64,000 nucleotides of DNA from an uncultured Pelagibacteraceae bacterium. GTDB taxonomy: Bacteria; Pseudomonadota; Alphaproteobacteria; Pelagibacterales; Pelagibacteraceae. The translations under genes were made by a program, and so were the position numbers. The number at the start of each line of letters is the position of its first letter. The first letter of the stretch is position 1. The stretch is from positions 1-64,000 of the forward strand of contig CACPFN010000004.1 in NCBI GenBank assembly GCA_902633185.1, read 5' to 3'. Of the stretch, positions 1-64,000 are shown piece after piece. The notes under the pieces are model-generated. The model was not told where the DNA came from, ran no database searches, and worked only from the letters and a program-made list of their open reading frames with translations.

Positions 1-536
1 TTTCTTAGATCTAACACTAGTCCTATATCAATCCCTTTTTTTGTGAGTCTAGCATCTGCGTTATCAGATCTTAATGATAGTCTATATTCAGCCCTTGATG
101 TAAACATTCTATATGGCTCTGCAACACCTTTTGTTACAAGATCATCTATCATAACTCCTATATAAGCTTCAGACCTATCTAAAATAAATGGTTCTTCTTC
201 TTTAAAGGCTAGTGCAGCATTAGTTCCAGCTATAAGGCCTTGGGCTGCGGCTTCTTCATATCCGGTAGTTCCATTTATCTGGCCAGCTAGGTAAAGATTT
301 TTAATTTTCTTAGTCTCCAAAGTTAAAAAAAGCTCTCTTGGATCTACAAAATCATACTCAATGGCATATCCAGGTCTTAAAATTTTAACATTTTCTAAAC
401 CATTGATTTTACTACATATTTCTTGCTGAATGTCAGCAGGTAAAGATGTCGAAATTCCATTTGGATAAATTGTATGATCATCTAAACCTTCTGGCTCTAA
501 AAAAATTTGATGTCTTTGTTTATCTGCAAATTTTTT
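1..536 (-). CDS. mnmG: MnmG (GidA) tRNA uridine-5-carboxymethylaminomethyl modification enzyme, N-terminus missing, C-terminus off the window
   Basis: MnmG is the FAD enzyme that, with MnmE, modifies U34 of several tRNAs. Reading the minus strand from about 536 downward gives the family's central region: [11 protein letters not shown], then [44 protein letters not shown] and [16 protein letters not shown], leaving the window inside the C-terminal half. Upstream the frame meets a TGA at 561-563, and the family's N-terminal roughly 280 residues, with the FAD-binding glycine motif, are absent. Instead the sequence becomes the start of holA in another frame. The identification is firm; the missing half is discussed as a junction in the findings. 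Confidence 0.93.
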
Positions 537-637
537 TCTATTATTTCGTTTTGCAAACCCTCATTTTTTCCATAGAAAAGAAATATATCATAATCTTTTA
601 TATTTACTTTATTTACCTCATAAGATTTAATAATCAT
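497..637 (-). pseudogene. holA: 5' fragment of holA (DNA polymerase III delta subunit)
   Basis: HolA is the delta subunit of the clamp loader that places the DnaN clamp on DNA. The ATG at 637 overlaps the lptE stop as ATGA, the normal arrangement in leuS-lptE-holA groups. The frame starts [12 protein letters not shown] and continues through [17 protein letters not shown], which resembles the start of delta subunits with its degenerate P-loop region. After about codon 35 the sequence changes to mnmG-like sequence in a different frame, and this frame ends at a TAG at 497-499 after 46 codons. A native delta subunit has over 300 residues, so no working protein is possible here. The assignment rests on only about 35 residues plus position. 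Confidence 0.72.
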
Positions 638-1086
638 TTACTTAAAATTTTGGTCGAGAAAAGTATATCTTGAGCAATAATATTACTTAAGTTCTTTATT
701 AAATTATCCTCATATTGTGAAAGTTCAAATTTATCTTTAATACTTTTGTACTTTATTTGTTTGATAATTACGTCTTCATTAATTTTTTTGTTATTATGGT
801 TTAACCGATATTGTAATTCTACAATCAGTTTAAAAATCGTAGGGTCACCTTTCGTGTCAGATGTTACTATTTCTTTTCTTTTAATGCTTTTGAAATATAA
901 ATTATAACTCTTATCTCCATTTGTATTATTTTTTAAAAAATTTTTAATTGAATTGTTAATACGCGCATCACCTTCTGTATTTATTTTTGCAAACTTAAAA
1001 TTATAATTTTTGTTTAAATAAACTGGCTCGTAAGTACATGATTGTATTAAAACAATCAGAGCTAAAAATTTAAAAATCTTATTCAT
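634..1086 (-). CDS. lptE: LptE, LPS-assembly outer-membrane lipoprotein
   Basis: LptE plugs the LptD barrel that inserts lipopolysaccharide into the outer membrane. The 150-residue product opens with a short lipoprotein signal and a lipobox, LIQSC, with Cys17 as the predicted lipidated residue. The rest is a small mixed alpha/beta protein rich in Lys and Asn, of normal size for the family. Sequence similarity within LptE is low, so position carries weight: it lies between leuS (overlapping by 8 bases) and holA, the order seen in many proteobacteria. Translational coupling to leuS is likely because there is no room for a promoter. Confidence 0.8.
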
Positions 1087-3622
1087 TCAATAAAATATTA
1101 ATTAACTTGTTTTTAATAAATATAACTTTCTCAATTTTCTTATTATCTAAATATTTAAAAGTATTTTTGTCTTTTTTTACATAATCCAATATTTCTCTTT
1201 GTTCTGCATCTTTTTTACTGTTTAGGATAGACCTTTTTTTTCCATTTATTTGAACAACAATGTTTATTATTTCCTCATCTAAAGCAGTTTCATCGTATTT
1301 TGGCCAATAAAAACTACTTTTAAAACCAATATCTTCTAAACATTCATTCGCGAAGTGAGGTATAATTGGCGAAAAGCATAAAAGAATTTTGAGGTAGTTA
1401 TCTCTTAAATTATATAAATTCTTTTCTGATTTTATATAATTAATAAGAAAGTTATATGTTTCATACATATTCGCAATTATTACATTATAATTAAATTTTT
1501 CGAGGTTTGTTGTTATTTTTGAAATCATTTGGTTTACAAATTTTTCAATTTGTTTGTCATTTTGTTCGTTTTCATTATTTAATATTTTATTCTTTATTTC
1601 ATTGTGCAAAATCCAAAGTTTTTGGACAAATTTATATGAAGAAGCCATTCCTTGCTCAGACCATTGGACATCTTTTTCTGGCGGACTGTCTGATAATATG
1701 AATAACCTCACCGCATCAGCACCATAATTTTCTATAATCAATTCTGGGTCAATTACATTTTTTTTTGATTTTGACATAGACTCAGATGGACCTACTTTAA
1801 CTAATTTATTTCTATCCTTTTTTTTAACAATTTTGCCATTTATTTTTTCTATCTCATCTGGGCTTAACCAATTATTTTCTTCATCTTTGTATGTTTCATG
1901 ACAAACCATACCTTGTGTAAATAAACTTTGAAATGGTTCTTTTATTTCAAAATTTTTATTTTTATAATCTATCGCTCTCATAAAAAAACGAGAATATAAT
2001 AAATGCAAAATTGCATGTTCTACACCTCCTATGTATTGATCAACAGGCATCCAATAATCTATATCCTCTTTATTAAAACCATAATTTTTTTCATTAGGAG
2101 AACAAAACCTTAAATAATACCATGATGAACATACAAAAGTATCTAAAGTATCAGTTTCTCTTGTCATTTTTTTTCCATTGATAGTTATTTTTTTCCAATT
2201 TTTTTGACTATCTAAAGGATTTCCTTTTACTTTAAGATCTATATCTTCAGGAAGTTTAACCGGTAACATTGATTTTGGTATTGGGTGAACTTTACCATCT
2301 TCATCATAAGCTACCGGTATAGGACATCCCCAATACCTTTGACGTGATACACCCCAATCTTTCAATCTAAAATTTATTTGTTTTTTACCTAATTTTTTTT
2401 TTTCTAATATTTTAATTGTTTCCAATACAGAATTTACTGGTGCCTCTAAGCCATTTAAAAATTCAGAGTTTATTAATACCCCTGGACCAGCATATGCTTC
2501 CTCTGAGACTTTGAAATTTTCATCTTTGTCAAAAGGCTTTACAACTGTTTTGATATCTAAGTTATATTTTTTTGCAAAATCAAAATCTCTTTGATCATGA
2601 GCCGGACATCCAAATACTGCTCCGAAACCATAGTCCATTAAAACAAAATTTGCGAAATAAACAGGCACTTTTTGTGATGGGTCCAAAGGATTTATTGCTT
2701 CTAAATTTGTTTTAAAACCAATTTTCTCACCAACAGCTATCGCTTCTTCTGTTGTTCCTGTTTTAGAACAGTCATTTTTAAATTTTTGGAAATTTTTATT
2801 ATCAATAAAATATTTAGATAATTCATGATCTACTGAAAGTGCTAGAAAAGAAAAACCAAATAATGTATCAGGTCTAGTTGTAAAGCATCTAATTTTCTTA
2901 ACCGGCAAATCCCCTTCGATTTTAAATTCAATTTCACACCCAAAAGACTTTCCAATCCAATTTTTTTGCATGGTTTTAACTTTATTTGGCCAACTCTCTA
3001 AACTCTCAAGACCATCTAATAGATCTTGTGAAAACTTAGATATATTGAAAAACCATTGACTCAACTTTTTTCTTTCAACAGATGCACCTGATCTCCAGCC
3101 TTTTCCATCTATTACTTGTTCATTAGCAAGAACGGTTTCATCTATTGGGTCCCAATTTACATAATTCTCTTTTCTATAAACTAATTTTTTTTCTAATAAT
3201 TCTAAGAAAAAATTTTGTTGATGTTTGTAATAATCCTCAGAGCAAGTCGATATTTCTCTGCTCCAATCTATAGATAATCCTAGTTTCTTTAGTTGGTTTT
3301 TCATTGTTTCTATGTTTTTATTTGTCCAATCTTTTGGATCTAAATTATTATCACGAGCTGCATTTTCTGCTGGCATCCCAAAGGCATCCCAACCCATAGG
3401 ATGGAGCACATTAAATCCTTTTAAAGATTTGTATCTAGATAAAACATCACCTATCGTATAATTTCTAACATGACCCATATGAATTTTTCCGGACGGATAA
3501 GGAAACATTTCTAAGCAATAAAATTTTTTTTTACTTTTATCTATTGTCGTCAAAAAAGAATTATTATCCAACCAAAATTTTTGCCATTTTTCTTCAACTT
3601 TTTTGAAATTATATCTTTCCAT
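1079..3622 (-). CDS. leuS: Leucyl-tRNA synthetase
   Basis: This class I synthetase charges tRNA-Leu in the cytoplasm. The 847-residue product is close to the usual 860. The HIGH motif appears as HMGH at residues 48-51, after FPYPSGKI, and the KMSKS loop as SMSKS near residue 614. Between them lies the CP1 editing insert, including [11 protein letters not shown], and a second catalytic segment with RYWGCPIPV. The C-terminus has the anticodon-binding helical bundle and a small terminal domain. It is the first gene of a leuS-lptE-holA unit. Twelve bases separate it from the upstream lipoprotein gene, so it may be co-transcribed with it. Confidence 0.98.
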
Positions 3623-3633
3623 TTTAGAGGAAA

Positions 3634-4188
3634 TTATTGATCAGTTCTTAAAGCTTCGTTTTTATATTTCGGATTTTTTTTCTTAATCTTATTTTCTTTT
3701 TCATAAAAAGCTGCTTTAGTTAAAATTTTCTTTGTTAACTCATTAGCCAAATCACTCGATCTATCTGAAACTTTACAATTATTTTGCATTGAACATTTTT
3801 TATAAAAAACTTTTACGGCTAAAGCATCAGCTCTGATTTCATTTGTTAAAAATCTTACAGAAATTTTAACAGACTCATCATCTGATGAACCATCACTATA
3901 CCAATCTGTAACAATAATCCCACCACTATAGTTTGCAAGTGCCAAAGGCATAAAATCTAATGTGTCTAATGATGCTCTCCACAATTCATTTGAGCTGGCA
4001 AAATCAAAATCTCCTATATTTTTTTTATTACTACCCATTAGAGTAAAACCTTTTCCTTGTTCAATGTTTTGTCTGATCCTGTCTTTAGCATTAGGTGGAA
4101 TTTTTCTTGCATCTGCACCAGGTACTTTTCCATTACATGAAGCTATTAAAAAAAAAACTAGTAAAAGACCAATTACACGTTTGCTCAT
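3634..4188 (-). CDS. DUF3576 family lipoprotein
   Basis: A 184-residue protein with a lipoprotein signal; the lipobox is LIASC, with Cys18 the predicted lipid attachment site. The mature part matches what I know of the DUF3576 family of alphaproteobacteria: a conserved stretch around [16 protein letters not shown] and GGIIVTDWY, then [15 protein letters not shown]. The family's molecular role is not known to me; periplasmic or outer-membrane location follows from the signal. It precedes leuS in the same direction, an arrangement common in this group, and is divergent from the porin gene across a 222-base gap. Confidence 0.85.
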
Positions 4189-4287
4189 AATTATTTATTT
4201 TAAAATTTAGATTTTTAAATTATTTACAAAATTTTAATATTAATATCTAATTTTTAAAAAAACGTTTATTTTATTGGATTTTTTATG

Positions 4288-4329
4288 TTGTAAATATGTA
4301 ACACTTTAATATAAAATTACTATTATAAT
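4288..4329 (+). promoter_or_regulatory. Candidate porin promoter region
   Basis: In the 222-base gap between the DUF3576 gene and the porin, TTGTAA (4288-4293) and TATAAA (4310-4315) are spaced by 16 bases. A second perfect TATAAT lies at 4324-4329 without a good upstream hexamer. Either would give a leader of roughly 75-90 bases ending in a strong ribosome binding site, AAAGGAG, at about 4396-4402. The leader holds a T-run/A-run element (about 4352-4368). Assignment is by pattern only. Confidence 0.45.
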
Positions 4330-4410
4330 GTAAAGCTGGAAGTTTTTCTGGGGTTTTTTGGTAAAAAAGCACTGTTTAATATTAAACTAATAATTAAAGG
4401 AGTACTTAAT

Positions 4411-5355
4411 ATGAACAATATCAAAAAAATAGGGTTAACAGCTCTTGCTGGTTCCCTAGTTGCTGGTTCAGTATCTGCAGCGACAATGTCAGTGTCAGGT
4501 TCAGCTGGTATGTCTTACACAGGTGGTGATTCTAAAGCAGTAGCAGGTCAAGGTTGGACAATGGGTGACTCAATTACATTCTCTGCTTCAGGTGATGTAA
4601 ATGACATCGGTGTAACACTAACTATGGAATTAGATGGTGATGACGCAGATGGAACTAATAAATTTGACAACCAATCAATCGCTTTCGATTTAGGTGATGC
4701 TGGAACATTAACTTTCCATGGTCACGGTGGAAGCTCAGCTCTTGGTGCAAAAGACGACGTAATGCCAACAGCTAACGAAGAGCCATGGGATATCTTACCA
4801 GGTGCAGAAGCTGAACTAGTAGGCGGTGCAGGTGGTAACAACATGTTTGCTTACTCGTACGCACATGAGTCAGGTGTAACAGGTACAATAACATACGTTA
4901 ACGCTGCTGATGCAGTTACTGATGTTTCATCTACTTCATACGGTGTAGAATTTACTGGAATGGAAGGTTTAACGTTAGGTTATGCACAACAGGATGTTGA
5001 GGTAACTACTAATACTAAGAGCGATGAAAGCACAATGTATGCTAAGTATGCAATTGGTGGTTTCACAGTAGGTATACAGATGTCAGAGAAAGACAGCGAG
5101 TCTGGAACTGATTATGAAACTACTGGTATTGGTATCTCATACCAAGTAAATGATGACTTAGCTGTATCTTATGGTTCTCATGAGATCGAAGCAGTTGGTT
5201 CTGGAAATCCAGACCAAGAAACTGCTGCAATAAGTTTCTCATATACAATGGGATCTTTAGGTATAGTTGGAACAGTTCATGATGGTGATAACATCGCTAA
5301 CGATTCAACTGACAGCAGAGAAAAATATAGCTTAGGATTATCATTTAACTTCTAA
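4411..5355 (+). CDS. Outer-membrane porin (gram-negative porin type)
   Basis: A 314-residue beta-barrel protein that should form the main diffusion channel of the outer membrane. Residues 1-23 are a clear signal peptide ending VSA before the mature chain. The mature chain is Gly-, Ser-, Thr- and Asp-rich, with alternating polar and apolar residues typical of membrane beta strands, is acidic, and ends SLGLSFNF with a terminal Phe, the signal for BAM assembly. Its composition is richer in GC than its neighbours and it has a strong Shine-Dalgarno site, both consistent with high expression. It stands alone, followed at once by a strong terminator. Confidence 0.9.
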   Translation: MNNIKKIGLTALAGSLVAGSVSAATMSVSGSAGMSYTGGDSKAVAGQGWTMGDSITFSASGDVNDIGVTLTMELDGDDADGTNKFDNQSIAFDLGDAGTLTFHGHGGSSALGAKDDVMPTANEEPWDILPGAEAELVGGAGGNNMFAYSYAHESGVTGTITYVNAADAVTDVSSTSYGVEFTGMEGLTLGYAQQDVEVTTNTKSDESTMYAKYAIGGFTVGIQMSEKDSESGTDYETTGIGISYQVNDDLAVSYGSHEIEAVGSGNPDQETAAISFSYTMGSLGIVGTVHDGDNIANDSTDSREKYSLGLSFNF

Positions 5356-5929
5356 GTTTAGATAATTTTTTTGAAAAAGGCCCTTGAAATAGGGCCTTTT
5401 TTTTTTCAAAGTAACTTATTCCGCTAAATCCATCACACTTTAAGATTCTTAGTTTTTTTAAATTTAGTTTTGAAATTCCTCCCAATGCAATTATTTTTTT
5501 CTTAGTTAAATGAGCCTTAATATTAAATTTATTTATTCCTAAATAATTTTTATTTTTTTTAAATAAAGAAGACAAAAATATTGACTTAACTCGCTGTTGT
5601 TCTTTAATTCGGATTTCTTTTAGATTGTGAGCTGACCCTATTAACTCAAATTCTCTTTTAAATTTATATGATAGATGCTGAAAATTTTTATTAAAAGAAG
5701 GTATATATGCACCATTCAAATCTAATTTTATTGAAAGTTTGATGTTGTTTGATAAATAAAATTTTACACCTTTATTTTTACAATAATTTTTTATTTTTAT
5801 AATTTCTTTTAAATGATTTTTTTTTTTGTAATTTCTAAAAATTAAAGCTGTATTATTGTCTAAATTATCAATATTATTTTTTTTAAACTTGTTTATAAAA
5901 TAGTACTTTTTTAAATTAAAATTATGCAT
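5345..5929 (-). CDS. Thiamine-phosphate-synthase-like (ThiE/TenI fold) protein
   Basis: A 194-residue protein whose C-terminal part shows the phosphate-binding end of the ThiE/TenI barrel: KIIALGGISKLNLKKL and CDGFSGISYF correspond to the family's ALGGI and GA-GVA segments. The middle retains IGSAHNLKEI, where ThiE has a glycine-serine loop. The N-terminal half is diverged, and I cannot confirm the catalytic residues that bind the pyrimidine pyrophosphate, so it may be a TenI-like or repurposed relative. The reading frame runs through the porin terminator and overlaps the porin stop by 11 bases. Its ATG shares the palindrome ATGCAT with the divergent yggS start. Confidence 0.62.
   Translation of the reverse strand: MHNFNLKKYYFINKFKKNNIDNLDNNTALIFRNYKKKNHLKEIIKIKNYCKNKGVKFYLSNNIKLSIKLDLNGAYIPSFNKNFQHLSYKFKREFELIGSAHNLKEIRIKEQQRVKSIFLSSLFKKNKNYLGINKFNIKAHLTKKKIIALGGISKLNLKKLRILKCDGFSGISYFEKKKALFQGPFSKKLSKLRS
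5374..5406 (+). terminator. Rho-independent terminator of the porin gene
   Basis: Arms AAAAAGGCCCT (5374-5384) and AGGGCCTTTTT (5391-5401) enclose a six-base loop, followed by an uninterrupted T-run to 5406. It starts 19 bases after the porin stop codon. Because the left side carries five A residues it may also act weakly on the opposite strand. The whole element lies inside the 3' end of the convergent ThiE-like gene. Confidence 0.93.
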
Positions 5930-6592
5930 GATACTGTAAAAAATTTACTTAATATTCAATCAAAAGTTAAGCAAAATCTTGAAATAAACAATTTAGAGGA
6001 GGAGCCAAACATAATTGCAGTATCTAAAACTTTTAATTTAGATCATATAAGTCATTTAATAAATCATGGTCATTTACATTATGGAGAAAATAAAGTTCAG
6101 GAAGCACTTGAAAAATGGTCAGAAATAAAAAAACAAAAAAGTAACATACAATTGCATCTAATTGGTAAATTACAAACTAACAAAGTTAAATCCGCAGTGA
6201 AATTATTTGATTATATTCACTCGTTAGATAATGAAAAGCTAGCAAAAAAAATTTCATTGTCACAAAAAATTGAAAATAAAAATTTAAAAATTTTTATCCA
6301 AGTGAATATTGGAGAAGAAAATCAGAAGTCTGGAATACATATTTCTAAGTTAAACAGCTTTTATACTTTTTGCAAAGATCTAAATTTAAATGTGATAGGA
6401 TTGATGTGTATTCCTCCAATGGATGGAGATGCCAATATTTACTTTCAAAAAATGCAAGTATTAAAAAAACAATACAATTTTAAAGATTTAAGTATGGGTA
6501 TGTCTTCTGATTATTTAGATGCATTAAAATACAATGCATCTTTTTTAAGAATAGGATCTAGTATTTTTGGAAATAGAATTAGAGAATCTTAA
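5924..6592 (+). CDS. yggS: YggS/PROSC-type pyridoxal-phosphate homeostasis protein
   Basis: A 222-residue single-domain protein with the alanine-racemase-like barrel that carries PLP and helps balance vitamin B6 and amino-acid pools. The PLP lysine is Lys35 in AVSKTF; the following HYGENKVQEAL, HLIGKLQTNK and SMGMSSDYLDAL are hallmarks of the family, the last binding the cofactor phosphate, and the protein closes with the LRIGSSIFG segment. Start and length are as expected. The start codon overlaps that of the divergent ThiE-like gene; the 3' end overlaps the convergent YkuD-domain gene by 14 bases. Confidence 0.95.
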   Translation: MHDTVKNLLNIQSKVKQNLEINNLEEEPNIIAVSKTFNLDHISHLINHGHLHYGENKVQEALEKWSEIKKQKSNIQLHLIGKLQTNKVKSAVKLFDYIHSLDNEKLAKKISLSQKIENKNLKIFIQVNIGEENQKSGIHISKLNSFYTFCKDLNLNVIGLMCIPPMDGDANIYFQKMQVLKKQYNFKDLSMGMSSDYLDALKYNASFLRIGSSIFGNRIRES

Positions 6593-7070
6593 TTTTAGTA
6601 TTTTTATTAATTAACTTAGCTAAAATTAAAAAATCTTTTTTTGATAATGCAATACAACCATTTGTTGGCTGATAATTTTTCGTTAAATGAATAAATATTG
6701 CGCTTCCTTTTCGAGGCTTTGGTTTATTCCAATTATATTTTATTGGAATAAGATAGTCATATTTATAATCATTCCTAAATAATTTTTCATATCTAAATTT
6801 ACTATTTCTATTTGTTTTTTTATTATAGTATTTACTATTGATATCATCACACCATTTCATATCTTTTTTAATTTCAACACATTTTATATCAGAGACTGGT
6901 TTAAGAACTTTATCTTTCCTAAAATATATATTTTCTAAGGAATAAATACCAATTGGAGTTTTTTTATCCCCTTCAATTTTATTTTTTGCAAACCCGTTTT
7001 TTCCAACACAACATTTAAATATAAAGTCATCAAATAAAAGTGTATGTTTATTTTTTATAATAATTGTCAT
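6579..7070 (-). CDS. L,D-transpeptidase (YkuD) domain protein without signal peptide
   Basis: A 163-residue protein with the YkuD catalytic signature near its end: His128 in IFIHLTKNYQPTNGC followed by Cys139 in NGCIALS. Such domains make or remodel peptidoglycan cross-links using an active-site cysteine. The N-terminal half contains KNGFAKNKIEGDKKTPIGIY, the usual glycine- and TP-rich strand preceding the active site. I see no signal peptide, so export is unexplained; alphaproteobacterial relatives of this short type often lack one. It is divergent from a winged-helix regulator with only 13 bases between the starts. Confidence 0.88.
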   Translation of the reverse strand: MTIIIKNKHTLLFDDFIFKCCVGKNGFAKNKIEGDKKTPIGIYSLENIYFRKDKVLKPVSDIKCVEIKKDMKWCDDINSKYYNKKTNRNSKFRYEKLFRNDYKYDYLIPIKYNWNKPKPRKGSAIFIHLTKNYQPTNGCIALSKKDFLILAKLINKNTKIKIL

Positions 7071-7083
7071 ATTTTAATTATTT

Positions 7084-7641
7084 ATGAGTAAACAATATTT
7101 ATTAATTTATAATTTTCCAGCTTTATATGAAATACTAAATGAATTAAAAAATAATTTGAGTTTCGGTATAAAAACAATCATTGATACAAAAGATTTTAAA
7201 AATAATATTAATGCAATAGATCTTATAATTTCTAACCAAAATTTAAATTTAGATAATCAAGTGAAAATAGATAAGTTCCCTATCGAATATGGAAAACTAG
7301 TTGATATTTTAAACATTGCATTCTTAAAAAAGAAAATAGAATTTAAAAAAAATGTTAAAATTGGAAAATTTGTAATCAATTACAATTCAAGAAAATTGTA
7401 TAAAAACAATAATTTTATCAATTTGACAGAAAAGGAAACCACTATTATTAATTTTCTAAACGATTCAGCAAAACCAGTTACCATAGATGATCTCCAAAAA
7501 AAAGTTTGGGGCCATAAGTCAGAATTAGAAACTCATACTGTAGAAACTCATGTTTACAGACTTAGAAAAAAAATATTCAATAATTTTAAAGAAAAAAATT
7601 TTATTAAAAGTTACAAGAATGGTTATTTAATTGTCTCTTAA
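7084..7641 (+). CDS. OmpR/PhoB-type winged-helix regulator with degenerate receiver domain
   Basis: The 185-residue protein has a C-terminal DNA-binding winged helix (residues about 95-185): NLTEKETTIINFL, DDLQKKVWG, HTVETHVYRLRKKI and SYKNGYLIV match the Trans_reg_C domain well. The N-terminal part has the size and strand pattern of a shortened receiver domain, but where the phosphoacceptor Asp is expected I read IDLIISNQN, with no obvious acidic pocket, so control by phosphorylation is doubtful. It may be an orphan regulator of the adjacent L,D-transpeptidase gene; that is inference from position. Confidence 0.82.
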   Translation: MSKQYLLIYNFPALYEILNELKNNLSFGIKTIIDTKDFKNNINAIDLIISNQNLNLDNQVKIDKFPIEYGKLVDILNIAFLKKKIEFKKNVKIGKFVINYNSRKLYKNNNFINLTEKETTIINFLNDSAKPVTIDDLQKKVWGHKSELETHTVETHVYRLRKKIFNNFKEKNFIKSYKNGYLIVS

Positions 7642-7642
7642 T

Positions 7643-7756
7643 ATGATTATGAAAAAAAAAAATTTCATTGCAAAGGATCTGTATTCTAAAAAATATAAGC
7701 CTAGAGTTATTAAGCCAAAAAAAGGAAAAGGTAGTTTCGTAAGAAAAAAAAAATAA
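7643..7756 (+). CDS. ArfA-like ribosome-rescue mini-protein
   Basis: A 37-residue very basic peptide starting at 7643 (a second Met is codon 3) and ending one base before the stop of the convergent gene. Its core, LYSKKYKPRVIKPKKGKGS then FVRKKK, resembles the ArfA family signature: a leucine/phenylalanine-arginine-x-arginine-valine segment followed by KKGKGSY-R-K. ArfA recruits release factor 2 to ribosomes stalled on mRNAs lacking a stop codon. The protein is shorter than E. coli ArfA (72 residues) and has no hydrophobic tail, which in E. coli is removed anyway. It follows the regulator gene by one base after its stop. The small size makes the call moderately confident. Confidence 0.68.
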   Translation: MIMKKKNFIAKDLYSKKYKPRVIKPKKGKGSFVRKKK

Positions 7757-8362
7757 TTATCTTAGAATATCAATATTAAAACTTATCACTATCCTATCCT
7801 CATCTGATAAATTGATACCAACCGAATGAGGAAGATAAGCTGGAAAGAGTAATAAGTCTCCTTCTACTGGTTGAATTTGTGCAATATTCATATTTAATTC
7901 TGTTTTTTTATCGCTTAAAGGTATTCTTTCTCTTGCAATCTGATTTGGATTAGAAACTCTAAATGATCCACAATTTTGTGGAGCTTTAACATAATAAGCT
8001 GCACTTAAATAATTGTTAGGATGTGTGTGTTCTAAATTAAAGTTATTTTTTTTGTTAATTATTGCCCACATCTCTGTTAAGTTAACTTTGCCAGGTGCGT
8101 AATGCCATCCATACTCTTTAAATACGTCAGCAACATATTTTTGTATATCTGTAAAAAATTTAAATGGGGCTTTTTCTTTATCTTTTAAATCAAATGGTTT
8201 TGAATGCCAACCACCTTGGTTTGATCTTGCCAATCCCTTTTTATCAACTTCGTATAATTCATAAATATATTTTGATAAATTTTGATTATGCTCTTTGTGG
8301 TTATCTAATTTATATTGAAAAATTGGTAGAGGAAAAAACTTAAGTATTCTTTTTTCATTCAT
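7757..8362 (-). CDS. Putative 2-oxoglutarate/Fe(II)-dependent oxygenase (TIGR02466-like)
   Basis: A 201-residue protein of the short 2OG-Fe(II) oxygenase family common in marine bacteria and phages. The iron-binding facial triad is likely in LEHTHPNNYLSAAYYV (first His) and FPAYLPHSVGIN (second His), and the Arg of DRIVISFNI would bind 2-oxoglutarate. A typical N-terminal segment, FFPLPIFQYKL, and a GGWHSKPFDL motif are present. The substrate is unknown. It lies three bases downstream of the PfkB kinase gene and is probably transcribed with it. Confidence 0.85.
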   Translation of the reverse strand: MNEKRILKFFPLPIFQYKLDNHKEHNQNLSKYIYELYEVDKKGLARSNQGGWHSKPFDLKDKEKAPFKFFTDIQKYVADVFKEYGWHYAPGKVNLTEMWAIINKKNNFNLEHTHPNNYLSAAYYVKAPQNCGSFRVSNPNQIARERIPLSDKKTELNMNIAQIQPVEGDLLLFPAYLPHSVGINLSDEDRIVISFNIDILR

Positions 8363-8364
8363 AA

Positions 8365-9294
8365 CTACAATCTAGCACCTATTTGTTGTATTACTCTTGA
8401 TGACATCTCTCGCCCTTTATTTAGACTTTCAGATGTACTTAAATTATTTAAATTTCCGTGTAAAAAACCTGCAGCAAATAAGTCTCCTGCGCCAGTAAGA
8501 TCTTTAATGTTTAAGTTATTTTCAATTCCGTTTTCAACAATTTCTTCGCCATTTATTGATATAGCTCCTTTCTCTCCTCTAGTAATAACAACTAATTTTT
8601 TTAAATTCTTTCCAAAATTAATTACATCTTTAAAATCTTTAGCATCAATTAATGACATCATTTCCTGTTCGTTAGCAAATGTTATATCTAACTTATTTTT
8701 AACCAAATCTAAAAAATGTGGTTTGTGTCTATCTACACAAAATTGATCCGATAATGACATTGCTACCTTATTTGCGCTTTTGATGGCTTTTTCAAATGCT
8801 TTTTTTGGATCACCTTCGTCCCACAAATAACCCTCTAAAAATATCATTTCAGAATTCTTAACAATATTAGCATCTACATCGTTTTCGTTAATTTTTCCTG
8901 CTGTTCCAAGATATGTACACATTGTTCTCTCTGAGTCTGGAGTTACTAAAATTAAACATGTTCCAGTTGGTAATTCTTCTTTCTTCTTCATATAAAAATA
9001 TTCAACGTTTTCTGATTTTAGACCGGCTTCATATTTACCACCTAGTTCATCATCACTCACTTTTCCAATAAAACCAGACTTGTTTCCAAGTTGAGATAAT
9101 CCAACAATTGAATTTGCTACTGAACCACCCGAAATAGTTTTTTCAATTTTTAAATGTGACAACATTGATTTAAATTCCTTGTCATCAAAAATAAGCTTCA
9201 TCGTACCTTTTGTTAAGTTATTTTGATTAATGAAGTTTTCATCAACTTTACAAATTACATCTACGATTGCATTCCCTATTCCTAAAATTTTCAT
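8365..9294 (-). CDS. PfkB-family carbohydrate/nucleoside kinase (adenosine-kinase-like)
   Basis: A 309-residue ribokinase-fold enzyme. Residues 1-15 hold the first strand, LGIGNAIVDVICKV; the substrate-binding glycine segment SGGSVANSIVGLSQLG follows near residue 56; the second PfkB signature DLTGAGDLFAAGFLHG, with the catalytic Asp, is near residue 265. This arrangement matches the adenosine-kinase-like or sugar kinases of alphaproteobacteria; the substrate cannot be decided from sequence alone. One base separates its start from the nth stop, so it belongs to the dapB-nth-kinase-oxygenase run. Confidence 0.9.
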   Translation of the reverse strand: MKILGIGNAIVDVICKVDENFINQNNLTKGTMKLIFDDKEFKSMLSHLKIEKTISGGSVANSIVGLSQLGNKSGFIGKVSDDELGGKYEAGLKSENVEYFYMKKKEELPTGTCLILVTPDSERTMCTYLGTAGKINENDVDANIVKNSEMIFLEGYLWDEGDPKKAFEKAIKSANKVAMSLSDQFCVDRHKPHFLDLVKNKLDITFANEQEMMSLIDAKDFKDVINFGKNLKKLVVITRGEKGAISINGEEIVENGIENNLNIKDLTGAGDLFAAGFLHGNLNNLSTSESLNKGREMSSRVIQQIGARL

Positions 9295-9295
9295 A

Positions 9296-9949
9296 TTATG
9301 CTTTTTTAGTTTTAATTGGTTTTTTTCTTTTAGGATAACAAGAAGTGCAAATTTTACAAGAAATTCCGTAACACTCCCTAGCTTTACAATATTCTCTCCC
9401 GTAATAAATTATTTGAAGATGGAGTTTATTCCAATATTTTTTTGGGAATAAACGCTTTAAATCTTCCTCTGTTTGAACAACATTTTTTCCATTAGTTAAA
9501 CCCCATCGTTGAGCAAGTCTATGTATATGTGTATCTATTGGAAATGCAGGATATCCAAAACCTTGAGACATAACTACACTGGCAGTTTTGTGACCCACTC
9601 CAGGTAACTCTTCTAATTCCTCAAATGTTTTTGGAACTTTACTATCATATTTTTCAACTAAGGTTTTTGAAAGATTATAAATACTTTTAGCTTTAATTCT
9701 AAATATACCTATACTTCTTATTAGTTTTTCAATTTTCTTTCTTCCGAGTTTAACGAAATGCTCAGGTTTGTTATATTTTGGATAAATACTTTTTGTAACA
9801 TTATTAACATTTACATCTGTGCACTGAGCCGAAAGAAGAACAGATACCAAAAGTGTAAATATATTTCTATGTTTTAAAGGAATAGGAGTTGTTGGATAAG
9901 TTTTATTGAGTATTTTTAAAACTATTTTAGCTCTCTGAACCTCATTCAT
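9296..9949 (-). CDS. nth: Endonuclease III
   Basis: A DNA glycosylase/AP lyase that removes oxidised pyrimidines. The 217-residue product has the helix-hairpin-helix ELPGVGHKTASVV with the catalytic Lys, and the catalytic Asp in FPIDTHIHRL. A C-terminal cysteine cluster, CKARECYGISCKICTSC, should ligate the [4Fe-4S] cluster, but its spacing (C-x4-C-x4-C-x2-C-x2-C) differs from the classical C-x6-C-x2-C-x5-C and it holds five cysteines. The gene overlaps the dapB stop by one base, so the two are probably co-translated. Confidence 0.95.
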   Translation of the reverse strand: MNEVQRAKIVLKILNKTYPTTPIPLKHRNIFTLLVSVLLSAQCTDVNVNNVTKSIYPKYNKPEHFVKLGRKKIEKLIRSIGIFRIKAKSIYNLSKTLVEKYDSKVPKTFEELEELPGVGHKTASVVMSQGFGYPAFPIDTHIHRLAQRWGLTNGKNVVQTEEDLKRLFPKKYWNKLHLQIIYYGREYCKARECYGISCKICTSCYPKRKKPIKTKKA

Positions 9950-10725
9950 TATCTAAAATTCAGAAGATTCCTCATTGAATATAGGCCCGGTTTTTTATTA
10001 ATTAACCATTTCGCAGCAGTTATTGCTCCATCTGAATATAAAGCTCTATCAAAAGCTTCGTGGTTTAGTTTTATAATTTCTTTTCCACTTGAAAAAGTAA
10101 CCTCGTGTTCTCCAATAATTTCGCCTTTTCTAATTGAATTGAAATTAATTTTTTTTCCATAAGGAAAATTTTTTTTATTAAAATATTTTTTTCCCATCAA
10201 TTTATAAAAATCTTTTTTTTTTCCAACAGCGATTCCTTTTCCAAGCATCAAAGCAGTACCTGATGGATGATCTTTTTTATGTTTGTGATGAACTTCAAAA
10301 ACTTTACTTAAATAATTAGTTCCCAGTGATGCAGATGTAATTTCTGTAAGATACATTAGTAAATTAATTCCAAGGCTCATATTTCCTGCTTTTAAAATCG
10401 GAATTTTTTTAGAAAACTTTTTTATTAAATCTTCTTCTTTTTTTGTAAAACCTGTTGTTCCAATTACTACTCTTTTTTTGAGTTTTGCAGCTATTTTTAA
10501 AACTTCTAATGTACATTTTGGAATTGTGAAATCTATTATAACATTCGCTTTGCTAAAAGCTTTTTCAGTATTTAATTCAGGTCTAATCCCTCTAATTTTT
10601 TTATTTATATGTCTACTTTCAGTGAGAGCAACTAATTTAGTAGACTTGTCTTTAATAGCAGATTTAATGAGCTGTTGACCCATTCTTCCCATACACCCTG
10701 TTATGCCTAAGTTAATTTTACCCAT
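9949..10725 (-). CDS. dapB: 4-hydroxy-tetrahydrodipicolinate reductase
   Basis: DapB catalyses the second step of the diaminopimelate/lysine branch, using NAD(P)H. The N-terminal Rossmann motif reads GITGCMGRMGQQL and the signature EVHHKHKKDHPSGTAL contains the catalytic His pair, Lys and the substrate-binding Ser-Gly-Thr. The length of 258 residues is slightly short of the usual 265-275. It follows dnaJ, an arrangement common in alphaproteobacteria (grpE-dnaK-dnaJ-dapB). The partner gene lysA is elsewhere in the window, at 55.5 kb. Confidence 0.97.
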   Translation of the reverse strand: MGKINLGITGCMGRMGQQLIKSAIKDKSTKLVALTESRHINKKIRGIRPELNTEKAFSKANVIIDFTIPKCTLEVLKIAAKLKKRVVIGTTGFTKKEEDLIKKFSKKIPILKAGNMSLGINLLMYLTEITSASLGTNYLSKVFEVHHKHKKDHPSGTALMLGKGIAVGKKKDFYKLMGKKYFNKKNFPYGKKINFNSIRKGEIIGEHEVTFSSGKEIIKLNHEAFDRALYSDGAITAAKWLINKKPGLYSMRNLLNFR

Positions 10726-10752
10726 TCTTAAGATTTAGATTAGCACTATTGA

Positions 10753-11877
10753 TTAGTTTTTCCAGAAACTTTTAGCTTTTTGAAAAAACTTCCTAATACT
10801 TGGGTTAGATTTTTCATTCTCAATTTCTCTAAATTTTTCTAATAATTCTTTCTGCTGTTTATTTAATGATATAGGAACTTCAGTGTTTACTTGTACGTAA
10901 AGGTCCCCAAAGTCATTCCCTCTCATGTAAGGCATTCCTTTTCCTCTTAACCTAAATTGTTTACCACTTTGAGTTCCTGCTGGAATTTTAATTTTAGCTT
11001 TTCCTCCGTCAATTGTTGGAATTTCAATAGATGTTCCGAGGGCAGCATCTGCAATAGAAATTGGACACTCGAAAAATAAGTTTTCATCGGATCTTTTAAA
11101 TAAGTCATGAGAATAAACATTTATAAATAAGTATAAATCACCACTACTACTGCCTCTTGATCCAGCCTCTCCTTTTCCTGAAAGTCTAATTCTGGTTCCA
11201 TCATCCACACCTTTTGGAATAGTAACAGATAATCTTTTTGATGCTTGTTTTTTACCTTGTCCATTACAACTAGAGCAAGGATGAGTGATTTCCTCTCCTG
11301 CACCTCCACATTGAGGACATGTTTGTTGGACTGTGAAAAAACCTTGGCTTGATCTTACTTGACCATGACCACCACACATAGAACATACTCCAGCTTGATG
11401 ACCAGGTTTTGAGCCCGACCCACTACAAGTATCACATTTTTCAGATGTAGAAAATTTTATATCTTGTTTCTTTCCAGAAAAAGCCTCTTCCAAAGATATT
11501 GATAAATCATATCTTAAGTCTGATCCTCTATTATTTGATCTTCTTGATCTACGACCTCCTCCAAAGCCTTCTCCAAAAAAATCTTCAAAAATATCAGAGA
11601 AATGATTTGAAAAATCAAAATTTCCAAAACCACCTCTTCCACCACCTCCATTTTCGAAAGCTGCGTGACCAAAATTATCATAATTTTGTTTACGCTCAGA
11701 ATTGGAAAGCACGTGATAAGCCTCAGATGCTTCTTTAAATTTTTCTTCAGCGCCTTTATCCCCTTTATTTTTATCTGGATGATGTTTTACTGCTAGCTTT
11801 CTGTAAGCTGATTTTATTTGTTCTGGAGAAGCACTTTTATTTACACCTAATACTTCGTAATAATCTCTTTTTGCCAT
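10753..11877 (-). CDS. dnaJ: Chaperone DnaJ (Hsp40)
   Basis: The 374-residue co-chaperone stimulates DnaK ATPase and delivers substrates. Residues 1-70 form the J domain with the HPD motif in KHHPDKN. A Gly/Phe-rich stretch follows (about 75-120), then the zinc domain with four CxxCxGxG repeats: [24 protein letters not shown] and CSSCNGQG. The C-terminal substrate-binding domains complete a full-length protein. It lies 28 bases after dnaK in the same direction. Confidence 0.99.
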
Positions 11878-11905
11878 AACATGTTATAGACAAACAGTTG
11901 TTTTG

Positions 11906-13828
11906 TTAGGCGCTTTTTTCTTTATTCTCGTCTTTTACTTCTTCAAAATCTGCATCAACAACGTTATCGTCTTTCGTATCTTCTTTCTTTGCGTCTTTTG
12001 GAGCATCTTCAGGTTTTGCACTTTGTTGTGATTTATAGATTGCTTCACCTAATTTCATAGATGCCTGAACTAAATCTTGCGTTTTTTTCTTAATTTCTTC
12101 AACATCTGTTCCTTTAAGAGCATTTCTCAAATTTGCTGATGCATCTTCAATTGCTTTTTTATCTGCATCGGAAACTTTACTTCCGTGTTCTTTTAAATTT
12201 TTTTCAGTTGAATGAATCAGTGTATCTGCTTGATTTCTCGCATCAACAGCTTCTCTTTTCTTTTTATCTTCTTCTTTATTTGACTCTGCATCTTTTACCA
12301 TTTGACTAATTTCTTCATCGCTTAATCCTCCAGATGCTTGAATTTGAATTTTTTGCTCTTTACCAGTTCCTTTATCTTTAGCTGATACATTAACTATTCC
12401 ATTTGCATCAATATCAAATGTTACTTCAATTTGTGGAACACCTCTTGGTGCTGGAGCTATACCAACTAATTCAAAATTTCCTAAAACTTTGTTATCTGAT
12501 GCCATTTCTCTTTCACCTTGAAGAACTCTGATTGATACAGCAGGTTGATTATCTTCAGCAGTTGAAAATACTTGGCTCTTTTTTGTTGGAATTGTTGTAT
12601 TTTTATCAATCAATTTTGTTGATACACCACCTAATGTTTCTATTCCTAACGATAATGGAGTTACATCTAAAAGTAACACATCTTTTACATCACCTTGTAA
12701 CACACCTGCTTGAATTGCAGCGCCCATAGCAACAACTTCATCAGGGTTTACAGATTTGTTAGGATCCTTTCCGAAGAAATTTTTTACTTCTTCTATAACT
12801 TTTGGCATTCTTGTCATACCACCGACTAGGACTATTTCATCTACTTCGCTTGCAGATAAGCCTGCATCTTTTAGAGCAGTTTTGCATGGTGGAATTGTTC
12901 TTGAAATCAGATCTTCGACTAATGCCTCTAATTTAGCTCTAGTCATTTTCAAGTTAATATGTTTTGGTCCAGTTTTATCAGCAGTAATAAAAGGAAGATT
13001 TATCTCAGTTTGTGTTGCAGATGATAATTCTATTTTTGCTTTTTCTGCAGCTTCTTTTAATCTCTGCAAAGCTAATTTATCTGATTTTAAATCAATACCG
13101 TTTTCTTTTTTAAATTCTGAAAGCAAATATTCTACTATTGCATTATCAAAATCCTCTCCACCTAAAAAAGTATCACCATTGGTTGATTTTACTTCGAATA
13201 CACCGTCGCCCAATTCTAGAATTGAAACATCAAATGTTCCACCGCCTAGATCGTAAACAGCTATTTTTTTATTAGCTTTTTTATCTAAACCATAAGCTAG
13301 AGATGCTGCCGTTGGTTCATTTATAATTCTTAGAACCTCAAGGCCTGCTATTTTACCTGCATCTTTAGTAGCTTGTCTCTGAGCATCATTAAAATATGCT
13401 GGAACAGTAATAACCGCTTGTTTTACTTCTGAACCTAAATATTTTTCTGCTGTTTCTTTCATTTTTTGAAGTGTGAAAGCTGAAATTTGAGATGGTGAAT
13501 ATTTTTGGCCTTTTGCCTCAATCCATGCATCTCCCTTATCAGAATTAACTATTTTAAAAGGAGCAGTTTCAACATCTTTTTTTACTGTTGGGTCTTCAAA
13601 ATTTCTTCCAATTAATCTTTTAACTGCAAATATTGTATTTTCAGGATTTGTAACAGCTTGTCTTTTCGCAGGTTGGCCTATTAATTTTTCTCCTTCATCA
13701 GTAAATGCAACAACCGAAGGTGTAGTTCTCGCTCCTTCAGCATTTTCTAAAACCTTTGCTTGTGTTCCTTCCATAACAGCAACACAAGAATTTGTCGTAC
13801 CTAAATCTATCCCTATAACTTTACTCAT
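11906..13828 (-). CDS. dnaK: Chaperone DnaK (Hsp70)
   Basis: A 640-residue ATP-dependent chaperone. The ATPase domain starts [15 protein letters not shown], with the phosphate loops [14 protein letters not shown] and [12 protein letters not shown]; the linker [19 protein letters not shown] leads into the substrate-binding domain and helical lid. The protein ends in a charged tail containing VVDADFEEV, the normal co-chaperone-binding end. It sits between grpE (62-base gap) and dnaJ. The grpE-dnaK gap may hold a heat-shock promoter, but I could not settle on one by eye. Confidence 0.99.
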
Positions 13829-13889
13829 ATTTGTTCCTACTTGATGCTCATATAAGTGTTAATTTCACAACTACAACCATAATAAACAA

Positions 13890-14528
13890 TTAATTTTTTA
13901 CCTCTTTTACCTGATTTTCTTGGTTTTTTTGCTTATCCTCTTTCTCTTTAACTTTTTTTTTTGATACAGCTACTAACGAAGGTCTTAGTAACCTATCTTT
14001 CATCATAAAACCTTTTTGAATTTCTTGAACTATTGTTCCTTGGTCTTTTGTATCATCTTCAACTTCCATCATAGCTTGATGTAAATTTGGATCTAACTTT
14101 TCATTAATTGCTTTAATTGGTTCAATATTATTTTTTTTGAAAATTGAAATCATATCTTTATTAATTATATCAATATGCCCTATTAATTTTTTAAGTGTGT
14201 CTTTATCTTTTATAGATTCATCACTTTCCAGTGTTTGTTTTGATCTCTCCAAATTATCCAAAAGATTAAGTGTTTCTCTTGCGAATGAAAATCCACCATA
14301 TTCAAAAGCTTCATCTTTTTCTTTTTCAAATCTTCTCCTTTGATTTTCCATTTCGGCAAATGTTCTAGCAACTTTATCTTTAAGGTTTGTAATTTCATCT
14401 TCAGGCGAAAGCTGTTCCACTTCTTCTTTTTTTTCAGTCTCATCCTGGGCCTGTTTTTCTGTGCTTGACTCTGAGTTTTCGTCTTTTAAATTTTTATCTT
14501 TCTTATTTTGTGATTCTTCTTTTTCCAT
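13890..14528 (-). CDS. grpE: GrpE nucleotide-exchange factor
   Basis: GrpE releases ADP from DnaK. The 212-residue protein has a long charged N-terminus rich in Glu, Lys and Gln (residues 1-45), a coiled-coil dimerisation helix including NLKDKVARTFAEMENQRRR, and a C-terminal beta domain around GFMMKDRLLRPSLVAVSK, which contacts DnaK. A lysine/glutamine-rich tail follows. It is the first gene of grpE-dnaK-dnaJ-dapB and is divergent from rdgB across only 36 bases. I see no hrcA next to it. Confidence 0.96.
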   Translation of the reverse strand: MEKEESQNKKDKNLKDENSESSTEKQAQDETEKKEEVEQLSPEDEITNLKDKVARTFAEMENQRRRFEKEKDEAFEYGGFSFARETLNLLDNLERSKQTLESDESIKDKDTLKKLIGHIDIINKDMISIFKKNNIEPIKAINEKLDPNLHQAMMEVEDDTKDQGTIVQEIQKGFMMKDRLLRPSLVAVSKKKVKEKEDKQKNQENQVKEVKN

Positions 14529-14564
14529 TACAGTCTATATGGTAAGAAATTTATGAAATTCTAG

Positions 14565-15167
14565 ATGTTAAAAAAAAAAAATAAAGAAATTGTAGTTGGG
14601 TCAAATAATGAGGGAAAAATAAAAGAAATTAAAGATTTACTGCCCAAATACTACACTATTACCTCTCCAAAAGACTATGGCCTTAAAAGCCCTAAAGAAA
14701 ATGGAAATAATTTTTTAAAAAATTCTTTAATAAAAGCAAAGTATTTTTCAAAAAAAACAAAAAAAATTTGTATCGCAGATGACTCTGGGCTTGAAATTGA
14801 CTTACTAAATAATCAACCAGGTATTTATTCAGCAAGATGGGGTGGAAAAAAGGGTGATTTTAGTTTGGCAATATCCAAAGTATATCAAAAGTTATCGAAA
14901 GTAGATAGAAACTGGAAGTCAAAAAAAATTAAAGCAAGATTTATTTGTGCACTAACTATTTATGGATTAAAAAAAAATCCTATTCAATCATTAGGAATTA
15001 TTAATGGCAAAATTTCAAAAAAGAAAATTGGAAATAAAGGTTTTGGCTATGATCCAATTTTTATCCCTGAAAATAAAAAACTTACATTTGGTCAAATGAG
15101 TCAAAAGTTAAAATTTAAAAACGATCACCGAGCAAAAGCTTTTAAAAAAATTAAAAAATTTCTTTAA
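14565..15167 (+). CDS. rdgB: RdgB/HAM1 dITP/XTP pyrophosphatase
   Basis: A house-cleaning enzyme that hydrolyses deaminated purine triphosphates such as ITP and XTP. The 200-residue protein begins with the motif VVGSNNEGKIKEIKDLL, followed by ADDSGLEID (acidic metal site), GIYSARWGG and, near the end, GFGYDPIF and FGQMS, all typical. The final FKNDHRAKAFKKI supplies the usual substrate-binding S/D-HR element. The 3' end overlaps the convergent periplasmic-binding-protein gene by 17 bases. Confidence 0.96.
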   Translation: MLKKKNKEIVVGSNNEGKIKEIKDLLPKYYTITSPKDYGLKSPKENGNNFLKNSLIKAKYFSKKTKKICIADDSGLEIDLLNNQPGIYSARWGGKKGDFSLAISKVYQKLSKVDRNWKSKKIKARFICALTIYGLKKNPIQSLGIINGKISKKKIGNKGFGYDPIFIPENKKLTFGQMSQKLKFKNDHRAKAFKKIKKFL

Positions 15168-16308
15168 AACTTTTGTCTTTTATTTCATAAAAGTTTAATT
15201 GGTGGGTGATTGTTTTTTTATTTATTTCGAAGACTCCTATTTTTCCTTTAAATTTATTTTGTTCGATAAATAAATTTTCATTAGTTTTAAAATCATTATT
15301 TATTAATAAGTAATATACCAAACCTATTAGGTCATAACTTAAAAAAGAAATTTGATTTGGTGTGTTTTTGAAGTTTTGAATATATTCTTTTTTAAATATC
15401 TCATAATTATCTTTATTTATTGATGGGAAATATATTGGATGCAATGAAGTTTCCTTTAAAAGACTTTCATCAAACCATTGATTCAACGTAATGTATTTTA
15501 CTCTTTTGGAAGACACATCTGTATATAATAAAGATGTGGCAACACTTTTTAAACTTTCACTAAAATCAGCTATTATTACTGAATCAAAATTAATGAAACC
15601 CAAAGTATCTTTTTTCTTTAATTCATCAATTTTTTTTTTTTTATTGAAAGAATTTGAATTTTCTATCCTTTTAATTTCGTTTTTTAAGTTTTGTTTTCTT
15701 TGTTGATACCTTGTTAAATCTTCTATTTGTTTCGTTAGCAATGTTGGGTCTTTGCTGTAGACAAATTCTTCTTTTAACAATAAGTTTGATTTTTCAATAG
15801 CCTCTTCTATTTCTTTTTTATACTCTGTTTCGGGAACTAAAAATATCGTATTTTTTAAATTATTTTCACTTAAATATTTTTTAATTGTATTTATTTGTGA
15901 TATCGCATTTACTCCTGAGGAAATTACATTTTTTGGATTATTTCTAATTTTGTTTGTAAAAGATAAGAATGTAACTTCATTTAGTTCGTCTAAATATTTA
16001 TTACTCTCATTGAATACTGGTCCAATAATTATTTTTATTCCATTATTGTAGAGCTCATTTGATACTTTTAATGCATCTATTGGGTTTGCTTTTGTATCTT
16101 TGGGTACAACTGTTATTCTGTCATCATTAATTTTATTTAACGCCATTCTTGTAGACTTAAGAATTGAATTACCAATATATGAATATTCACCTGTTAAAGG
16201 TACAATTAATCCTATTTTGATTTTCTCATCTGAAATTGCTTTAAGTTGAGATAAAACGATTATAAGAAAAACTTTTAAAACTATGATATATAATTTTCTC
16301 ATCGTCAT
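15151..16308 (-). CDS. Periplasmic binding protein, type 1 (LpoA/branched-chain-binding-like)
   Basis: A 385-residue protein with an N-terminal signal peptide (about residues 1-27) and then the start of a type-1 periplasmic-binding domain, KIKIGLIVPLTGEYSYIGNS. IIGPVFNESNKYLDEL and LSYDLIGLVYYLL fit the same fold. Its position, head-to-head with rsmI and beside a BON lipoprotein, mirrors the rsmI-lpoA-dolP neighbourhood of gammaproteobacteria, suggesting an LpoA-like activator of penicillin-binding proteins rather than a transporter subunit; no ABC genes lie nearby. The start could be codon 3 (16302). The gap to the rsmI start is three bases. Confidence 0.78.
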   Translation of the reverse strand: MTMRKLYIIVLKVFLIIVLSQLKAISDEKIKIGLIVPLTGEYSYIGNSILKSTRMALNKINDDRITVVPKDTKANPIDALKVSNELYNNGIKIIIGPVFNESNKYLDELNEVTFLSFTNKIRNNPKNVISSGVNAISQINTIKKYLSENNLKNTIFLVPETEYKKEIEEAIEKSNLLLKEEFVYSKDPTLLTKQIEDLTRYQQRKQNLKNEIKRIENSNSFNKKKKIDELKKKDTLGFINFDSVIIADFSESLKSVATSLLYTDVSSKRVKYITLNQWFDESLLKETSLHPIYFPSINKDNYEIFKKEYIQNFKNTPNQISFLSYDLIGLVYYLLINNDFKTNENLFIEQNKFKGKIGVFEINKKTITHQLNFYEIKDKSFKEIF

Positions 16309-16311
16309 TAA

Positions 16312-17169
16312 ATGTATAATTTTGAATTAAATGATAATTTAAAACCTGGGCTATATTGTGTTTCAACACCAATAGGAAATTTGGGAGATATTACTTTAAG
16401 AGCTTTATACATACTTAAAAAATCAGACGTGATTTTGTCAGAAGATACAAGAGTTTCAAGTAAACTATTAGCTAGATTTAATATAAATACAAAATTATTG
16501 TCCAATCACAAATTTAATGAAAAAAAAAATATTAAAAATGTATTAAATTTACTAAAAGAAAATAAAATAATTTCTGTCATTTCAGATGCAGGTACTCCAA
16601 CAATCTCAGATCCAGGTGGAATCTTGATAAATGAATGCATCAAAAATAAGATTAATATATTTCCAGTTCCAGGATCTTCTGCTGCTACAGCAGCTGTTTC
16701 TATAAGCGGCTTTTCAAACAATTTCTTCTTTTGTGGTTTTTTACCTGATAAAAAGTTGCAAATTGAACAACTTTTTCAAAAGATATCTAATTTAAATTAC
16801 TCAATTGTTTTTTTTATTTCACCAAAAAAAATAAAAAAAATCATTAATCAAATCCAAAAATATTTTAATGATAGAGATATTTTAATTACTAGAGAAATGA
16901 CAAAATTGCATGAGGAATATATTAGAGACAAGGTTTCAAACCTTAATAATATTAAAATAATGGAAAAAGGTGAGGTAACCGTAGTTATATCAGAAAATTC
17001 AAATTTAGAAAAAAGGTTACAAGTAATTGAAGAATCGGTTAAAAAAAAAATTGTCAAACTTTTAAAAAAAATGTCAATTAAAGATATAACATCTAAAATT
17101 AGCAGGGAAAATAATATATCAAAAAGAATTGTTTATGATTATTGTTTGAAGAAAAAAAATGAAATTTAG
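16312..17169 (+). CDS. rsmI: 16S rRNA (cytidine-1402 2'-O)-methyltransferase RsmI
   Basis: RsmI methylates the ribose of C1402 in the decoding centre. The 285-residue protein has the tetrapyrrole-methylase fold: GLYCVSTPIGNLGDITLRAL at the N-terminus, ILSEDTRVSSKLL, then SDAGTPTISDPGG and FPVPGSSAATAAVSISGF, which form the AdoMet site. The C-terminal lysine-rich helical extension is usual. The first 10 bases of the following BON gene overlap its end, so the two are co-transcribed. Confidence 0.96.
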   Translation: MYNFELNDNLKPGLYCVSTPIGNLGDITLRALYILKKSDVILSEDTRVSSKLLARFNINTKLLSNHKFNEKKNIKNVLNLLKENKIISVISDAGTPTISDPGGILINECIKNKINIFPVPGSSAATAAVSISGFSNNFFFCGFLPDKKLQIEQLFQKISNLNYSIVFFISPKKIKKIINQIQKYFNDRDILITREMTKLHEEYIRDKVSNLNNIKIMEKGEVTVVISENSNLEKRLQVIEESVKKKIVKLLKKMSIKDITSKISRENNISKRIVYDYCLKKKNEI

Positions 17170-17752
17170 AAATTTAATATTAATAATAACTTTTATTCTA
17201 ATTTCAGGATGTGTTGGTTATTCATCTACTGGAGTTTTGGGCACAGGAGTTTCAGTTGCAATGGACCCTAGAACCATTGGTACACAAATTGATGACTCTT
17301 TAATGCAAAAAAATTTGAGGGCTAAATTAATATTAATGAATAGTGGTTATTTGCTCAGAGTAAAGACAAAGGTCCTTGATGGTAGAATATTTATTACAGG
17401 CAAAGTGGACACGGTAGAAGAAAAATTAAAAATCACAAAGCTTGGTTGGGAAATAAAAGGAGCAAGATCAGTAAAAAACGATTTAAAAATAAAAGAAAAT
17501 TTTAACTTTAAACAAGCAGCTAAAGATGTGCTTATAACTTCTCAATTAAGAACCGCAATGATTGCCAATAAAAAAATAAAGTCTGCAAATTATGATATCG
17601 ATACATATAAGAAAATAATTTATGTCTATGGTATTTCTCAGAATGAAGTAGAAAGGGCTGAAGTTATAAACGAAGCAAAAAAAGTCCTTGATGTTGAAGA
17701 TGTAGTTATAAGCATTTTTTTAGTTGAGGATTTGAGAGTTGTAAAAAACTAA
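17159..17752 (+). CDS. BON-domain lipoprotein (DolP/YraP-like)
   Basis: A 197-residue lipoprotein with lipobox LISGC (Cys18). The mature part contains two BON domains: one around LLRVKTKVLDGRIFITGKV and a second around ANYDIDTYKKIIYVYGIS. BON lipoproteins of the DolP type support outer-membrane integrity and bind anionic phospholipids. Next to rsmI and an LpoA-like protein it reproduces a conserved envelope neighbourhood. Its stop overlaps the convergent maeB stop by four bases. Confidence 0.88.
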   Translation: MKFRNLILIITFILISGCVGYSSTGVLGTGVSVAMDPRTIGTQIDDSLMQKNLRAKLILMNSGYLLRVKTKVLDGRIFITGKVDTVEEKLKITKLGWEIKGARSVKNDLKIKENFNFKQAAKDVLITSQLRTAMIANKKIKSANYDIDTYKKIIYVYGISQNEVERAEVINEAKKVLDVEDVVISIFLVEDLRVVKN

Positions 17753-20037
17753 TTTGGTTTTTTATAATTAATAACTCCCGCCGAATATGCAGCAACAGAC
17801 GCTAAATTTAATATGTCAGACGTTGAGGATCGTAAGGGAGCAATTTCAATTGCCTGACCTAAGCCTATTAATAGTGGCCCAATAACTTTAGCACCACCTA
17901 AGGTTTTCATAATTTTATAAGTTATAGCAGCGCTATGTTGTCCAGGCATAATTAATATATTTGCATTACCAACAATTTCAGAGAATGGATAAAGATCTTT
18001 ATATTCGTCACTTAAAGCTACATCAGGCTGCATATCTCCATCAAACTTAAAATTAACATTTTTATTTTTTAATATTTCTACTGCATCTCTAATATGTTTA
18101 GTTCTAGCTGTAATTGGTTGGCCAAACGTTGAGTGTGAAAGAAAAGCAACTTTTGGCTCAAAACCGAATAATTTTGCAACTCTAGATGAAGAAATAGCAA
18201 TTTCAGATAGTTGTTCAGATGTTGGATATTCATGAACACTTGTATCTGCGATAAAGACTGTTTTGCCCTTATTAACAATCATATTTAATCCAAACATAAT
18301 TTCTCCCGGTCTAGCGTCTATTACCTTTTTTACTTTATCAAGAGATTGTCCATACCTTCTCGAATTACCAGTAACCATTGCATCGGCATCACCACACGCA
18401 ACCATGCAAGAACCCCATATAACTCTGTCATTTCTAACCATTTTATCACAATCTCTCTCAAGCAATCCCTCTTTTCGTTGCAGTTTTTTAAATAAATAAT
18501 TCACATATTTTTTTCTTTTATCGCTAAAAGTAGAGTTCACAATTTCAATATCAAAGTTTTCTCCATAGCCAATCTCTCTAAGTTTTTCTTTAACAACTTT
18601 TTCCTTAGCGACTAAAATAGGTGTGCCTAGCCCACTATTTTTAAAAGCAATTGCAGCCTTTAAAGTATTTTCATCCTCACCGTCAGCAAATACAACTTTT
18701 TTGTTTGTTTTTTTAATTTGGTTGTTAATTCCCTGCATAATCGTTACAGATGGATCGAGCCTTTGTTTCAGTTGTTCAGAATACAGATCAAAATTTTCTA
18801 TTTTCTTTCTAGCAACACCAGATTTAATAGCAGCTTTTGCAACGGCTAATGGTATTACACTGATTAACCTTGGGTCAAAAGTAGATGGAATAATATATTT
18901 TTTTCCATAATTTGGTCTCTCACCACCCATTGCAGCCGCAACTTCGTCTGGTACAAATTCTCTGGCAAGTGACGCAATAGCATTAGCTGCTGCTACTTTC
19001 ATTTCTTCATTAATAGTTTTTGCCCTTACATCCAATGCTCCTCTAAATATATATGGAAATCCAATTAAATTATTTACTTGGTTTGGATAATCTGATCTAC
19101 CAGTTGCTATAATCGCATCATTTCTTACTTCTTCTATATCTTCAGGTTTTATTTCTGGATCTGGATTTGCGCATGCAAATATTATTGGATTTTTCGCCAT
19201 CTTTTTAATCATACTTTTTTTTACAACACCAGCAGCAGATAGTCCTAAAAATACATCTGCATTTTTCATTGCATCATCTAAACTTTTGTCTTTTGTCTCT
19301 ACTGCAAACTCTTTTTTCCATGAATTAATATCTTTTCTCTTTTTATTTATCACACCTTTTGAGTCCAACATTTTGATATTATTTTTTGGAATCCCAGTGC
19401 TCCTAAATAATTTTGCACACGCCATAGCTGCAGCACCCGCACCATTGATTACTATTTTAATTTTTTTTAAGTTTTTTTTTGCAATGTCAACAGCGTTAAT
19501 TAATGCTGCAGTTGTTATAATTGCTGTTCCATGTTGATCGTCGTGAAAAACTGGTATGTCTAAAATATTTTTTAATTCTTCTTCAATTATAAAACAGTTT
19601 GGGGCAGCAATATCTTCAAGATTAATGCCACCAAAACTTTTTGCTATATGTTTTATAGAATTAATTATTTCTTTTGTATCCTCTGTGTCTATTTCTAAAT
19701 CTATTGAGTCAATGTCTGCAAATCTTTTAAATAAAACAGCTTTTCCTTCCATAACTGGTTTTGATGCAATAGCACCTAAATTACCCAAACCTAATATTGC
19801 TGAACCATTGCTTATCACAGCAACTAAATTTCCTTTAGTAGTGTATTCATATGCTAGTTCAGGATCCTCGGCTATTGCTTTAACAGGAGCGGCTACACCA
19901 GGTGAATAAGCTAATGCCAAATCTCGCTTTGTGGTTACAGGTTTAGATGATACAATCTCAATTTTGCCAGATTTATCATTAGTATGAAAATCCAAAGCCT
20001 CTTTATCGGAATAATGTTCTATTTTGTTTTTTTTCAT
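17749..20037 (-). CDS. maeB: NADP-dependent malic enzyme with C-terminal phosphotransacetylase-like domain
   Basis: MaeB converts malate to pyruvate and CO2, giving NADPH. The 762-residue protein has an N-terminal malic-enzyme domain (about 1-430) with LAYSPGVAAPVKAI, GNLVAVISNGSAILGLGNLG and FHDDQHGTAIITTAALINA, and an NAD(P)-binding segment, VINGAGAAAMACAKL. A C-terminal phosphate-acetyltransferase-like domain (about 440-760) holds MVTGNSRRYG and GLGQAIEIAPL; in this family it is regulatory, usually for acetyl-CoA inhibition, rather than a working transferase. The divergent murJ start lies 44 bases away. Confidence 0.96.
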   Translation of the reverse strand: MKKNKIEHYSDKEALDFHTNDKSGKIEIVSSKPVTTKRDLALAYSPGVAAPVKAIAEDPELAYEYTTKGNLVAVISNGSAILGLGNLGAIASKPVMEGKAVLFKRFADIDSIDLEIDTEDTKEIINSIKHIAKSFGGINLEDIAAPNCFIIEEELKNILDIPVFHDDQHGTAIITTAALINAVDIAKKNLKKIKIVINGAGAAAMACAKLFRSTGIPKNNIKMLDSKGVINKKRKDINSWKKEFAVETKDKSLDDAMKNADVFLGLSAAGVVKKSMIKKMAKNPIIFACANPDPEIKPEDIEEVRNDAIIATGRSDYPNQVNNLIGFPYIFRGALDVRAKTINEEMKVAAANAIASLAREFVPDEVAAAMGGERPNYGKKYIIPSTFDPRLISVIPLAVAKAAIKSGVARKKIENFDLYSEQLKQRLDPSVTIMQGINNQIKKTNKKVVFADGEDENTLKAAIAFKNSGLGTPILVAKEKVVKEKLREIGYGENFDIEIVNSTFSDKRKKYVNYLFKKLQRKEGLLERDCDKMVRNDRVIWGSCMVACGDADAMVTGNSRRYGQSLDKVKKVIDARPGEIMFGLNMIVNKGKTVFIADTSVHEYPTSEQLSEIAISSSRVAKLFGFEPKVAFLSHSTFGQPITARTKHIRDAVEILKNKNVNFKFDGDMQPDVALSDEYKDLYPFSEIVGNANILIMPGQHSAAITYKIMKTLGGAKVIGPLLIGLGQAIEIAPLRSSTSDILNLASVAAYSAGVINYKKPN

Positions 20038-20081
20038 TTTTCGTTCAGATATACAATCGGATTAAATAACTAATATGATTT

Positions 20082-21611
20082 ATGAATTTAATTAAGTCAA
20101 CAGGCACATTTAGTCTGTTTGTTATTCTAAGTAGGATTTTAGGATATGTAAGAGATTTTTTTATAGCAATTTATCTCGGATCAGGTCCAATTGCAGATGC
20201 ATTCTTTGTAGCGTTTAGAATTCCAAACACTTTTAGAAGACTATTTGCCGAGGGAACACTCAATGCTGCTTTTGTCCCCTCCTACACCTCCGAAGTAGTT
20301 AGTAGTAAATTGGCAGCAAAAAAGTTTGCTAACACTGTATTTAATTTACTTTTAATAATTGTTTTAGCTCTAGTAATTATAATAGAAATATTTATGCCTG
20401 GCTTTATTACTCTGATGGCACCAGGTTTTGGAAAGGATTACGAAAAATTTCAACTTGCTATAGATTTAACAAGAATAACTTTTCCATTCTTATTTTTTAT
20501 TAGTATAGCTTCCTTTCTATCTGCAATATTAAATTCGCATAATAAATTTGCAGCTGCAGCAGCTGCACCACTAATTTTAAATATATTATTAATACTTTGC
20601 TTCATTTTTTTAAATCAAACAGGAGAAAATTTGGCTTATAATTTATCATACGCAATTACTATTGCTGGAGTTGTTCAATTAGTTTTTTTAATTTTTGTGA
20701 CTAGGAAATTTTTTTTGCCAAAATTTGATTTTAATTTTCAAATAGATTCAAAAGTAAAGTATTTTTTTAGAAAACTTATTCCAAGCATGTTTTCCTCAGG
20801 AGTTACTCAAATAAATATATTAGTTGGAACAATAATTGCATCATTTCAGGCAAGTGCAGTCTCATATTTATATTATGCTGATAGAATATATCAAATTAAT
20901 CTTGCAATTGCAGGAATAGCAATAGGCACGATTATTCTCCCAAATTTAAGTAGATATGTAAAAAACAATAATAAATCTAAACTCGACTTTCTGCAAAATA
21001 AATCTTTAGAACTAAGCTTGTTTTTAAGTTTACCAGCAACTTTTGCATTAATAATTGCATCAGAGGAAATTATTTCTGCGCTTTTTGGTTATGGATCATT
21101 TGATAAGGTCAGTATTAAAAATACTGCATTAGCCTTATTTTATTTTTCTATTGGATTGCCTGCTTTCTCATTAATAAAAATTTTCTCAAGTTTTTTATTT
21201 GCAAGAAACAATACAAAGATTCCTTTCTACTTTTCGTTGGTTTCAGTAATATTAAATATATTTATTAGTGTCCTTTTTTTTAAAAAATTTGGTTTTGTAG
21301 TAATTCCTATAGCAACATCAATATCATCTTGGTTTAATGCTTTCATATTAATGATATATGTAATAAACAAAAATCATTTTAGATTTACAAAAATTTTTTT
21401 CATCCAACTCATCAAAATTTTAATTTCAAATATTATTGCAATAAGTTTTTTTTATTATCTAATTGAATATTCAAACAAATTATATTTGTTTAGTTATACC
21501 AATAAATTTTTGATAATTTTAAGTGTTGTTCTTTTAACATTTATTTTCTACATTGTTGTGTCATTAGCTATAAGTGCTTTTAAATTATCAGATATTAAAT
21601 TAAAGTATTGA
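20082..21611 (+). CDS. murJ: Lipid II flippase MurJ
   Basis: MurJ moves lipid II across the inner membrane for peptidoglycan synthesis. The 509-residue protein is almost entirely hydrophobic, with about 14 membrane segments. The start reads FSLFVILSRILGYVRDFFIA and the family signature with GPIADAFFVAFRIPNTFRRL and FAEGTLNAAFVPSYTSE is intact. The MOP-family fold and size are normal. It is followed after three bases by trpS. Confidence 0.97.
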   Translation: MNLIKSTGTFSLFVILSRILGYVRDFFIAIYLGSGPIADAFFVAFRIPNTFRRLFAEGTLNAAFVPSYTSEVVSSKLAAKKFANTVFNLLLIIVLALVIIIEIFMPGFITLMAPGFGKDYEKFQLAIDLTRITFPFLFFISIASFLSAILNSHNKFAAAAAAPLILNILLILCFIFLNQTGENLAYNLSYAITIAGVVQLVFLIFVTRKFFLPKFDFNFQIDSKVKYFFRKLIPSMFSSGVTQINILVGTIIASFQASAVSYLYYADRIYQINLAIAGIAIGTIILPNLSRYVKNNNKSKLDFLQNKSLELSLFLSLPATFALIIASEEIISALFGYGSFDKVSIKNTALALFYFSIGLPAFSLIKIFSSFLFARNNTKIPFYFSLVSVILNIFISVLFFKKFGFVVIPIATSISSWFNAFILMIYVINKNHFRFTKIFFIQLIKILISNIIAISFFYYLIEYSNKLYLFSYTNKFLIILSVVLLTFIFYIVVSLAISAFKLSDIKLKY

Positions 21612-21614
21612 ATT

Positions 21615-22616
21615 ATGTATAAAAAAATTTTTTCTGGGGTCCAACCAACAGGAAATTTGCATCTAGGTAATTATATAGGTGCAATAAAAAATTTTGTTGA
21701 TTTACAGAACAATAAAGATAATAGCTGCATTTTTTGTGTTGTGGATCTTCATGCTATTACAGTAATGCAAGATCCGTTAGAGTTAAAAAATAATATTAGA
21801 GAAACAGCAGCAGCATTTATTGCGAGTGGTATTAATCCAAAAAATAGCATCATATTTAATCAATCCTTAGTTCCAGCACATTCCGAAGGTTCTTGGATTT
21901 TAGGATGTATTGCCAGAATGGGATGGTTAAATAGAATGACACAATTCAAAGAGAAAGCTGGAAAAGATAAGGAAAAAGCCAGCGTTGGTTTATATATTTA
22001 TCCAGTTTTAATGGCATCTGATATTCTTTTATATGATGCTACTCATGTACCAGTTGGAGATGATCAAAAACAGCATCTAGAACTTTGTAGAGACATAGCT
22101 CAAAAATTCAATAACGAATATAAATGTCCAGATTTCTTAAGACCACCTGAGCCACTAATACAAAAACATTTCTCAAGAATAATGAGTTTGAAAGACGGCA
22201 CAAAAAAAATGAGTAAGTCTGATATTGCAGATGGAAGTAGAATCAACTTAACCGACACTGAAGATCAAATTATTAATAAAATAAAAAAAGCAAAAACAGA
22301 TAATGATATTTTACCTGGCAATAAAGATGGACTAATGAAGAGGCCTGAAGCAGAAAATTTAATGGGTATCTATTCTAGCTTAAATAATCAAAATATTAGT
22401 GAAACATTAAATGAATTTGAGGGAAAAAATTTCTCCGATTTAAAAAATAAACTTTCTGAAATTATTGTTTCTAAGTTGTCACCTATATCAAAAGAAATAA
22501 AAAAATTATTGTCAGATAAAAATTATATAGACCAAATTTTAGAGGAGGGGGGTGCAAAAGCACAAGATATTTCTTCTAAAAAAGTTAAAAAGATTAAAGA
22601 AATAATTGGTTTTTAA
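21615..22616 (+). CDS. trpS: Tryptophanyl-tRNA synthetase
   Basis: A class I synthetase of 333 residues. The start, [20 protein letters not shown], contains the HIGH-equivalent HLGN, and the KMSKS loop is [13 protein letters not shown] near residue 200. [14 protein letters not shown]-like [12 protein letters not shown] and [20 protein letters not shown] match the tryptophan-binding core. It lies directly after murJ, an order common in alphaproteobacteria, and 37 bases before nfu. Confidence 0.98.
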
Positions 22617-22653
22617 TTATTTAATATTTTAAAATAATCACTATATAAAGATA

Positions 22654-23196
22654 ATGTTTATACAAACTGAAAATACACCTAACCCAAATTCATTAAAGTT
22701 TTTGCCTGGTAGAAAGGTATCTAATAATGGTCCATTAGAAATTTTGGATCAGGAACATACAAATAATTTACTTATAAAGAATTTGTTACAAATAAATGGA
22801 GTAACTGGAGTATTTTTAAGTGAAGATTTTTTTTCGATAAATAAAGAAGAAAATAAAAAATGGGAAGATATTCAACATATAGTTATATCATATGTAAATG
22901 AGCATTACGCAAACGGCAATACTTGTATTATTGATAAATCAAATGAAGAAGAGCAAAATAAAAATTATTCAGAGATAGAGAAAAAAATCATTAGTATTCT
23001 AGACTCAAAAATTAGACCTGCTGTTGCAAGAGATGGAGGAGATATAAAGTTCCAAGAATTCAAAGATGGAAAAGTTAAAGTTTTGTTGAAAGGTAGTTGC
23101 TCTGGCTGTCCATCTTCAACTCTTACTTTAAAAAAGGGTGTGGAAAACTTACTTTGTCATTACATTCCTGAAGTTAAAGAAGTTTTAGCTGTATAA
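22654..23196 (+). CDS. NfuA-type iron-sulfur cluster carrier/scaffold
   Basis: A 180-residue two-domain protein. The N-terminal Nfu-N domain (about 1-90) begins MFIQTENTPNPNSLKFLPG; the C-terminal NifU-like domain (about 105-180) has RPAVARDGGDIKFQEF and the cluster-binding CxxC in KGSCSGCPSSTLTLKKG. Such proteins deliver [4Fe-4S] clusters to enzymes, which in this window could include MiaB and Nth. It follows trpS in the same direction, as in many alphaproteobacteria. Confidence 0.96.
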   Translation: MFIQTENTPNPNSLKFLPGRKVSNNGPLEILDQEHTNNLLIKNLLQINGVTGVFLSEDFFSINKEENKKWEDIQHIVISYVNEHYANGNTCIIDKSNEEEQNKNYSEIEKKIISILDSKIRPAVARDGGDIKFQEFKDGKVKVLLKGSCSGCPSSTLTLKKGVENLLCHYIPEVKEVLAV

Positions 23197-23224
23197 TTAA
23201 TTAATAATAATTATATTTAAAATA

Positions 23225-24316
23225 ATGGTTAGACTTACAAAATTAAAAAATGTGAAACAGAGCCGAAAGAAAAATAATATATTTCTATTTTCGGTAATTA
23301 GTCTTTTCGTAATTTTCTCTTTTTTTACATTACCGACAGTAAACAATTTTTTATACAAAAATTTAAATTTTAAAAAATCTATTATCACAAATGCTGGTAT
23401 AAATTTTGATCAAGAACTAGAAAAAAGAAAAAAAGTCCTTGATGGAGAAGCAGAAACTAAAACAAAAAACTTGAATTTAAAAAATATTTTTGCTGATATT
23501 GATTTTTTTAGTACAGATGATGAGGGGCAGAATTCAATAAGATTTGACGCAAGAACAATCGAACAATTATTTGAAGATACAAATTATAATCTTCAAAGAG
23601 TTAGAGAGACTAAGCTAGTAAATATTGGAAATAAAATTGACCATCTTCCGAAAGAGATTAAAAGTATTGAGAGTTCAAAAAAAAGAAAGAAACTTTTTAT
23701 TCAAATTGTCTTACCATTAATTGTAGAGGAAAACGCCAAAATTAGACTTGATAGAAAAAAATTATTCAGAATATTAAGTAAGAACATTAATACACAAAAA
23801 GAAAAAAACTGGTTAAAAGATAAATTTAGACAATATGGCCTAAAAGATGGAGATTTTTATTCTTTAAAAGTAAGAATGGATGAAATACCTGTTTCCTTAG
23901 CACTTGCTCAAGCTGCTAAAGAAACTGGATGGGGAACATCTAGATTTGCTCAAGAGGGTAATGCGTTATTTGGACAATGGACTTGGAGTGGAGAAGGTAT
24001 AAAGCCAGCGGGAGTAGATAAAGATGCAAAGCATAAAGTCGCAAAGTTTGCAGTGCTTAAAGCATCAGTAAGAGCATATCAGCGAAATTTAAATACTCAT
24101 AGTAGTTATAGAGAATTTAGAAAAGAAAGAGCAATTCAAAGAGACAATGAAGAAAAGTTAGATAGTTTAAAGTTGGTTAATTATTTAGATAAATATGCTG
24201 AGACAGGGCAAAAGTATATAGATGTGTTAAAACAAATTATAAAACAAAATTCTCTAACAGACTTTGATGATGTAAATGTAATGCCGACAAGCAATAAGAC
24301 AAAAAAATTAATTTAA
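23225..24316 (+). CDS. Bax-like glucosaminidase domain protein
   Basis: A 363-residue protein with one membrane segment near the N-terminus (about residues 20-40), then a charged, helical linker, and a C-terminal glucosaminidase-type lysozyme-like domain. The active-site region reads VSLALAQAAKETGWGTSRF, with the catalytic Glu, followed by EGNALFGQWTWSGEGI and VRAYQRNLNTH. Proteins of this type (E. coli Bax, FlgJ C-terminus) cleave the glycan chain of peptidoglycan. The 3' end overlaps the convergent deacetylase stop by four bases. Confidence 0.88.
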   Translation: MVRLTKLKNVKQSRKKNNIFLFSVISLFVIFSFFTLPTVNNFLYKNLNFKKSIITNAGINFDQELEKRKKVLDGEAETKTKNLNLKNIFADIDFFSTDDEGQNSIRFDARTIEQLFEDTNYNLQRVRETKLVNIGNKIDHLPKEIKSIESSKKRKKLFIQIVLPLIVEENAKIRLDRKKLFRILSKNINTQKEKNWLKDKFRQYGLKDGDFYSLKVRMDEIPVSLALAQAAKETGWGTSRFAQEGNALFGQWTWSGEGIKPAGVDKDAKHKVAKFAVLKASVRAYQRNLNTHSSYREFRKERAIQRDNEEKLDSLKLVNYLDKYAETGQKYIDVLKQIIKQNSLTDFDDVNVMPTSNKTKKLI

Positions 24317-25365
24317 TTTTGAACAAATTGGAAACCTGCGAACCTCCAACCTTTTTCATCTTTTAAAGAACAATTAATTCTTCCTCTTCTCTCATTAAAT
24401 TTCTCTATAAAATTAATATTTAGTATATTATCAATTAAGACAATTTTCGTTTTTCTCCATTTCGATCCTTCATTTGAAAAGCAATTGATATTTTCTAAAT
24501 TTTTTTGCTCTTTAAAAAATTCTATGGTCATTACAGGGGGATTTTCTCCATCATTCATGAATTTGTTTTCAGGTTTAATAGTTTTATATTGAAGTGGTAA
24601 ATAAGATATCACTTCCTTAAATCTTTTAACATCACCATATTTTTCATTTATAGGGAATCTTGGCAGTTCATACCTATCTTTGTTTAAATCTATAACACCT
24701 GAATGTTGGCCAAATGCAAATTTAAAATTATTTGAAATATAATTTTTTTGCTCTAAGTTGTACTCACCAAAAGGATATGAAAAAAAACTTGGATTATAAC
24801 CTAATTTGTCATTAAAAATTTTAATTGATTTCTCAATATCCTCTACAAAATTTTGAAAAGTAAATTTAGTTAAGTAATCGTGTGAGTGTGAATGATTGCC
24901 AATGAATGCAAATTTCTCTTTTTCTACTTCTTTAATCTGGCTCCAACTCATATATCCTTTATTCCCAACAGCCTTTGTTGAGACAAATAAAATAAATGGA
25001 ATTTTTTCTTTTTTTAAAATTGGCCAAGCATTGTCATAAAATGACATAAATGCATCATCAATAGTTAATAAAATTTTTTTTTGTTTCTTTACCTCTTTAA
25101 AGTTTTTTGAAAATTCATCAGGGTTATAAAAAATTAAATTATTATCTTTTATCAAATTAATGTGCTTTTTAAATATATCTAATCTTATATTTGTAGATGG
25201 ATACTTATTTTCCTCAAATCTATGATACATAATCGACAAAACACCATTTTCATCTTTAAAATATTTTTTATTTACTACTTCAGCTTTAACGTTTAAAAAA
25301 ATAATAAAAAAAATGAATACTTTAATTATTAATGCTGCAGACGATAAAATTTTATTCACACTCAT
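24313..25365 (-). CDS. Polysaccharide deacetylase (NodB) family protein
   Basis: A 350-residue protein with a signal sequence (residues about 1-29, ending NVKA) and a NodB deacetylase domain. Metal-binding motifs are visible: LTIDDAFMSFYDNAWPIL (TFDD-type) and NHSHSHDYL (H-x3-H type), with FSYPFGEYN as the third motif. The C-terminal roughly 100 residues form an extra domain, with paired cysteines, of unknown role. The substrate is probably an extracytoplasmic glycan. The first 53 bases overlap the divergent tsaB; I kept the ATG at 25365 because no other good start precedes the signal sequence. Confidence 0.85.
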   Translation of the reverse strand: MSVNKILSSAALIIKVFIFFIIFLNVKAEVVNKKYFKDENGVLSIMYHRFEENKYPSTNIRLDIFKKHINLIKDNNLIFYNPDEFSKNFKEVKKQKKILLTIDDAFMSFYDNAWPILKKEKIPFILFVSTKAVGNKGYMSWSQIKEVEKEKFAFIGNHSHSHDYLTKFTFQNFVEDIEKSIKIFNDKLGYNPSFFSYPFGEYNLEQKNYISNNFKFAFGQHSGVIDLNKDRYELPRFPINEKYGDVKRFKEVISYLPLQYKTIKPENKFMNDGENPPVMTIEFFKEQKNLENINCFSNEGSKWRKTKIVLIDNILNINFIEKFNERRGRINCSLKDEKGWRFAGFQFVQN

Positions 25366-25690
25366 AACTGAGATAGAATCTTATACTACCGCTCATATAA
25401 ACAGTAGAGAAAATTTTGATAAAATAATGATATTAATTATGAATTTCTTAAAAAAACATAATTCAAATTTAGACGAAATAACCCAAATATTTGTTAATCA
25501 GGGTCCTGGCAAAGTTTCAAGTATTAGAAATTCAATAGCAATTGCCAAAGGTATTGCTTTTGCAAAAAATATTGATTTATATGGATTTTTGAGTGAACAC
25601 CTAACTGATAAAAGCTTAGAACAATTAGTAAAAATTGATAAGAAAAATTTTACAAATATTAATTTGATTAAACCCCTTTACTCGAGTTAA
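25313..25690 (+). CDS. tsaB: TsaB-like protein, short form lacking the C-terminal lobe
   Basis: TsaB is the scaffold partner of TsaD in making the t6A modification at position 37 of ANN-decoding tRNAs. This product has only 125 residues against about 230 in E. coli. It keeps the first ASKHA strand pair, TLIINAADDKILFTLI, and the diagnostic VNQGPGKVSSIRNSIAIAKG, equivalent to NxGPGSFTGLRIG. After residue 95 the usual second lobe is missing, and the gene ends cleanly at a TAA followed by fur after eight bases. It overlaps the divergent deacetylase gene by 53 bases. rimI, often adjacent, is absent. Confidence 0.75.
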   Translation: MNTLIINAADDKILFTLITEIESYTTAHINSRENFDKIMILIMNFLKKHNSNLDEITQIFVNQGPGKVSSIRNSIAIAKGIAFAKNIDLYGFLSEHLTDKSLEQLVKIDKKNFTNINLIKPLYSS

Positions 25691-25698
25691 AATAAATT

Positions 25699-26118
25699 AT
25701 GTTAGAAACTATTGAAGAAAAATGCCAAAAAAATGGAGTTAAGCTCACCGATCAAAGAAGGATAATCGCAAGAGTTATTTCTGAATCGAAAAAAACATAC
25801 GGTGAATCTGACCATCCAGATGTAGATGAGTTATATAACAGAGTTTCTCAAATAGACTCTAAAATTAGTATTGCTACAGTTTATAGAACAGTAAAACTTT
25901 TTGAAGAAGCAGGCATCCTAACAAAACATGATTTTAAGTCTGGCAAAGCTAGGTATGAATTAAATGATGATCATAATCATTTAATTGATATTAAAACAGG
26001 AGAAATTATAGAATTTGTTGATGAAGAGATTGAAGAGTTGCAAAAAAAAATTGCTGACAAATATGGTTATAAGCTGGTTGATCATAAATTAGAATTGTAC
26101 GGAATCAAAAAAAAATAA
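25699..26118 (+). CDS. fur: Fur family metal-responsive repressor
   Basis: A 139-residue regulator. The N-terminal winged helix has KLTDQRRIIARVI and SIATVYRTVKLFEEAGIL, the Fur recognition helix. The dimerisation half has DDHNHLIDIKTGEIIEF, the Fur metal site, without C-terminal cysteine pairs. In alphaproteobacteria this type acts as Fur or as the manganese-sensing Mur, so the metal cannot be fixed from sequence. It is one of two Fur-superfamily genes here; the other (41711) is Irr-like. Candidate Fur boxes occur at 45317-45335. It is followed by miaB after three bases. Confidence 0.93.
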   Translation: MLETIEEKCQKNGVKLTDQRRIIARVISESKKTYGESDHPDVDELYNRVSQIDSKISIATVYRTVKLFEEAGILTKHDFKSGKARYELNDDHNHLIDIKTGEIIEFVDEEIEELQKKIADKYGYKLVDHKLELYGIKKK

Positions 26119-26121
26119 TTC

Positions 26122-27453
26122 ATGTATAAAAAGGTTTTTATAAAGACATTTGGTTGTCAAATGAATGAATACGACTCTAATAGAATATACGATGCGGTTA
26201 AAGCAATAGGATATAATAAGACAGAAAATCAAGATGATGCTGATTGTTATATTTTGAATACTTGTCATATTCGAAACAAAGCCAAGGATAAAGTCTATCA
26301 TGAAATAGGCAGAGTTAAAAAATTATACAAAGATAAAAAAAAACCAATAATGGTTGTTGCAGGTTGTGTTGCGCAAGCTGAAAATACCGAAATGCTTAAT
26401 AGAGAAAAATATATAGATTTAGTCATAGGTCCTCAATCTTATCAAAAAATTAATGAACTCTTAAAAAGTTTTGAAGATGAAAATAAAGTTGAAGAAACCG
26501 AATTTGACTCTGTTTCAAAGTTTAGGTACTTTGATAATATCAAAAATAACAATACCAATGTTTCATCTTTTTTAACAATTCAAGAGGGTTGTGATAAGTT
26601 CTGTCACTTCTGTGTTGTTCCCTATACTAGAGGACCGGAATATTCCCGACCATTCAAAAGTATTATTGATGAAGCCGAAGTATTGATAAAGAATGGATCA
26701 AGAGAAATAACTTTTCTTGGACAAAACGTAAATGCATATTCTTATATAGATGGATCTAAAGAGTATCGATTGTCAGATCTTATTAACACACTCAGCAAAT
26801 ATAACGAAATAAGTAGAATAAGATATACCACTTCCCATCCAAGAGATATGACAGATGATCTTATTGAATGTTACAAAAATTCTAAAAAATTAATGCCTTT
26901 TGTTCATTTACCAATTCAAAGTGGTTCTGACAGAATATTAAAAATGATGAACAGAAAGCATACTGTAAATTATTATTTGAATATTTATGAAAAATTAATC
27001 AAAATTAATCCTGATATAAAATTTTCTAGTGACTTTATCATTGGATACCCTGGAGAAACGGAGACTGACTTTAAAGAAACTTTAAATTTGATTAGTAAAA
27101 TCAAATTTATAAATTCATTCTCTTTTATTTTTAGTCCAAGACCGGGAACAAAGGCCGCAGAATTAAAAATTACTGATAAAGATAAACTTAAAGATAGACT
27201 TATAATTATGCAAGAAAAATTATTTAGTAATCAAATAGAATTGAACAAATCTTTAGAAGGAAAAACCTTAGAGGTACTTGTGGAAAATAAACTTCAAAAC
27301 CAAAACAAATATTTTGGACGAAATAAATTTTTAAATTCAGTAATTTTTGATGGTAATGAAAACCTTATTGGCAAACTAATTAGAGTTAATATCGAAAAAA
27401 GTAATCAAAATTCTTTATTTGGTAAAGTAACAGATGAAATGAAAGCAGCATAA
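26122..27453 (+). CDS. miaB: MiaB tRNA-2-methylthio-N6-dimethylallyladenosine synthase
   Basis: A radical-SAM methylthiotransferase that modifies A37 of tRNAs reading U-starting codons. The 443-residue protein has the N-terminal MTTase domain starting FIKTFGCQMNEYDSNRI with the auxiliary-cluster cysteines (GCQMN, NTCHIRNKA, AGCVAQAE), the radical-SAM triad in GCDKFCHFCVVPYTRG, and a C-terminal TRAM domain. It leads a compact miaB-phoH-ybeY-lnt-metK series, conserved in proteobacteria. Confidence 0.98.
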   Translation: MYKKVFIKTFGCQMNEYDSNRIYDAVKAIGYNKTENQDDADCYILNTCHIRNKAKDKVYHEIGRVKKLYKDKKKPIMVVAGCVAQAENTEMLNREKYIDLVIGPQSYQKINELLKSFEDENKVEETEFDSVSKFRYFDNIKNNNTNVSSFLTIQEGCDKFCHFCVVPYTRGPEYSRPFKSIIDEAEVLIKNGSREITFLGQNVNAYSYIDGSKEYRLSDLINTLSKYNEISRIRYTTSHPRDMTDDLIECYKNSKKLMPFVHLPIQSGSDRILKMMNRKHTVNYYLNIYEKLIKINPDIKFSSDFIIGYPGETETDFKETLNLISKIKFINSFSFIFSPRPGTKAAELKITDKDKLKDRLIIMQEKLFSNQIELNKSLEGKTLEVLVENKLQNQNKYFGRNKFLNSVIFDGNENLIGKLIRVNIEKSNQNSLFGKVTDEMKAA

Positions 27454-27454
27454 T

Positions 27455-28462
27455 TTGAAAAATCTTGCAAAATCAAAAATTAATTCTGATTTAAAATACG
27501 TATATTCAGAAAATAATTCATTAAGTATTGTATTTCAAAGTAATGAATTACTTTTAGGTGTTTTAGGCGAATTTAATAATAACTTAAAAGAATTAGAAAA
27601 AATTACAAATACTAGTATTTACTCTAGAGGAAATTCAATTTTATTAAAAAATACTCCTGAAAAAAATGAATTAATAAAGAACGCAATTCAATTTCTTGTA
27701 GATCAATTTTTAAATAATGGAACATTAGAAAAAAAGGATATAGAGTCATCTGTAAACAAATTTATGATTGATGAAAAAGTAACAAATAAACGTGAAAATG
27801 TTGAATATATAATAAAAACTCCAAAAAAATCTGTAATACCAAGATCTGAGAAGCAAAAGAATTATATAAGTGCTTTAAAAGAGTCAGATATTGTTATTTC
27901 CGCAGGACCAGCAGGAACTGGTAAAACTTTTTTAGCTGTTGCTGTTGCTTTAACAATGTTACTTGAAAAAAAAATAGAGCGCATCATTTTATCAAGACCA
28001 GCAGTTGAAGCAGGAGAGAGATTAGGTTTTTTACCAGGAGATATGAGAGAAAAAGTTGATCCTTATTTAAGACCTCTCTACGATTCATTATATGACCTAT
28101 TAGATTTTGAAAAAATTCAAAAAAAAATAGAAGTTGGAGATATCGAAATTGCACCACTTGCTTTTATGAGGGGAAGAACTTTAAAAAATTCTTTTGCAAT
28201 TCTTGACGAAGCACAAAATGCTACCGATACTCAAATTAAAATGTTCTTAACAAGAATAGGTGAAAATTCTAAAATTGTCATTAATGGTGATCCTTCTCAA
28301 ATAGACTTACCCAATAAAACAATGTCAGGTTTAAATAGGTCAAAAAAATTACTTGGTCATTTAAAGGAGATATCTGTAGTAGATTTTGATCATACTGATG
28401 TTGTAAGGCACCCTCTAGTTTCTAAAATAGTCAAGGCTTATTCTGATAAAAATTCAGATTAA
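27455..28462 (+). CDS. phoH: PhoH-like ATPase
   Basis: A 335-residue PhoH family protein. An N-terminal KH-like region (about 1-120) precedes the P-loop SAGPAGTGKTFLAVAVAL; the Walker B and following segments are AILDEAQNATDTQIKMFLT and VINGDPSQIDLP. Its cellular role is probably in RNA or ribosome handling with YbeY, to which it is coupled. The start appears to be TTG at 27455, one base after the miaB stop codon; I see no ATG that preserves the N-terminal domain. Its stop overlaps the ybeY start by one base. Confidence 0.95.
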   Translation: MKNLAKSKINSDLKYVYSENNSLSIVFQSNELLLGVLGEFNNNLKELEKITNTSIYSRGNSILLKNTPEKNELIKNAIQFLVDQFLNNGTLEKKDIESSVNKFMIDEKVTNKRENVEYIIKTPKKSVIPRSEKQKNYISALKESDIVISAGPAGTGKTFLAVAVALTMLLEKKIERIILSRPAVEAGERLGFLPGDMREKVDPYLRPLYDSLYDLLDFEKIQKKIEVGDIEIAPLAFMRGRTLKNSFAILDEAQNATDTQIKMFLTRIGENSKIVINGDPSQIDLPNKTMSGLNRSKKLLGHLKEISVVDFDHTDVVRHPLVSKIVKAYSDKNSD

Positions 28463-28908
28463 TGATTAAAGCCAACATAGTTATAGACAAAAAAATTTGG
28501 GAGAAAGAATTAAAAAAACCTGAAATTTACTTCAAAAAGAAATTAAATAAATTATCTAAATTAAGTCCTTTTAAAAATAAAAACCAAGAATTTACAGTAA
28601 TGCTCACCAACAATAGAAAAATGAAAGATTTAAATTCAAAGTTTAGAAATAAAAATGTTTCAACAGATGTGCTTTCTTTTCCTCTAAAAGTTAAATTAAA
28701 AAATAAATTATATTTAGGAGATATAGCTATTTCTTTTGAAATAATTAATAGAAGGGCAAAATCATCCAGTTTTGATCATGAATTAGATAAAATGTGGATA
28801 CATGGTTATTTGCATCTCCTAGGACATGATCACAAAAAAAATAAAGATTATTATTTAATGAAGAAAAAAGAAAATTTAATATTTAAAAAATTGAATAAAA
28901 TAAATTGA
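28462..28908 (+). CDS. ybeY: Endoribonuclease YbeY
   Basis: A 148-residue zinc metalloprotein for 16S rRNA 3'-end maturation and ribosome quality control. The metal-binding H-x3-H-x5-H motif is HGYLHLLGHDH; TDVLSFPL and YLGDIAISFE are the other family blocks. It starts in the TAATG overlap with phoH and ends in a TTGA overlap with lnt. Confidence 0.96.
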   Translation: MIKANIVIDKKIWEKELKKPEIYFKKKLNKLSKLSPFKNKNQEFTVMLTNNRKMKDLNSKFRNKNVSTDVLSFPLKVKLKNKLYLGDIAISFEIINRRAKSSSFDHELDKMWIHGYLHLLGHDHKKNKDYYLMKKKENLIFKKLNKIN

Positions 28909-30425
28909 ACTCTATTATAGAAAATAAAGCGTACCTATTTTTAACATATTTGCTTTTAGGTATACTAACATCATTTAGTTTACCTCCTTATAATTTAGTT
29001 TTTATTAATTTTTTTACACTTCCAGCATTACTTTACATATTAATTAATTATGTGGATAAAAAAATTATTTCATTTTTAGCGGGTTGGATCTTTGGCTTTG
29101 GTTATTTTATTTCTAGTCTTTATTGGATTACAAATTCTTTGACATTTGATGTAAATTTTAAATTTATTGTTCCATTTGCATTAATATTAATCCCTCTATT
29201 TTTAGGAATATTTTATGGTTTAGTGACTTTTCTTTGCAATTTTTTTAAATTAAAAAATAAAATCTCATCAATCTTAATTTTTTCAATTTTTTTTGGTGGG
29301 ATTGAATTTCTAAGAAGTTTTATTTTTGGTGGTTTTCCTTGGAATTTATTAGTTTTTAGTCTTTCAAGTAATTTACACTCTTTACAAATTTTATCTTACA
29401 TAGGCACATATTCATTAAATTTATTATCAATAACTATATTTTTATTGCCAGTCATATTTTTCTTTAAATATAAAAGATTAACTAAGTTTTTAATTTTTAG
29501 TATTAGCTTAATTTTAGTAGTAATTAATTTTTTATATGGAAATTTGATTATTAAAAATTTTGAAAAGAAAAAATATGATAACTTAAGTTCTATTATTCGG
29601 GTTGTCTCTCCAAATATACCCATCGAAAGATTCTTATCAAACCAAGATGTACAAAGAAATATTTTTGAATTAGTTGGTTTAAGTGATCCACATGACCAAA
29701 AAAAAATAATATTCATTTACCCAGAAGGAATTATTACAAGTGTATATTCTAAAGATCTAAAAATATTTAAAGACATCTTCAAAGAAAATTATAATTTTAA
29801 CCATAAGGTCATATTGGGTATTAATAGTATTAATCAAAATAAAATTTATAATTCTCTAATAGTATTAAATAACGAGGCAGAATTATTATATAAATATAAT
29901 AAGAATAAACTTGTTCCATTTGGAGAATTTTTACCTTTTGAAAGTGTTCTAAAAAGAATAGGTTTAAAAAAAATAACACAAGGATATCAATCATTTTCAG
30001 CTGATGATAAAAGAGAAATTTTGGAAATCTATGAATTAAAATTTATCCCACTTATTTGTTATGAAATTATCTATTCAGGAAAAATCAATCCAAATAAAAA
30101 TTATTATGATTTTATATTAAATATTTCTGAGGATGGTTGGTTTGGAAAAACCGTTGGACCTGAACAACATTTGTCTCACTCAATATTTAGAGCAATTGAA
30201 GAAGGTAAAAATGTTATAAGATCAACAAATAATGGAATATCTGCTTTTGTTAATCCCAAAGGTCAAATTATTAAACAAATAAGAGAAAAAGGATATTTTG
30301 ATGTTAAAAAAATGAAACGTGTTAATAAAACTTATTTTGCTAAACACGGCAATAAGATCTTCTTTTATTTTGTCCTAATTTATACTACTTTTATTGTGAT
30401 TTTAAAAATTAGGGAGAATAAATGA
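28905..30425 (+). CDS. lnt: Apolipoprotein N-acyltransferase
   Basis: Lnt adds the third acyl chain to lipoproteins in the inner membrane. The 506-residue protein has about six N-terminal membrane segments (residues 10-210) and a periplasmic nitrilase-like domain. The catalytic triad can be placed: Glu in FIYPEGIIT, Lys in [16 protein letters not shown], Cys in [14 protein letters not shown] last membrane helix is at the C-terminus. The start is a TTG overlapping the ybeY stop. It would serve LptE, LptM and the other lipoproteins of this window. Confidence 0.95.
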
Positions 30426-31585
30426 AAAAAAATTACTTATTTACTAGTGAGTCAGTATCCGAAGGACATCCAGACAAAGTTTGCGATAGAATTTCAGATA
30501 TGGTTGTAGATACATATTTGGCAGCTGAACATCAATCAAGAGTTGCCTGTGAAACTTTAACCACAACAAATAAAGTTGTATTAGCTGGTGAAGTAAGAGG
30601 TCCAGAAATTAAAAAAGATGATTTAATAGAAAAAGTAAGACATTGCATTAAAGATATAGGTTATGATCAAAAGGGATTTACTTGGAAAGAAGCAACTTTA
30701 GTTGAAAGTCATTTACATTCTCAATCAGCAGATATAGCGATGGGAGTAGACTCATCTGGGAATAAAGATGAAGGTGCAGGCGACCAAGGCATTATGTTTG
30801 GCTATGCATGTAATGAAACTGATGTTTTGATGCCAGCTCCAATTCATTATTCTCACAAAATATTAAGACTCATGGCGGAGGATAGAAAATCTGGAAAATT
30901 AAAAAATATAGAACCAGACTCAAAAAGCCAAATAACAATTGAATACAAAGATGGCAAACCATCGTCAGTTAAATCTGTAGTTATCTCTACTCAACATTCG
31001 GCTGATGTAAATCAGGCAGAAGTCAGAGATTTAGTTAAACCTTATATTGAAAGATCAATACCGAAAGAATTATTAAATTCGTTGGATGAAAACGAAATTT
31101 ATGTAAATCCCACTGGAAATTTTGTGATTGGTGGTCCAGATGGTGATAGTGGTTTAACAGGAAGAAAAATTATTGTTGATACATATGGTGGTGCTGCTCC
31201 ACATGGAGGAGGAGCATTTTCAGGTAAAGACCCTACCAAAGTCGATAGATCTGCTGCCTATGCATCCAGATATTTAGCAAAAAATGTAGTCGCATCTAAA
31301 ATTGCTGATAAATGTCTCATTCAACTTGCGTATGCAATTGGAGTATCGAAACCTTTATCTATTTATGTCGATTTGTTTGATAACGATGAAGAAAAAAATA
31401 AGCATGTAGAAAAGCTTATAAGAGAAAATTTTGACTTAAGCCCCAGAGGGATAAGAGAAATGTTAGGTCTAAATAAACCTATATATGAAAAAACAGCCGC
31501 TTACGGACACTTCGGAAGAATTCCAGATGATAAAGGATCATTTTCATGGGAAAAGACAGATAAATCAGATGTATTTAGAGGGTAA
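30422..31585 (+). CDS. metK: S-adenosylmethionine synthetase
   Basis: A 387-residue enzyme making AdoMet from methionine and ATP; AdoMet feeds RsmI, UbiE, MiaB and others. Motifs are complete: [19 protein letters not shown] at the N-terminus, [15 protein letters not shown], and the P-loop-like [20 protein letters not shown]. It overlaps the lnt end by four bases. Downstream is a 95-base gap holding a terminator hairpin. trmB and rimP, which I would expect between metK and nusA in this group, are not there. Confidence 0.99.
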
Positions 31586-31641
31586 ATAAAGTTGAATATT
31601 AAAAAAAAATAAATATATTCCATTCACATTATTGAAATTTC

Positions 31642-31668
31642 AAAATGGGCTTCGGCCCATTTTTTTTT
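31642..31668 (+). terminator. UUCG-capped intrinsic terminator / attenuator immediately upstream of nusA
   Basis: Arms AAAATGGGC (31642-31650) and GCCCATTTT (31655-31663) close on the tetraloop TTCG, followed by a T-run ending at 31668. The nusA Shine-Dalgarno AGGA starts at 31669 and the ATG at 31681. The element therefore both ends metK transcripts and lies in the nusA leader of any read-through transcript. Confidence 0.93.
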
Positions 31669-31680
31669 AGGAATAATAAT

Positions 31681-33234
31681 ATGTTAAATAGAAGAGCTGA
31701 TAAGTTAGAATTGATAAGAATAGCAGAAGCAGTTGCTTTAGAAAAATCTATAGATAAAGAACTAATAATTGGTTCAATGGAGAACGGAATAGCGAAAGCA
31801 GCTAAATCTAAGTTTGGTTCTGATAACGAAATAAAAGTTGAAATTGATCGAGAGAGCGGCGACATTGGAATATTTAGGAAATTAATAATTACAGAAAATC
31901 CAGAGAATTCTAATTTGGAAATAACTCTTGATGATGCAATAAAACTCAACGAAAACAATCAAGGAAAACAAAATGGTGATGAAGTCCTTCAACCATTACC
32001 GTCATTTGACTTTGGAAGAATAGCTGCACAAACCGCGAAACAAGTAATTAGTTTTAATGTTAGAGAAGCAGAAAGAGAAAGACAATACAATGATTTTAAA
32101 GATAAAATTGATACTATATTAAGTGGTATAGTTAAAAGATTAGAATTTGGAAATGTAATTGTTGATCTAGGAAGGACAGAGGCAATAATCCAAAAAAATG
32201 AAATGATACCTAGAGAAAATATAAAGGCTGGTGACAGAGTAAAAGCATATTGTCTGGACGTCAGAAGAGAACCAAGAGGACAACAAATATTTCTTTCAAG
32301 AGCACATCCCAAATTTATGGAGAAATTATTTATACAAGAAGTTCCAGAGATCTATGATGGTCTTATTGAGATAAAATCGTCGTCAAGAGATCCTGGTAGT
32401 AGAGCCAAGATTTGTGTAAAAGCAATTGATACTTCTTTAGATCCTGTAGGAGCATGCGTTGGCATGAGAGGTAGTAGAGTTCAGGCAGTTGTAAACGAAC
32501 TCCAAGGAGAAAAAATTGACATAGTTAATTGGTCAGATGATCCTGCTGTAGTTGTTGCAAATGCGTTATCTCCCGCTGAAGTACAGAGAGTAAATGTTGA
32601 TGAGGAGGGACGAAAACTGGATGTTATTTTAACTGAAGAAAATTTAAGCAAAGCAATTGGTAGAAGAGGTCAAAACGTAAGATTAGCAACTAAACTAATG
32701 AATTATGAAATTAACATTATGACCGATCAAGAAGATTCTGAAAGAAGGCAAATAGAATTCAAAGAGAAAACTGATAATTTTGTTAAAAATTTAGAGTTAG
32801 ATGAAACACTAGGACAATTATTGGTCGCTGAAGGATTTTCGTCTATTGATGACATTAAAGATAGTAATCCCGAAGCTTTAATGAAGATTGAGGGTATTGA
32901 AGAGGAAACAGCTAAAGAATTAATTGATAGAGCTAAAGAATTTCATCAAAAGGACCAGGAGGAAATAGCAAACAGAATTAAAAATCTAGGATTAGAAAAT
33001 GATTTAATTAACCACAAAGGTTTAACACCAGGAATGTTGGTAACACTTGGTGAGCAAAAGATTTTAACGTTAAACGATTTTGCAGATTTAGCTTCAGATG
33101 AGTTAACCGGTGGTTATGATGTTGTTAAAGGCGAGAGAGTTAGAATTAAAGGATATTTAGAAGATTTTGCTCTTTCAAAAAAAGAAGCCGATGATTTAAT
33201 TATGTCTGCGAGAGATATAGTTTATCAAGATTGA
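31681..33234 (+). CDS. nusA: Transcription termination/antitermination factor NusA
   Basis: NusA binds RNA polymerase and controls pausing, termination and antitermination. I start it at MLNRRADKLELI (31681), because the longer upstream frame only reads through the terminator hairpin. The protein (517 residues from this start) has the N-terminal polymerase-binding domain, an S1 domain near GNVIVDLGRTEAIIQ, two KH domains (CVGMRGSRVQAVVNELQGE; AIGRRGQNVRLATKLM) and C-terminal acidic repeats with helix-hairpin-helix character. infB follows after 10 bases. Confidence 0.97.
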   Translation: MLNRRADKLELIRIAEAVALEKSIDKELIIGSMENGIAKAAKSKFGSDNEIKVEIDRESGDIGIFRKLIITENPENSNLEITLDDAIKLNENNQGKQNGDEVLQPLPSFDFGRIAAQTAKQVISFNVREAERERQYNDFKDKIDTILSGIVKRLEFGNVIVDLGRTEAIIQKNEMIPRENIKAGDRVKAYCLDVRREPRGQQIFLSRAHPKFMEKLFIQEVPEIYDGLIEIKSSSRDPGSRAKICVKAIDTSLDPVGACVGMRGSRVQAVVNELQGEKIDIVNWSDDPAVVVANALSPAEVQRVNVDEEGRKLDVILTEENLSKAIGRRGQNVRLATKLMNYEINIMTDQEDSERRQIEFKEKTDNFVKNLELDETLGQLLVAEGFSSIDDIKDSNPEALMKIEGIEEETAKELIDRAKEFHQKDQEEIANRIKNLGLENDLINHKGLTPGMLVTLGEQKILTLNDFADLASDELTGGYDVVKGERVRIKGYLEDFALSKKEADDLIMSARDIVYQD

Positions 33235-33244
33235 GAGATGAAAA

Positions 33245-35464
33245 ATGGAAAAGAAAAAATTAAAGTTATCAATTTCTGGAGCTTCCAAAAAAACGATTAA
33301 TAGTATTGAACAAGCAAAATCCCAATCAAAGAATACAGTTGTAATAGAAAAAAGATCTCCAAGATTTGGAGGAAAAGCTAATTTTTCAAGAGGAACAAAA
33401 CCAACAGAAAATAAATCTCAGGGTATTTTTTCAGCAAAAAAAACAAATTACTCTAAACCCCAACCCCCAATTACTTCCGATTTTGAGAAAAGAAAACTAG
33501 CGGAACAGAGAGCTACAAGAAGATTAAAAGGAGAAAATGTTCAAAAGGAAAACAAGTCTAATAAATTAGGTGGCAAAAGAAGAGAGTTAAAACTTACAGT
33601 TTCTCGAGCATTGAGTGGAGATGACATTGGTACAAGGGTGAGAAGTCTAGCCTCTCTAAAAAGGGCGAAGAAAAAAGAAAATAGATTACTGAATAAAGAT
33701 GAAACAAAAGAGAATTTTAAGCCAGTTAAAAGGGATATTAATATACCCGAAGTGATTACAATCAGAGAATTAGCAAATAAAATGGCTGAGCAATCCAGCA
33801 GCATAATAAAACATTTGATGGGTATGGGAGTAACGGTTACAATTAATCATACAATTGATGCAGATACAGCAGAGTATCTAGTCAAGGAATTTGGACATAA
33901 TCCTGTAAAAGAAGAGAAGGCAGAAGAAATTTTAGATAAGATTAAAGAAATAAAAACACAAAATTTAAAGAGTAGAGCTCCTATAGTAACAGTAATGGGT
34001 CATGTAGATCATGGTAAAACATCTGTTCTAGATGTACTCAGAAAAGCAGATGTTGTTTCTGGTGAATTCGGAGGCATCACGCAACATATCGGAGCGTATC
34101 AAATCACACATAATAGAAATAAAATAACCTTCATTGATACACCCGGTCATGCAGCGTTTACAGAAATGCGAGCAAGAGGTTCAAAATTGACTGATATAGT
34201 TATTCTTGTTGTAGCAGCTGATGATGGAGTGAAACCTCAAACAATAGAGTCAATAAAACATGCGAAAGCAGCAAAAGTTCCAATTGTTGTGGCAATAAAT
34301 AAGTGCGATCTTCCCGAAGCTGATCCACAAAAAATTAAAAATCAACTTCTAGAATATGAGCTAATTGCCGAAGATTTATCTGGAGATACTTTGATGGTAG
34401 AGATCTCAACTAAAACAAATCAAAATTTAGATAAATTAGTTGAGAGTGTTATTTTACAAGCTGAAATTTTAGATTTAAAAACTGATTTTGATACAGATGC
34501 AAAAGGGATCGTGCTAGAGTCTAAAATTGATATTGGAAGAGGACCGATTGCAAATGTCATCGTCACAGCAGGAACTCTAAAAAAGGGTGATTATTTTGTT
34601 AGTGGTTTAAAATGGGGGAAGGTAAGAGCCATAATAAATGATAAAGGAAAACAAGTAGATAATGCTGAACCTGCTACACCAATTGAAATACTAGGTATTA
34701 ATGGAGCAGCAAAATCAGGAGATGACTTCATAGTATTGAAAAGTGAAAAAGAGGCAAAATCTCTTTGTGATGGAAGAATTCAGGAGGCAAAGGACAGCAA
34801 AAATCCGATGTCTTTTGTTACACAAGACTCTGCATTCAAAGACGCTTCATCAGAAGAATTAAATATAATTATCAAATCTGATGTGCATGGGTCTTCTGAA
34901 GCAATAAAAAATGCAATAAATCAAATAAAGCATGATGAGGTTAAGCCAAAAATTCTTTTATCAGATATTGGCATGGTTACAGAAACTGATATTACATTAG
35001 CCAAAGCATCTAATGCTGTAATTATTGCATTCAATGTAAAACCCAGCAAAGAAGCAAAAAAAAGAGCCGAACAAGAGAAGATTTCTATATCTAGCTTTAA
35101 TATTATTTATGAAGTTTTAGATTTCATAAGAAATAAAATGTCTGGTCTGTTAACTCCAGAGGTAGACGAAAAGATTATTGGAACTGCAGAGATACTCGAA
35201 ATATTTAAAGTTTCAAAAGTAGGTAAGGTTGCAGGATCTAAAGTAACAGATGGAGAAATTAAGCAAGACTCCAATGCAAGAGTAATTAGAGATGGAGCTA
35301 TAATTTTCAATGGAAAAATTGGCTCAATATTTAGAGAAAAAAATCAAACTAAACAGGTGTCTGCTGGCCTAGAATGTGGAATAACACTTAAGGATTTTGT
35401 CGATTTTCAGAAAAATGACGTAATTGAAGTGTATAATTCAACAGTAACAGAGAGAACAATATAA
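33245..35464 (+). CDS. infB: Translation initiation factor IF-2
   Basis: A 739-residue GTPase that places initiator tRNA on the 30S subunit. The N-terminus (1-170) is lysine-rich and unstructured, followed by the IF2-N-like VITIRELANKMAEQSSSIIK. The G domain has APIVTVMGHVDHGKTSVLD, DTPGHAAFTEMRARG and NKCDLPEADP; domains II-IV complete the C-terminus. It is shorter than E. coli IF-2 through a reduced N-terminus. Its stop overlaps the rbfA ATG as TAATG. ylxR, often between nusA and infB, is absent. Confidence 0.98.
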   Translation: MEKKKLKLSISGASKKTINSIEQAKSQSKNTVVIEKRSPRFGGKANFSRGTKPTENKSQGIFSAKKTNYSKPQPPITSDFEKRKLAEQRATRRLKGENVQKENKSNKLGGKRRELKLTVSRALSGDDIGTRVRSLASLKRAKKKENRLLNKDETKENFKPVKRDINIPEVITIRELANKMAEQSSSIIKHLMGMGVTVTINHTIDADTAEYLVKEFGHNPVKEEKAEEILDKIKEIKTQNLKSRAPIVTVMGHVDHGKTSVLDVLRKADVVSGEFGGITQHIGAYQITHNRNKITFIDTPGHAAFTEMRARGSKLTDIVILVVAADDGVKPQTIESIKHAKAAKVPIVVAINKCDLPEADPQKIKNQLLEYELIAEDLSGDTLMVEISTKTNQNLDKLVESVILQAEILDLKTDFDTDAKGIVLESKIDIGRGPIANVIVTAGTLKKGDYFVSGLKWGKVRAIINDKGKQVDNAEPATPIEILGINGAAKSGDDFIVLKSEKEAKSLCDGRIQEAKDSKNPMSFVTQDSAFKDASSEELNIIIKSDVHGSSEAIKNAINQIKHDEVKPKILLSDIGMVTETDITLAKASNAVIIAFNVKPSKEAKKRAEQEKISISSFNIIYEVLDFIRNKMSGLLTPEVDEKIIGTAEILEIFKVSKVGKVAGSKVTDGEIKQDSNARVIRDGAIIFNGKIGSIFREKNQTKQVSAGLECGITLKDFVDFQKNDVIEVYNSTVTERTI

Positions 35465-35829
35465 TGACTAACTTAGGAAAACCAGTTACGCAGAGACAGT
35501 TGAGAGTAGGAGAAATGATTAAACAAGCTCTAGGAATGTTGTTCATAAGAGATGAAGCAAAACTGCCAAATTTATCTACGAAAGAGATAACAGTAACAGA
35601 AGTTAGAATGTCTCCAGATTTAAAAACTGCAAAAATTTTTGTAATGCCTTTAGGCGGAAAAGACGCTGAAGAAGTCGTTACTAAATTAAAAGAATTTTCA
35701 TTTGTAATAAGAAAAGTCTTATCAAAAAAAATAGTAATGAAATTTTTACCAAAGCTTTTTTTTGTAAAAGATGATTCTTTTGATTACGCAGAAAAAATTG
35801 AAAATTTAATAAAACAAACAAATAAATAA
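35464..35829 (+). CDS. rbfA: Ribosome-binding factor A
   Basis: A small KH-type factor for late 30S maturation and 16S 5'-end processing. The 121-residue product has RQLRVGEMIKQALGMLF at the N-terminus and the family block ITVTEVRMSPDLKTAKIFVMPLGG. It is coupled to infB by an overlapping stop and start. rpsO begins 10 bases after its stop; the usual intervening truB is not present. Confidence 0.96.
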   Translation: MTNLGKPVTQRQLRVGEMIKQALGMLFIRDEAKLPNLSTKEITVTEVRMSPDLKTAKIFVMPLGGKDAEEVVTKLKEFSFVIRKVLSKKIVMKFLPKLFFVKDDSFDYAEKIENLIKQTNK

Positions 35830-35839
35830 GGAAAAGAAA

Positions 35840-36088
35840 ATGACAAATAAAGCAAAAGAACTGGCAATCCATGATAAGGATACAGGTTCTTCAGAAGTTC
35901 AGGTTGCTCAATTAACAGATAAAATTGAAAACTTGTCTAAACATATTAAACAGTTCAAAAAAGATAAACATTCATCAGTTGGACTTTTAAGAGCAGTGAA
36001 TAGAAGAAAAAAATTATTAGACTATTTAAAGAAAAATAAAATGGAGTCTTATAAAGAAGTAATATCAAAGTTAAATTTAAGGAAGTAA
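35840..36088 (+). CDS. rpsO: 30S ribosomal protein S15
   Basis: An 82-residue primary 16S-binding protein, slightly shorter than the usual 88-89 because the N-terminus is trimmed. The signature region reads GSSEVQVAQLTDKIENLSKHIKQF (given here as the GSSEVQVAQLT helix and following LSKHIK), with GLLRAVNRRKKLLDYLKK. A good AGGA site precedes the ATG. The pnp ATG follows the stop codon with no gap, so pnp translation probably depends on rpsO translation. Confidence 0.98.
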   Translation: MTNKAKELAIHDKDTGSSEVQVAQLTDKIENLSKHIKQFKKDKHSSVGLLRAVNRRKKLLDYLKKNKMESYKEVISKLNLRK

Positions 36089-38161
36089 ATGTTTAAAGTT
36101 ATAAAGAAAGAAATAGAAGTAGCAGGAAAAAAGATCAGTTTAGAAACAGGTAAAATAGCAAGACAAGCAGATGGTGCAATTATAGCTCAGTGTGGAGAAA
36201 CAGTAGTTTTAGCAACAGCAGTTGGGGCTAAAAAAGTTAATCCAGATATGGACTACTTTCCCTTGTCAGTAAATTACCAAGAAAAATATTATGCAGCAGG
36301 TAAAATTCCAGGTGGATATTTTAAGAGGGAAGCAAGACCAACGGATAGTGAGACATTAATTTCAAGATTGATTGACAGACCTATCAGACCACTTTTCCCA
36401 GATGAATTTAAAAATGAAGTTCAGGTACTACCAACTGTGATATCTTATGACAAAGAGAACGAAGCAGATATTTTATCAATAATTGCTTCATCAGCAGCTT
36501 TGGCAATTTCAGGAATGCCATTTTTGGGCCCTGTAGGTGCGTCTAGAGTTGGCTTTATTAAAGGAGAATACCTTCTTAACCCTACCAAAGCACAACTTAA
36601 AGATTCCAAGTTAGATCTTGTGGTGGCTGGAACAAAAGATGCAGTTTTAATGGTTGAATCAGAGGCAAGTTGTTTAACTGAAGAGGAAATGTTAAATGCT
36701 GTTAAGTTTGGCCATGAAGGGTTTGTTCCTGTGATCGAGATGATCGAGGATTTAGTTAAAGAATGTAAAAAACCTGACTGGGTAGTAGAGAAAAAAGATC
36801 TTTCAGAAGTAAAAAATAAATTGGAGAGCGAATTTACTGAGGAACTTAAAAAAGCATTTTCAATAAAAGATAAACAGGAAAGATCAAATTTAATTTCTGA
36901 GATAACTGATAAAGCAAAGAAGTTATATGAAGAAGACGAAAATTATACAGATCTTGACGTAAATTCTGAACTTAAAAATTTAGAAAAAAGAATTGTCAGA
37001 ACAGATATTCTTAAAAATAAAAATAGAATTGATGGTAGAGGTCTTGCAGATGTTAGACCAATTATGTGTGAAGTTGGAATTCTTCCAAGAGTACATGGCT
37101 CTGCTTTGTTTACTCGAGGAGAAACTCAAGCAATAGTTACAACTACACTCGGTACATCCGATGATGAGCAGAAAATTGAAAGTCTTGAAGGATTACAAAA
37201 AGAAAGATTTATGCTTCACTATAATTTCCCCCCTTTTTCTGTTGGAGAAACTGGTAGAATAGGTACTGGAAGAAGAGAAATAGGTCATGGAAAATTAGCT
37301 TGGAGAGCAATAAATTCTTCTTTGCCTTCTAAAGAGAGTTTTCCCTACACATTTAGAATTGTATCAGAAATAACCGAGTCAAATGGTTCTTCATCTATGG
37401 CAACTGTATGTGGTTCATCTTTAGCTTTGATGGATGCAGGTGTACCAATTAAAGAACCAGTTGCTGGTATTGCAATGGGATTAATTAAAGAGGGAGATGA
37501 CTTTAGCGTCCTTTCAGACATTCTTGGAGACGAAGATCACTTAGGAGATATGGATTTTAAAGTTGCTGGAACCAAAGATGGAATAACATCTCTTCAAATG
37601 GATATTAAAATTACAGGTATAACATTTGAAATTATGGAGCAAGCTTTAAAACAGGCAAAAGATGGAAGAATTCACATCTTAGGCGAGATGAACAAAGCTT
37701 TATCTAAATCAAGGGAAGATGTTGGAAAACATACTCCTAAGATGGAAAAAATTACTGTAGATAAAAAAGATATTGCAACAGTTATTGGAAAAGGTGGAGC
37801 AACTATAAGAGAGATAGTTGAGTTATCTGGTGCCAAAGTTGACATTAATGACGAAGGTGAAGTTACAGTAGCTGCTCCAGATGAGGAATCTAGAAATAAA
37901 GCTATGCAAATGATTAAAGACTTAACTGCTAAAGCTGAACTCAATAAAATTTACAATGGTAAAGTTATGAAAATTATGGAGTTCGGTGCATTTGTTAATT
38001 TCCTAGGAAAACAAGATGGTCTCGTTCACATATCAGAGCTTGCTGATAAGAGAGTCGGTAAGGTAACTGATGTAGTTAAAGAAGGTGATGAAGTTAAAGT
38101 TAAGGTAATTGGCTTTGATAGAGGAAAAGTTAAGTTATCAATTAAACAAGCTGCAATATAA
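36089..38161 (+). CDS. pnp: Polyribonucleotide nucleotidyltransferase (PNPase)
   Basis: A 690-residue phosphorolytic 3'-5' exoribonuclease. Two RNase PH domains are clear: the first with [19 protein letters not shown], the second with [17 protein letters not shown] and the catalytic [22 protein letters not shown] domain ([19 protein letters not shown]) and an S1 domain ([20 protein letters not shown]) follow, so RNA binding is intact. The conserved rpsO-pnp pair ends the translation cluster. Confidence 0.99.
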
Positions 38162-38176
38162 AATTATAGGAGAGGC

Positions 38177-38539
38177 ATGAAAAAATTTGATGATTTGATG
38201 AATGTAAGAAATGAAATTGAAAATATCAGCGCTAGTGATGCAAAAGAAAAGCTAAATGACCCAAATGTTCAATTTATTGATGTTAGGGATAAAGAGAGCT
38301 TTTCAAAAGGCACGATCGGTAATGCAATTCACTTAGATAGAGGTTTATTAGAATTTTATTTAGCAGAAGGAAGTCCTCTAGAAAATGATATGTTCAAAAA
38401 TAATCCTGATAAAGAATATGTAGTTTTTTGTGGTGTTGGTGGACAAGGAACATTAGCAACCAAAACTATGAAGGATATGGGGGTTAAAAATGTCAAAAAT
38501 ATCACTGGTGGTATGAAAGAGTGGGAAAAGATCAAGTAA
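38177..38539 (+). CDS. Rhodanese-like sulfurtransferase domain protein
   Basis: A 120-residue single rhodanese domain. The fold's start, VQFIDVRDKESFSKGTIGNA, and active-site loop VVFCGVGGQGTLATKTM, with the catalytic Cys, are present. The ending, NVKNITGGMKEWEK, is typical. The sulfur acceptor is unknown. A good GGAGAGG site stands before the ATG, 15 bases after the pnp stop, so it may be read through from pnp. Confidence 0.93.
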   Translation: MKKFDDLMNVRNEIENISASDAKEKLNDPNVQFIDVRDKESFSKGTIGNAIHLDRGLLEFYLAEGSPLENDMFKNNPDKEYVVFCGVGGQGTLATKTMKDMGVKNVKNITGGMKEWEKIK

Positions 38540-38566
38540 AAAATAATTTTAATAAATTATAATAGA

Positions 38567-38719
38567 ATGAAGCTTTTAAAAAACTTTAAGTTAGAAGTAC
38601 AGAAAAATAAATATGGAAGATATTTATTACTTGGTAGTTTTGCATTTTTTTTTATTAAAGGTTTAATCTGGTTAGGTATTTTTATTGCTGTTGCCTTAGG
38701 TATTACTAATTCTTTTTAA
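38567..38719 (+). CDS. Small membrane protein of unknown function
   Basis: A 50-residue frame beginning MKLLKNFKLEVQKNKYGRYL and continuing into one hydrophobic stretch (about residues 19-46) that includes FFFIKGLIWLGIFIAVAL. A basic amphipathic N-terminus followed by a single membrane segment with a Lys-Gly break suggests an inner-membrane peptide, positive inside. It ends four bases into the convergent DUF4149 gene's stop, which is how real genes abut in this genome. I recognise no family. Confidence 0.6.
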   Translation: MKLLKNFKLEVQKNKYGRYLLLGSFAFFFIKGLIWLGIFIAVALGITNSF

Positions 38720-39105
38720 ATTAAGACAATTACCAACAAAATCATTTGCACAAAATTTATCACCACAGAAACAAAGTGTGATTGTTTAAATTTTTTATCC
38801 TGCTTTTCATCTCTGAACTTATTTATCAGTGGCATTAGTACAAAATTTGATACAGCAAATAATACCGCAACACTCAAAATTAAATAAAAATCTAAGGAAA
38901 AAATTTTTAGAATTATAAAGCAAATTAAAACTGAAATACTAATTGCTAAATTAACAGTGTAGTAATAAGGAAATATTTTTCTTATGAATTTTCTAGCATT
39001 TTTTTCATCTAATGCAGTGAAAGTAACAGGTGCTACAACAAAAGAAAAGAAGAGCATAATTCCCAATATAATACTTGTTAGATGAGTACTAATTTGTTGC
39101 ATCAT
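38716..39105 (-). CDS. DUF4149-type membrane protein
   Basis: A 129-residue protein with four predicted membrane helices. The start LTSIILGIMLFFSFVVAPVTF, followed by ARKFIRKIFPYYYTVNL, is characteristic of the DUF4149 (TMEM205-like) family. Function is unknown. It lies downstream of fabI in the same direction (30-base gap) and may be transcribed with the fab genes. Confidence 0.8.
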   Translation of the reverse strand: MMQQISTHLTSIILGIMLFFSFVVAPVTFTALDEKNARKFIRKIFPYYYTVNLAISISVLICFIILKIFSLDFYLILSVAVLFAVSNFVLMPLINKFRDEKQDKKFKQSHFVSVVINFVQMILLVIVLI

Positions 39106-39135
39106 AATTTAACTATATTTTACTATTTTTTGTAA

Positions 39136-39921
39136 TTAACTAATATTCTTAGGATCTGGCATTCCAACTTTATTGTAACCAGCATCTACATAATGAATTT
39201 CGCCAGTAACACCACCAGCCATATCACTTAAAAGATATAATGCTGAATTCCCAACATCAAGATTATCAACATTTCTTTTCAAAAATGAATGATCGGCATT
39301 CCACTTGTAAAGAAATTTAGCATCCCCAATAGCAGAAGCTGCTAGAGTTTTAATTGGTCCCGCACTTATTGCATTAACTCTAATATTCTTTGCTCCTAGA
39401 TCCCTCGCAAGATATTTAACACTAGACTCTAGTGCAGCTTTACATACTCCCATCACATTATAATTAGGTATGGCTTTATTTGCTTCATAACTCAAAGTAA
39501 TCATACTACCACCCTGCTTCATTATTTTAGATGCCTCTCTTGCAACTTCAGTAAATGAAAAACAAGATATTAACATACTTCTTAAAAAATTTTCTCTAGT
39601 TGTATTTAAATACTCTCCTGATAATTCAGATTTATCAGAGAAGGCAATTGCATGAACAACAAAGTCAATTTCTCCCCATTGACTTTTTACATCTTCAAAA
39701 AGTTTTACAACTTCTTCTTTTTTTTCAACATCACAGCTAAATGTAACATTTGAATTTAATTTCTCTGCAAGCGGTACAACTCTTTTTTTCAAAGCATCAC
39801 CTAAATATGTAAAAGCTAACTCTGCTCCAGCTTCAGCAAGTTTTTGAGATATACCCCATGCAATTGATCTCTCATTGGCAACACCCATGATAAGACCTTT
39901 TTTTCCCTTCATTAAACTCAT
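39136..39921 (-). CDS. fabI: Enoyl-ACP reductase FabI
   Basis: FabI performs the last reduction of each fatty-acid elongation round. The protein starts MSLMKGKKGLIMGVANERSI; I chose the ATG at 39921 because the longer frame would begin with TTG inside fabB. The NAD(P) site GVANERSIAWGISQKLAE and the active-site Y-x6-K in NYNVMGVCKAALE are present, as is the conserved NAISAGPIKTLAASAI. It is the last gene of fabA-fabB-fabI, starting five bases after fabB. Confidence 0.97.
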   Translation of the reverse strand: MSLMKGKKGLIMGVANERSIAWGISQKLAEAGAELAFTYLGDALKKRVVPLAEKLNSNVTFSCDVEKKEEVVKLFEDVKSQWGEIDFVVHAIAFSDKSELSGEYLNTTRENFLRSMLISCFSFTEVAREASKIMKQGGSMITLSYEANKAIPNYNVMGVCKAALESSVKYLARDLGAKNIRVNAISAGPIKTLAASAIGDAKFLYKWNADHSFLKRNVDNLDVGNSALYLLSDMAGGVTGEIHYVDAGYNKVGMPDPKNIS

Positions 39922-39925
39922 AGAT

Positions 39926-41137
39926 TTAAACTTTCTCAAACACTAATGTTGCATTAGTTCCACCAAAACCAAAGCTGTTAGACATAATTGCATTTAAATT
40001 TACGTCTTTTTCAACTTGTGTAACAATTGGATAGTTTTTTGCTTCATCATCCATTTCTGAAATATTTGCTGAAGCTGAAATAAAATTGTTTTTCATCATT
40101 ATCAAACTATAAATTGCTTCGTGAACTGAAGTTGCACCTAATGAATGACCTGACAAAGATTTTGTAGAACTTATCCTAGGTTTATAGTCTGGGAAAGCCT
40201 CTCCAACTGCTTTTAATTCTGTAATATCTCCTACAGGTGTTGATGTCCCGTGAGTATTAATATAGTCAATTTTATTTTTTGAAGTTGCTAGAGCCATTTT
40301 CATACATCTCACCGCTCCCTCGCCAGATGGTGCAACCATATCATAGCCATCTGATGTTGCTCCATATCCAGTTAATTCTGCGTATATTTTAGCACCTCTT
40401 GCTTTGGCATGTTCGTATTCTTCTAAAACAAGAACTCCGCCTCCACCAGCAATCACAAAACCATCTCTTGTTTTATCATATGGTCTTGAAGCTTTTTCAG
40501 GGGTATCGTTATATTTTGATGATAGTGCAGTCATTGCATCAAACATTGCAGTCATAGCAAAGTGAACCTCATCACTTCCACCTGCAAAAATAATATTTTG
40601 TTTACCTAATTGAATAAGTTCCATTGCATTACCAATACAATGACCACTCGTTGCGCATGCAGAACTTATTGTGTAATTAGTGCCTTTTATTTTAAATGGA
40701 ACTGCTAGAGTGGCAGAAGCAGTACTTGCCATTGTTCTTGGAACAATAAATGGACCCATTTTTTTTGGATTTTTTTCCCTAGTCTTATCTGATGCTAAAA
40801 TCACATTTTCAATTGATGGTCCTCCAGATCCCATGACCATACCTGTTGAAATATTACTAACCTCATTTTCTTCTAATCCAGAGTCTTTAACTGCTTCACT
40901 CATAGCAACATAGTTATATGCAGACCCAGCACCCATAAACCTAATAACTTTTCTATCAATGTAATCTTCTAATTTGATATTAGGTTTGCCATGAACATGG
41001 CTTTTTAAATTATGCTCTTTGTATTCCTCAGAAAATGTTATTCCTGATTTTGTATTAACTAATGATTGATAAACCTCTTCTTGATTATTTCCCAAACATG
41101 AAACTACTCCAAGTCCTGTTACAACTACTCTTTTCAT
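39926..41137 (-). CDS. fabB: 3-oxoacyl-ACP synthase I (FabB)
   Basis: FabB elongates unsaturated fatty acids. The 403-residue enzyme has the Cys-His-His triad: Cys in [15 protein letters not shown], His in [12 protein letters not shown] and His in [13 protein letters not shown]. The glycine-rich end [14 protein letters not shown] is intact. It pairs with FabA for anaerobic-type cis-double-bond formation. The start overlaps the fabA stop codon region by one base, so the pair is coupled. Confidence 0.97.
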
Positions 41138-41637
41138 TATTTAAATAATCCTACCTTAAGATTTTCCGCACTATAAATCTTTTTTCCATCAGCAAGCAAT
41201 ATTCCATTTGCAAGTCCCACAGTTGTTTCTCCTTTAACAAGAATTCTTTTCATATCTATTTCGTATGTTGCCATTTTGACATTTTTAAGAACTTCACCAG
41301 TAAATTTTACAGTGCTCACACCTAATGCTCTACCTCTTCCTGGTTTTCCAAGCCAACCAAGAAAAAAGCCAACCAGCTGCCACATAGCATCTAAACCAAG
41401 ACAACCTGGCATAACTGGATCTTCTCTAAAATGACAATCAAAGAACCACAAATTATCCTTAATATCAAGTTCGGCTTTCATAGATCCTTTTTTATAAAAA
41501 CCCTGATTTTCAGTAATTTCTGTAATTCTATCAAACATTAACATTGGTGGAGACGGTAATTTTGCGTTTCCAGGACCAAATAACTTACCGTTAGCGCAAT
41601 CAATAAGTTCTTCGTAATTAAAGGAACTTTTTTTCAT
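41137..41637 (-). CDS. fabA: 3-hydroxydecanoyl-ACP dehydratase/isomerase FabA
   Basis: FabA introduces the cis double bond at the C10 stage of fatty-acid synthesis. The 166-residue hot-dog enzyme carries the active-site His and Asp in [19 protein letters not shown] and the following [12 protein letters not shown] helix. Length is normal (about 170). It is the first gene of fabA-fabB-fabI and is divergent from irr across 73 bases that include a candidate Irr box, suggesting iron-linked control of both. Confidence 0.98.
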
Positions 41638-41671
41638 AATTTTGTAATCTTATTACTTGATTTAGGTACAT

Positions 41672-41704
41672 TATAATATAGAAATAGTTTAGAATAGTTT
41701 TAAA
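41672..41704 (+). promoter_or_regulatory. irr promoter -10 and candidate Irr box (iron control element)
   Basis: TATAAT at 41672-41677 is a candidate irr -10. From 41688 to 41704 the sequence TTTAGAATAGTTTTAAA is a near-palindrome: half sites TTTAGAA and TTTTAAA around a three-base centre, one mismatch from symmetry and close to the rhizobial Irr target as I remember it (TTTAGAA-n3-TTCTAAA). Lying just after the likely start site and seven bases before the irr ATG, it would suit autorepression, and it may also affect fabA. Confidence 0.6.
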
Positions 41705-41710
41705 TAGCTT

Positions 41711-42121
41711 ATGACTAGTAAACAAGAATTTGTTGAAAAACTTAGAAACTCTAATTTAAGACCAACTAAGCAAAGAATAAACATATGTGAGATTTTATTT
41801 AATAGAGATAAAACTTTTCATTTCACAATAAGCGACTTATTCAATCTAATTAAAGATAAAACTGGAGAAAAAATTTCTTTAGCAACAGTTTACAATACAG
41901 TTCACGCATTTCATAAAAAAGGATATTTAAAAGAAATACCTATCAATTCTAATCAAACCTATTTTGATACAAATGTCACAGATCATCACCACTTCTTTGA
42001 TGTTAAAGAAGAAAAGCTTATTGATCTTAAAAATGAGGATGTAGGACCGATAGAAATTCAAAAATCTATACCTGGAAAAAAAATAAAATCAGTTGAAGTT
42101 TTAGTTAAATTAGAAGACTAA
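41711..42121 (+). CDS. irr: Irr-type iron response regulator (Fur superfamily)
   Basis: A 136-residue Fur-superfamily regulator. The winged helix has LRPTKQRINICEILF and SLATVYNTVHAFHKKGYL; the dimerisation domain has the triple-histidine DHHHFFDVKEEKLIDL, the HHH heme/metal motif of alphaproteobacterial Irr. There is no N-terminal GCPWHD-type heme regulatory motif. The neighbourhood fabA-irr is the usual one for Irr. In rhizobia Irr acts mainly when iron (heme) is scarce; here candidate targets are irr itself, fabA and katG. Confidence 0.87.
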   Translation: MTSKQEFVEKLRNSNLRPTKQRINICEILFNRDKTFHFTISDLFNLIKDKTGEKISLATVYNTVHAFHKKGYLKEIPINSNQTYFDTNVTDHHHFFDVKEEKLIDLKNEDVGPIEIQKSIPGKKIKSVEVLVKLED

Positions 42122-42155
42122 GTTCTCAAAATTACATCATAAATATTCTGACTTA

Positions 42156-42184
42156 TTGACAATCTTCTTTAGAATAATTATAAA
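42156..42184 (+). promoter_or_regulatory. Strong katG promoter
   Basis: A perfect -35 hexamer TTGACA (42156-42161), a 17-base spacer and TATAAA (42179-42184) precede katG. The expected start is near 42191, leaving a leader of about 38 bases with a strong AAAGGAG site at about 42213-42219. This is the best-matching promoter I found in the window. Confidence 0.8.
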
Positions 42185-42207
42185 AAAGGAACTAGAATAA
42201 TTATTAA
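42168..42207 (+). promoter_or_regulatory. Two tandem candidate Irr boxes on the katG promoter
   Basis: TTTAGAATAATTATAAA (42168-42184) overlaps the spacer and the whole -10 element; its halves TTTAGAA and TTATAAA are one mismatch from symmetry, and its first ten bases equal those of the irr box except at position 10. A second related site, CTAGAATAATTATTAA (42192-42207), covers the expected transcription start. Binding at either would block polymerase. Recognition is by eye and by resemblance to the irr site. Confidence 0.57.
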
Positions 42208-42228
42208 TACCAAAGGAGATAAAAAATA

Positions 42229-44466
42229 ATGAGTGCGGAATTTCATAGAAGTAAAACATTTAAATCAGCAGAATTAAGTAAGTGCCCGTTTACAGGAGCA
42301 GGCACTCCAGCAAAATTTAGTGCTGGCAGAGGACAAACAAATAGAGATTTTTGGCCAAACAGTTTGAATTTGAAAATTTTAAGTCAGCACTCGAATTTAT
42401 CAAATCCAATGGAGAAAAAATTTAATTATTCTAAAGAATTTAAAAAACTGAACTACAAAGCACTCAAAAAAGATTTAAACAAATTAATGACAGACTCACA
42501 AGATTGGTGGCCAGCAGATTATGGTCATTATGGTCCTTTATTTATTAGATTAGCATGGCACGCAGCAGGTACATACAGAACAGGTGATGGTAGAGGGGGA
42601 GCTGGAACAGGTAATCAAAGGTTTGCACCGTTAAATGCTTGGCCTGATAATGTTAATCTGGATAAAGCTAGATTACTTTTGTGGCCAATAAAACAGAAAT
42701 ATGGAAAAAGAATTTCTTGGGCAGATTTATTTATACTAGTTGGAAATGTAGCATTAGAGTCAATGGGCTTTAAAACGTTCGGTTTTGGAGCGGGAAGAAC
42801 TGATATCTGGGAACCCGAAGATGATATTTACTGGGGTTCAGAAAAAGAAATGTTAGGTGTTAAGAGATACAGCGGAAAAAGAGATCTTGAACAACCATTG
42901 GGGGCTTCTCACATGGGATTAATTTATGTAAATCCACAAGGTCCAGATTTTAATCCAGACCCATTGAAAGCAGCTCATGATATTAGAGAAACATTTGGAC
43001 GAATGGCAATGAATGATTATGAAACAGTTGCACTAGTTGCTGGTGGCCATACTTTTGGAAAATCTCATGGTGCTGCACCTGAATCACATAAAGGACCTGA
43101 TCCAGAGGCATCAAGAATTCAAGATCAAGCAACTGGTTGGAATAGTAATTACAAATCAGGAAAAGGTGTACACGCAATAAGTAGTGGTATTGAGGGGGCA
43201 TGGACACAAACACCAACACAATGGGATATGGGTTACTTTGATTGTTTATTTAACCATGAATGGGAATTGACAAAAGGACCTGCTGGAGCATTTCAATGGA
43301 CTCCAAAAAAGAATGGTCAGAGAATTAAAATGGTTCCTGATGCTCATGATAAAAGTAAAATGCATCCTCCAATGATGCAAACAACTGATTTATCTTTGAG
43401 AATGGATAAAAGTTATGGACCAATTTCAAAACATTTTTATCAAAATCCAGATGAATTTGCTGATGCATTTGCAAGAGCTTGGTTTAAGCTTACTCATAGA
43501 GACATGGGACCAAGAGCATGTTATTTGGGTAGCGAAGTACCAAAAGAACAATTAATTTGGCAAGATCCTATAGATAAACCAAAATATAAACTTAAATCAA
43601 AAGATATAAGAGATTTAAAATCAAAGCTTTCAAAATCAAAAATCTCTGTTTCTGATTTAGTTTCTACGGCTTGGGCATCTGCTTCTACATACAGAGGTTC
43701 TGACAAAAGAGGTGGAGCAAACGGAGCAAGAATTATGCTTGAGCCTCAAAGAAGTTGGAAAGTCAATAACCCTAAAAAACTTTCAAAGGTTATTAAAGCT
43801 TTACAAAAAATTAAGAAAAAATTTGATACAAATAAAAAATCAGTCTCAATGGCGGACCTTATAGTATTAGGTGGAAATGTAGGAATAGAGATGGCAGCAA
43901 AAAAAGCTGGTCATAAAATTCAGGTTCCATTCACACCTGGAAGAGGAGATGCAAGACAAGACCAAACAGATGTAAATTCATTTGGATTACTTGAGCCGCA
44001 AGCGGATGGTTTTAGAAACTACATGAAAAAAGGTAAATCTAATGTTTCAGCTGAGGAAAAATTAATTGATAAGGCACAATTAATGGGATTAACGGCACCA
44101 GAGATGACAGTTCTTGTAGGAGGAATGAGAGTTTTAGATACAAACTATGATAGTTCTAAAAATGGAGTTTTCACAAAAAAACCTGGAACTCTATCAACAG
44201 ATTATTTTGTAAATCTTCTTGATATGAGTACCACTTGGAAAGAAACTGACAAATCTGAACAATATTTTGTTGGTAAAGATAGAAAGTCTAAAAAAACTAA
44301 GTGGAAAGGTTCAAGAGTTGACCTTATTTTTGGTTCAAATTCTCAATTAAGAGCATTAGCCGAAGTCTATGCCTGCAAAGACTCATCTGACAAATTTGTT
44401 AAAGACTTTGTATCTGCATGGGTCAAAGTGATGAATGCAGATAGATTTGATTTAAGATTAAACTAG
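42229..44466 (+). CDS. katG: Catalase-peroxidase KatG
   Basis: A 745-residue bifunctional heme enzyme that destroys hydrogen peroxide. The N-terminal domain is catalytically complete: distal Arg-Trp-His in [17 protein letters not shown], proximal His in [16 protein letters not shown], and the Met-Tyr-Trp cross-link residues in [15 protein letters not shown] and GRMAMND. The C-terminal half is the usual duplicated, heme-less domain. It lies beside irr, has a strong promoter with candidate Irr boxes, and is followed after 19 bases by a 2OG-oxygenase gene. An iron-regulated heme enzyme fits this context. Confidence 0.99.
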
Positions 44467-44485
44467 TATTAAGGAAAGCGGAAAA

Positions 44486-45082
44486 ATGACATCACTATCG
44501 TTCGAAGACTTTTATAAAGTTCCTGAAATTAAGTTTGATATAAATAGATTGCGAAATGACTTAAATCTAATTTTAGAGAAAAAGAAATTTAATTCGCCAG
44601 GCGTTACTCACTTTGGTGCAATTCCTCTAAATCAAATTCCAAATAACAAAGACTCTATAGAAGGGAACAATATCAGAGGTAGATATTGGACTATTGCTGA
44701 TGAGACAGGAAAAGAAGTCTCAAGAGATATTGATATTGATGAATCGAAATATACTCAGTTGCTACCAGAGTTCGAGAAAACTTATTTTAAAGAGGTTTAT
44801 GAAATTCTTAGTAAAAAATTTAAACTAGGAAGAGTAAGGCTTTTATTAAAAGAGCCAAGATCAACGCTAAGCTGGCACAAAGATCCAGAGTGTAGATTAC
44901 ATATTCCGATAGTAACTAATGCAGGTTGTTCAATGGTCATTGAAAATGTTGCAAAACATTTGCCTGCAGATGGACATGTATGGATTACTAACAATACAAA
45001 GTATCATAACTTTTTTAATGGAGGAGAACAGGCTAGAGTTCACTTAGTTGCTTGTGTTCTTGAAAGCCCGTTTAAAGAATAA
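44486..45082 (+). CDS. Aspartyl/asparaginyl beta-hydroxylase-like 2OG-Fe(II) oxygenase
   Basis: A 198-residue protein. The iron triad is probably H-x-D in TLSWHKDPECRLHIPIV and the distal His in EQARVHLVACVL, with YHNFFNGG and the Arg before that His contacting 2-oxoglutarate; this matches the aspartyl/asparaginyl beta-hydroxylase fold family. The substrate is unknown. It follows katG by 19 bases with its own GGAAAG site and overlaps the DUF2061 gene by one base, so the three likely form one transcript under the katG promoter. Confidence 0.82.
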   Translation: MTSLSFEDFYKVPEIKFDINRLRNDLNLILEKKKFNSPGVTHFGAIPLNQIPNNKDSIEGNNIRGRYWTIADETGKEVSRDIDIDESKYTQLLPEFEKTYFKEVYEILSKKFKLGRVRLLLKEPRSTLSWHKDPECRLHIPIVTNAGCSMVIENVAKHLPADGHVWITNNTKYHNFFNGGEQARVHLVACVLESPFKE

Positions 45083-45324
45083 TGGAAGTTACCAACGGTA
45101 TTTTTAAAGCTGCCGGTCAGATTTATTCCAATAACAGAGGCTCTATTTTAAGAACAATTGTTTATACAGTTGGTCATTTTGCAATTGCTATAACTGTTTT
45201 GATGATAGTTGCTGATGTATCTTTTATGATAGCTTTGACTGATGCAATTGTAGAACCAATTGCCAATTCTATATGGTATTTCATTTTAGATAAGTGGTGG
45301 GCAAGTAGATCAAAAAGTAAATAA
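45082..45324 (+). CDS. DUF2061 small membrane protein
   Basis: An 80-residue protein with two predicted membrane helices. The conserved DUF2061 features are RTIVYTVGHFAIAITVLMI, and the ending EPIANSIWYFILDKWWASR. Function is unknown. The ATG overlaps the stop of the upstream oxygenase gene. The Fur-box-like sequence at 45317-45335 overlaps its last codons and stop. Confidence 0.85.
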   Translation: MEVTNGIFKAAGQIYSNNRGSILRTIVYTVGHFAIAITVLMIVADVSFMIALTDAIVEPIANSIWYFILDKWWASRSKSK

Positions 45325-45335
45325 TAATCATTATC
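45317..45335 (+). promoter_or_regulatory. Candidate Fur box
   Basis: GTAAATAATAATCATTATC matches the 19-base enterobacterial Fur consensus GATAATGATAATCATTATC at 16 of 19 positions, including the whole 3' half. It straddles the end of the DUF2061 gene and is 134 bases from the start of the Cys-rich peptide. AT-rich background makes partial matches common, but a 12-base run identical to the consensus is less so. Confidence 0.5.
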
Positions 45336-45376
45336 AATAAGTATTTAAGAAAAATTTAATAAGGATAATTAGTAGT

Positions 45377-45424
45377 AATAATAATTATTCGCAAAAAAAA
45401 TGCGTAAATAATAATTATTCGCAA
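45377..45424 (+). repeat. Two 18-base direct repeats containing a palindromic AT core
   Basis: AATAATAATTATTCGCAA occurs at 45377-45394 and again, exactly, at 45407-45424, a period of 30 bases. Each copy centres on the palindrome AATAATTATT, like a Fur/MntR half-site pair. The arms TTCGCA and TGCGTAAA around the A-run between copies can also pair. With the box at 45317-45335 (centre 45326) the centres fall at about 45326, 45385 and 45415, multiples of roughly 30. A composite operator is my best reading. Confidence 0.6.
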
Positions 45425-45468
45425 GGATATTTGTTGAAAATAATTTTTTCATATTTAATTTTTAATAT

Positions 45469-45648
45469 ATGCAAATAGAAAATTATAATTGTAAAAAATG
45501 TGGATTAACAATTTCTTCAACTTGTTCCAAGTGTGATAAAATAGTTGATGTTGAAGTCCTTGATGATGGATGCATAGTTCAAAAGACTAAATGTGTTGAT
45601 TGTGCAAATGCTCCAGTGATCAAAGACGTTTGTGTCCAACAAAAATAA
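45469..45648 (+). CDS. Small eight-cysteine protein (zinc-ribbon-like), unknown function
   Basis: A 59-residue frame starting MQIENYNCKKCGLTI. Cysteines lie at 8, 11, 19, 22, 35, 42, 45 and 55, giving three CxxC pairs (CKKC, CSKC, CVDC), as in zinc ribbons or rubredoxin-like metal sites; no signal peptide or membrane segment is seen. A TTGTTG (45431-45436) and TTTAAT (45454-45459) spaced by 17 bases could be its promoter, giving a nearly leaderless message; there is no clear Shine-Dalgarno site. Fur-like sites and the repeats lie upstream. Iron or zinc handling is a guess. Confidence 0.62.
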   Translation: MQIENYNCKKCGLTISSTCSKCDKIVDVEVLDDGCIVQKTKCVDCANAPVIKDVCVQQK

Positions 45649-45674
45649 TTAGTTAATATATATAACTTACAGGG

Positions 45675-46127
45675 TTAGTTAATTTTTCCCCAAAGATTTT
45701 CTTCGTCAACCCACCCTTTAAAACTTTTAGTTTCTACTAAGCACCAATTTCTCTCGCATTTTTTCACTATCAATAATCTTCCTGTTTCTATTTTAGCCAA
45801 GGGTTTAGAAAATTTAGTTGGTTTTTTGAATAGAATTTTATTTGATACAGTTATAAAGGATTTTGATTGCTTCAATTGAGAAATGTGTATCCACCCACCA
45901 TTCTTTTTATTGTCAATTATTCTTCTAAAATTTTCTTTTTTATCAATCACTTTTACCGGCAAGTTTATTTTCTTGTAAATATACTTTATTGGATAATCAA
46001 AACTTGGGCCATATCTTACGTTTACCTTATCATTTTTAAGCATTAAAAATTTTTCATTATTCTCCGAAATGGCATTCGAGGTAAAAAATATTATGATTAA
46101 AATCTTGAAGATTAATTGCACAAGCAA
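45675..46127 (-). CDS. Bacterial SH3-domain periplasmic protein
   Basis: A 150-residue protein with a signal peptide (about residues 1-21, ending SNAIS) and two SH3-like repeats: NVRYGPSFDYPIKYIY with GGWIHISQL, and LAKIETGRLLIVKKCERNW with GWVDEENLWG. Such domains bind cell-wall peptides or proteins. The frame begins with TTG at 46127, but a GTG at 46121 (two codons later) is as likely; both overlap the end of the ThiF-like gene. Confidence 0.82.
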   Translation of the reverse strand: MLVQLIFKILIIIFFTSNAISENNEKFLMLKNDKVNVRYGPSFDYPIKYIYKKINLPVKVIDKKENFRRIIDNKKNGGWIHISQLKQSKSFITVSNKILFKKPTKFSKPLAKIETGRLLIVKKCERNWCLVETKSFKGWVDEENLWGKIN

Positions 46128-46864
46128 CCCTTTTTTTTAGTAAATTTTATTTTTCTAAATTCTAGTTTTTTTAGATTAACCACCAGAATTGATGAGTGAA
46201 GACTTTTATCAGAAGAAATTATGTTTTTTAAAACTTCATTTGCTTGCATACTCCCAATTATATTTGATGTAGTTCCTAATATTCCTTCACTTTCACAATT
46301 TAAAACTTCATCAGAAGGTTCTGACTGGTAAAAACATTTTAAGCATGGGCTTGATTTATTATTAAAATCGAATGAAAAAATATGTCCATCAAATTTGCTA
46401 ATAGCACCAACTATTAATTTTCTTTTATATTTTAATGAAAATTTATTTATTAAAAATTTAGTTTTAAAATTATCTGTTCCATCTACAATTATATCGAAAT
46501 CTTTTACAATTTTATTTAAATTTTTTTCTGATGCTTTTTCTTTTAAAATTTTGACTTTTACATCTCTGTTAATTAATTTTATTCTTCTTTTAAAGATATC
46601 AACCTTAAATTTTCCAACATCTTTTGAAGTATACAAAATTTGTCTTTGAAGATTTGAAATATCTACTTTATCGTGATCAATAGCACCTATATACCCTACA
46701 CCGCATCTAGCCAACAAATCTGCAACTGGACTACCTAATCCACCAATTCCTACAATTAAAACTTTTGAATTAATTATTTTCTTTTGTCCTAATATACCAA
46801 TATCCTTAAGTATTATTTGTCTAGAGTATCTCTCAAGCTTTCGTTTAGATAATGAATTTTTCAC
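46112..46864 (-). CDS. ThiF/MoeB/HesA-family adenylyltransferase
   Basis: A 250-residue E1-like enzyme that adenylates the C-terminus of a sulfur-carrier protein (MoaD or ThiS). It has the nucleotide-binding VLIVGIGGLGSPVADLLARC, the SNLQRQILY segment with the conserved Arg, and VDGTDNFKTKFLIN with the catalytic Asp. Zinc-site cysteines are in SPCLKCFY and near the end (KKGCLC). No sulfur-carrier gene is adjacent, so MoeB versus ThiF is undecided. It overlaps dut by four bases. Confidence 0.93.
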   Translation of the reverse strand: MKNSLSKRKLERYSRQIILKDIGILGQKKIINSKVLIVGIGGLGSPVADLLARCGVGYIGAIDHDKVDISNLQRQILYTSKDVGKFKVDIFKRRIKLINRDVKVKILKEKASEKNLNKIVKDFDIIVDGTDNFKTKFLINKFSLKYKRKLIVGAISKFDGHIFSFDFNNKSSPCLKCFYQSEPSDEVLNCESEGILGTTSNIIGSMQANEVLKNIISSDKSLHSSILVVNLKKLEFRKIKFTKKKGCLCN

Positions 46865-47298
46865 TTACCCGTTGATCCAAATCCACCCGAACCTCTAATT
46901 GTCTCAGGCAAAGTTTCTACAGTTTCAAAATCTACTTTTAGAATTGGCATTAGTATCATTTGAGCAATTCTATCATCGTTATTTACTGTAAAGTCTTTAT
47001 CTCCATGATTAAATAAAATTACTTTTATTTCTCCTCTATAGTCACTATCAATTGTTCCAGGAGTATTTAATACACTTATATTATTTTTAGCCGCTAAACC
47101 TGAACGCGGCCTGATCTGAACTTCGGTATCCTCAGGTATTGCAATGGATATACCTGTTGGCACTAAAGCGTTTTCGCCCGGTTTAATTACTATTTTCTTT
47201 TCAATGAATGCAGTCAAATCTAGTCCAGATGATCCTGTTGTTTTATATTCTGGCAGTTTAACTTTCTTGTCTAATTTTTTAATTAAGACTTTAACCAT
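46861..47298 (-). CDS. dut: dUTP pyrophosphatase
   Basis: The 145-residue trimeric dUTPase keeps uracil out of DNA and supplies dUMP. All five motifs are visible, including GLDLTAF, RPRSGLAAKN, NTPGTIDSDYRGEIKV, DRIAQMIL and the C-terminal RGSGGFGSTGK arm. It follows coaBC by four bases, the coaBC-dut pairing usual in proteobacteria. Confidence 0.98.
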   Translation of the reverse strand: MVKVLIKKLDKKVKLPEYKTTGSSGLDLTAFIEKKIVIKPGENALVPTGISIAIPEDTEVQIRPRSGLAAKNNISVLNTPGTIDSDYRGEIKVILFNHGDKDFTVNNDDRIAQMILMPILKVDFETVETLPETIRGSGGFGSTGK

Positions 47299-47302
47299 TA
47301 AG

Positions 47303-48502
47303 TTAATTAATCTGTTGAATTATTCTTTTGACTATTTCCTCAGCGACCAATGATTTGCTCATCTTTTCAAAATTTTCTTCAGGTTTATCTTTGTAAAATA
47401 TAGAAATTTTATTAAAATCTGATCCAAATCCTATAGTTTGATCTGAGACATCATTTGCAATTACCCAGTCACAATTTTTTTCATTCAACTTCTCTTTTGC
47501 ATTTGTCGAGAGATTGTTTGTTTCTGCTGCAAAACCAATTGTTATTTTTGGTCTTAATGAATTGTGATTAGATATATGATTTAAAATATCGATATTTTTT
47601 TCTAGCTCTAAGTTAAATTCTTCATTCTTTTTAATCTTTGTACTTTTATAATTTTTCACTTTAAAATCAGAAACAGCTGCAGAAAAAATAGCTACATCTG
47701 TTGGTAGATTATTTAAACTTTCTTTGAACATCTCTTCAGCAGTTTCAACACTTACAAAATTAACGCCGTCCAAAGGTTTAATGCTTGTCTTTCCAGAAAT
47801 AAGTGTCGTATCAAATCCATTGTCTCTAAGACATTTAGCTATTTCATATCCTTGTTTGCCACTGGATTTATTTGTAATAAATCTTACAGGATCAATATAT
47901 TCATTAGTTGGTCCTGCAGTAACTAAAGCTTTTAATTTTTTATTTTTATCTAAATTAGAAAAATAATTTTTAAGCGTATTGACTATTTCATTTGGTTCTG
48001 TCATTTTTCCTTCTCCATATTCACCACATGCCATATCTCCTATCTCTGGTCCAATAATTTTGTATCCAAAGCTTTTTAATTTTAATATGTTTTCTTTAGT
48101 AGAAGGATGTTCCCACATTCTTACATTCATTGCTGGTGCTAAAAATATTTGTTTGTTAGAGGCTAATAAAACAGTAGACGCCAAATCTTCTGCATTTCCT
48201 GAGGCTACTTTAGATATAGTATTTGCTGTAATTGGTGCAACTAATACTGCATCAGCCCATCTTGATAAAGATATATGGTCCATCTCAGCTTCGTTCTCTG
48301 CACTAAATATATCGTCATAAACTTTTTCTTGAGAAAGAGACGAAACAGATAGTGGAGTTACAAATTCTTTTGCATTTTTTGTTAATATAGTTTTTACACG
48401 AGCACCATTTTTCTTAAATAATCTTATTAACTCAAGACTTTTGTAAGCAGAAATTCCACCACATATAATTAACAGTATTTTTTTATTCTCAAAATAATTC
48501 AT
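47303..48502 (-). CDS. coaBC: Bifunctional phosphopantothenoylcysteine decarboxylase/synthetase
   Basis: CoaBC performs two consecutive steps of coenzyme A synthesis. The 399-residue protein has the flavin-binding CoaC half (about 1-185; ILLIICGGISAYKSLELIR, LAPAMNVRMWEHPST, MACGEYGEGKM) and the CTP-dependent CoaB half (about 190-399; ALVTAGPTNEYIDPVRFITN, SSGKQGYEIAK, KPKITIG-like RPKITIGFAAET). It lies nine bases after ubiB in the same direction. Confidence 0.97.
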   Translation of the reverse strand: MNYFENKKILLIICGGISAYKSLELIRLFKKNGARVKTILTKNAKEFVTPLSVSSLSQEKVYDDIFSAENEAEMDHISLSRWADAVLVAPITANTISKVASGNAEDLASTVLLASNKQIFLAPAMNVRMWEHPSTKENILKLKSFGYKIIGPEIGDMACGEYGEGKMTEPNEIVNTLKNYFSNLDKNKKLKALVTAGPTNEYIDPVRFITNKSSGKQGYEIAKCLRDNGFDTTLISGKTSIKPLDGVNFVSVETAEEMFKESLNNLPTDVAIFSAAVSDFKVKNYKSTKIKKNEEFNLELEKNIDILNHISNHNSLRPKITIGFAAETNNLSTNAKEKLNEKNCDWVIANDVSDQTIGFGSDFNKISIFYKDKPEENFEKMSKSLVAEEIVKRIIQQIN

Positions 48503-48510
48503 CGTCGAGA

Positions 48511-50079
48511 TTAAAATACTACTAATCCTAAAATTACAAGTAATAATAAACCAATGATTGATTGATTTCTGAAAGCTACCATTTCATTTTTTTTTGTATT
48601 TAGATCATTATACGTATTAGTATTTTGTGGAATTTGTCCACTTGCAAGAAATGTTAATGCTTGGTTTGCTTTATCCATTATTTGCGGCATTTCTGGTAAT
48701 CTTTTTATAACTTCTGCAGAATTTTTTAGAGTTTCATTTAATGTTGTTATAGGATCTTTTGTTTCTTTAAGCCATTTTTCAAGAACAGGTCTTGACGTTT
48801 CCCAAATGTTTGTCTCTGGATTTAATCTTCTTGCAACACCTTCAACTACTACCATGGTTTTCTGTAGCATTAGTAACTGTGGTTGAGTCTGCATATTAAA
48901 TTTTTCTGTCACATCAAAAAGTTGTTTGAGTAGTTTACCGCCAGATATATCTTTAATTGACTGACCAAATATTGGTTCTCCTATTGATCTTAGTGCTTGG
49001 GCGAGATCATCAACAGGCACTTCTTTTGGAACTAACCCTGCAGCCAAATGAACTTCAGCCACTTTTTTATAATCTCGTTTAATAAATCCATATAAAATCT
49101 CAGCAAGAAATTTTTTACTCAAATCATCGAGCCTTCCCATTATACCAAAATCGATAGGAACTATTTGACCGCTATTATTTATAAAAATGTTACCTTGATG
49201 CATATCTGCATGAAAAAAACCATCTCTAACAGCATGTCTTAAAAAATGTTGAATAATATCTGATGCGATTTTTTTGGTATCTATATTTCTTTTTTCTAAC
49301 TCTTCTGTTTCTCTTATAGAGACACCTTCAACCCAGTCTAAAGTCATTACATTTTCACTTGTAAAATTCCAATAAATTCTAGGAACTTGAAATCCACTGT
49401 CATTCTTAGTGTTTTCAGAATACTCATTAGCTGCAGCGGCTTCAAATCTTAAATCCATTTCTAAATTGGTTATTTCTTTTAGCAAATATACAACCTCAAC
49501 TAACTTAAGTCTTTTTGTCTTTTTGATAATTGACTCAGTTAAAAAAGCAAAAAGCATCAAAGCATCAATTTCTTCGTTGAATATTTTTTTTATATTTGGT
49601 CGTAAAATTTTTATAGCCACTTCTTTAATTGTGCCATTATCATTTATTTGCGCTTTATGAACTTGAGCTATAGATGCTGCTGCCACTGGTTCAGATAGAT
49701 TTATAATTGAATTAAAATTATCTTCCCCTAGATCTTTTTTGATTATTTCTTTAGCTTTAGATAATTCAAATGGAGGCAAACGATCTTGTAAACTCTCTAG
49801 TTGCTTTGATAACTTTTCTCCAATTATATCTGGTCTAGTTGCCAGAAATTGACCTAATTTAATGAATGTTGTGCCCATAGATTGCAAGGAGTTTGATAAT
49901 CTTTCACCTTCGGTTTCATTTACAAAAGAATTATCTTTTTTTGAAAATGATAAAGACAACAAATAGAATAAAATTTTTATTCCAATTGGTGGATTATGAA
50001 ACTTTGTGAATATACTTAAAGCGTCAGATTTTGCTAATTTCCTACCAAGCCTAAAAAGTATGTATAATTTTTTAATCAT
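48511..50079 (-). CDS. ubiB: UbiB ubiquinone-biosynthesis atypical kinase
   Basis: UbiB is an ADCK-type protein-kinase-like ATPase needed for ubiquinone synthesis. I start it at the ATG at 50079 (MIKKLYILFRLGR), which overlaps the ubiE stop as ATGA; the longer frame would need a TTG. The KxGQ motif (TFIKLGQFLATRPD), the alanine-rich nucleotide loop (VAAASIAQVHKAQ), and HADMHQGNIFI with PIDFGIMGR are present. A C-terminal membrane helix pair (around SIIGLLLLVILGLVVF) anchors it. Confidence 0.96.
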   Translation of the reverse strand: MIKKLYILFRLGRKLAKSDALSIFTKFHNPPIGIKILFYLLSLSFSKKDNSFVNETEGERLSNSLQSMGTTFIKLGQFLATRPDIIGEKLSKQLESLQDRLPPFELSKAKEIIKKDLGEDNFNSIINLSEPVAAASIAQVHKAQINDNGTIKEVAIKILRPNIKKIFNEEIDALMLFAFLTESIIKKTKRLKLVEVVYLLKEITNLEMDLRFEAAAANEYSENTKNDSGFQVPRIYWNFTSENVMTLDWVEGVSIRETEELEKRNIDTKKIASDIIQHFLRHAVRDGFFHADMHQGNIFINNSGQIVPIDFGIMGRLDDLSKKFLAEILYGFIKRDYKKVAEVHLAAGLVPKEVPVDDLAQALRSIGEPIFGQSIKDISGGKLLKQLFDVTEKFNMQTQPQLLMLQKTMVVVEGVARRLNPETNIWETSRPVLEKWLKETKDPITTLNETLKNSAEVIKRLPEMPQIMDKANQALTFLASGQIPQNTNTYNDLNTKKNEMVAFRNQSIIGLLLLVILGLVVF

Positions 50080-50783
50080 ATTTTCCAACCTGAATGAATA
50101 GCTACTATTCCACCAGAAAAGTTTCTATACTCACATTTAATAAAATTATTATTCTGCATTAAACCCTTTAATTCCTCTTGATTAACAAATTCTTGGATGC
50201 TTTTTATTAGATATTCATAAGGCTCTTTTTCACCAACCACAAATTTTCCTATTTCTGGAATTAATTTAGAGTATCTTTTATAGACTAAATCTAAGTTTAA
50301 ATTTTGAATTTTTGAAAATTCTAAACAAAAAAATCTACCTCCTGACTTTAAAACTCTGTACGCTTCACTTAAGGATTTATTAATATTTTTTGTATTTCTT
50401 AAACCAAAACTGATTGTGTAATAATCACATGAATTAGATTTTAAAGGCAATTTCTCTGCCGACCCCTTAATCCACTTGATATTTTTGTAATTTGATAGTC
50501 TATTTTTTCCCCTTTTCATCATTCCTTCATTGGGGTCAATACAAAATAATTCTATATTTTTATTTGAACTATTATCGATAAAAAGTTTTGCTATATCACC
50601 TGTGCCACATGCAACATCTGCTAGAATTTTATTTTTACCTGGGTTCATCCAATTTATTAAATTTCTTTTCCAGATTCTATGAACTCCAAGTGACATCAAA
50701 TCATTCATGATGTCGTATTTATCATAAACTTTATCAAAGACACCTTGGACTAGACCTTTTTTATTTTGAAGATATTGTTGCAT
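50076..50783 (-). CDS. ubiE: Ubiquinone/menaquinone C-methyltransferase UbiE
   Basis: A 235-residue AdoMet-dependent methyltransferase for the benzoquinol ring. It has VFDKVYDKYDIMNDLMSLG, the AdoMet motif LADVACGTGDIAKLF and the signature YTISFGLRNTKNINKSL, then LKSGGRFFCLEFSK. In a genome with coq7 the product is ubiquinone. It is divergent from mutM over 32 bases and coupled to ubiB, both typical of the region near dnaA. Confidence 0.97.
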   Translation of the reverse strand: MQQYLQNKKGLVQGVFDKVYDKYDIMNDLMSLGVHRIWKRNLINWMNPGKNKILADVACGTGDIAKLFIDNSSNKNIELFCIDPNEGMMKRGKNRLSNYKNIKWIKGSAEKLPLKSNSCDYYTISFGLRNTKNINKSLSEAYRVLKSGGRFFCLEFSKIQNLNLDLVYKRYSKLIPEIGKFVVGEKEPYEYLIKSIQEFVNQEELKGLMQNNNFIKCEYRNFSGGIVAIHSGWKI

Positions 50784-50815
50784 AAAATAAATAATATTAA
50801 TTAATATAATAATAA

Positions 50816-51679
50816 ATGCCAGAATTGCCAGAAGTAGAAGTTGTTAAAGAGTCACTAAGTAGAACAATAACAGGAAAAAAAATAAAAAAAGTAAGTATAA
50901 AGAATAGGAATTTAAGGTACAAAATAAAAAAAGGTTTTGAAACAAGACTTCAATCAAAATCAATAAAAAAAGTTAAGAGGTTTTCAAAATATATCATACT
51001 AGCTTTAAATGATGAAAAATTTTGCTTAATTCATCTTGGAATGTCTGGCACTATACATCTCTTAAGAAAAAATATTTTAAATCAAAAAACAAATGCAAGT
51101 TTTTATCATAGTCCTTATTTACCAAAAAAACATAACCACGTATTTTTGGAATTTGATAACATAAAAATTATATATAATGATCCCAGAAGATTTGGTTATT
51201 TCAAATTATTTGAAAATAAAAATAATTTAGAAAATTTTATAAATAACTATGGTCCTGAGCCTTTTTCTTCAAAATTTAATCTCAACTACTTAAAAAAATA
51301 TTTTTATAAAAAGAAAAAGAATATAAAAAATTTTCTCTTAGATCAAAAGTTTGTTTCAGGTTTGGGGAATATTTATGCAAGTGAAATTTTATTCAGCTCT
51401 AAAATAAATCCAAAAAAAAAAGCAAAATCTTTAAGTGAAAACGATTGTATTAATATTATTAAATATTCAAGAAAAATTTTAAATTTAGCGATAAAAAAAG
51501 GTGGGTCTAGTATTAGAGATTTTAAAAATATAGTTGGTAAAAATGGATCTTTTCAAGATAACTTTAAAGTATACAATAGAGAAAATAAGAGTTGTCTTTC
51601 ACCAGGATGCAAAGGGACAATAAAAAAAAAATTTATCACTAATAGATCAACATTTTTTTGTAATATTTGTCAAAAATAA
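50816..51679 (+). CDS. mutM: Formamidopyrimidine-DNA glycosylase (MutM/Fpg)
   Basis: MutM removes 8-oxoguanine and formamidopyrimidines. The 287-residue protein begins MPELPEVEVVKESL, with the catalytic Pro2 and Glu3 after Met removal; LGMSGTIHLL and DPRRFGYF are present, followed by the H2TH domain (FVSGLGNIYASEILF) and a C-terminal zinc finger with cysteines in SCLSPGCKG and FFCNICQ. It precedes rpsT by about 50 bases. Confidence 0.98.
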   Translation: MPELPEVEVVKESLSRTITGKKIKKVSIKNRNLRYKIKKGFETRLQSKSIKKVKRFSKYIILALNDEKFCLIHLGMSGTIHLLRKNILNQKTNASFYHSPYLPKKHNHVFLEFDNIKIIYNDPRRFGYFKLFENKNNLENFINNYGPEPFSSKFNLNYLKKYFYKKKKNIKNFLLDQKFVSGLGNIYASEILFSSKINPKKKAKSLSENDCINIIKYSRKILNLAIKKGGSSIRDFKNIVGKNGSFQDNFKVYNRENKSCLSPGCKGTIKKKFITNRSTFFCNICQK

Positions 51680-51729
51680 AAAATTATTATATTGACCGTA
51701 TAAATTTCTCGTTATATACAATCGCGCTT

Positions 51730-51990
51730 ATGGCAAACACTAAATCAGCTATTAAACGAATAAGACGTATATCACGTCAAACAACGGTAAATAAGTCTAG
51801 AAAAAGCAGGTTTAGATCTGCAATAAAAAAAATGAATTTAATTCTTGATAAAAAGGACAAAAAAGAAGCTTTAGCATTCTTGCCAAAATTAAACTCTGAA
51901 TTGATGAAAATAGCAAAGACAGGGGTGGTAAAAAAGCAAAACGCGTCAAGAAATATTTCTAGAATAACAAAAAAAATAAATTCCTTATAA
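51730..51990 (+). CDS. rpsT: 30S ribosomal protein S20
   Basis: The 86-residue 16S-binding protein starts MANTKSAIKRIRRISRQTTV. I chose the ATG at 51730 because the family always begins MAN(T/H)KSA; the longer frame reads mutM 3' sequence and leader. It is highly basic, normal in length, and placed between mutM and dnaA, the usual alphaproteobacterial order. Confidence 0.98.
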   Translation: MANTKSAIKRIRRISRQTTVNKSRKSRFRSAIKKMNLILDKKDKKEALAFLPKLNSELMKIAKTGVVKKQNASRNISRITKKINSL

Positions 51991-52234
51991 CAACTTTTAG
52001 TTTACTTAAAGAAATTACAACCCCAGAGATTATTTTTTCAATTAAAAAAAGAATCTTTTAATCTTTTAGTCCCAAGATAAAAAAAAAATAAAAAAAGTAA
52101 ATTTAAGATTACTAAATTTAAGTCCTTAAAAATAGATTCAATTATTAATTTATACAATTGTAAATTTTATTTTTTTTTGAGAATAAAAATAAATTTATTG
52201 CATTGGATTATGAATAGGAGTTTAACAGACTCTC
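51991..52234. other. rpsT-dnaA intergenic region, no recognisable oriC boxes
   Basis: A 244-base, extremely AT-rich gap. I looked for DnaA boxes (TTATCCACA and its complement) and found none; the nearest resemblance is TTATAACAA at the rpsT stop. A tandem of ATCTTTTA-like words occurs at about 52052-52068. No convincing intrinsic terminator for rpsT is visible. It presumably carries the dnaA promoter; a spaced pair that I would trust was not found. Confidence 0.5.
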
Positions 52235-53644
52235 ATGAAAAATAATCTCACTAACATTAAATCAGACAATATTAATAAGATTGATTGGAAATTATTACAA
52301 AATGAAATGAAAAATAAGTTTGGTTCTGAGATTTATGATAGTTGGTTAAAAAAAATTGATTTGGTTGATGAGTTTAAAAATTATGTTTTATTGTCCGTTT
52401 CGACAAGATTTATCAGAGACTGGATAACCTCAAGATATTTAGATCAAATATTACAAATAATTAAATTATATAAAAAAGATATTTCCAGAATAGAGTTTGT
52501 GATTAACGAGAATATAAAGAACAAAAATACTGATGAAATAAAACCAGATAATTCATCTGATAATGAAAAGGTTTCATTTATTAAAGACTCATATCTTCAA
52601 TATAATCGAATTGATCCAAATAAAAACTTTGAGAATTTCTTGCTAGGGAAAAGTAATAAACTAGCTTTTGAAGCTGCAAAAAAAGTCTCAGAACAAATAG
52701 CTTATTATAATCCTCTATATATTTATGGTGGAGTTGGAATGGGTAAGACACATTTGTTAAATGCAATTGGATTAAGTTTGAAAGAAAAAAATAAAGTAAT
52801 GTTTATTTCAGCTGAAAGATTTATGTATCAATTTGTAAAATCGATAAAATCTAATGATATGGTAAAGTTTAAAGAGTATTTCAGAAATACTGACATATTT
52901 TTGATTGATGATATTCAATTTATGAATGGAAAGGAAGCTATGCAAGAAGAGTTTTTCCATACATTTAATGTTTTGTTAGAGAAAGGATCACAAATTATAG
53001 TATCAGCAGATAGACCACCAAACAAATTAACTAGAATACAAGAGAGAATTAAATCTAGATTTTCAGGAGGATTAGTAGTTGATATTCAAAATGCTGATTT
53101 TGAATTAAGATACAATATAATAAAATCCAAAAATGAAGATCTTGGAATTCATGATCCGAATAATATTAAAATCAGCGATGAGATTCTAAAATTTATTAGT
53201 ACTGAAGTTAACACTAGTATCAGAGAACTTGTTGGTGCATTTAATAGAATAGTATCTTTCTCAAGAATTTATGGAAAAACACCTTCAATGTCAGAGGTAA
53301 AAGTAATATTAAAAGATCTATTAAATTTAACAGAAAATAAAGTTGATATAGACAATATTCAAACAATAGTCTGTAAATATTTCAAAATAAGTAAAAACGA
53401 AATGTTGTCACCAAGAAGGTCAAGATACCTTGTAAGACCAAGACAAACTGCTATTTATTTAGCAAAAATGCTGACATCTAAATCTTTACCAGAGATAGGT
53501 CGATCATTTGCTAATAGAGATCACACAACTGTTATTCATTCAGTTAAAACAATAGAAAAATTAAGAAAAGACGATAATGAATTAAATTTAAGCATTGATA
53601 GCCTAAAGAATAAAATATTATACAAACAAGAAAATGAAATTTAG
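52235..53644 (+). CDS. dnaA: Chromosomal replication initiator DnaA
   Basis: A 469-residue AAA+ protein that binds oriC and opens DNA. The N-terminal domain I (WKLLQNEMKNKFGSEIYDSW) is followed by a short linker; the AAA+ core has NPLYIYGGVGMGKTHLL (Walker A) and FLIDDIQFMNGKEA (Walker B). Domain IV carries the DNA-binding helix-turn-helix with RQTAIYLAKML and the signature SFANRDHTTVIHSV. The stop overlaps dnaN by 11 bases. Confidence 0.99.
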   Translation: MKNNLTNIKSDNINKIDWKLLQNEMKNKFGSEIYDSWLKKIDLVDEFKNYVLLSVSTRFIRDWITSRYLDQILQIIKLYKKDISRIEFVINENIKNKNTDEIKPDNSSDNEKVSFIKDSYLQYNRIDPNKNFENFLLGKSNKLAFEAAKKVSEQIAYYNPLYIYGGVGMGKTHLLNAIGLSLKEKNKVMFISAERFMYQFVKSIKSNDMVKFKEYFRNTDIFLIDDIQFMNGKEAMQEEFFHTFNVLLEKGSQIIVSADRPPNKLTRIQERIKSRFSGGLVVDIQNADFELRYNIIKSKNEDLGIHDPNNIKISDEILKFISTEVNTSIRELVGAFNRIVSFSRIYGKTPSMSEVKVILKDLLNLTENKVDIDNIQTIVCKYFKISKNEMLSPRRSRYLVRPRQTAIYLAKMLTSKSLPEIGRSFANRDHTTVIHSVKTIEKLRKDDNELNLSIDSLKNKILYKQENEI

Positions 53645-54746
53645 TGTTAATCAACAAGATTTGCAAAAATCTTTAGGTTATTGTCAGGGTGTAATAGAAA
53701 AAAGAAGCACTTTACCTATACTTTCAAATATTTTGATAGAGGCAGCAAATTCTAAGTTAAAAATTACAGCAACAGATTTAGATTTAATATTTGTAAATGA
53801 AATTTCAAATATTAAAATTTTTGATGAAGGCAAAACAACCACTTCTTCATCAATTATGTTTGATATTGTAAGAAAAATTCCCTCTGGTAGTCAGATAAAT
53901 TTTGAAAACACTGGAGATAGTAAATTACAATTAGAATCAAATAAATCTCTATTCAATTTAAATTCAATTAATGCATCTGAATTTCCAATTACAGATGAAA
54001 ATTTCAATGAGAATGAATTTACTATAAATTCAAAAGATTTATTAAAACTTTTAAATAAATGTAAATTTTCGATTTCGAATGATGAAACAAGACATTATCT
54101 CAGTGGTATTTTTTTCCATCAGACCCAAACAGATGATAAGAATTTTTTAACTGCAGCCGCAACAGATAGCCATAGAATGTCTATCTCAAAAATAAGACTA
54201 AAAAACAAAATTGAATTTGAACCAATAATACTTCCAAAAAAAACTATATTTCAATTATGTTCTCTTCTAGAAGATTATGATGGCGAGGTTAAAGTCTCAA
54301 ATATTAAATCCAAAATTAAATTTGAACTTAATAATAGTATTTTGATATCTAAATTAATCGATGGAAAATTCCCTAATTATATTCAAGTTATCCCTAGAGA
54401 GAATCAAAAAAAACTTGAAATAGATCTAAAATCTTTTCTAAATTCCGTCGACAGAGTAGCATCAGTTTCTCTAGATAAAAAAGATGGTGTAAAATTTAAT
54501 TTGACTAAAGATAACTTAGATTTATCTGTCAATAACACTAACAGTGGTGATGGTAAAGAAAGCCTATCTGTAAAATTTGAAACAGATTTAGACATAAGTT
54601 TTAACTCTAGATATTTGCTTGATATAGCATCCCAACTAAATGGTGATAATATTGAAATATATTTAAAAGATACTGGATCTCCTGCATTAATAAAAGATCC
54701 TGCAGACTTTGACAGTATTTATGTTGTAATGCCTATGAAAGGTTAG
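53634..54746 (+). CDS. dnaN: DNA polymerase III beta clamp
   Basis: The 370-residue sliding clamp tethers polymerases to DNA. It has the three-domain clamp pattern: MKFSVNQQDLQKSLGYCQGV with RSTLPILSNILIEA, then RHYLSGIFFH and TDSHRMSISK, and a C-terminal YVVMPMKG close to the usual YVVMPMRL clamp end. It overlaps dnaA. recF, often next, is missing here; a convergent plsC follows at once. Confidence 0.98.
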   Translation: MKFSVNQQDLQKSLGYCQGVIEKRSTLPILSNILIEAANSKLKITATDLDLIFVNEISNIKIFDEGKTTTSSSIMFDIVRKIPSGSQINFENTGDSKLQLESNKSLFNLNSINASEFPITDENFNENEFTINSKDLLKLLNKCKFSISNDETRHYLSGIFFHQTQTDDKNFLTAAATDSHRMSISKIRLKNKIEFEPIILPKKTIFQLCSLLEDYDGEVKVSNIKSKIKFELNNSILISKLIDGKFPNYIQVIPRENQKKLEIDLKSFLNSVDRVASVSLDKKDGVKFNLTKDNLDLSVNNTNSGDGKESLSVKFETDLDISFNSRYLLDIASQLNGDNIEIYLKDTGSPALIKDPADFDSIYVVMPMKG

Positions 54747-55441
54747 CTAGCAAGACCAAGTTCGGAATAAATTTCTTTTTGCAATAATTTTACAAATTCT
54801 GTTTCTTCGATACCTTTGTTAATTGGTTTTAAAATGGAAATAGTAATCGTTTTATTAGGCTTCATCTTTCCAGATTTTGGCCATACTCTTCCAGAGTCAA
54901 TAGCGACGGGTTGACATTTTACATTTAATTCTCTGTAAATTCTTCCAACCCCCTTTTTAAAAGGAATAATTTCATCTGGTAGAACTCGAGTAGCTTGTGG
55001 AAAAATTATTATAGGTCTTTTTGTTTTTTCCATAACTTCTTTAATTTTTTCAGTAAAATTAAGGTTTTCTCTAGAAACTTTATTTCTATTCACAGAAATA
55101 GAATCTATCTTTCTTAAATACCAACCAAATACCGGAATATTTAATAGTTCTTTTTTAAGAATAAAAATTGGTGAATTAAATATTGTTTGTAAAAAAAAAG
55201 TTTCAAACATCGATTGATGAGAGCATGCGATAAAGAAATTTTCGTTATTAATTATGTTTTCTTGACCTTTTATTACTATGCTGGTTGAGTAAAAAATTTT
55301 TAAACAGAATGATGACCAGTGTCCAAAAAGTTTACCTCCAAAAAGAGTGATTTTCTTGGGTAGTAATAATGATGGAAGAAAAATAATAGATATTAAAATT
55401 AATCCAGAAAAAAATATACTTTTAAAGAGGATATTTCTCAT
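54743..55441 (-). CDS. plsC: 1-acyl-sn-glycerol-3-phosphate acyltransferase (PlsC)
   Basis: PlsC makes phosphatidic acid from lysophosphatidic acid at the inner membrane. The 232-residue protein has one or two N-terminal membrane segments, the catalytic block CSHQSMFETFFL (H-x4-E in place of the classical H-x4-D, a form common in alphaproteobacteria) and IIFPQATRVLPDE in place of FPEGTR. The Ala-for-Gly change in that motif is unusual but conservative. It overlaps the dnaN stop by four bases and lies 13 bases downstream of lysA. Confidence 0.9.
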   Translation of the reverse strand: MRNILFKSIFFSGLILISIIFLPSLLLPKKITLFGGKLFGHWSSFCLKIFYSTSIVIKGQENIINNENFFIACSHQSMFETFFLQTIFNSPIFILKKELLNIPVFGWYLRKIDSISVNRNKVSRENLNFTEKIKEVMEKTKRPIIIFPQATRVLPDEIIPFKKGVGRIYRELNVKCQPVAIDSGRVWPKSGKMKPNKTITISILKPINKGIEETEFVKLLQKEIYSELGLAS

Positions 55442-55454
55442 TATAAGTTTTAAG

Positions 55455-56669
55455 TTAGATAATATCTGTTATTTTTTGTCTTTTTCTTATAATCTTTACT
55501 TTATTTCCTTTAATCAAAATTTCAGCAGGTCTTAATCTAAGATTATAATTAGATGATAATGAATAACCATAGGCACCTGTATCGCAAATAATCATAATAT
55601 CATTTTCTTTTATATTCTGAAATTTCCTTTCTGTTAAAAATTTATCAGTTGTTTCACATACTGGGCCTACAAATTCTAATATTTTCTTTGATCGTGACAT
55701 ATTTCTTAGGGATGGAATTATCCTATGTTTTGCATTATATAAAGCTGGTCTTATCAAATCATTCATTGCCGCATCTAATATTACAAATGTTTTTGTTTTG
55801 TTATGTTTTAAATAAATTACTTTTGATGCAAGTATACCAACATTTCCAATTATAGATCTTCCAGGTTCAAAAATTATTTTACAATTGTATTTATTTTTAA
55901 ATTTAATTATTGATTTTTTATATTTTGTATAATCAAGTTTTTTCGTTTTATTATCATAGTTTATCCCCATCCCACCACCTAAATCAATGATCTCAAATTT
56001 ATAATCTAAATTTTTTAAAAGTTTATCAAGAACATTTAGCATTTTTTCGTAAGGTTTGTGGTTTAAGATTTGACTACCGATATGAACGCTTAAGCATTTA
56101 ATATTTATAAATTTTGATTGTTTCATCAAATCAATAATTTTTACAAAAGTCTTTTTATCTACACCAAATTTATTTTCACTCTTACCAGTTGAAATTTGTT
56201 TCAATGTTTCAGCATCTGTATCTGGATTTAATCTTAGTCCTATATCAACAACTTTATTTAGTTTTTTTGCAGCTTTTTCAATTGCTAAAACTTCACTTAA
56301 AGACTCAGAATTTATTAATAATATTTTTTGTTTAATTGCATACTCAATTTCATCTCTTGTTTTACCAACTCCAGAGAAAACTATCTTATTTTTATCAATA
56401 CCAGCTTTAAGTGATGCATATAATTCACCCTTTGAAACTACATCTGCCCCAAGGCTAAGTTTTTTTATTTCTTTTAATAATGAAATATTTGAATTAGATT
56501 TTACAGAAAAACAAATTAAAGGTTTAATTTCCTCAAATGCTTTTTTAAAATTCTCTACATTTTCTCTTAAATTTTTATAAGAGTAGCAGTATAAAGGTGT
56601 ATTAAATTTTTTTGTTAGATTCTCAATGTTTTTTCCTTCAATAAAAAATTTATTTTTTATATATCTCAT
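55455..56669 (-). CDS. lysA: Diaminopimelate decarboxylase
   Basis: LysA makes lysine from meso-diaminopimelate. The 404-residue PLP enzyme has the cofactor Lys in ICFSVKSNSNISLL, the phosphate-binding IIDLGGGMGINY and FEPGRSIIGN, and the C-terminal active-site loops VGPVCETTDKF and CDTGAYGYSLSSNYN. Its ATG overlaps the lptM stop (ATGA). It completes the pathway to which dapB (10 kb) belongs. Confidence 0.98.
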   Translation of the reverse strand: MRYIKNKFFIEGKNIENLTKKFNTPLYCYSYKNLRENVENFKKAFEEIKPLICFSVKSNSNISLLKEIKKLSLGADVVSKGELYASLKAGIDKNKIVFSGVGKTRDEIEYAIKQKILLINSESLSEVLAIEKAAKKLNKVVDIGLRLNPDTDAETLKQISTGKSENKFGVDKKTFVKIIDLMKQSKFINIKCLSVHIGSQILNHKPYEKMLNVLDKLLKNLDYKFEIIDLGGGMGINYDNKTKKLDYTKYKKSIIKFKNKYNCKIIFEPGRSIIGNVGILASKVIYLKHNKTKTFVILDAAMNDLIRPALYNAKHRIIPSLRNMSRSKKILEFVGPVCETTDKFLTERKFQNIKENDIMIICDTGAYGYSLSSNYNLRLRPAEILIKGNKVKIIRKRQKITDII

Positions 56670-56782
56670 GATACTTTTTGAATATTCTTACTTAGTTCAG
56701 ATTTATATTCTGGATCGCCTTTACGGCCACAAGCAACTACGAAATATAAACAAAGTATAATAATTAAAATTTTTTTACTCAT
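56666..56782 (-). CDS. lptM: LptM (YifL)-type small lipoprotein
   Basis: A 38-residue lipoprotein: signal of 17 residues, lipobox VVAC with Cys18, then the diagnostic GRKGDPEYKSE. LptM proteins share a CG-(Q/R)KG-P start to the mature part and assist LptD assembly by mimicking LPS. Its start overlaps the argH stop by eight bases and its stop overlaps the lysA ATG by three, so translation is coupled on both sides; argH-lptM-lysA is the usual alphaproteobacterial order. With LptE (0.8 kb) it is a second LPS-export component in the window. Confidence 0.88.
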   Translation of the reverse strand: MSKKILIIILCLYFVVACGRKGDPEYKSELSKNIQKVS

Positions 56783-58163
56783 TTTTAGCTTTTTTTATCA
56801 TTTTCTTAACGTTCTCAAAAGAAGTTCCGCCATAAGATTTTTTTGAATTAATTGAATTTTCCAGATTTAGTATTTTATAAACATTTAATGTAAGTTTTGG
56901 CTCAATTTGATTTATTTCTTTCAATTCTAGTTCGTGAAGTTTTTTGTTTTTTTTTTCTGCCAGATTAATTATTTTTGCTGTTTGTATGTATGCCTTTCTA
57001 AATGGATATCCAAGCTCTCTTACAATAAAATCAGATAAATCTGTTGCTGTAGTAAAACCTTTTCCCGCAAGAGATAGCATACTTTTTTTATTTATTATCA
57101 AATTTTTTATTACATCATTCAACAATGACAATGATATTTTTAATTGATCATTTGTTTTAAAAACAATTTCTTTGTCATCCTGTAAATCTTTAAAATATGA
57201 TAAAGGTAACCCTTTTAATATTGAAATCATAGAATTGATATTTCCTATAAATATTCCAGTTTTACCTCTTAAATATTCCAATGGGTCAGGATTCTTTTTT
57301 TGTGGCATTATTGAAGAACCAGTCACTAACTTATCATTTAAAGTTATCATGTTAAATGCATCGGAATTCCAAATTATGAGTTCTTCAGCAATTCTAGAAA
57401 TGTGTAAAGAACAAGCTAGAGAAGAATACAAAAAGTCTAATACAAAATCTCTATCAGATACAGTATCTACAGAATTGTTTGTTGGTTTTTTAAATTTAAG
57501 TTTTTTTGTGGTGTAATTTCTGTCAATTTTAAAAGAAGTGCCAGATAAAGCCCCTACGCCTAAAGGATTTTCATCTAAAAACTCTAAATTATTCTTAAAT
57601 TTTTTCTTATCTCTCTTAAACATTTCAACATATGCTAGTAAATAATGTGCTAAAGATAATGGTTGTGCATTTTTTAAATGTGTAAATCCTGGCATAATTG
57701 TTCTGATATTTTTTTGTGCAAGATTTAGAATATTTGAATTAGTATTATCTAATAAAATTATTATTTTTTTTGTTGCTTCTTTTAACCATAATTTTAGGTC
57801 GGTAATTACTTGATCATTTCTAGATCTAGCAGTATGAGCATATCCAGCATCATCACCAATCAGTTCAAATAATCTGTTTTCTATATTCATATGAATATCC
57901 TCTAAATCATAATCAAAATTGAATTTTTTTTTTACAATTTCATTTTTAATTCTTTTTAATCCCCAGATTATTTTATTCTTTATTCTGAAATTTATAATTT
58001 TTTGTTTGTGAAGCATTTCGACATGGGCAATTGATCCTTCGATATCTTCTTTAAATAGTCTTTTATCTACCGGCAATGAACCACCAACTTTTTTAAATAA
58101 AGTTGAGGCATTTTTCTTAATTCTTGTACCCCAAATTGGTTTATTGTTTTTATTTTTTCTCAT
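56775..58163 (-). CDS. argH: Argininosuccinate lyase
   Basis: ArgH releases arginine and fumarate in the last step of arginine synthesis. From the ATG at 58163 (MRKNKNNKPIWGTR) the protein has 462 residues; the longer frame would use a TTG. The family blocks are intact: HTARSRNDQVITDLKLW, PGFTHLKNAQPLSLAHYL and the flexible-loop signature GSSIMPQKKNPD with the catalytic Ser. It is divergent from tlpA across 19 bases. Confidence 0.98.
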   Translation of the reverse strand: MRKNKNNKPIWGTRIKKNASTLFKKVGGSLPVDKRLFKEDIEGSIAHVEMLHKQKIINFRIKNKIIWGLKRIKNEIVKKKFNFDYDLEDIHMNIENRLFELIGDDAGYAHTARSRNDQVITDLKLWLKEATKKIIILLDNTNSNILNLAQKNIRTIMPGFTHLKNAQPLSLAHYLLAYVEMFKRDKKKFKNNLEFLDENPLGVGALSGTSFKIDRNYTTKKLKFKKPTNNSVDTVSDRDFVLDFLYSSLACSLHISRIAEELIIWNSDAFNMITLNDKLVTGSSIMPQKKNPDPLEYLRGKTGIFIGNINSMISILKGLPLSYFKDLQDDKEIVFKTNDQLKISLSLLNDVIKNLIINKKSMLSLAGKGFTTATDLSDFIVRELGYPFRKAYIQTAKIINLAEKKNKKLHELELKEINQIEPKLTLNVYKILNLENSINSKKSYGGTSFENVKKMIKKAKNE

Positions 58164-58182
58164 GTTATTCAATTACAAATTT

Positions 58183-58713
58183 ATGAAATTTATATTTATA
58201 TCCATTAAAATAATATTTCTTTACTTCATATCATTTAGCTCTTCATATTCAATAGAAGCGCCAAATATAAAAAATCTAATAATTTATGAGGAAAAACAAA
58301 AAATTAAGTTTTTTGACTTTTTAAATGAGGGTGGAAATAAAGTTAATTTGAAAGATTTTAAATCTGAATTAATTATTCTGAATTTTTGGGCAACATGGTG
58401 CGCGCCTTGTAGAGAGGAAATGCCATCTTTAAGTAATCTTCAAAAACTTAAGGATGAAAAAAAATTAAAGATTATCCCAATAAATATAGGTGGAGAAAAT
58501 ATTAGTAAATCTAAGAAGTTTTTTGATGAACTGCTCATAGAAGAATTACAAGTTTTTGTTGGTGATGGTGCTGGAATTGCAAAAAATTTAAAATTAAGAG
58601 GAATACCCACAACAATATTCATTGATAAAGATGGTTATGAGTTTGCAAGAATTGTTGGCTCAATAGATTTTAACAGTGATGAATTTTTAAATTGGTTAAA
58701 TGAATTAAATTAG
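58183..58713 (+). CDS. TlpA/ResA-like thioredoxin-fold protein
   Basis: A membrane-anchored or periplasmic thiol-disulfide protein. I start at the ATG at 58183 (MKFIFISIKIIFLY), which gives a proper signal/anchor and avoids overlap with argH. The thioredoxin core is LIILNFWATWCAPCREEMP with the CAPC active site; the cis-Pro loop is GIPTTIFIDKDG. Such proteins reduce cytochrome c or other periplasmic thiols. TlpA beside argH is a common alphaproteobacterial pair. Confidence 0.92.
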   Translation: MKFIFISIKIIFLYFISFSSSYSIEAPNIKNLIIYEEKQKIKFFDFLNEGGNKVNLKDFKSELIILNFWATWCAPCREEMPSLSNLQKLKDEKKLKIIPINIGGENISKSKKFFDELLIEELQVFVGDGAGIAKNLKLRGIPTTIFIDKDGYEFARIVGSIDFNSDEFLNWLNELN

Positions 58714-58910
58714 TTTTTATAAAAGTAAGCTAATGCTACAAGCACAATTATAGCAACAAATTGTAGTAATACTCTAAGCTGCATTAATTTGTTAGATGTT
58801 TTTTTATCTCCGTCTCCTTTAAAAAGAGTTCTAATTCCAAGAATTAAGACTACAGCTACAGCTGCAAGCAAAACAATCGCTGCAATTTTGACAAATATTT
58901 CAGAAATCAT
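58710..58910 (-). CDS. HIG1-domain twin-transmembrane protein
   Basis: A 66-residue membrane protein with two helices (about 7-27 and 43-63) joined by a charged loop. The second half, SNKLMQLRVLLQFVAIIVLV, matches the hypoxia-induced HIG1 domain found in alphaproteobacteria and mitochondria, where it associates with cytochrome oxidase. The stop overlaps the convergent tlpA stop by four bases. Confidence 0.9.
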   Translation of the reverse strand: MISEIFVKIAAIVLLAAVAVVLILGIRTLFKGDGDKKTSNKLMQLRVLLQFVAIIVLVALAYFYKN

Positions 58911-58959
58911 GCTTTGATTTTAGTTTCTTTTTAAAATAAAAAAACATAATTACTTATCT

Positions 58960-59616
58960 ATGACATTTTGCCTTGAATCAACAATTATAAAACCTGAAAA
59001 TGGGTCCGACATCAAAAATGCAGTAATTTTACTTCATGGATATGGTGGAGATGGAAAAGATATAAGCATGTTAACTCTGAATTGGAAAAGGTTTTTAAAC
59101 AATACAGTATTCTTATGTCCGAATGGACACGAACCATGTAAAATTAATCCAATTGGTTATCAATGGTTTGATTTAGAAACAAATGATAAAAATTATATTT
59201 TAAACGAAGCAAAAAAAGCTGAAGATAAATTAAGAAAATATATTGAAGAAGTTAAAACAGAATATAATTTGGAAAATTCAAAGATATGTTTATCTGGATT
59301 TAGTCAGGGTTGCATGATGTCAATAAACTTGGGCTTAACTTCTAAAGATCCCTTTAATTGTATTGTTGGATTTTCCGGAAAGATTATAGATAAAGAGGAT
59401 CTTAGTTTAAGGTTAATTTCTAAAACAAAAACTTTATTAATTCATGGTGAAAAAGATGAAATAGTTCCACCCTACAATTTATTGGAAGCAAAAGATTTTT
59501 TTACACGGAATAATATTAGTATAGAAACTTTAATGATCAAAGACTGCGACCATCATATACCAGTTGAAGCTTCAAGTAATGCATTAAAATTTATTAAAGA
59601 TAATTTTGATTCTTAA
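58960..59616 (+). CDS. Carboxylesterase/phospholipase of the alpha/beta-hydrolase (Abhydrolase_2) family
   Basis: A 218-residue cytosolic-type hydrolase. The nucleophile elbow is LSGFSQGCMMS (Ser), the Asp lies in LLIHGEKDEIVPP and the His in CDHHIPVE, completing the triad. The oxyanion region VILLHGYGGDGKD is typical of phospholipase/carboxylesterase enzymes such as bacterial YpfH. The substrate is unknown. It stands alone, 49 bases from the HIG1 gene start. Confidence 0.9.
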   Translation: MTFCLESTIIKPENGSDIKNAVILLHGYGGDGKDISMLTLNWKRFLNNTVFLCPNGHEPCKINPIGYQWFDLETNDKNYILNEAKKAEDKLRKYIEEVKTEYNLENSKICLSGFSQGCMMSINLGLTSKDPFNCIVGFSGKIIDKEDLSLRLISKTKTLLIHGEKDEIVPPYNLLEAKDFFTRNNISIETLMIKDCDHHIPVEASSNALKFIKDNFDS

Positions 59617-59675
59617 AGATAATTAATTTATTTTGTTACATTGATTAATAATAATATATAATATATTAAATAATT

Positions 59676-60248
59676 ATGACTATGATGATCAATGAAAACC
59701 TTTCACTCGAAAAATGTCCAGCTCTAGTTCTTAACGCAGATTACAGACCATTAAGTTATTATCCTTTATCATTATGGTCATGGCAAGACGCTATTAAATC
59801 TGTATTTTTAGATAGAGTCTCAATTGTAAGTCATTATGATCGAATGATAAGAAGCCCATCATTCTCTATGCAGTTACCGAGTGTTATTGCATTAAAATCT
59901 TTTATAAAGCCTCGTTCAAACCCAAATTTTACAAGGTTTAATGTTTTCTTAAGAGATAAGTTTAGTTGCCAATATTGTGGAAGTAATGATGAACTAACTT
60001 TTGACCATCTTCTTCCAAGATCAAAAGGTGGGAAAACCGATTGGGAAAATGTTGTTACTGCTTGTTCAGCGTGTAATGTAAAAAAAGGTGGAAGGTTACT
60101 AAAAAATTCAGGAATGAAATTAAACCAATGGCCTTTTCAACCAACAACAGAAGATCTTCATAGAAATGGGAAGAATTTTCCTCCCAATTTTCTTCACAGT
60201 AGTTGGATGGATTATTTATATTGGGATGTGGAATTAGACCCTAGTTAA
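59676..60248 (+). CDS. HNH endonuclease-domain protein
   Basis: A 190-residue protein. Its N-terminal block, LVLNADYRPLSYYPLSLW, followed by WQDAIKSVFLDRV, is highly conserved in alphaproteobacteria. The HNH domain has CQYCGSNDELTFDHLLPRSK with the catalytic His, GGKTDWENVVTACSACNVKK with the Asn, and two CxxC zinc knuckles. It is a chromosomal housekeeping-type family rather than an intron or phage nuclease, though its role is not known to me. The end overlaps the convergent coq7 stop by four bases. Confidence 0.93.
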   Translation: MTMMINENLSLEKCPALVLNADYRPLSYYPLSLWSWQDAIKSVFLDRVSIVSHYDRMIRSPSFSMQLPSVIALKSFIKPRSNPNFTRFNVFLRDKFSCQYCGSNDELTFDHLLPRSKGGKTDWENVVTACSACNVKKGGRLLKNSGMKLNQWPFQPTTEDLHRNGKNFPPNFLHSSWMDYLYWDVELDPS

Positions 60249-60778
60249 ATTTTTTCAGAGATATTTATTGCAATTTTTGAGCCAGTTTTAATAATTTTAT
60301 CCATTACTGAATATAAACCTTTTTTTGTTGCGCCGTGCTCATATGCAATATCTTTGTGTTCCAATTCATCAGCTCTAAATTTTTTTATTTTTTCTCTAAG
60401 TTTTTTCTCATCATCTTGTAATTGATCTATTTGACTTTGGTAATGTTTATCAATTACTTCCTCAACAGAAGCTGTACACAGCATTGCTGCCTTTTTTCCT
60501 AATATTGTAGAGCCAAAACCTAAACCTACACCTAACAAATCCCACAGTGGTAAAAATTTAGTTGGTTTTATATTTCTTTCTCTAATTTCATTTTCAAAAA
60601 AATCACTATGTTCTTGCTCATGTTCTCTCATTTCTTCTACTAATTTTAATAGTTCAGGATCCTTTTTAAATGTTTTCAGTGCTAAAAGTTGACCTTCATA
60701 TATTTTAATTGCACCTCTTTCTCCGGCGTGATCAACTCTAATAAATTCTTCTAATTTTTTCTTGTTAGTCTTTTTCAT
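60245..60778 (-). CDS. coq7: COQ7-type demethoxyubiquinone hydroxylase
   Basis: A di-iron hydroxylase for the penultimate step of ubiquinone synthesis. The 177-residue protein (ATG at 60778) has the di-iron ligands in RVDHAGERGAIKIYEGQ, MREHEQEHSDFF, ASVEEVIDKHYQ and RADELEHKDIAYEHG. The duplicated E..ExxH pattern is complete. It works with ubiE and ubiB at 48-51 kb. The start lies within the dsbB 3' end (14-base overlap). Confidence 0.95.
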   Translation of the reverse strand: MKKTNKKKLEEFIRVDHAGERGAIKIYEGQLLALKTFKKDPELLKLVEEMREHEQEHSDFFENEIRERNIKPTKFLPLWDLLGVGLGFGSTILGKKAAMLCTASVEEVIDKHYQSQIDQLQDDEKKLREKIKKFRADELEHKDIAYEHGATKKGLYSVMDKIIKTGSKIAINISEKI

Positions 60779-61238
60779 AAACAAGAGCTCTTAGCGAAAA
60801 TAATACAATTAGTAAAGATGTTAAAAAATTCAATCCAGATAAAGATATTCCTAAAATAGTAAACTCTACATCTTTGCAATTTTTAACCATTCCAAGACTT
60901 TCGATTATTTTTTCTTTATTCGTGATATCTATATTTGTATTTGTACAACCAGCATATTCATCAAAAATGCCATTTTCTATACCAAAATGATATCCTGCAA
61001 GAGCAGTGCTTAGTGTGAAAGTAATTACTAAAGCAATTAAAACTCTATCAGATTTAACGTAGTTATATCCCAAAAAACAAATGAAGATTGCTATTAAAAA
61101 GGGAATTCTTTGATAAATACATAATTTACATGGCAAATACCCAAGGGCTTTTTCAATATAGATCGCAGATAGTATGGCAATAATTGAGTATACAAAAATT
61201 AGTAAATAAATATTTTTTCTTTTTAAAATAAAATTCAT
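60765..61238 (-). CDS. dsbB: Disulfide-bond formation protein DsbB
   Basis: DsbB reoxidises DsbA and passes electrons to ubiquinone. The 157-residue membrane protein has four helices; the first periplasmic loop has the redox pair in YLPCKLCIYQRIPF (CKLC, with the quinone-binding Arg), and the second loop has cysteines in EYAGCTNTN and VKNCKDVEF. It overlaps coq7, and follows the YqaA-type gene by one base. Confidence 0.92.
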   Translation of the reverse strand: MNFILKRKNIYLLIFVYSIIAILSAIYIEKALGYLPCKLCIYQRIPFLIAIFICFLGYNYVKSDRVLIALVITFTLSTALAGYHFGIENGIFDEYAGCTNTNIDITNKEKIIESLGMVKNCKDVEFTILGISLSGLNFLTSLLIVLFSLRALVYEKD

Positions 61239-61239
61239 T

Positions 61240-61848
61240 TCAGTTCATAAAATTTTGTAAAAATTTATAAATTAAAAAAACAAAAACTATTAATACAATT
61301 GAGATTATAATTGAAACTTTAAGCAGCTTTTTTTCAATTATTGTTTTCATAGCTGGACCAAAATTTCCAACCAAAAAAGCTATAATGAAAAATCTAGATC
61401 CTCTTGTTAGCAAAGAAACAATTATAAAATAAACAACATTAAATTGAACAAAGCCACTAGTTATTGTGAGTAATTTAAATGGAATGGGTGTAAAACCCGC
61501 AATAGCTAGCAAGGTTGCCCATGCAAAAACCCCTCCATCCGATGAAATTTTATCTTTTAAAAATGAGGTATTGTCTACACCATAAAGCTCAAAAATCTTA
61601 ACACCAATTTCATTGAAAAAAACGTATCCTATGAAATATCCCAAACATGCTCCTAACACTGACCCCGTTGTAGCAATAATTGCTATCTTCAGCCATCTTT
61701 GTCTGTCAGCAATAGTCATTGGAATTATAAGAACATCTGGCGGAATAGGAAATATGAAACTCTCAATAAAGGATATAAATCCTAAAATTTTTTTAGAATT
61801 TTTATGTCCTGCAAGATTAATTGTTTTATTAAATAGTTCCTTAAACAT
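61240..61848 (-). CDS. YqaA/DedA-related (SNARE-associated) membrane protein
   Basis: A 202-residue protein with five or six hydrophobic segments. FIESFIFPIPPDVLIIPM and GSVLGACLGYFIGYVF, then ATLLAIAGFTPIPFKLLTIT with the conserved F/GxTPIPxK motif, identify the YqaA branch of the DedA (VTT-domain) superfamily, thought to act in lipid or undecaprenyl-carrier transport. It heads a three-gene minus-strand run with dsbB and coq7. Confidence 0.9.
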   Translation of the reverse strand: MFKELFNKTINLAGHKNSKKILGFISFIESFIFPIPPDVLIIPMTIADRQRWLKIAIIATTGSVLGACLGYFIGYVFFNEIGVKIFELYGVDNTSFLKDKISSDGGVFAWATLLAIAGFTPIPFKLLTITSGFVQFNVVYFIIVSLLTRGSRFFIIAFLVGNFGPAMKTIIEKKLLKVSIIISIVLIVFVFLIYKFLQNFMN

Positions 61849-61913
61849 ATTTTCTTTTAATATAAATAATGTTTTAATACTATTATTTATATTCTATGAA
61901 ACTAAAAATAAAT

Positions 61914-62000
61914 GGGCGAATGGCGGAACTGGTAGACGCGTTGGACTCAAAATCCAATAGTAGCAATACTGTGAGAGTTCGATTCTCTCTTTGCCCACCA
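61914..62000 (+). tRNA. tRNA-Leu (anticodon CAA)
   Basis: The 87-base gene folds as a class II tRNA. The acceptor arms GGGCGAA and TTTGCCC pair over seven bases and CCA is encoded at the end. The D arm contains GGCGGAACTGGTAGACGCG. The anticodon arm TTGGA-CTCAAAA-TCCAA puts CAA at positions 34-36 (reads UUG). A long variable arm (TAGTAGCAATACTGTGA region) and the T arm AGTTCGATTCT follow. It ends seven bases before the next gene's ATG. Confidence 0.97.
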
Positions 62001-62007
62001 AAAATAA

Positions 62008-63717
62008 ATGAACTTAAAAAAAATTAACAATTTAACAGATTTATTTTTTGATCAATTTGATAGACAAATTAATAAAGACAAAATTTTATTGTCAACTTTA
62101 GGTGATAAAAGAAAAAATTATTCTTGGAAGGACACATATGATATTATTAATTTAGTTTCTAATGAATTAAGAAATGTAATATCTAAAGGCGATAGATGTT
62201 TGTTAATTTCTGAAAATAGACCTGAATGGTTTATCGCAGACTTATCTATTATGTTGTCAGATGGGATAACTGTTCCAGCATACACAACTTATGCAGAAAA
62301 CGACTATAATTATATTCTTGATGATTGTACACCAAGTGTAATTTTTGTCTCAAATATTGAACAATTCAGTAAATTGAAAAACATTATTAAGGATAAAAAA
62401 TTTATAAAAAAAATATATTCTTTTGAAAAATTATCAAATGTAGAAATTGAATATATTAATCTACAAGATTTAATCCGAAATAATAATAAAAAAAATTTAC
62501 CAATTAATAAATCTCTAGCTTCAAGAAAAGATCCATCTTGCATAATTTATACCTCGGGCACACAAGGAAATCCTAAAGGAGTGATTTTAAGTCATGGAGG
62601 CATCTTAAATAATTGTGAGGGTGCAATAGATATCCTAAAACCATTATTAACTAAAGAACAGCCTAGGTTTCTTACATGGCTTCCACTTTCACATTCTTAC
62701 GAACATACTGTTCAGTTTGTACAAATTACTGTAGCAGCTAGAATTTTTTATGCAGAGAGCATAGATAAACTAGTCAAAAATATGGGTGATTGTTCACCAC
62801 AAATTATGACAGCCGTACCAAGATTTTACCAAAATCTCTATCAAAAAATCAATGCAAGTTTTAAAAAAGCTAAAGGGTTGAAAAAAAAACTAATTTATAA
62901 AATGTTAGAGTTGGGTCTAAAAAAAATAAAAAAAGAAAATTTAACTTTTTTTGAAAAAATACAGGATAGTATCTTAGAAAAATTGGTAAGGAAAAAAATA
63001 AAATCACAATTTGGCGGATCTCTTAAAACATTTGTTTCTGGAGGTGGCGCCTTAGATAAAGAGGTTGGGTATTTCCTAAATGCTATAGGTTTACCAACTC
63101 TACAAGGTTACGGCCTAACTGAGACATCGCCAGTTGTTAGCTGTAATCCAATAAATGATATTAGAATAGATACTGTTGGCCCGCCATTTAAGGGAAATGA
63201 AGTAAAAATAGCCGATGATGGTGAAATTTTAGTAAGAGGCGAAAATGTAATGTTGGGATATTGGAATAATAAAGAAGAGACCGAAAAAGTCTTAAAAGAT
63301 GGTTGGCTTCACACAGGAGATATTGGGGCATTTGAAAATAAATTTTTAAAAATTACTGACAGAAAAAAAGATATTCTAATTACCCCTGGTGGAGATAATA
63401 TTTCTCCACTAAAAATTGAAAATGAATTAGTAAATTTAGAATTTATTGATCAAGCAGTAGTGTTTGGAGATAGTAAACCATATTTAGTAGCATTATTAGT
63501 TTTAAATGATGAATATTATAATATTAAATATGAAGAAATTTACGATGCAATAGACAATTTGAATAACAATCTCTCAAAAATAGAAAATATAAAAAAATTT
63601 TTTGTAATCAAAGAAAAATTTTCAATTGAAAATGGAATGTTAACACCAACATTAAAGTTAAAAAGATATAGGATCATTAATAAATACAAAACTAATTTTG
63701 AAAATCTTTACAAATAA
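62008..63717 (+). CDS. Long-chain fatty-acid--CoA ligase (AMP-binding)
   Basis: A 569-residue adenylate-forming enzyme. The P-loop-like motif is IIYTSGTQGNPKGVILSHGG, the A5 region QGYGLTETSPVVSCNP, and the A7/A8 region LHTGDIGAF and ITDRKKDILITPGGDNISP. This order and the family's large insert match long-chain acyl-CoA synthetases (FadD15/FAA type). It would activate fatty acids for phospholipid synthesis or degradation. The gene begins seven bases after tRNA-Leu, so it may be co-transcribed with the tRNA and released by tRNA processing. Confidence 0.93.
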   Translation: MNLKKINNLTDLFFDQFDRQINKDKILLSTLGDKRKNYSWKDTYDIINLVSNELRNVISKGDRCLLISENRPEWFIADLSIMLSDGITVPAYTTYAENDYNYILDDCTPSVIFVSNIEQFSKLKNIIKDKKFIKKIYSFEKLSNVEIEYINLQDLIRNNNKKNLPINKSLASRKDPSCIIYTSGTQGNPKGVILSHGGILNNCEGAIDILKPLLTKEQPRFLTWLPLSHSYEHTVQFVQITVAARIFYAESIDKLVKNMGDCSPQIMTAVPRFYQNLYQKINASFKKAKGLKKKLIYKMLELGLKKIKKENLTFFEKIQDSILEKLVRKKIKSQFGGSLKTFVSGGGALDKEVGYFLNAIGLPTLQGYGLTETSPVVSCNPINDIRIDTVGPPFKGNEVKIADDGEILVRGENVMLGYWNNKEETEKVLKDGWLHTGDIGAFENKFLKITDRKKDILITPGGDNISPLKIENELVNLEFIDQAVVFGDSKPYLVALLVLNDEYYNIKYEEIYDAIDNLNNNLSKIENIKKFFVIKEKFSIENGMLTPTLKLKRYRIINKYKTNFENLYK

Positions 63718-63820
63718 CAAAAATAAATTGTTTATTAATCGCTATTTTACTTAACTTTTTTTAATTATTTTTTTTTTATTTTTTTTAAAAAAAAAATAAA
63801 ATTGTTAAATAATTATGTAA

Positions 63821-63849
63821 TTGACATAACTATTCAAAAAAAATACAAA
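63821..63849 (+). promoter_or_regulatory. Promoter of the histone-like peptide gene
   Basis: TTGACA (63821-63826), a 17-base spacer and TACAAA (63844-63849) precede the lysine-rich frame. The perfect -35 stands out in the A/T homopolymers of this 183-base gap. The start site would be near 63856, at the base of the leader stem-loop. Confidence 0.62.
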
Positions 63850-63853
63850 AAGG

Positions 63854-63884
63854 TAATTAAACGAATCAAAAAGATTCGTAATTA
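63854..63884 (+). promoter_or_regulatory. Leader stem-loop upstream of the histone-like peptide gene
   Basis: TAATTAAACGAATC (63854-63867) pairs with GATTCGTAATTA (63873-63884) as twelve base pairs with a two-A bulge and an AAAAA loop. No T-run follows, so it does not look like a terminator. The ribosome binding site GGGAG lies at 63890-63894, six bases after the stem, so the structure could protect the 5' end or affect initiation. Confidence 0.65.
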
Positions 63885-63900
63885 AAAAAGGGAGCTAAAG

Positions 63901-63984
63901 ATGGCTAAAAGAAGAAAAAAAGCTGCTAAAAAGAAAACTAAGAAAAAAGCTAAGAAAAAAGCTAAAAAGAAAAAAAGAAGATAG
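63901..63984 (+). CDS. 27-residue histone-H1-like lysine-rich peptide
   Basis: The frame encodes 16 Lys, 4 Arg, 5 Ala, 1 Thr and the Met, with repeats of KKKAKKK type and RR at each end; net charge is about +20 with no acidic residue. This resembles the lysine/alanine tails of bacterial histone-H1-like proteins and would bind DNA or RNA. A strong Shine-Dalgarno site (GGGAG, six bases before the ATG), a good promoter and a leader stem-loop support real expression, although poly-A-rich DNA can give such frames by chance. No globular domain is present. Confidence 0.68.
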   Translation: MAKRRKKAAKKKTKKKAKKKAKKKKRR

Positions 63985-64000
63985 TTTAGTATTCTTTTTA

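Follow-up and report, generated by a model that had tools for sequence, protein, structure and literature searches.

A short ArfA-type gene in SAR11 bacteria without the hairpin form of non-stop control

Does a very small, lysine-rich reading frame of a SAR11 genome encode a ribosome-rescue factor of the ArfA type, and how would such a factor be supplied to the cell? The window analysed here is a stretch of 64,000 nucleotides from an uncultured Pelagibacteraceae bacterium (assembly GCA_902633185.1, contig CACPFN010000004.1), and its forward-strand ORF at 7643-7756 translates into a basic 37-residue peptide, MIMKKKNFIAKDLYSKKYKPRVIKPKKGKGSFVRKKK, which the first-pass annotation had put forward as a miniature ArfA. 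The ORF exists as described, but the conserved product is probably 35 residues long: homologues start at the window's second ATG, and we therefore place the arfA-like gene at 7649-7756 on the forward strand (35 codons plus stop), with ATG 7643 and TTG 7631 as alternative upstream starts, the former possible and less favoured by the homologues. The length had also been described as half that of ArfA, which is right for the 72-residue E. coli ORF; against mature ArfA, reported to span 52-55 residues (PMC6299226), it is about two thirds.

The profile check with ArfA models suggested at that stage came out in favour of the assignment, since the peptide exceeds the gathering score of Pfam ArfA (PF03889) with 25.9 bits against 25.5 (E = 6.7e-6), a margin of 0.4 bits. 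A phmmer search against the PDB chains of solved ribosome complexes matched it, ungapped, to E. coli ArfA residues 12-44 (E 0.006 to 0.016), and hhalign between 42 SAR11 peptides and 12 ArfA proteins that other genomes of the phylum encode gave a probability of 97.5% (E 8e-12), again with no gap. Neither an NCBIfam scan of the peptide nor a comparison with DUF7230 (PF23876) returned a match at E <= 1, and Rfam found one tRNA in the window and nothing else. Four elements of E. coli ArfA have an equivalent on the forward strand: (i), the N-terminal segment NFIAKDLYSKKY (7661-7696) corresponds to N14-F25, which is the decoding-centre and RF2-contact part in E. coli, with N14 and L20 invariant and F25 Y or F in relatives; (ii), the R-V pair (7703-7708) corresponds to R28-V29, as judged from position counts over 89 relatives; (iii), the KKGKGS core (7718-7735) corresponds to K33-S38, the mRNA-channel segment, according to the phmmer alignment and the position counts; and (iv), the basic end FVRKKK (7736-7753) corresponds to residues 39-44, with no hydrophobic tail after it. 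The core and the preceding R-V pair, on which the original proposal had been built, thus both align gap-free to E. coli ArfA. Judged by these alignments the peptide is a genuine short ArfA with a putative function in ribosome rescue, and it is the single PF03889 match of its own genome (1.16 Mb, 42 contigs, 82% complete).

Conservation across SAR11 had been named beforehand as the refuting test, and the R-V and KGKGS positions proved to be kept there, beyond a mere richness in lysine. PF03889 matches occur in 237 of 297 Pelagibacteraceae genomes at E <= 0.01 (160 of 297 over the curated cut-off) and in 102 of the 127 family genomes that are at least 90% complete; the best 80 of 292 confirmed relatives in named genomes all belong to Pelagibacteraceae, Pelagibacter or Pelagibacterales (SAR11). 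Of 91 arfA loci read, the pattern K[KR][GS]KG[SAT] yielded a frame in 90 and missed L053 (it has KPRKGKGS); after L104 was dropped for undetermined residues, 89 relatives were left, with products of 33-48 residues in SAR11. Throughout these 89, N14, L20 and R41 (E. coli numbering) are invariant, the F25 equivalent is Y or F, R28 is R or K and V29 is V, I or M. K33-S38 is also present in 89/89, an invariance largely built in, as part of this motif was used for picking the frames, so that the conservation argument is carried by N14, L20 and R41, which were not selected for. In an alignment of 42 distinct SAR11 peptides the conserved positions are those of ArfA. The gene is under purifying selection in SAR11: the median pairwise dN/dS is 0.21 over the 1,086 of 3,916 pairs with 0.1 < dS < 1.2, pairs that share sequences and are therefore non-independent, and dN exceeds dS in about 0.1% of the 1,086.

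The gene also has a recurrent chromosomal position. Upstream of it in the window lies a winged-helix gene of the OmpR/PhoB C-terminal type (PF00486; 7084-7641, forward strand), in whose protein Pfam found no receiver domain. On the other side, convergent on the reverse strand, stand a 2OG-Fe(II) oxygenase gene (PF13759/TIGR02466; 7757-8362) and a PfkB-family kinase gene (8365-9294), named by eye, which is the usual convergent neighbour of SAR11 arfA. The arfA stop ends at 7756 and the oxygenase ORF at 7757 with zero intervening bases, in keeping with the closeness to the convergent stop remarked on earlier. Beside arfA, the winged-helix gene was found in 80 of 90 loci and a PfkB-family gene likewise in 80 of 90; the oxygenase gene was matched at seven of the 90, window included, three of these being weak (26-30% identity). 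In the window and a few relatives it separates arfA from the PfkB gene. At 55 of the 80 winged-helix loci the arfA start overlaps the TGA stop of the upstream gene by 4 nt (NTGA), with CTGA in two more; at 22 of 80 it lies anywhere from 32 nt upstream to 7 nt downstream of the stop's end, and at one locus 54 nt downstream of it. The window belongs to the class of 22, its winged-helix TAA being followed by ATG codons 1 and 7 nt on. Translation in tandem with the winged-helix gene is thus the likely route of ArfA supply. The winged-helix protein itself is mostly 32-54% identical between relatives and diverges more than the arfA gene that it often overlaps. In one SAR11 genus arfA lies elsewhere, beside a sodium:solute symporter gene (scanned at L009, seen by eye at L003 and L019).

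Non-stop control of arfA in E. coli has been published (PMC3989581); in E. coli and others it is a regulatory feature that stands outside the Pfam definition of ArfA. The strongest hairpin between core and stop in the 89 SAR11 genes has a median of -4.7 kcal/mol (strongest -11.0, median z +0.19), whereas 16 other arfA genes of the phylum, namely those of 26 non-SAR11 loci that matched a KGKG pattern, have one of -24.7 kcal/mol. Fourteen of these 16 lie at -19.3 or stronger and two at -11.2 and -14.1, in agreement with the published control. Given this difference, the hairpin form of non-stop control is absent from SAR11 arfA. Two further statements of the first-pass annotation can be read in this light: the lack of the tail is plain from the peptide, which ends at FVRKKK with no hydrophobic stretch, the absence of tail and hairpin being measured against the same 16 genes, and the lack of the gammaproteobacterial control stands for its intragenic hairpin form. 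We infer from this that ArfA would be supplied constitutively in SAR11.

The partners that such a factor would need, and those beside which it would work, are largely in place. The window's own genome encodes an alpha-type tmRNA, SmpB, RF1 and RF2. Among 99 genomes of the family, 81 have a match to such a tmRNA (80 of these above the cut-off) and 84 a match to SmpB. No protein of ArfB size (GGQ domain, about 140 residues) was seen with PF00472 in 60 genomes, where the matching frames measure 259-374 residues, the exceptions being one of 5,699, a 79-residue fragment and a 150-residue frame at a contig end; the window peptide itself has no GGQ motif. The question of whether tmRNA and ArfB accompany the gene is thus answered for the own genome by the presence of tmRNA with SmpB, ArfB not being seen. 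RF2 keeps W319 and F217 in six of six sequences, and position 198 is V in five and I in the own genome; with the roles of these residues taken from PMC5378476, SAR11 RF2 keeps the ArfA pocket.

Several residues depart from E. coli ArfA. Of the 89 relatives, 78 have K or R in place of A18, 83 have D or E in place of L19 and 88 have K or R in place of L24, the register of this segment being uncertain. In E. coli, A18T is reported to inactivate ArfA, and L19, L24 and F25 to bind RF2 (PMC5378476), so that the charged positions 18, 19 and 24 count against the short-ArfA reading. Most of E. coli residues 1-13 are absent from SAR11 ArfA, and at the other end the window peptide has its last residue at the position of K44, position 45 being empty in 46 of 89 relatives. 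Because E. coli ArfA truncated below Asn47 is reported to be inactive (PMC5378476), the activity of so minimal a factor, as first suggested, is putative. There is nevertheless a precedent for a short rescue factor that is apparently not made from non-stop mRNA, the 40-residue ArfT of Francisella (PMC6299226), which shows that a short factor can work.

We consider it highly probable that the window gene is a short ArfA that would rescue ribosomes by an RF2-type mechanism and be supplied from an ordinary mRNA with a stop codon. Where a ribosome has stalled at an mRNA's 3' end and its mRNA entry channel is empty, the lysine-rich end KKGKGSFVRKKK would insert into that channel, while the N-terminal segment would occupy the decoding centre and keep a release factor, most probably RF2, in the open conformation, after which the GGQ motif of RF2 would free the nascent chain. 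Ribosome binding, use of RF2 and peptide release by the SAR11 protein are deduced here from its likeness to ArfA. Unlike E. coli arfA, the SAR11 gene would be read from an mRNA with a stop codon, usually in tandem with the winged-helix gene, and the amount of ArfA would probably be set by this operon and not by failure of tmRNA. The short ArfA would work in parallel with tmRNA-SmpB, ArfB not having been found in these cells.

Other explanations must be weighed against this one. A lysine-rich ORF arising by chance might be expected of an AT-rich genome, the window having 29% GC and poly-A stretches, but the conserved locus, purifying selection and the clean absence of the whole gene in other genomes refute this explanation, to which we give practically no credence; it is the Pfam ArfA score, the shared chromosomal position in relatives and purifying selection that place the peptide beyond chance. 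Nor do we find it easy to believe that the peptide is a small basic binder of ribosomes or RNA, serving storage, assembly or hibernation and merely resembling ArfA: its charge alone would favour RNA binding and several E. coli contact residues differ, yet the conserved positions are those of ArfA, without gaps, and a related small peptide occurs in part of the arfA-less genomes, all of which makes such a binder very improbable. A rival concerning supply holds that arfA is still kept low by trans-translation, slippage on A-runs or an RNase cut yielding the non-stop mRNA. In its favour, the window ORF carries two A-runs, of 11 and 10 bases, one close to each end; SAR11 arfA has no hairpin, however, and lysine is encoded by AAA in 674 of 807 cases in the arfA cores against 349 of 394 in nine window genes, and on balance this form of control seems improbable. 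Codon bias as a sign of slippage was rejected, AAA not being over-used for lysine in the arfA cores.

Closer to the preferred reading is a short factor of the ArfT kind, free of non-stop control and opening RF1 as well as or instead of RF2. Like ArfT as described in PMC6299226, the SAR11 peptide is short (35 against 40 residues), has a basic, KG-containing end and has no terminator, and charged residues take the place of L19 and L24, which contact RF2 in E. coli. However, the peptide follows ArfA in its KKGKGS core and in an aromatic residue at position 25 (reported missing in ArfT), and SAR11 RF2 retains the pocket residues, so that we hold use of RF1 in the manner of ArfT to be unlikely. Compared by description, the two share shortness, a basic end and freedom from non-stop control (PMC6299226), while ArfT carries KKGGSTNKK and reportedly no hydrophobic residue at 25, in which the SAR11 form differs; ArfT is reported to be wide but sporadic in distribution (PMC6514570), and SAR11 ArfA may be its kin.

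With ArfA itself (YhdL, PF03889) the SAR11 peptides share, ungapped, the core N..I..L....[FY]..RV..KKGKGS[YF].R, and an RF2 with the ArfA pocket is encoded in the same genome. They differ from the E. coli protein in being 33-48 and not 72 residues long, in having neither hydrophobic tail nor intragenic hairpin, in their short N-terminus and charged positions 18, 19 and 24, and in their alphaproteobacterial host. BrfA of Bacillus, again compared by description, has in common with the proposed mechanism an RF2-dependent rescue with a basic tail in the mRNA channel (PMC6881298); it differs in its 62-72 residues and its control by a terminator, and an independent origin is reported to be favoured (PMC6881298). 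DUF7230 (PF23876), to which Pfam gives no function, shares with SAR11 ArfA the pattern N-P-x-A-[KR]-x-L and K-x-Y-x-R-K and differs in having no GKGS.

Some genomes of the window's genus, 20 in all, have no PF03889 match, and arfA must hence be dispensable. All 17 arfA-less loci that were examined have about 45 nt or less, and no arfA, separating the end of the winged-helix gene from the PfkB stop; in the remaining three of the 20 genomes PfkB had no near match. Run on the 60 family genomes left unmatched, a SAR11 profile picked up 12 more, ten of them from one genus with a different form, exemplified by NPVAKALRTPKFKKRIIKDKKKYNRKK, which falls just short of the Pfam DUF7230 cut-off (26.6 bits, cut-off 27). 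SAR11 peptides of this YNRK form score 19.9-26.6 bits against PF23876, below that cut-off, and those of the window's genus gave no match at E <= 1. Small basic proteins of the YNRK form were seen in arfA-less SAR11 at L117-L126, L391-L399 and L401-L403. A profile, A3, made from mixed YNRK-form peptides of SAR11 and other Alphaproteobacteria (its member L375 is a clear DUF7230 at 42.8 bits), detected a locus in 12 of the 20 genomes of the window's genus that have no arfA; two of the twelve (G003, G294) were inside A3, having first been found with profiles lacking them. A second A3 locus was found in none of 42 arfA-bearing genomes of that genus, 41 of which matched at arfA itself and one not at all. 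The contrast of 12/20 against 0/42 has a Fisher p of 6e-8, for genomes that are not independent and come from few clades. A tree of the PfkB neighbour, built from 24 of 32 arfA loci, 13 of 17 arfA-less loci and one outgroup, the window's own locus (cut) being left out, groups all 24 arfA rows together, splits the arfA-less rows between two groups and requires two changes for the YNRK label; few independent events thus underlie the contrast. Eleven of the 12 YNRK loci in the window's genus share one neighbourhood, near a photolyase-type (FAD_binding_7) gene, and in eight arfA-less genomes neither arfA nor the YNRK form was found. Profile A3 compared by hhalign with SAR11 ArfA gave 97.9%, and with ArfA of other genomes 92.2%, values that short basic profiles can inflate.

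Across the Alphaproteobacteria, PF03889 matched 12 of 385 genomes and a broader profile 31 of 372, three in the window's family in each case, several of the weak class-level matches falling in long frames and being possibly spurious. At this search sensitivity, other members of the class appear to carry such genes sporadically. The matches read from the sister family within the order are divergent forms (E 7e-5 to 8e-4). Scattered ArfA-like genes, some with longer ends, occur in other Alphaproteobacteria (L106, L107, L110, L111, L112 and L113), and L113 adjoins an ORF that is, by eye, possibly phage-like. ArfA has been noted in a pelagiphage (PMC12753301) and in a Citromicrobium phage (PMC8953757). 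An IMG/VR scan matched at least 600 stretches, at least 193 of them encoding relatives, and 80 loci were kept, one of which matches a gene of the window's neighbourhood (2OG); endolysin, head or exonuclease genes are present at the five that were checked. A tblastn search with the 35-residue peptide against INPHARED phages gave no match despite the published pelagiphage ArfA; the BLAST low-complexity filter is a likely cause, and we give this negative no weight. At 14 of the 80 IMG/VR loci the ArfA stretch lies inside a phage protein of 111-142 residues. These larger proteins are at L144, L145, L146, L163, L175, L178, L180, L192, L195, L199-L202 and L206; two compared with PHROGs both end in phrog_17747 and one also has phrog_2423, phage families with no assigned function.

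It is tempting to speculate that SAR11 ArfA, the YNRK/DUF7230 peptides and the marine-phage module form one hairpin-free superfamily of miniature rescue factors, swapped among SAR11 lineages, which would be a standing second route beside tmRNA and not a back-up, and which phages would carry, on its own or embedded in a larger protein, so that ribosomes keep being recycled in the infected cell; we regard this picture as doubtful, if worth stating.

A 2024 survey with nucleotide profiles reported arfA in none of 2,376 Alphaproteobacteria and restricted it to Gammaproteobacteria, some Betaproteobacteria and ten species of the Bacillus group (PMC11633108); this survey and the reviews consulted limit ArfA to Beta- and Gammaproteobacteria, one of them adding a Bacillus group. 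Our search of the literature on ArfA in SAR11, alphaproteobacterial ribosome rescue, phage ArfA and DUF7230, whose coverage left out most subscription journals, brought up no report that we recognised of the SAR11 chromosomal gene. In the alphaproteobacterial family studied here, carrying ArfA is the norm, and the form carried is free of the control to which ArfA owes its back-up role. Genomes that have arfA can be set against close relatives that do not, as a contrast provided by nature, and DUF7230, so far a family with no function, would gain a testable one through its profile link.

Follow-up and report, generated by a model that had tools for sequence, protein, structure and literature searches.

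Near the end of a 64,000-nucleotide stretch of DNA from an uncultured Pelagibacteraceae bacterium (hereafter the window; host genome 1.16 Mb, 82% complete), a promoter-like sequence and a hairpin precede a very short open reading frame. Is such a frame a gene, and how might its translation be governed? The encoded peptide, MAKRRKKAAKKKTKKKAKKKAKKKKRR, carries lysine or arginine at 20 of its 27 residues and has a net charge of about +20, in agreement with a preliminary description of this locus. The main point absent from that description is the complementarity of the translation start to the loop of RF01814 ('rhtB' RNA), an RNA encoded at a separate locus of the host genome. The features are collected in Table 1.

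Table 1. Features of the peptide locus and of its predicted partner RNA (positions in the window unless marked otherwise)
Feature	Position	Strand	Basis
-35 element TTGACA	63821..63826	+	sequence; kept in relatives
Putative -10 element TACAAA	63844..63849	+	17-nt spacer from the -35 element; weak match
5' leader hairpin	63854..63884	+	fold and arm pairing across genera
Shine-Dalgarno GGGAG	63890..63894	+	invariant in 28/28 loci of the motif-free search that contain it
Predicted antisense target site GGGAGCTAAAGATGGCTA	63890..63907	+	perfect complement of the RF01814 loop
Gene for a 27-aa basic peptide, MAKRRKKAAKKKTKKKAKKKAKKKKRR	63901..63984	+	open reading frame and conservation
RF01814 RNA	G000:C1:82025-82102, outside the window	minus	covariance model, 74.9 bits

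A DNA search of 60 relatives, in which no motif was forced, recovered the locus in 29 of the 37 genomes of the genus as a recurring module consisting of a TTGACA promoter, a 5' hairpin, a GGGAG site and a K/R-rich peptide of 20-41 aa. In all 28 loci that contained the start, the sequence there is GGGAGCTAAAGATG, and a K/R-rich peptide follows. The presence of the module in most genomes of the genus, with a K/R-rich product wherever the start is present, shows that the peptide gene is more than a chance frame. A pattern scan, which fixed the hairpin and the start by its own pattern, collected 120 stretches, 119 of them with K/R-rich peptides of 21-41 aa and one running off its contig. The contigs with this leader-and-start pattern belonged to Pelagibacteraceae, Pelagibacterales or Candidatus Pelagibacter, which places the window in SAR11; a viral origin was dismissed, as the pattern was absent from the viral contigs searched. 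Many low-E matches of the DNA search (query 90-156) proved to be other lysine-rich coding repeats and were set aside. Among peptide genes of equal length, single-base codon differences were synonymous in 1884 and non-synonymous in 980 cases against mutational opportunities of 42:192, the tally being one of pairwise counts and hence of non-independent events. The length of the peptide varies among relatives, and the frame is never lost. No Pfam or NCBIfam model matched the peptide or its 76-85-aa relatives, a test weakened by their low-complexity sequence, and a PDB sequence search revealed no family for the peptide or the long relatives. Overall, the feature is real, conserved and under-described; at this length, the gene probably escapes the usual gene callers.

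Relatives of the peptide were found outside the genus when carD was used as an anchor. A K/R-rich open reading frame convergent with carD was present in 12 of 13 loci from seven other genera of the family, and in a second family (f2) the same place is occupied by 76-91-aa H1-tail-like proteins. The f2 gene order (basic-protein gene, convergent carD, ferredoxin gene) matches that of the window's contig. Together, the positional relatives in the other genera and in f2 span 31-91 aa, and the longer ones carry KAAPKKKK repeats, which makes the term 'H1-tail-like' of the preliminary description apt. These carD-convergent frames identify the Pelagibacter peptide as the short form of an order-wide gene. 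The convergent CarD-type regulator itself (L001:1845-2702, minus strand, just beyond the window end) has a long lysine-rich N-terminal extension, in f2 too. Between the peptide gene and carD, at about 64007-64047 of G000:C4 and also just beyond the window end, lies a strong hairpin, AACGCTTC...GAAGCGTT, followed by T8; AACGCTTC is kept in relatives, and the hairpin is probably a shared terminator. A second kind of SAR11 polybasic protein was also seen: a large protein encoded at L042:1388-2638 (plus strand) ends in a very long, K-rich C-terminus of 416 aa, and large K-rich-tailed proteins occur in similar places in L043 and L046-L048.

The promoter and leader were largely as first described. 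TTGACA and its 17-base spacing are present at 63821-63849, with a weak -10 element that matches TATAAT at 4 of 6 positions. A general promoter scan, which demands T at position 6, did not list the TTGACA/TACAAA pair. Of 171 collected leaders, 165 carry TTGACA, which lies 39-42 nt upstream of CGAATC. This spacing puts the hairpin close to where the mRNA probably begins; the -10 region of relatives keeps its A/T-rich character. The hairpin core, ACGAATC-AAAAA-GATTCGT (63861-63879), forms 7 bp (63861-63867 with 63873-63879), beyond which five A-U pairs across a 2-nt bulge bring the total to 12. Folded with its surroundings the hairpin reaches -9.3 kcal/mol (z = -3.9), which none of 200 shuffles equalled. 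The twelve-base-pair stem proposed earlier hence exists in the window, but relatives keep the 7-bp core alone, the outer TAATT/AATTA pairs being unconserved.

Across genera the 5' arm CGAATCA is almost unchanged. The 3' arm varies with pairing retained (GATTCG; GATTTG, by G-U; GTGATTC versus GAATCAC; TTGATTC versus GAATCAA), and some genera have long leader stems ending in AAGTGA. Within the genus, an outer G-C replaces A-U in L034 and a G-U maintains the stem in L286. The conservation check proposed in the preliminary description therefore gave a positive answer, as both frame and hairpin are kept in other SAR11 genomes and the stem shows wobble and compensatory changes. A fixed 5' arm, tracked by the 3' arm through pairing, supports folding of the leader RNA into a hairpin and a further constraint on the 5' arm itself, CGAATCA being fixed for a reason additional to pairing. 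CcrM and GcrA have been reported for a cluster including Pelagibacter (PMC2877005), and methylation-linked control of the peptide promoter is possible. As a GANTC (CcrM/GcrA) site, however, the leader palindrome was rejected: GAATC is invariant in the 5' arm, but the site in the 3' arm disappears with pairing retained, so that methylation alone is insufficient. GANTC is rare in the whole window (95 observed versus 185 expected under an order-1 model, about half); this rarity notwithstanding, the 5' arm of the leader (63862-63878 region) holds a GAATC that is fixed across the order. The SAR11 section of a study of in-situ start sites (PMC5069720) does not mention the peptide locus.

The translation start, GGGAGCUAAAGAUGGCUA (63890-63907), is an 18-nt perfect complement of the RF01814 loop, spanning the Shine-Dalgarno sequence and the AUG and reaching into codon 3. 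The window's own genome holds one copy of RF01814, which passes the gathering score of 55 bits. RF01814 scored above the cut-off in 29 of 61 genomes, every one in the same genus, and its loop, TAGCCATCTTTAGCTCCC, the reverse complement of 63890-63907, was the same in 29/29. The match had also surfaced in the DNA search, where leader positions 49-89 were matched a second time in six relatives; all three of these six sites that were scanned were RF01814 on the opposite strand. A search of eight genomes that allowed up to 3 mismatches gave no sites at 0-1 mismatch other than the peptide start and the RF01814 loop; reversed controls were empty at this level. With up to 1 mismatch, 37/37 genus genomes matched, as did no f2 genome and no reversed control. 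The predicted duplex has an energy of about -36 kcal/mol. For 68 other ORF starts of the window, the mean is -8.0 and the best value -14.5; unrestricted 60-nt windows elsewhere reached duplex energies down to -26 kcal/mol. Part of the target, GAGCU/GGCU, is a candidate for self-pairing within the mRNA.

Of the 113 genus genomes with a completeness of 90% or more, 106 have RF01814, incompleteness being able to explain the remaining seven, and the peptide module was found in all 20 tested RF01814-positive genomes at least 97% complete (G012 apart). Within a genome the two lie on different contigs or at far-apart places, i.e. RF01814 is trans-encoded. In other genera and f2 no RF01814 exceeded the cut-off, and the other genera have differing starts, e.g. 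GGAGAGCAAAGATG, GGAGGAACGGAGATG and GGGAGAAAAGATG. Three further candidates were discarded: a 30.5-bit RF01814 match in G054 lacks the loop, the Rfam match on the leader itself is sub-threshold (20.8 bits, opposite strand) with the real loci elsewhere, and a second peptide gene on the reverse strand of RF01814 stops within a few codons or diverges.

Sequence changes in the two partners were compared. Four genomes (G163, G232, G238 and G181) carry an A version, AAAAATGG, in both target and loop (4/4 concordant, G-to-A), and all other genomes with both sites seen have the G version in both. In a CarD tree three of the four fall in one clade and G181 lies nearby with a G-type genome between; this placement reduces the concordance to one or two events, and the sequences leave room for what may be a single one. 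The variant loop carries a U at this position, which can pair with either G or A, so that a neutral intermediate exists. Not every change is matched: codon 2 is CCT (Ala-to-Pro) in 70 of 169 leaders with the loop unchanged, giving a C-C mismatch. The peptide start remains frozen even in the few genomes without detected RF01814.

The strand and surroundings of RF01814 were analyzed as well. Stem variants read on the RF01814 strand are U-G, where the opposite strand would give C-A. Most copies have a -10-like motif, TG.TATNNT, 6-8 nt upstream of the hairpin, and a clear T-run follows the stem in only 6 of 34 examined copies. A LysE-type gene begins 4-14 nt downstream in 25 of 34 copies, and AGGAC sits in the paired 3' arm. 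In L183, L187, L201 and L285 the hairpin is without a LysE-type gene and precedes a ProC-like gene or an AzlC-like open reading frame; the ProC-like gene of L183 is a weak oxidoreductase match, and the AzlC-like match is below the cut-off. Hfq (PF17209) was detected in 0/15 Pelagibacterales genomes and in 5/14 control genomes, an absence consistent with long pairing.

The 18-nt complementarity makes control by an antisense RNA most likely for the peptide gene. As far as sequence can tell, pairing of RF01814 with the start is strongly supported, and its position suggests that RF01814 switches off translation of the peptide. We propose, with a probability of roughly 0.7, a single-gene unit for a minimal H1-tail-like peptide whose start is targeted by trans-encoded RF01814, translation being repressed without Hfq. 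The region 63821-63984 would be transcribed as a one-gene unit, the Pelagibacter form of the carD-convergent order-wide protein. RF01814, encoded at another place in the genome (G000:C1, about 82025-82102, minus strand), would be a short hairpin with its loop exposed, and this loop would pair over 18 nt with the Shine-Dalgarno sequence, the AUG and the first part of codon 3, blocking ribosome loading independently of Hfq. The peptide would presumably neutralise or compact nucleic acid, with RF01814 setting its dose. Expression of both RNAs, their pairing in the cell, its repressive effect and the nucleic-acid role of the peptide are what we infer from sequence.

The main rival is a cis or reciprocal control of the exporter, and a cis role of RF01814 is possible, most copies lying just before a LysE-type gene. 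The proximity of that gene and the AGGAC in the paired arm would suit a reverse or two-way regulation, in which the peptide mRNA melts the RF01814 hairpin in the LysE-type leader, frees the AGGA site and activates the exporter. The spacing from AGGA to AUG, however, is variable and often too long, and hairpin and loop are retained at loci that lack the exporter gene, upstream of a ProC-like gene or another transporter gene; we consider this reading unlikely. Slightly less probable still is a mutual circuit, in which the peptide mRNA and the amino-acid exporter leader would pair through the 18-nt loop-to-start contact, so that the charge balance of nucleic acids and amino-acid export would be co-controlled without Hfq in these very abundant marine bacteria, the peptide possibly acting as an RNA annealer. 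The persistence of the hairpin before genes other than LysE-type ones leads us to prefer the trans repressor of the peptide.

Two accounts dispense with such a repressor. The peptide unit might be strong and constitutive, its 5' stem stabilising the mRNA as the preliminary description suggested, and the RF01814 match might be left over from an inverted duplication or mark a DNA-binding site common to both loci. The strong, conserved -35 element, the 5'-proximal hairpin and the Shine-Dalgarno sequence would fit, and the loop plausibly arose by inverted duplication; yet a relic or DNA site would not sit exactly on the Shine-Dalgarno sequence, the AUG and codons 2-3, nor be fixed genus-wide in a conserved loop that co-changes with its target, which renders this account quite improbable. 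Since the K/R-rich frame is complementary to the leader of a LysE-type gene, it could also be read as a leader-peptide sensor of lysine or arginine, whose stalling alters the pairing of the start region with the exporter leader. We give this very little credence: the 31-91-aa relatives that occupy this place in f2 and in other genera, where no RF01814 was detected, argue for a protein with its own function, and no exporter gene lies downstream of the peptide gene.

Antisense repression by RF01814 would bear on more than this locus. A conserved short SAR11 gene is brought to light, and RF01814, an orphan SAR11 Rfam family, gains a specific, testable target. The proposal further suggests long loop-to-start pairing as a means of translational control in streamlined bacteria that lack Hfq. 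Meyer et al. 2009 (PMC2704228) presented the rhtB motif as a candidate structured RNA with a conserved loop near rhtB, naming no target and assigning no function; the partner RNA, likewise a single bulged hairpin with a conserved loop and rhtB nearby, is a member of this family, and the proposed trans target is new here. Only PMC2704228 was found under the names RF01814 and rhtB RNA, which is weak evidence of novelty given the thin coverage of subscription journals.

On the protein side, the K-A(-P)-rich low complexity recalls Hc1/Hc2 and AlgP, the f2 forms (MEELKVIFAKARKKAKKKAAPKKK...) resemble H1 C-terminal tails, and length varies by repeats as in Hc2 (compare PMC2848022). The Pelagibacter peptide differs from Hc1/Hc2 and AlgP in being far shorter and without a Pfam or NCBIfam match, and its nucleic-acid binding is only presumed. 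The closest parallel in regulation is the small RNA IhtA of Chlamydia: its loop blocks access to the hctA start codon independently of Hfq. IhtA consists of three stem-loops, requires 7 nt around the AUG and acts on a second target as well (PMC4355289, PMC3469542). In each case the loop of a small RNA covers, or for RF01814 is predicted to cover, the AUG of a gene for a highly basic, H1-like protein without a need for Hfq, and the target start is conserved. The comparison concerns the way of working alone, repression in SAR11 being a prediction. RF01814, by contrast, would cover 18 nt from the Shine-Dalgarno sequence to codon 3 with one hairpin, on a 20-41-aa peptide of a free-living marine bacterium. 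If this is true, SAR11 would add to the Chlamydia IhtA/hctA pair a second and apparently independent instance of antisense-RNA control over a basic, H1-like protein.
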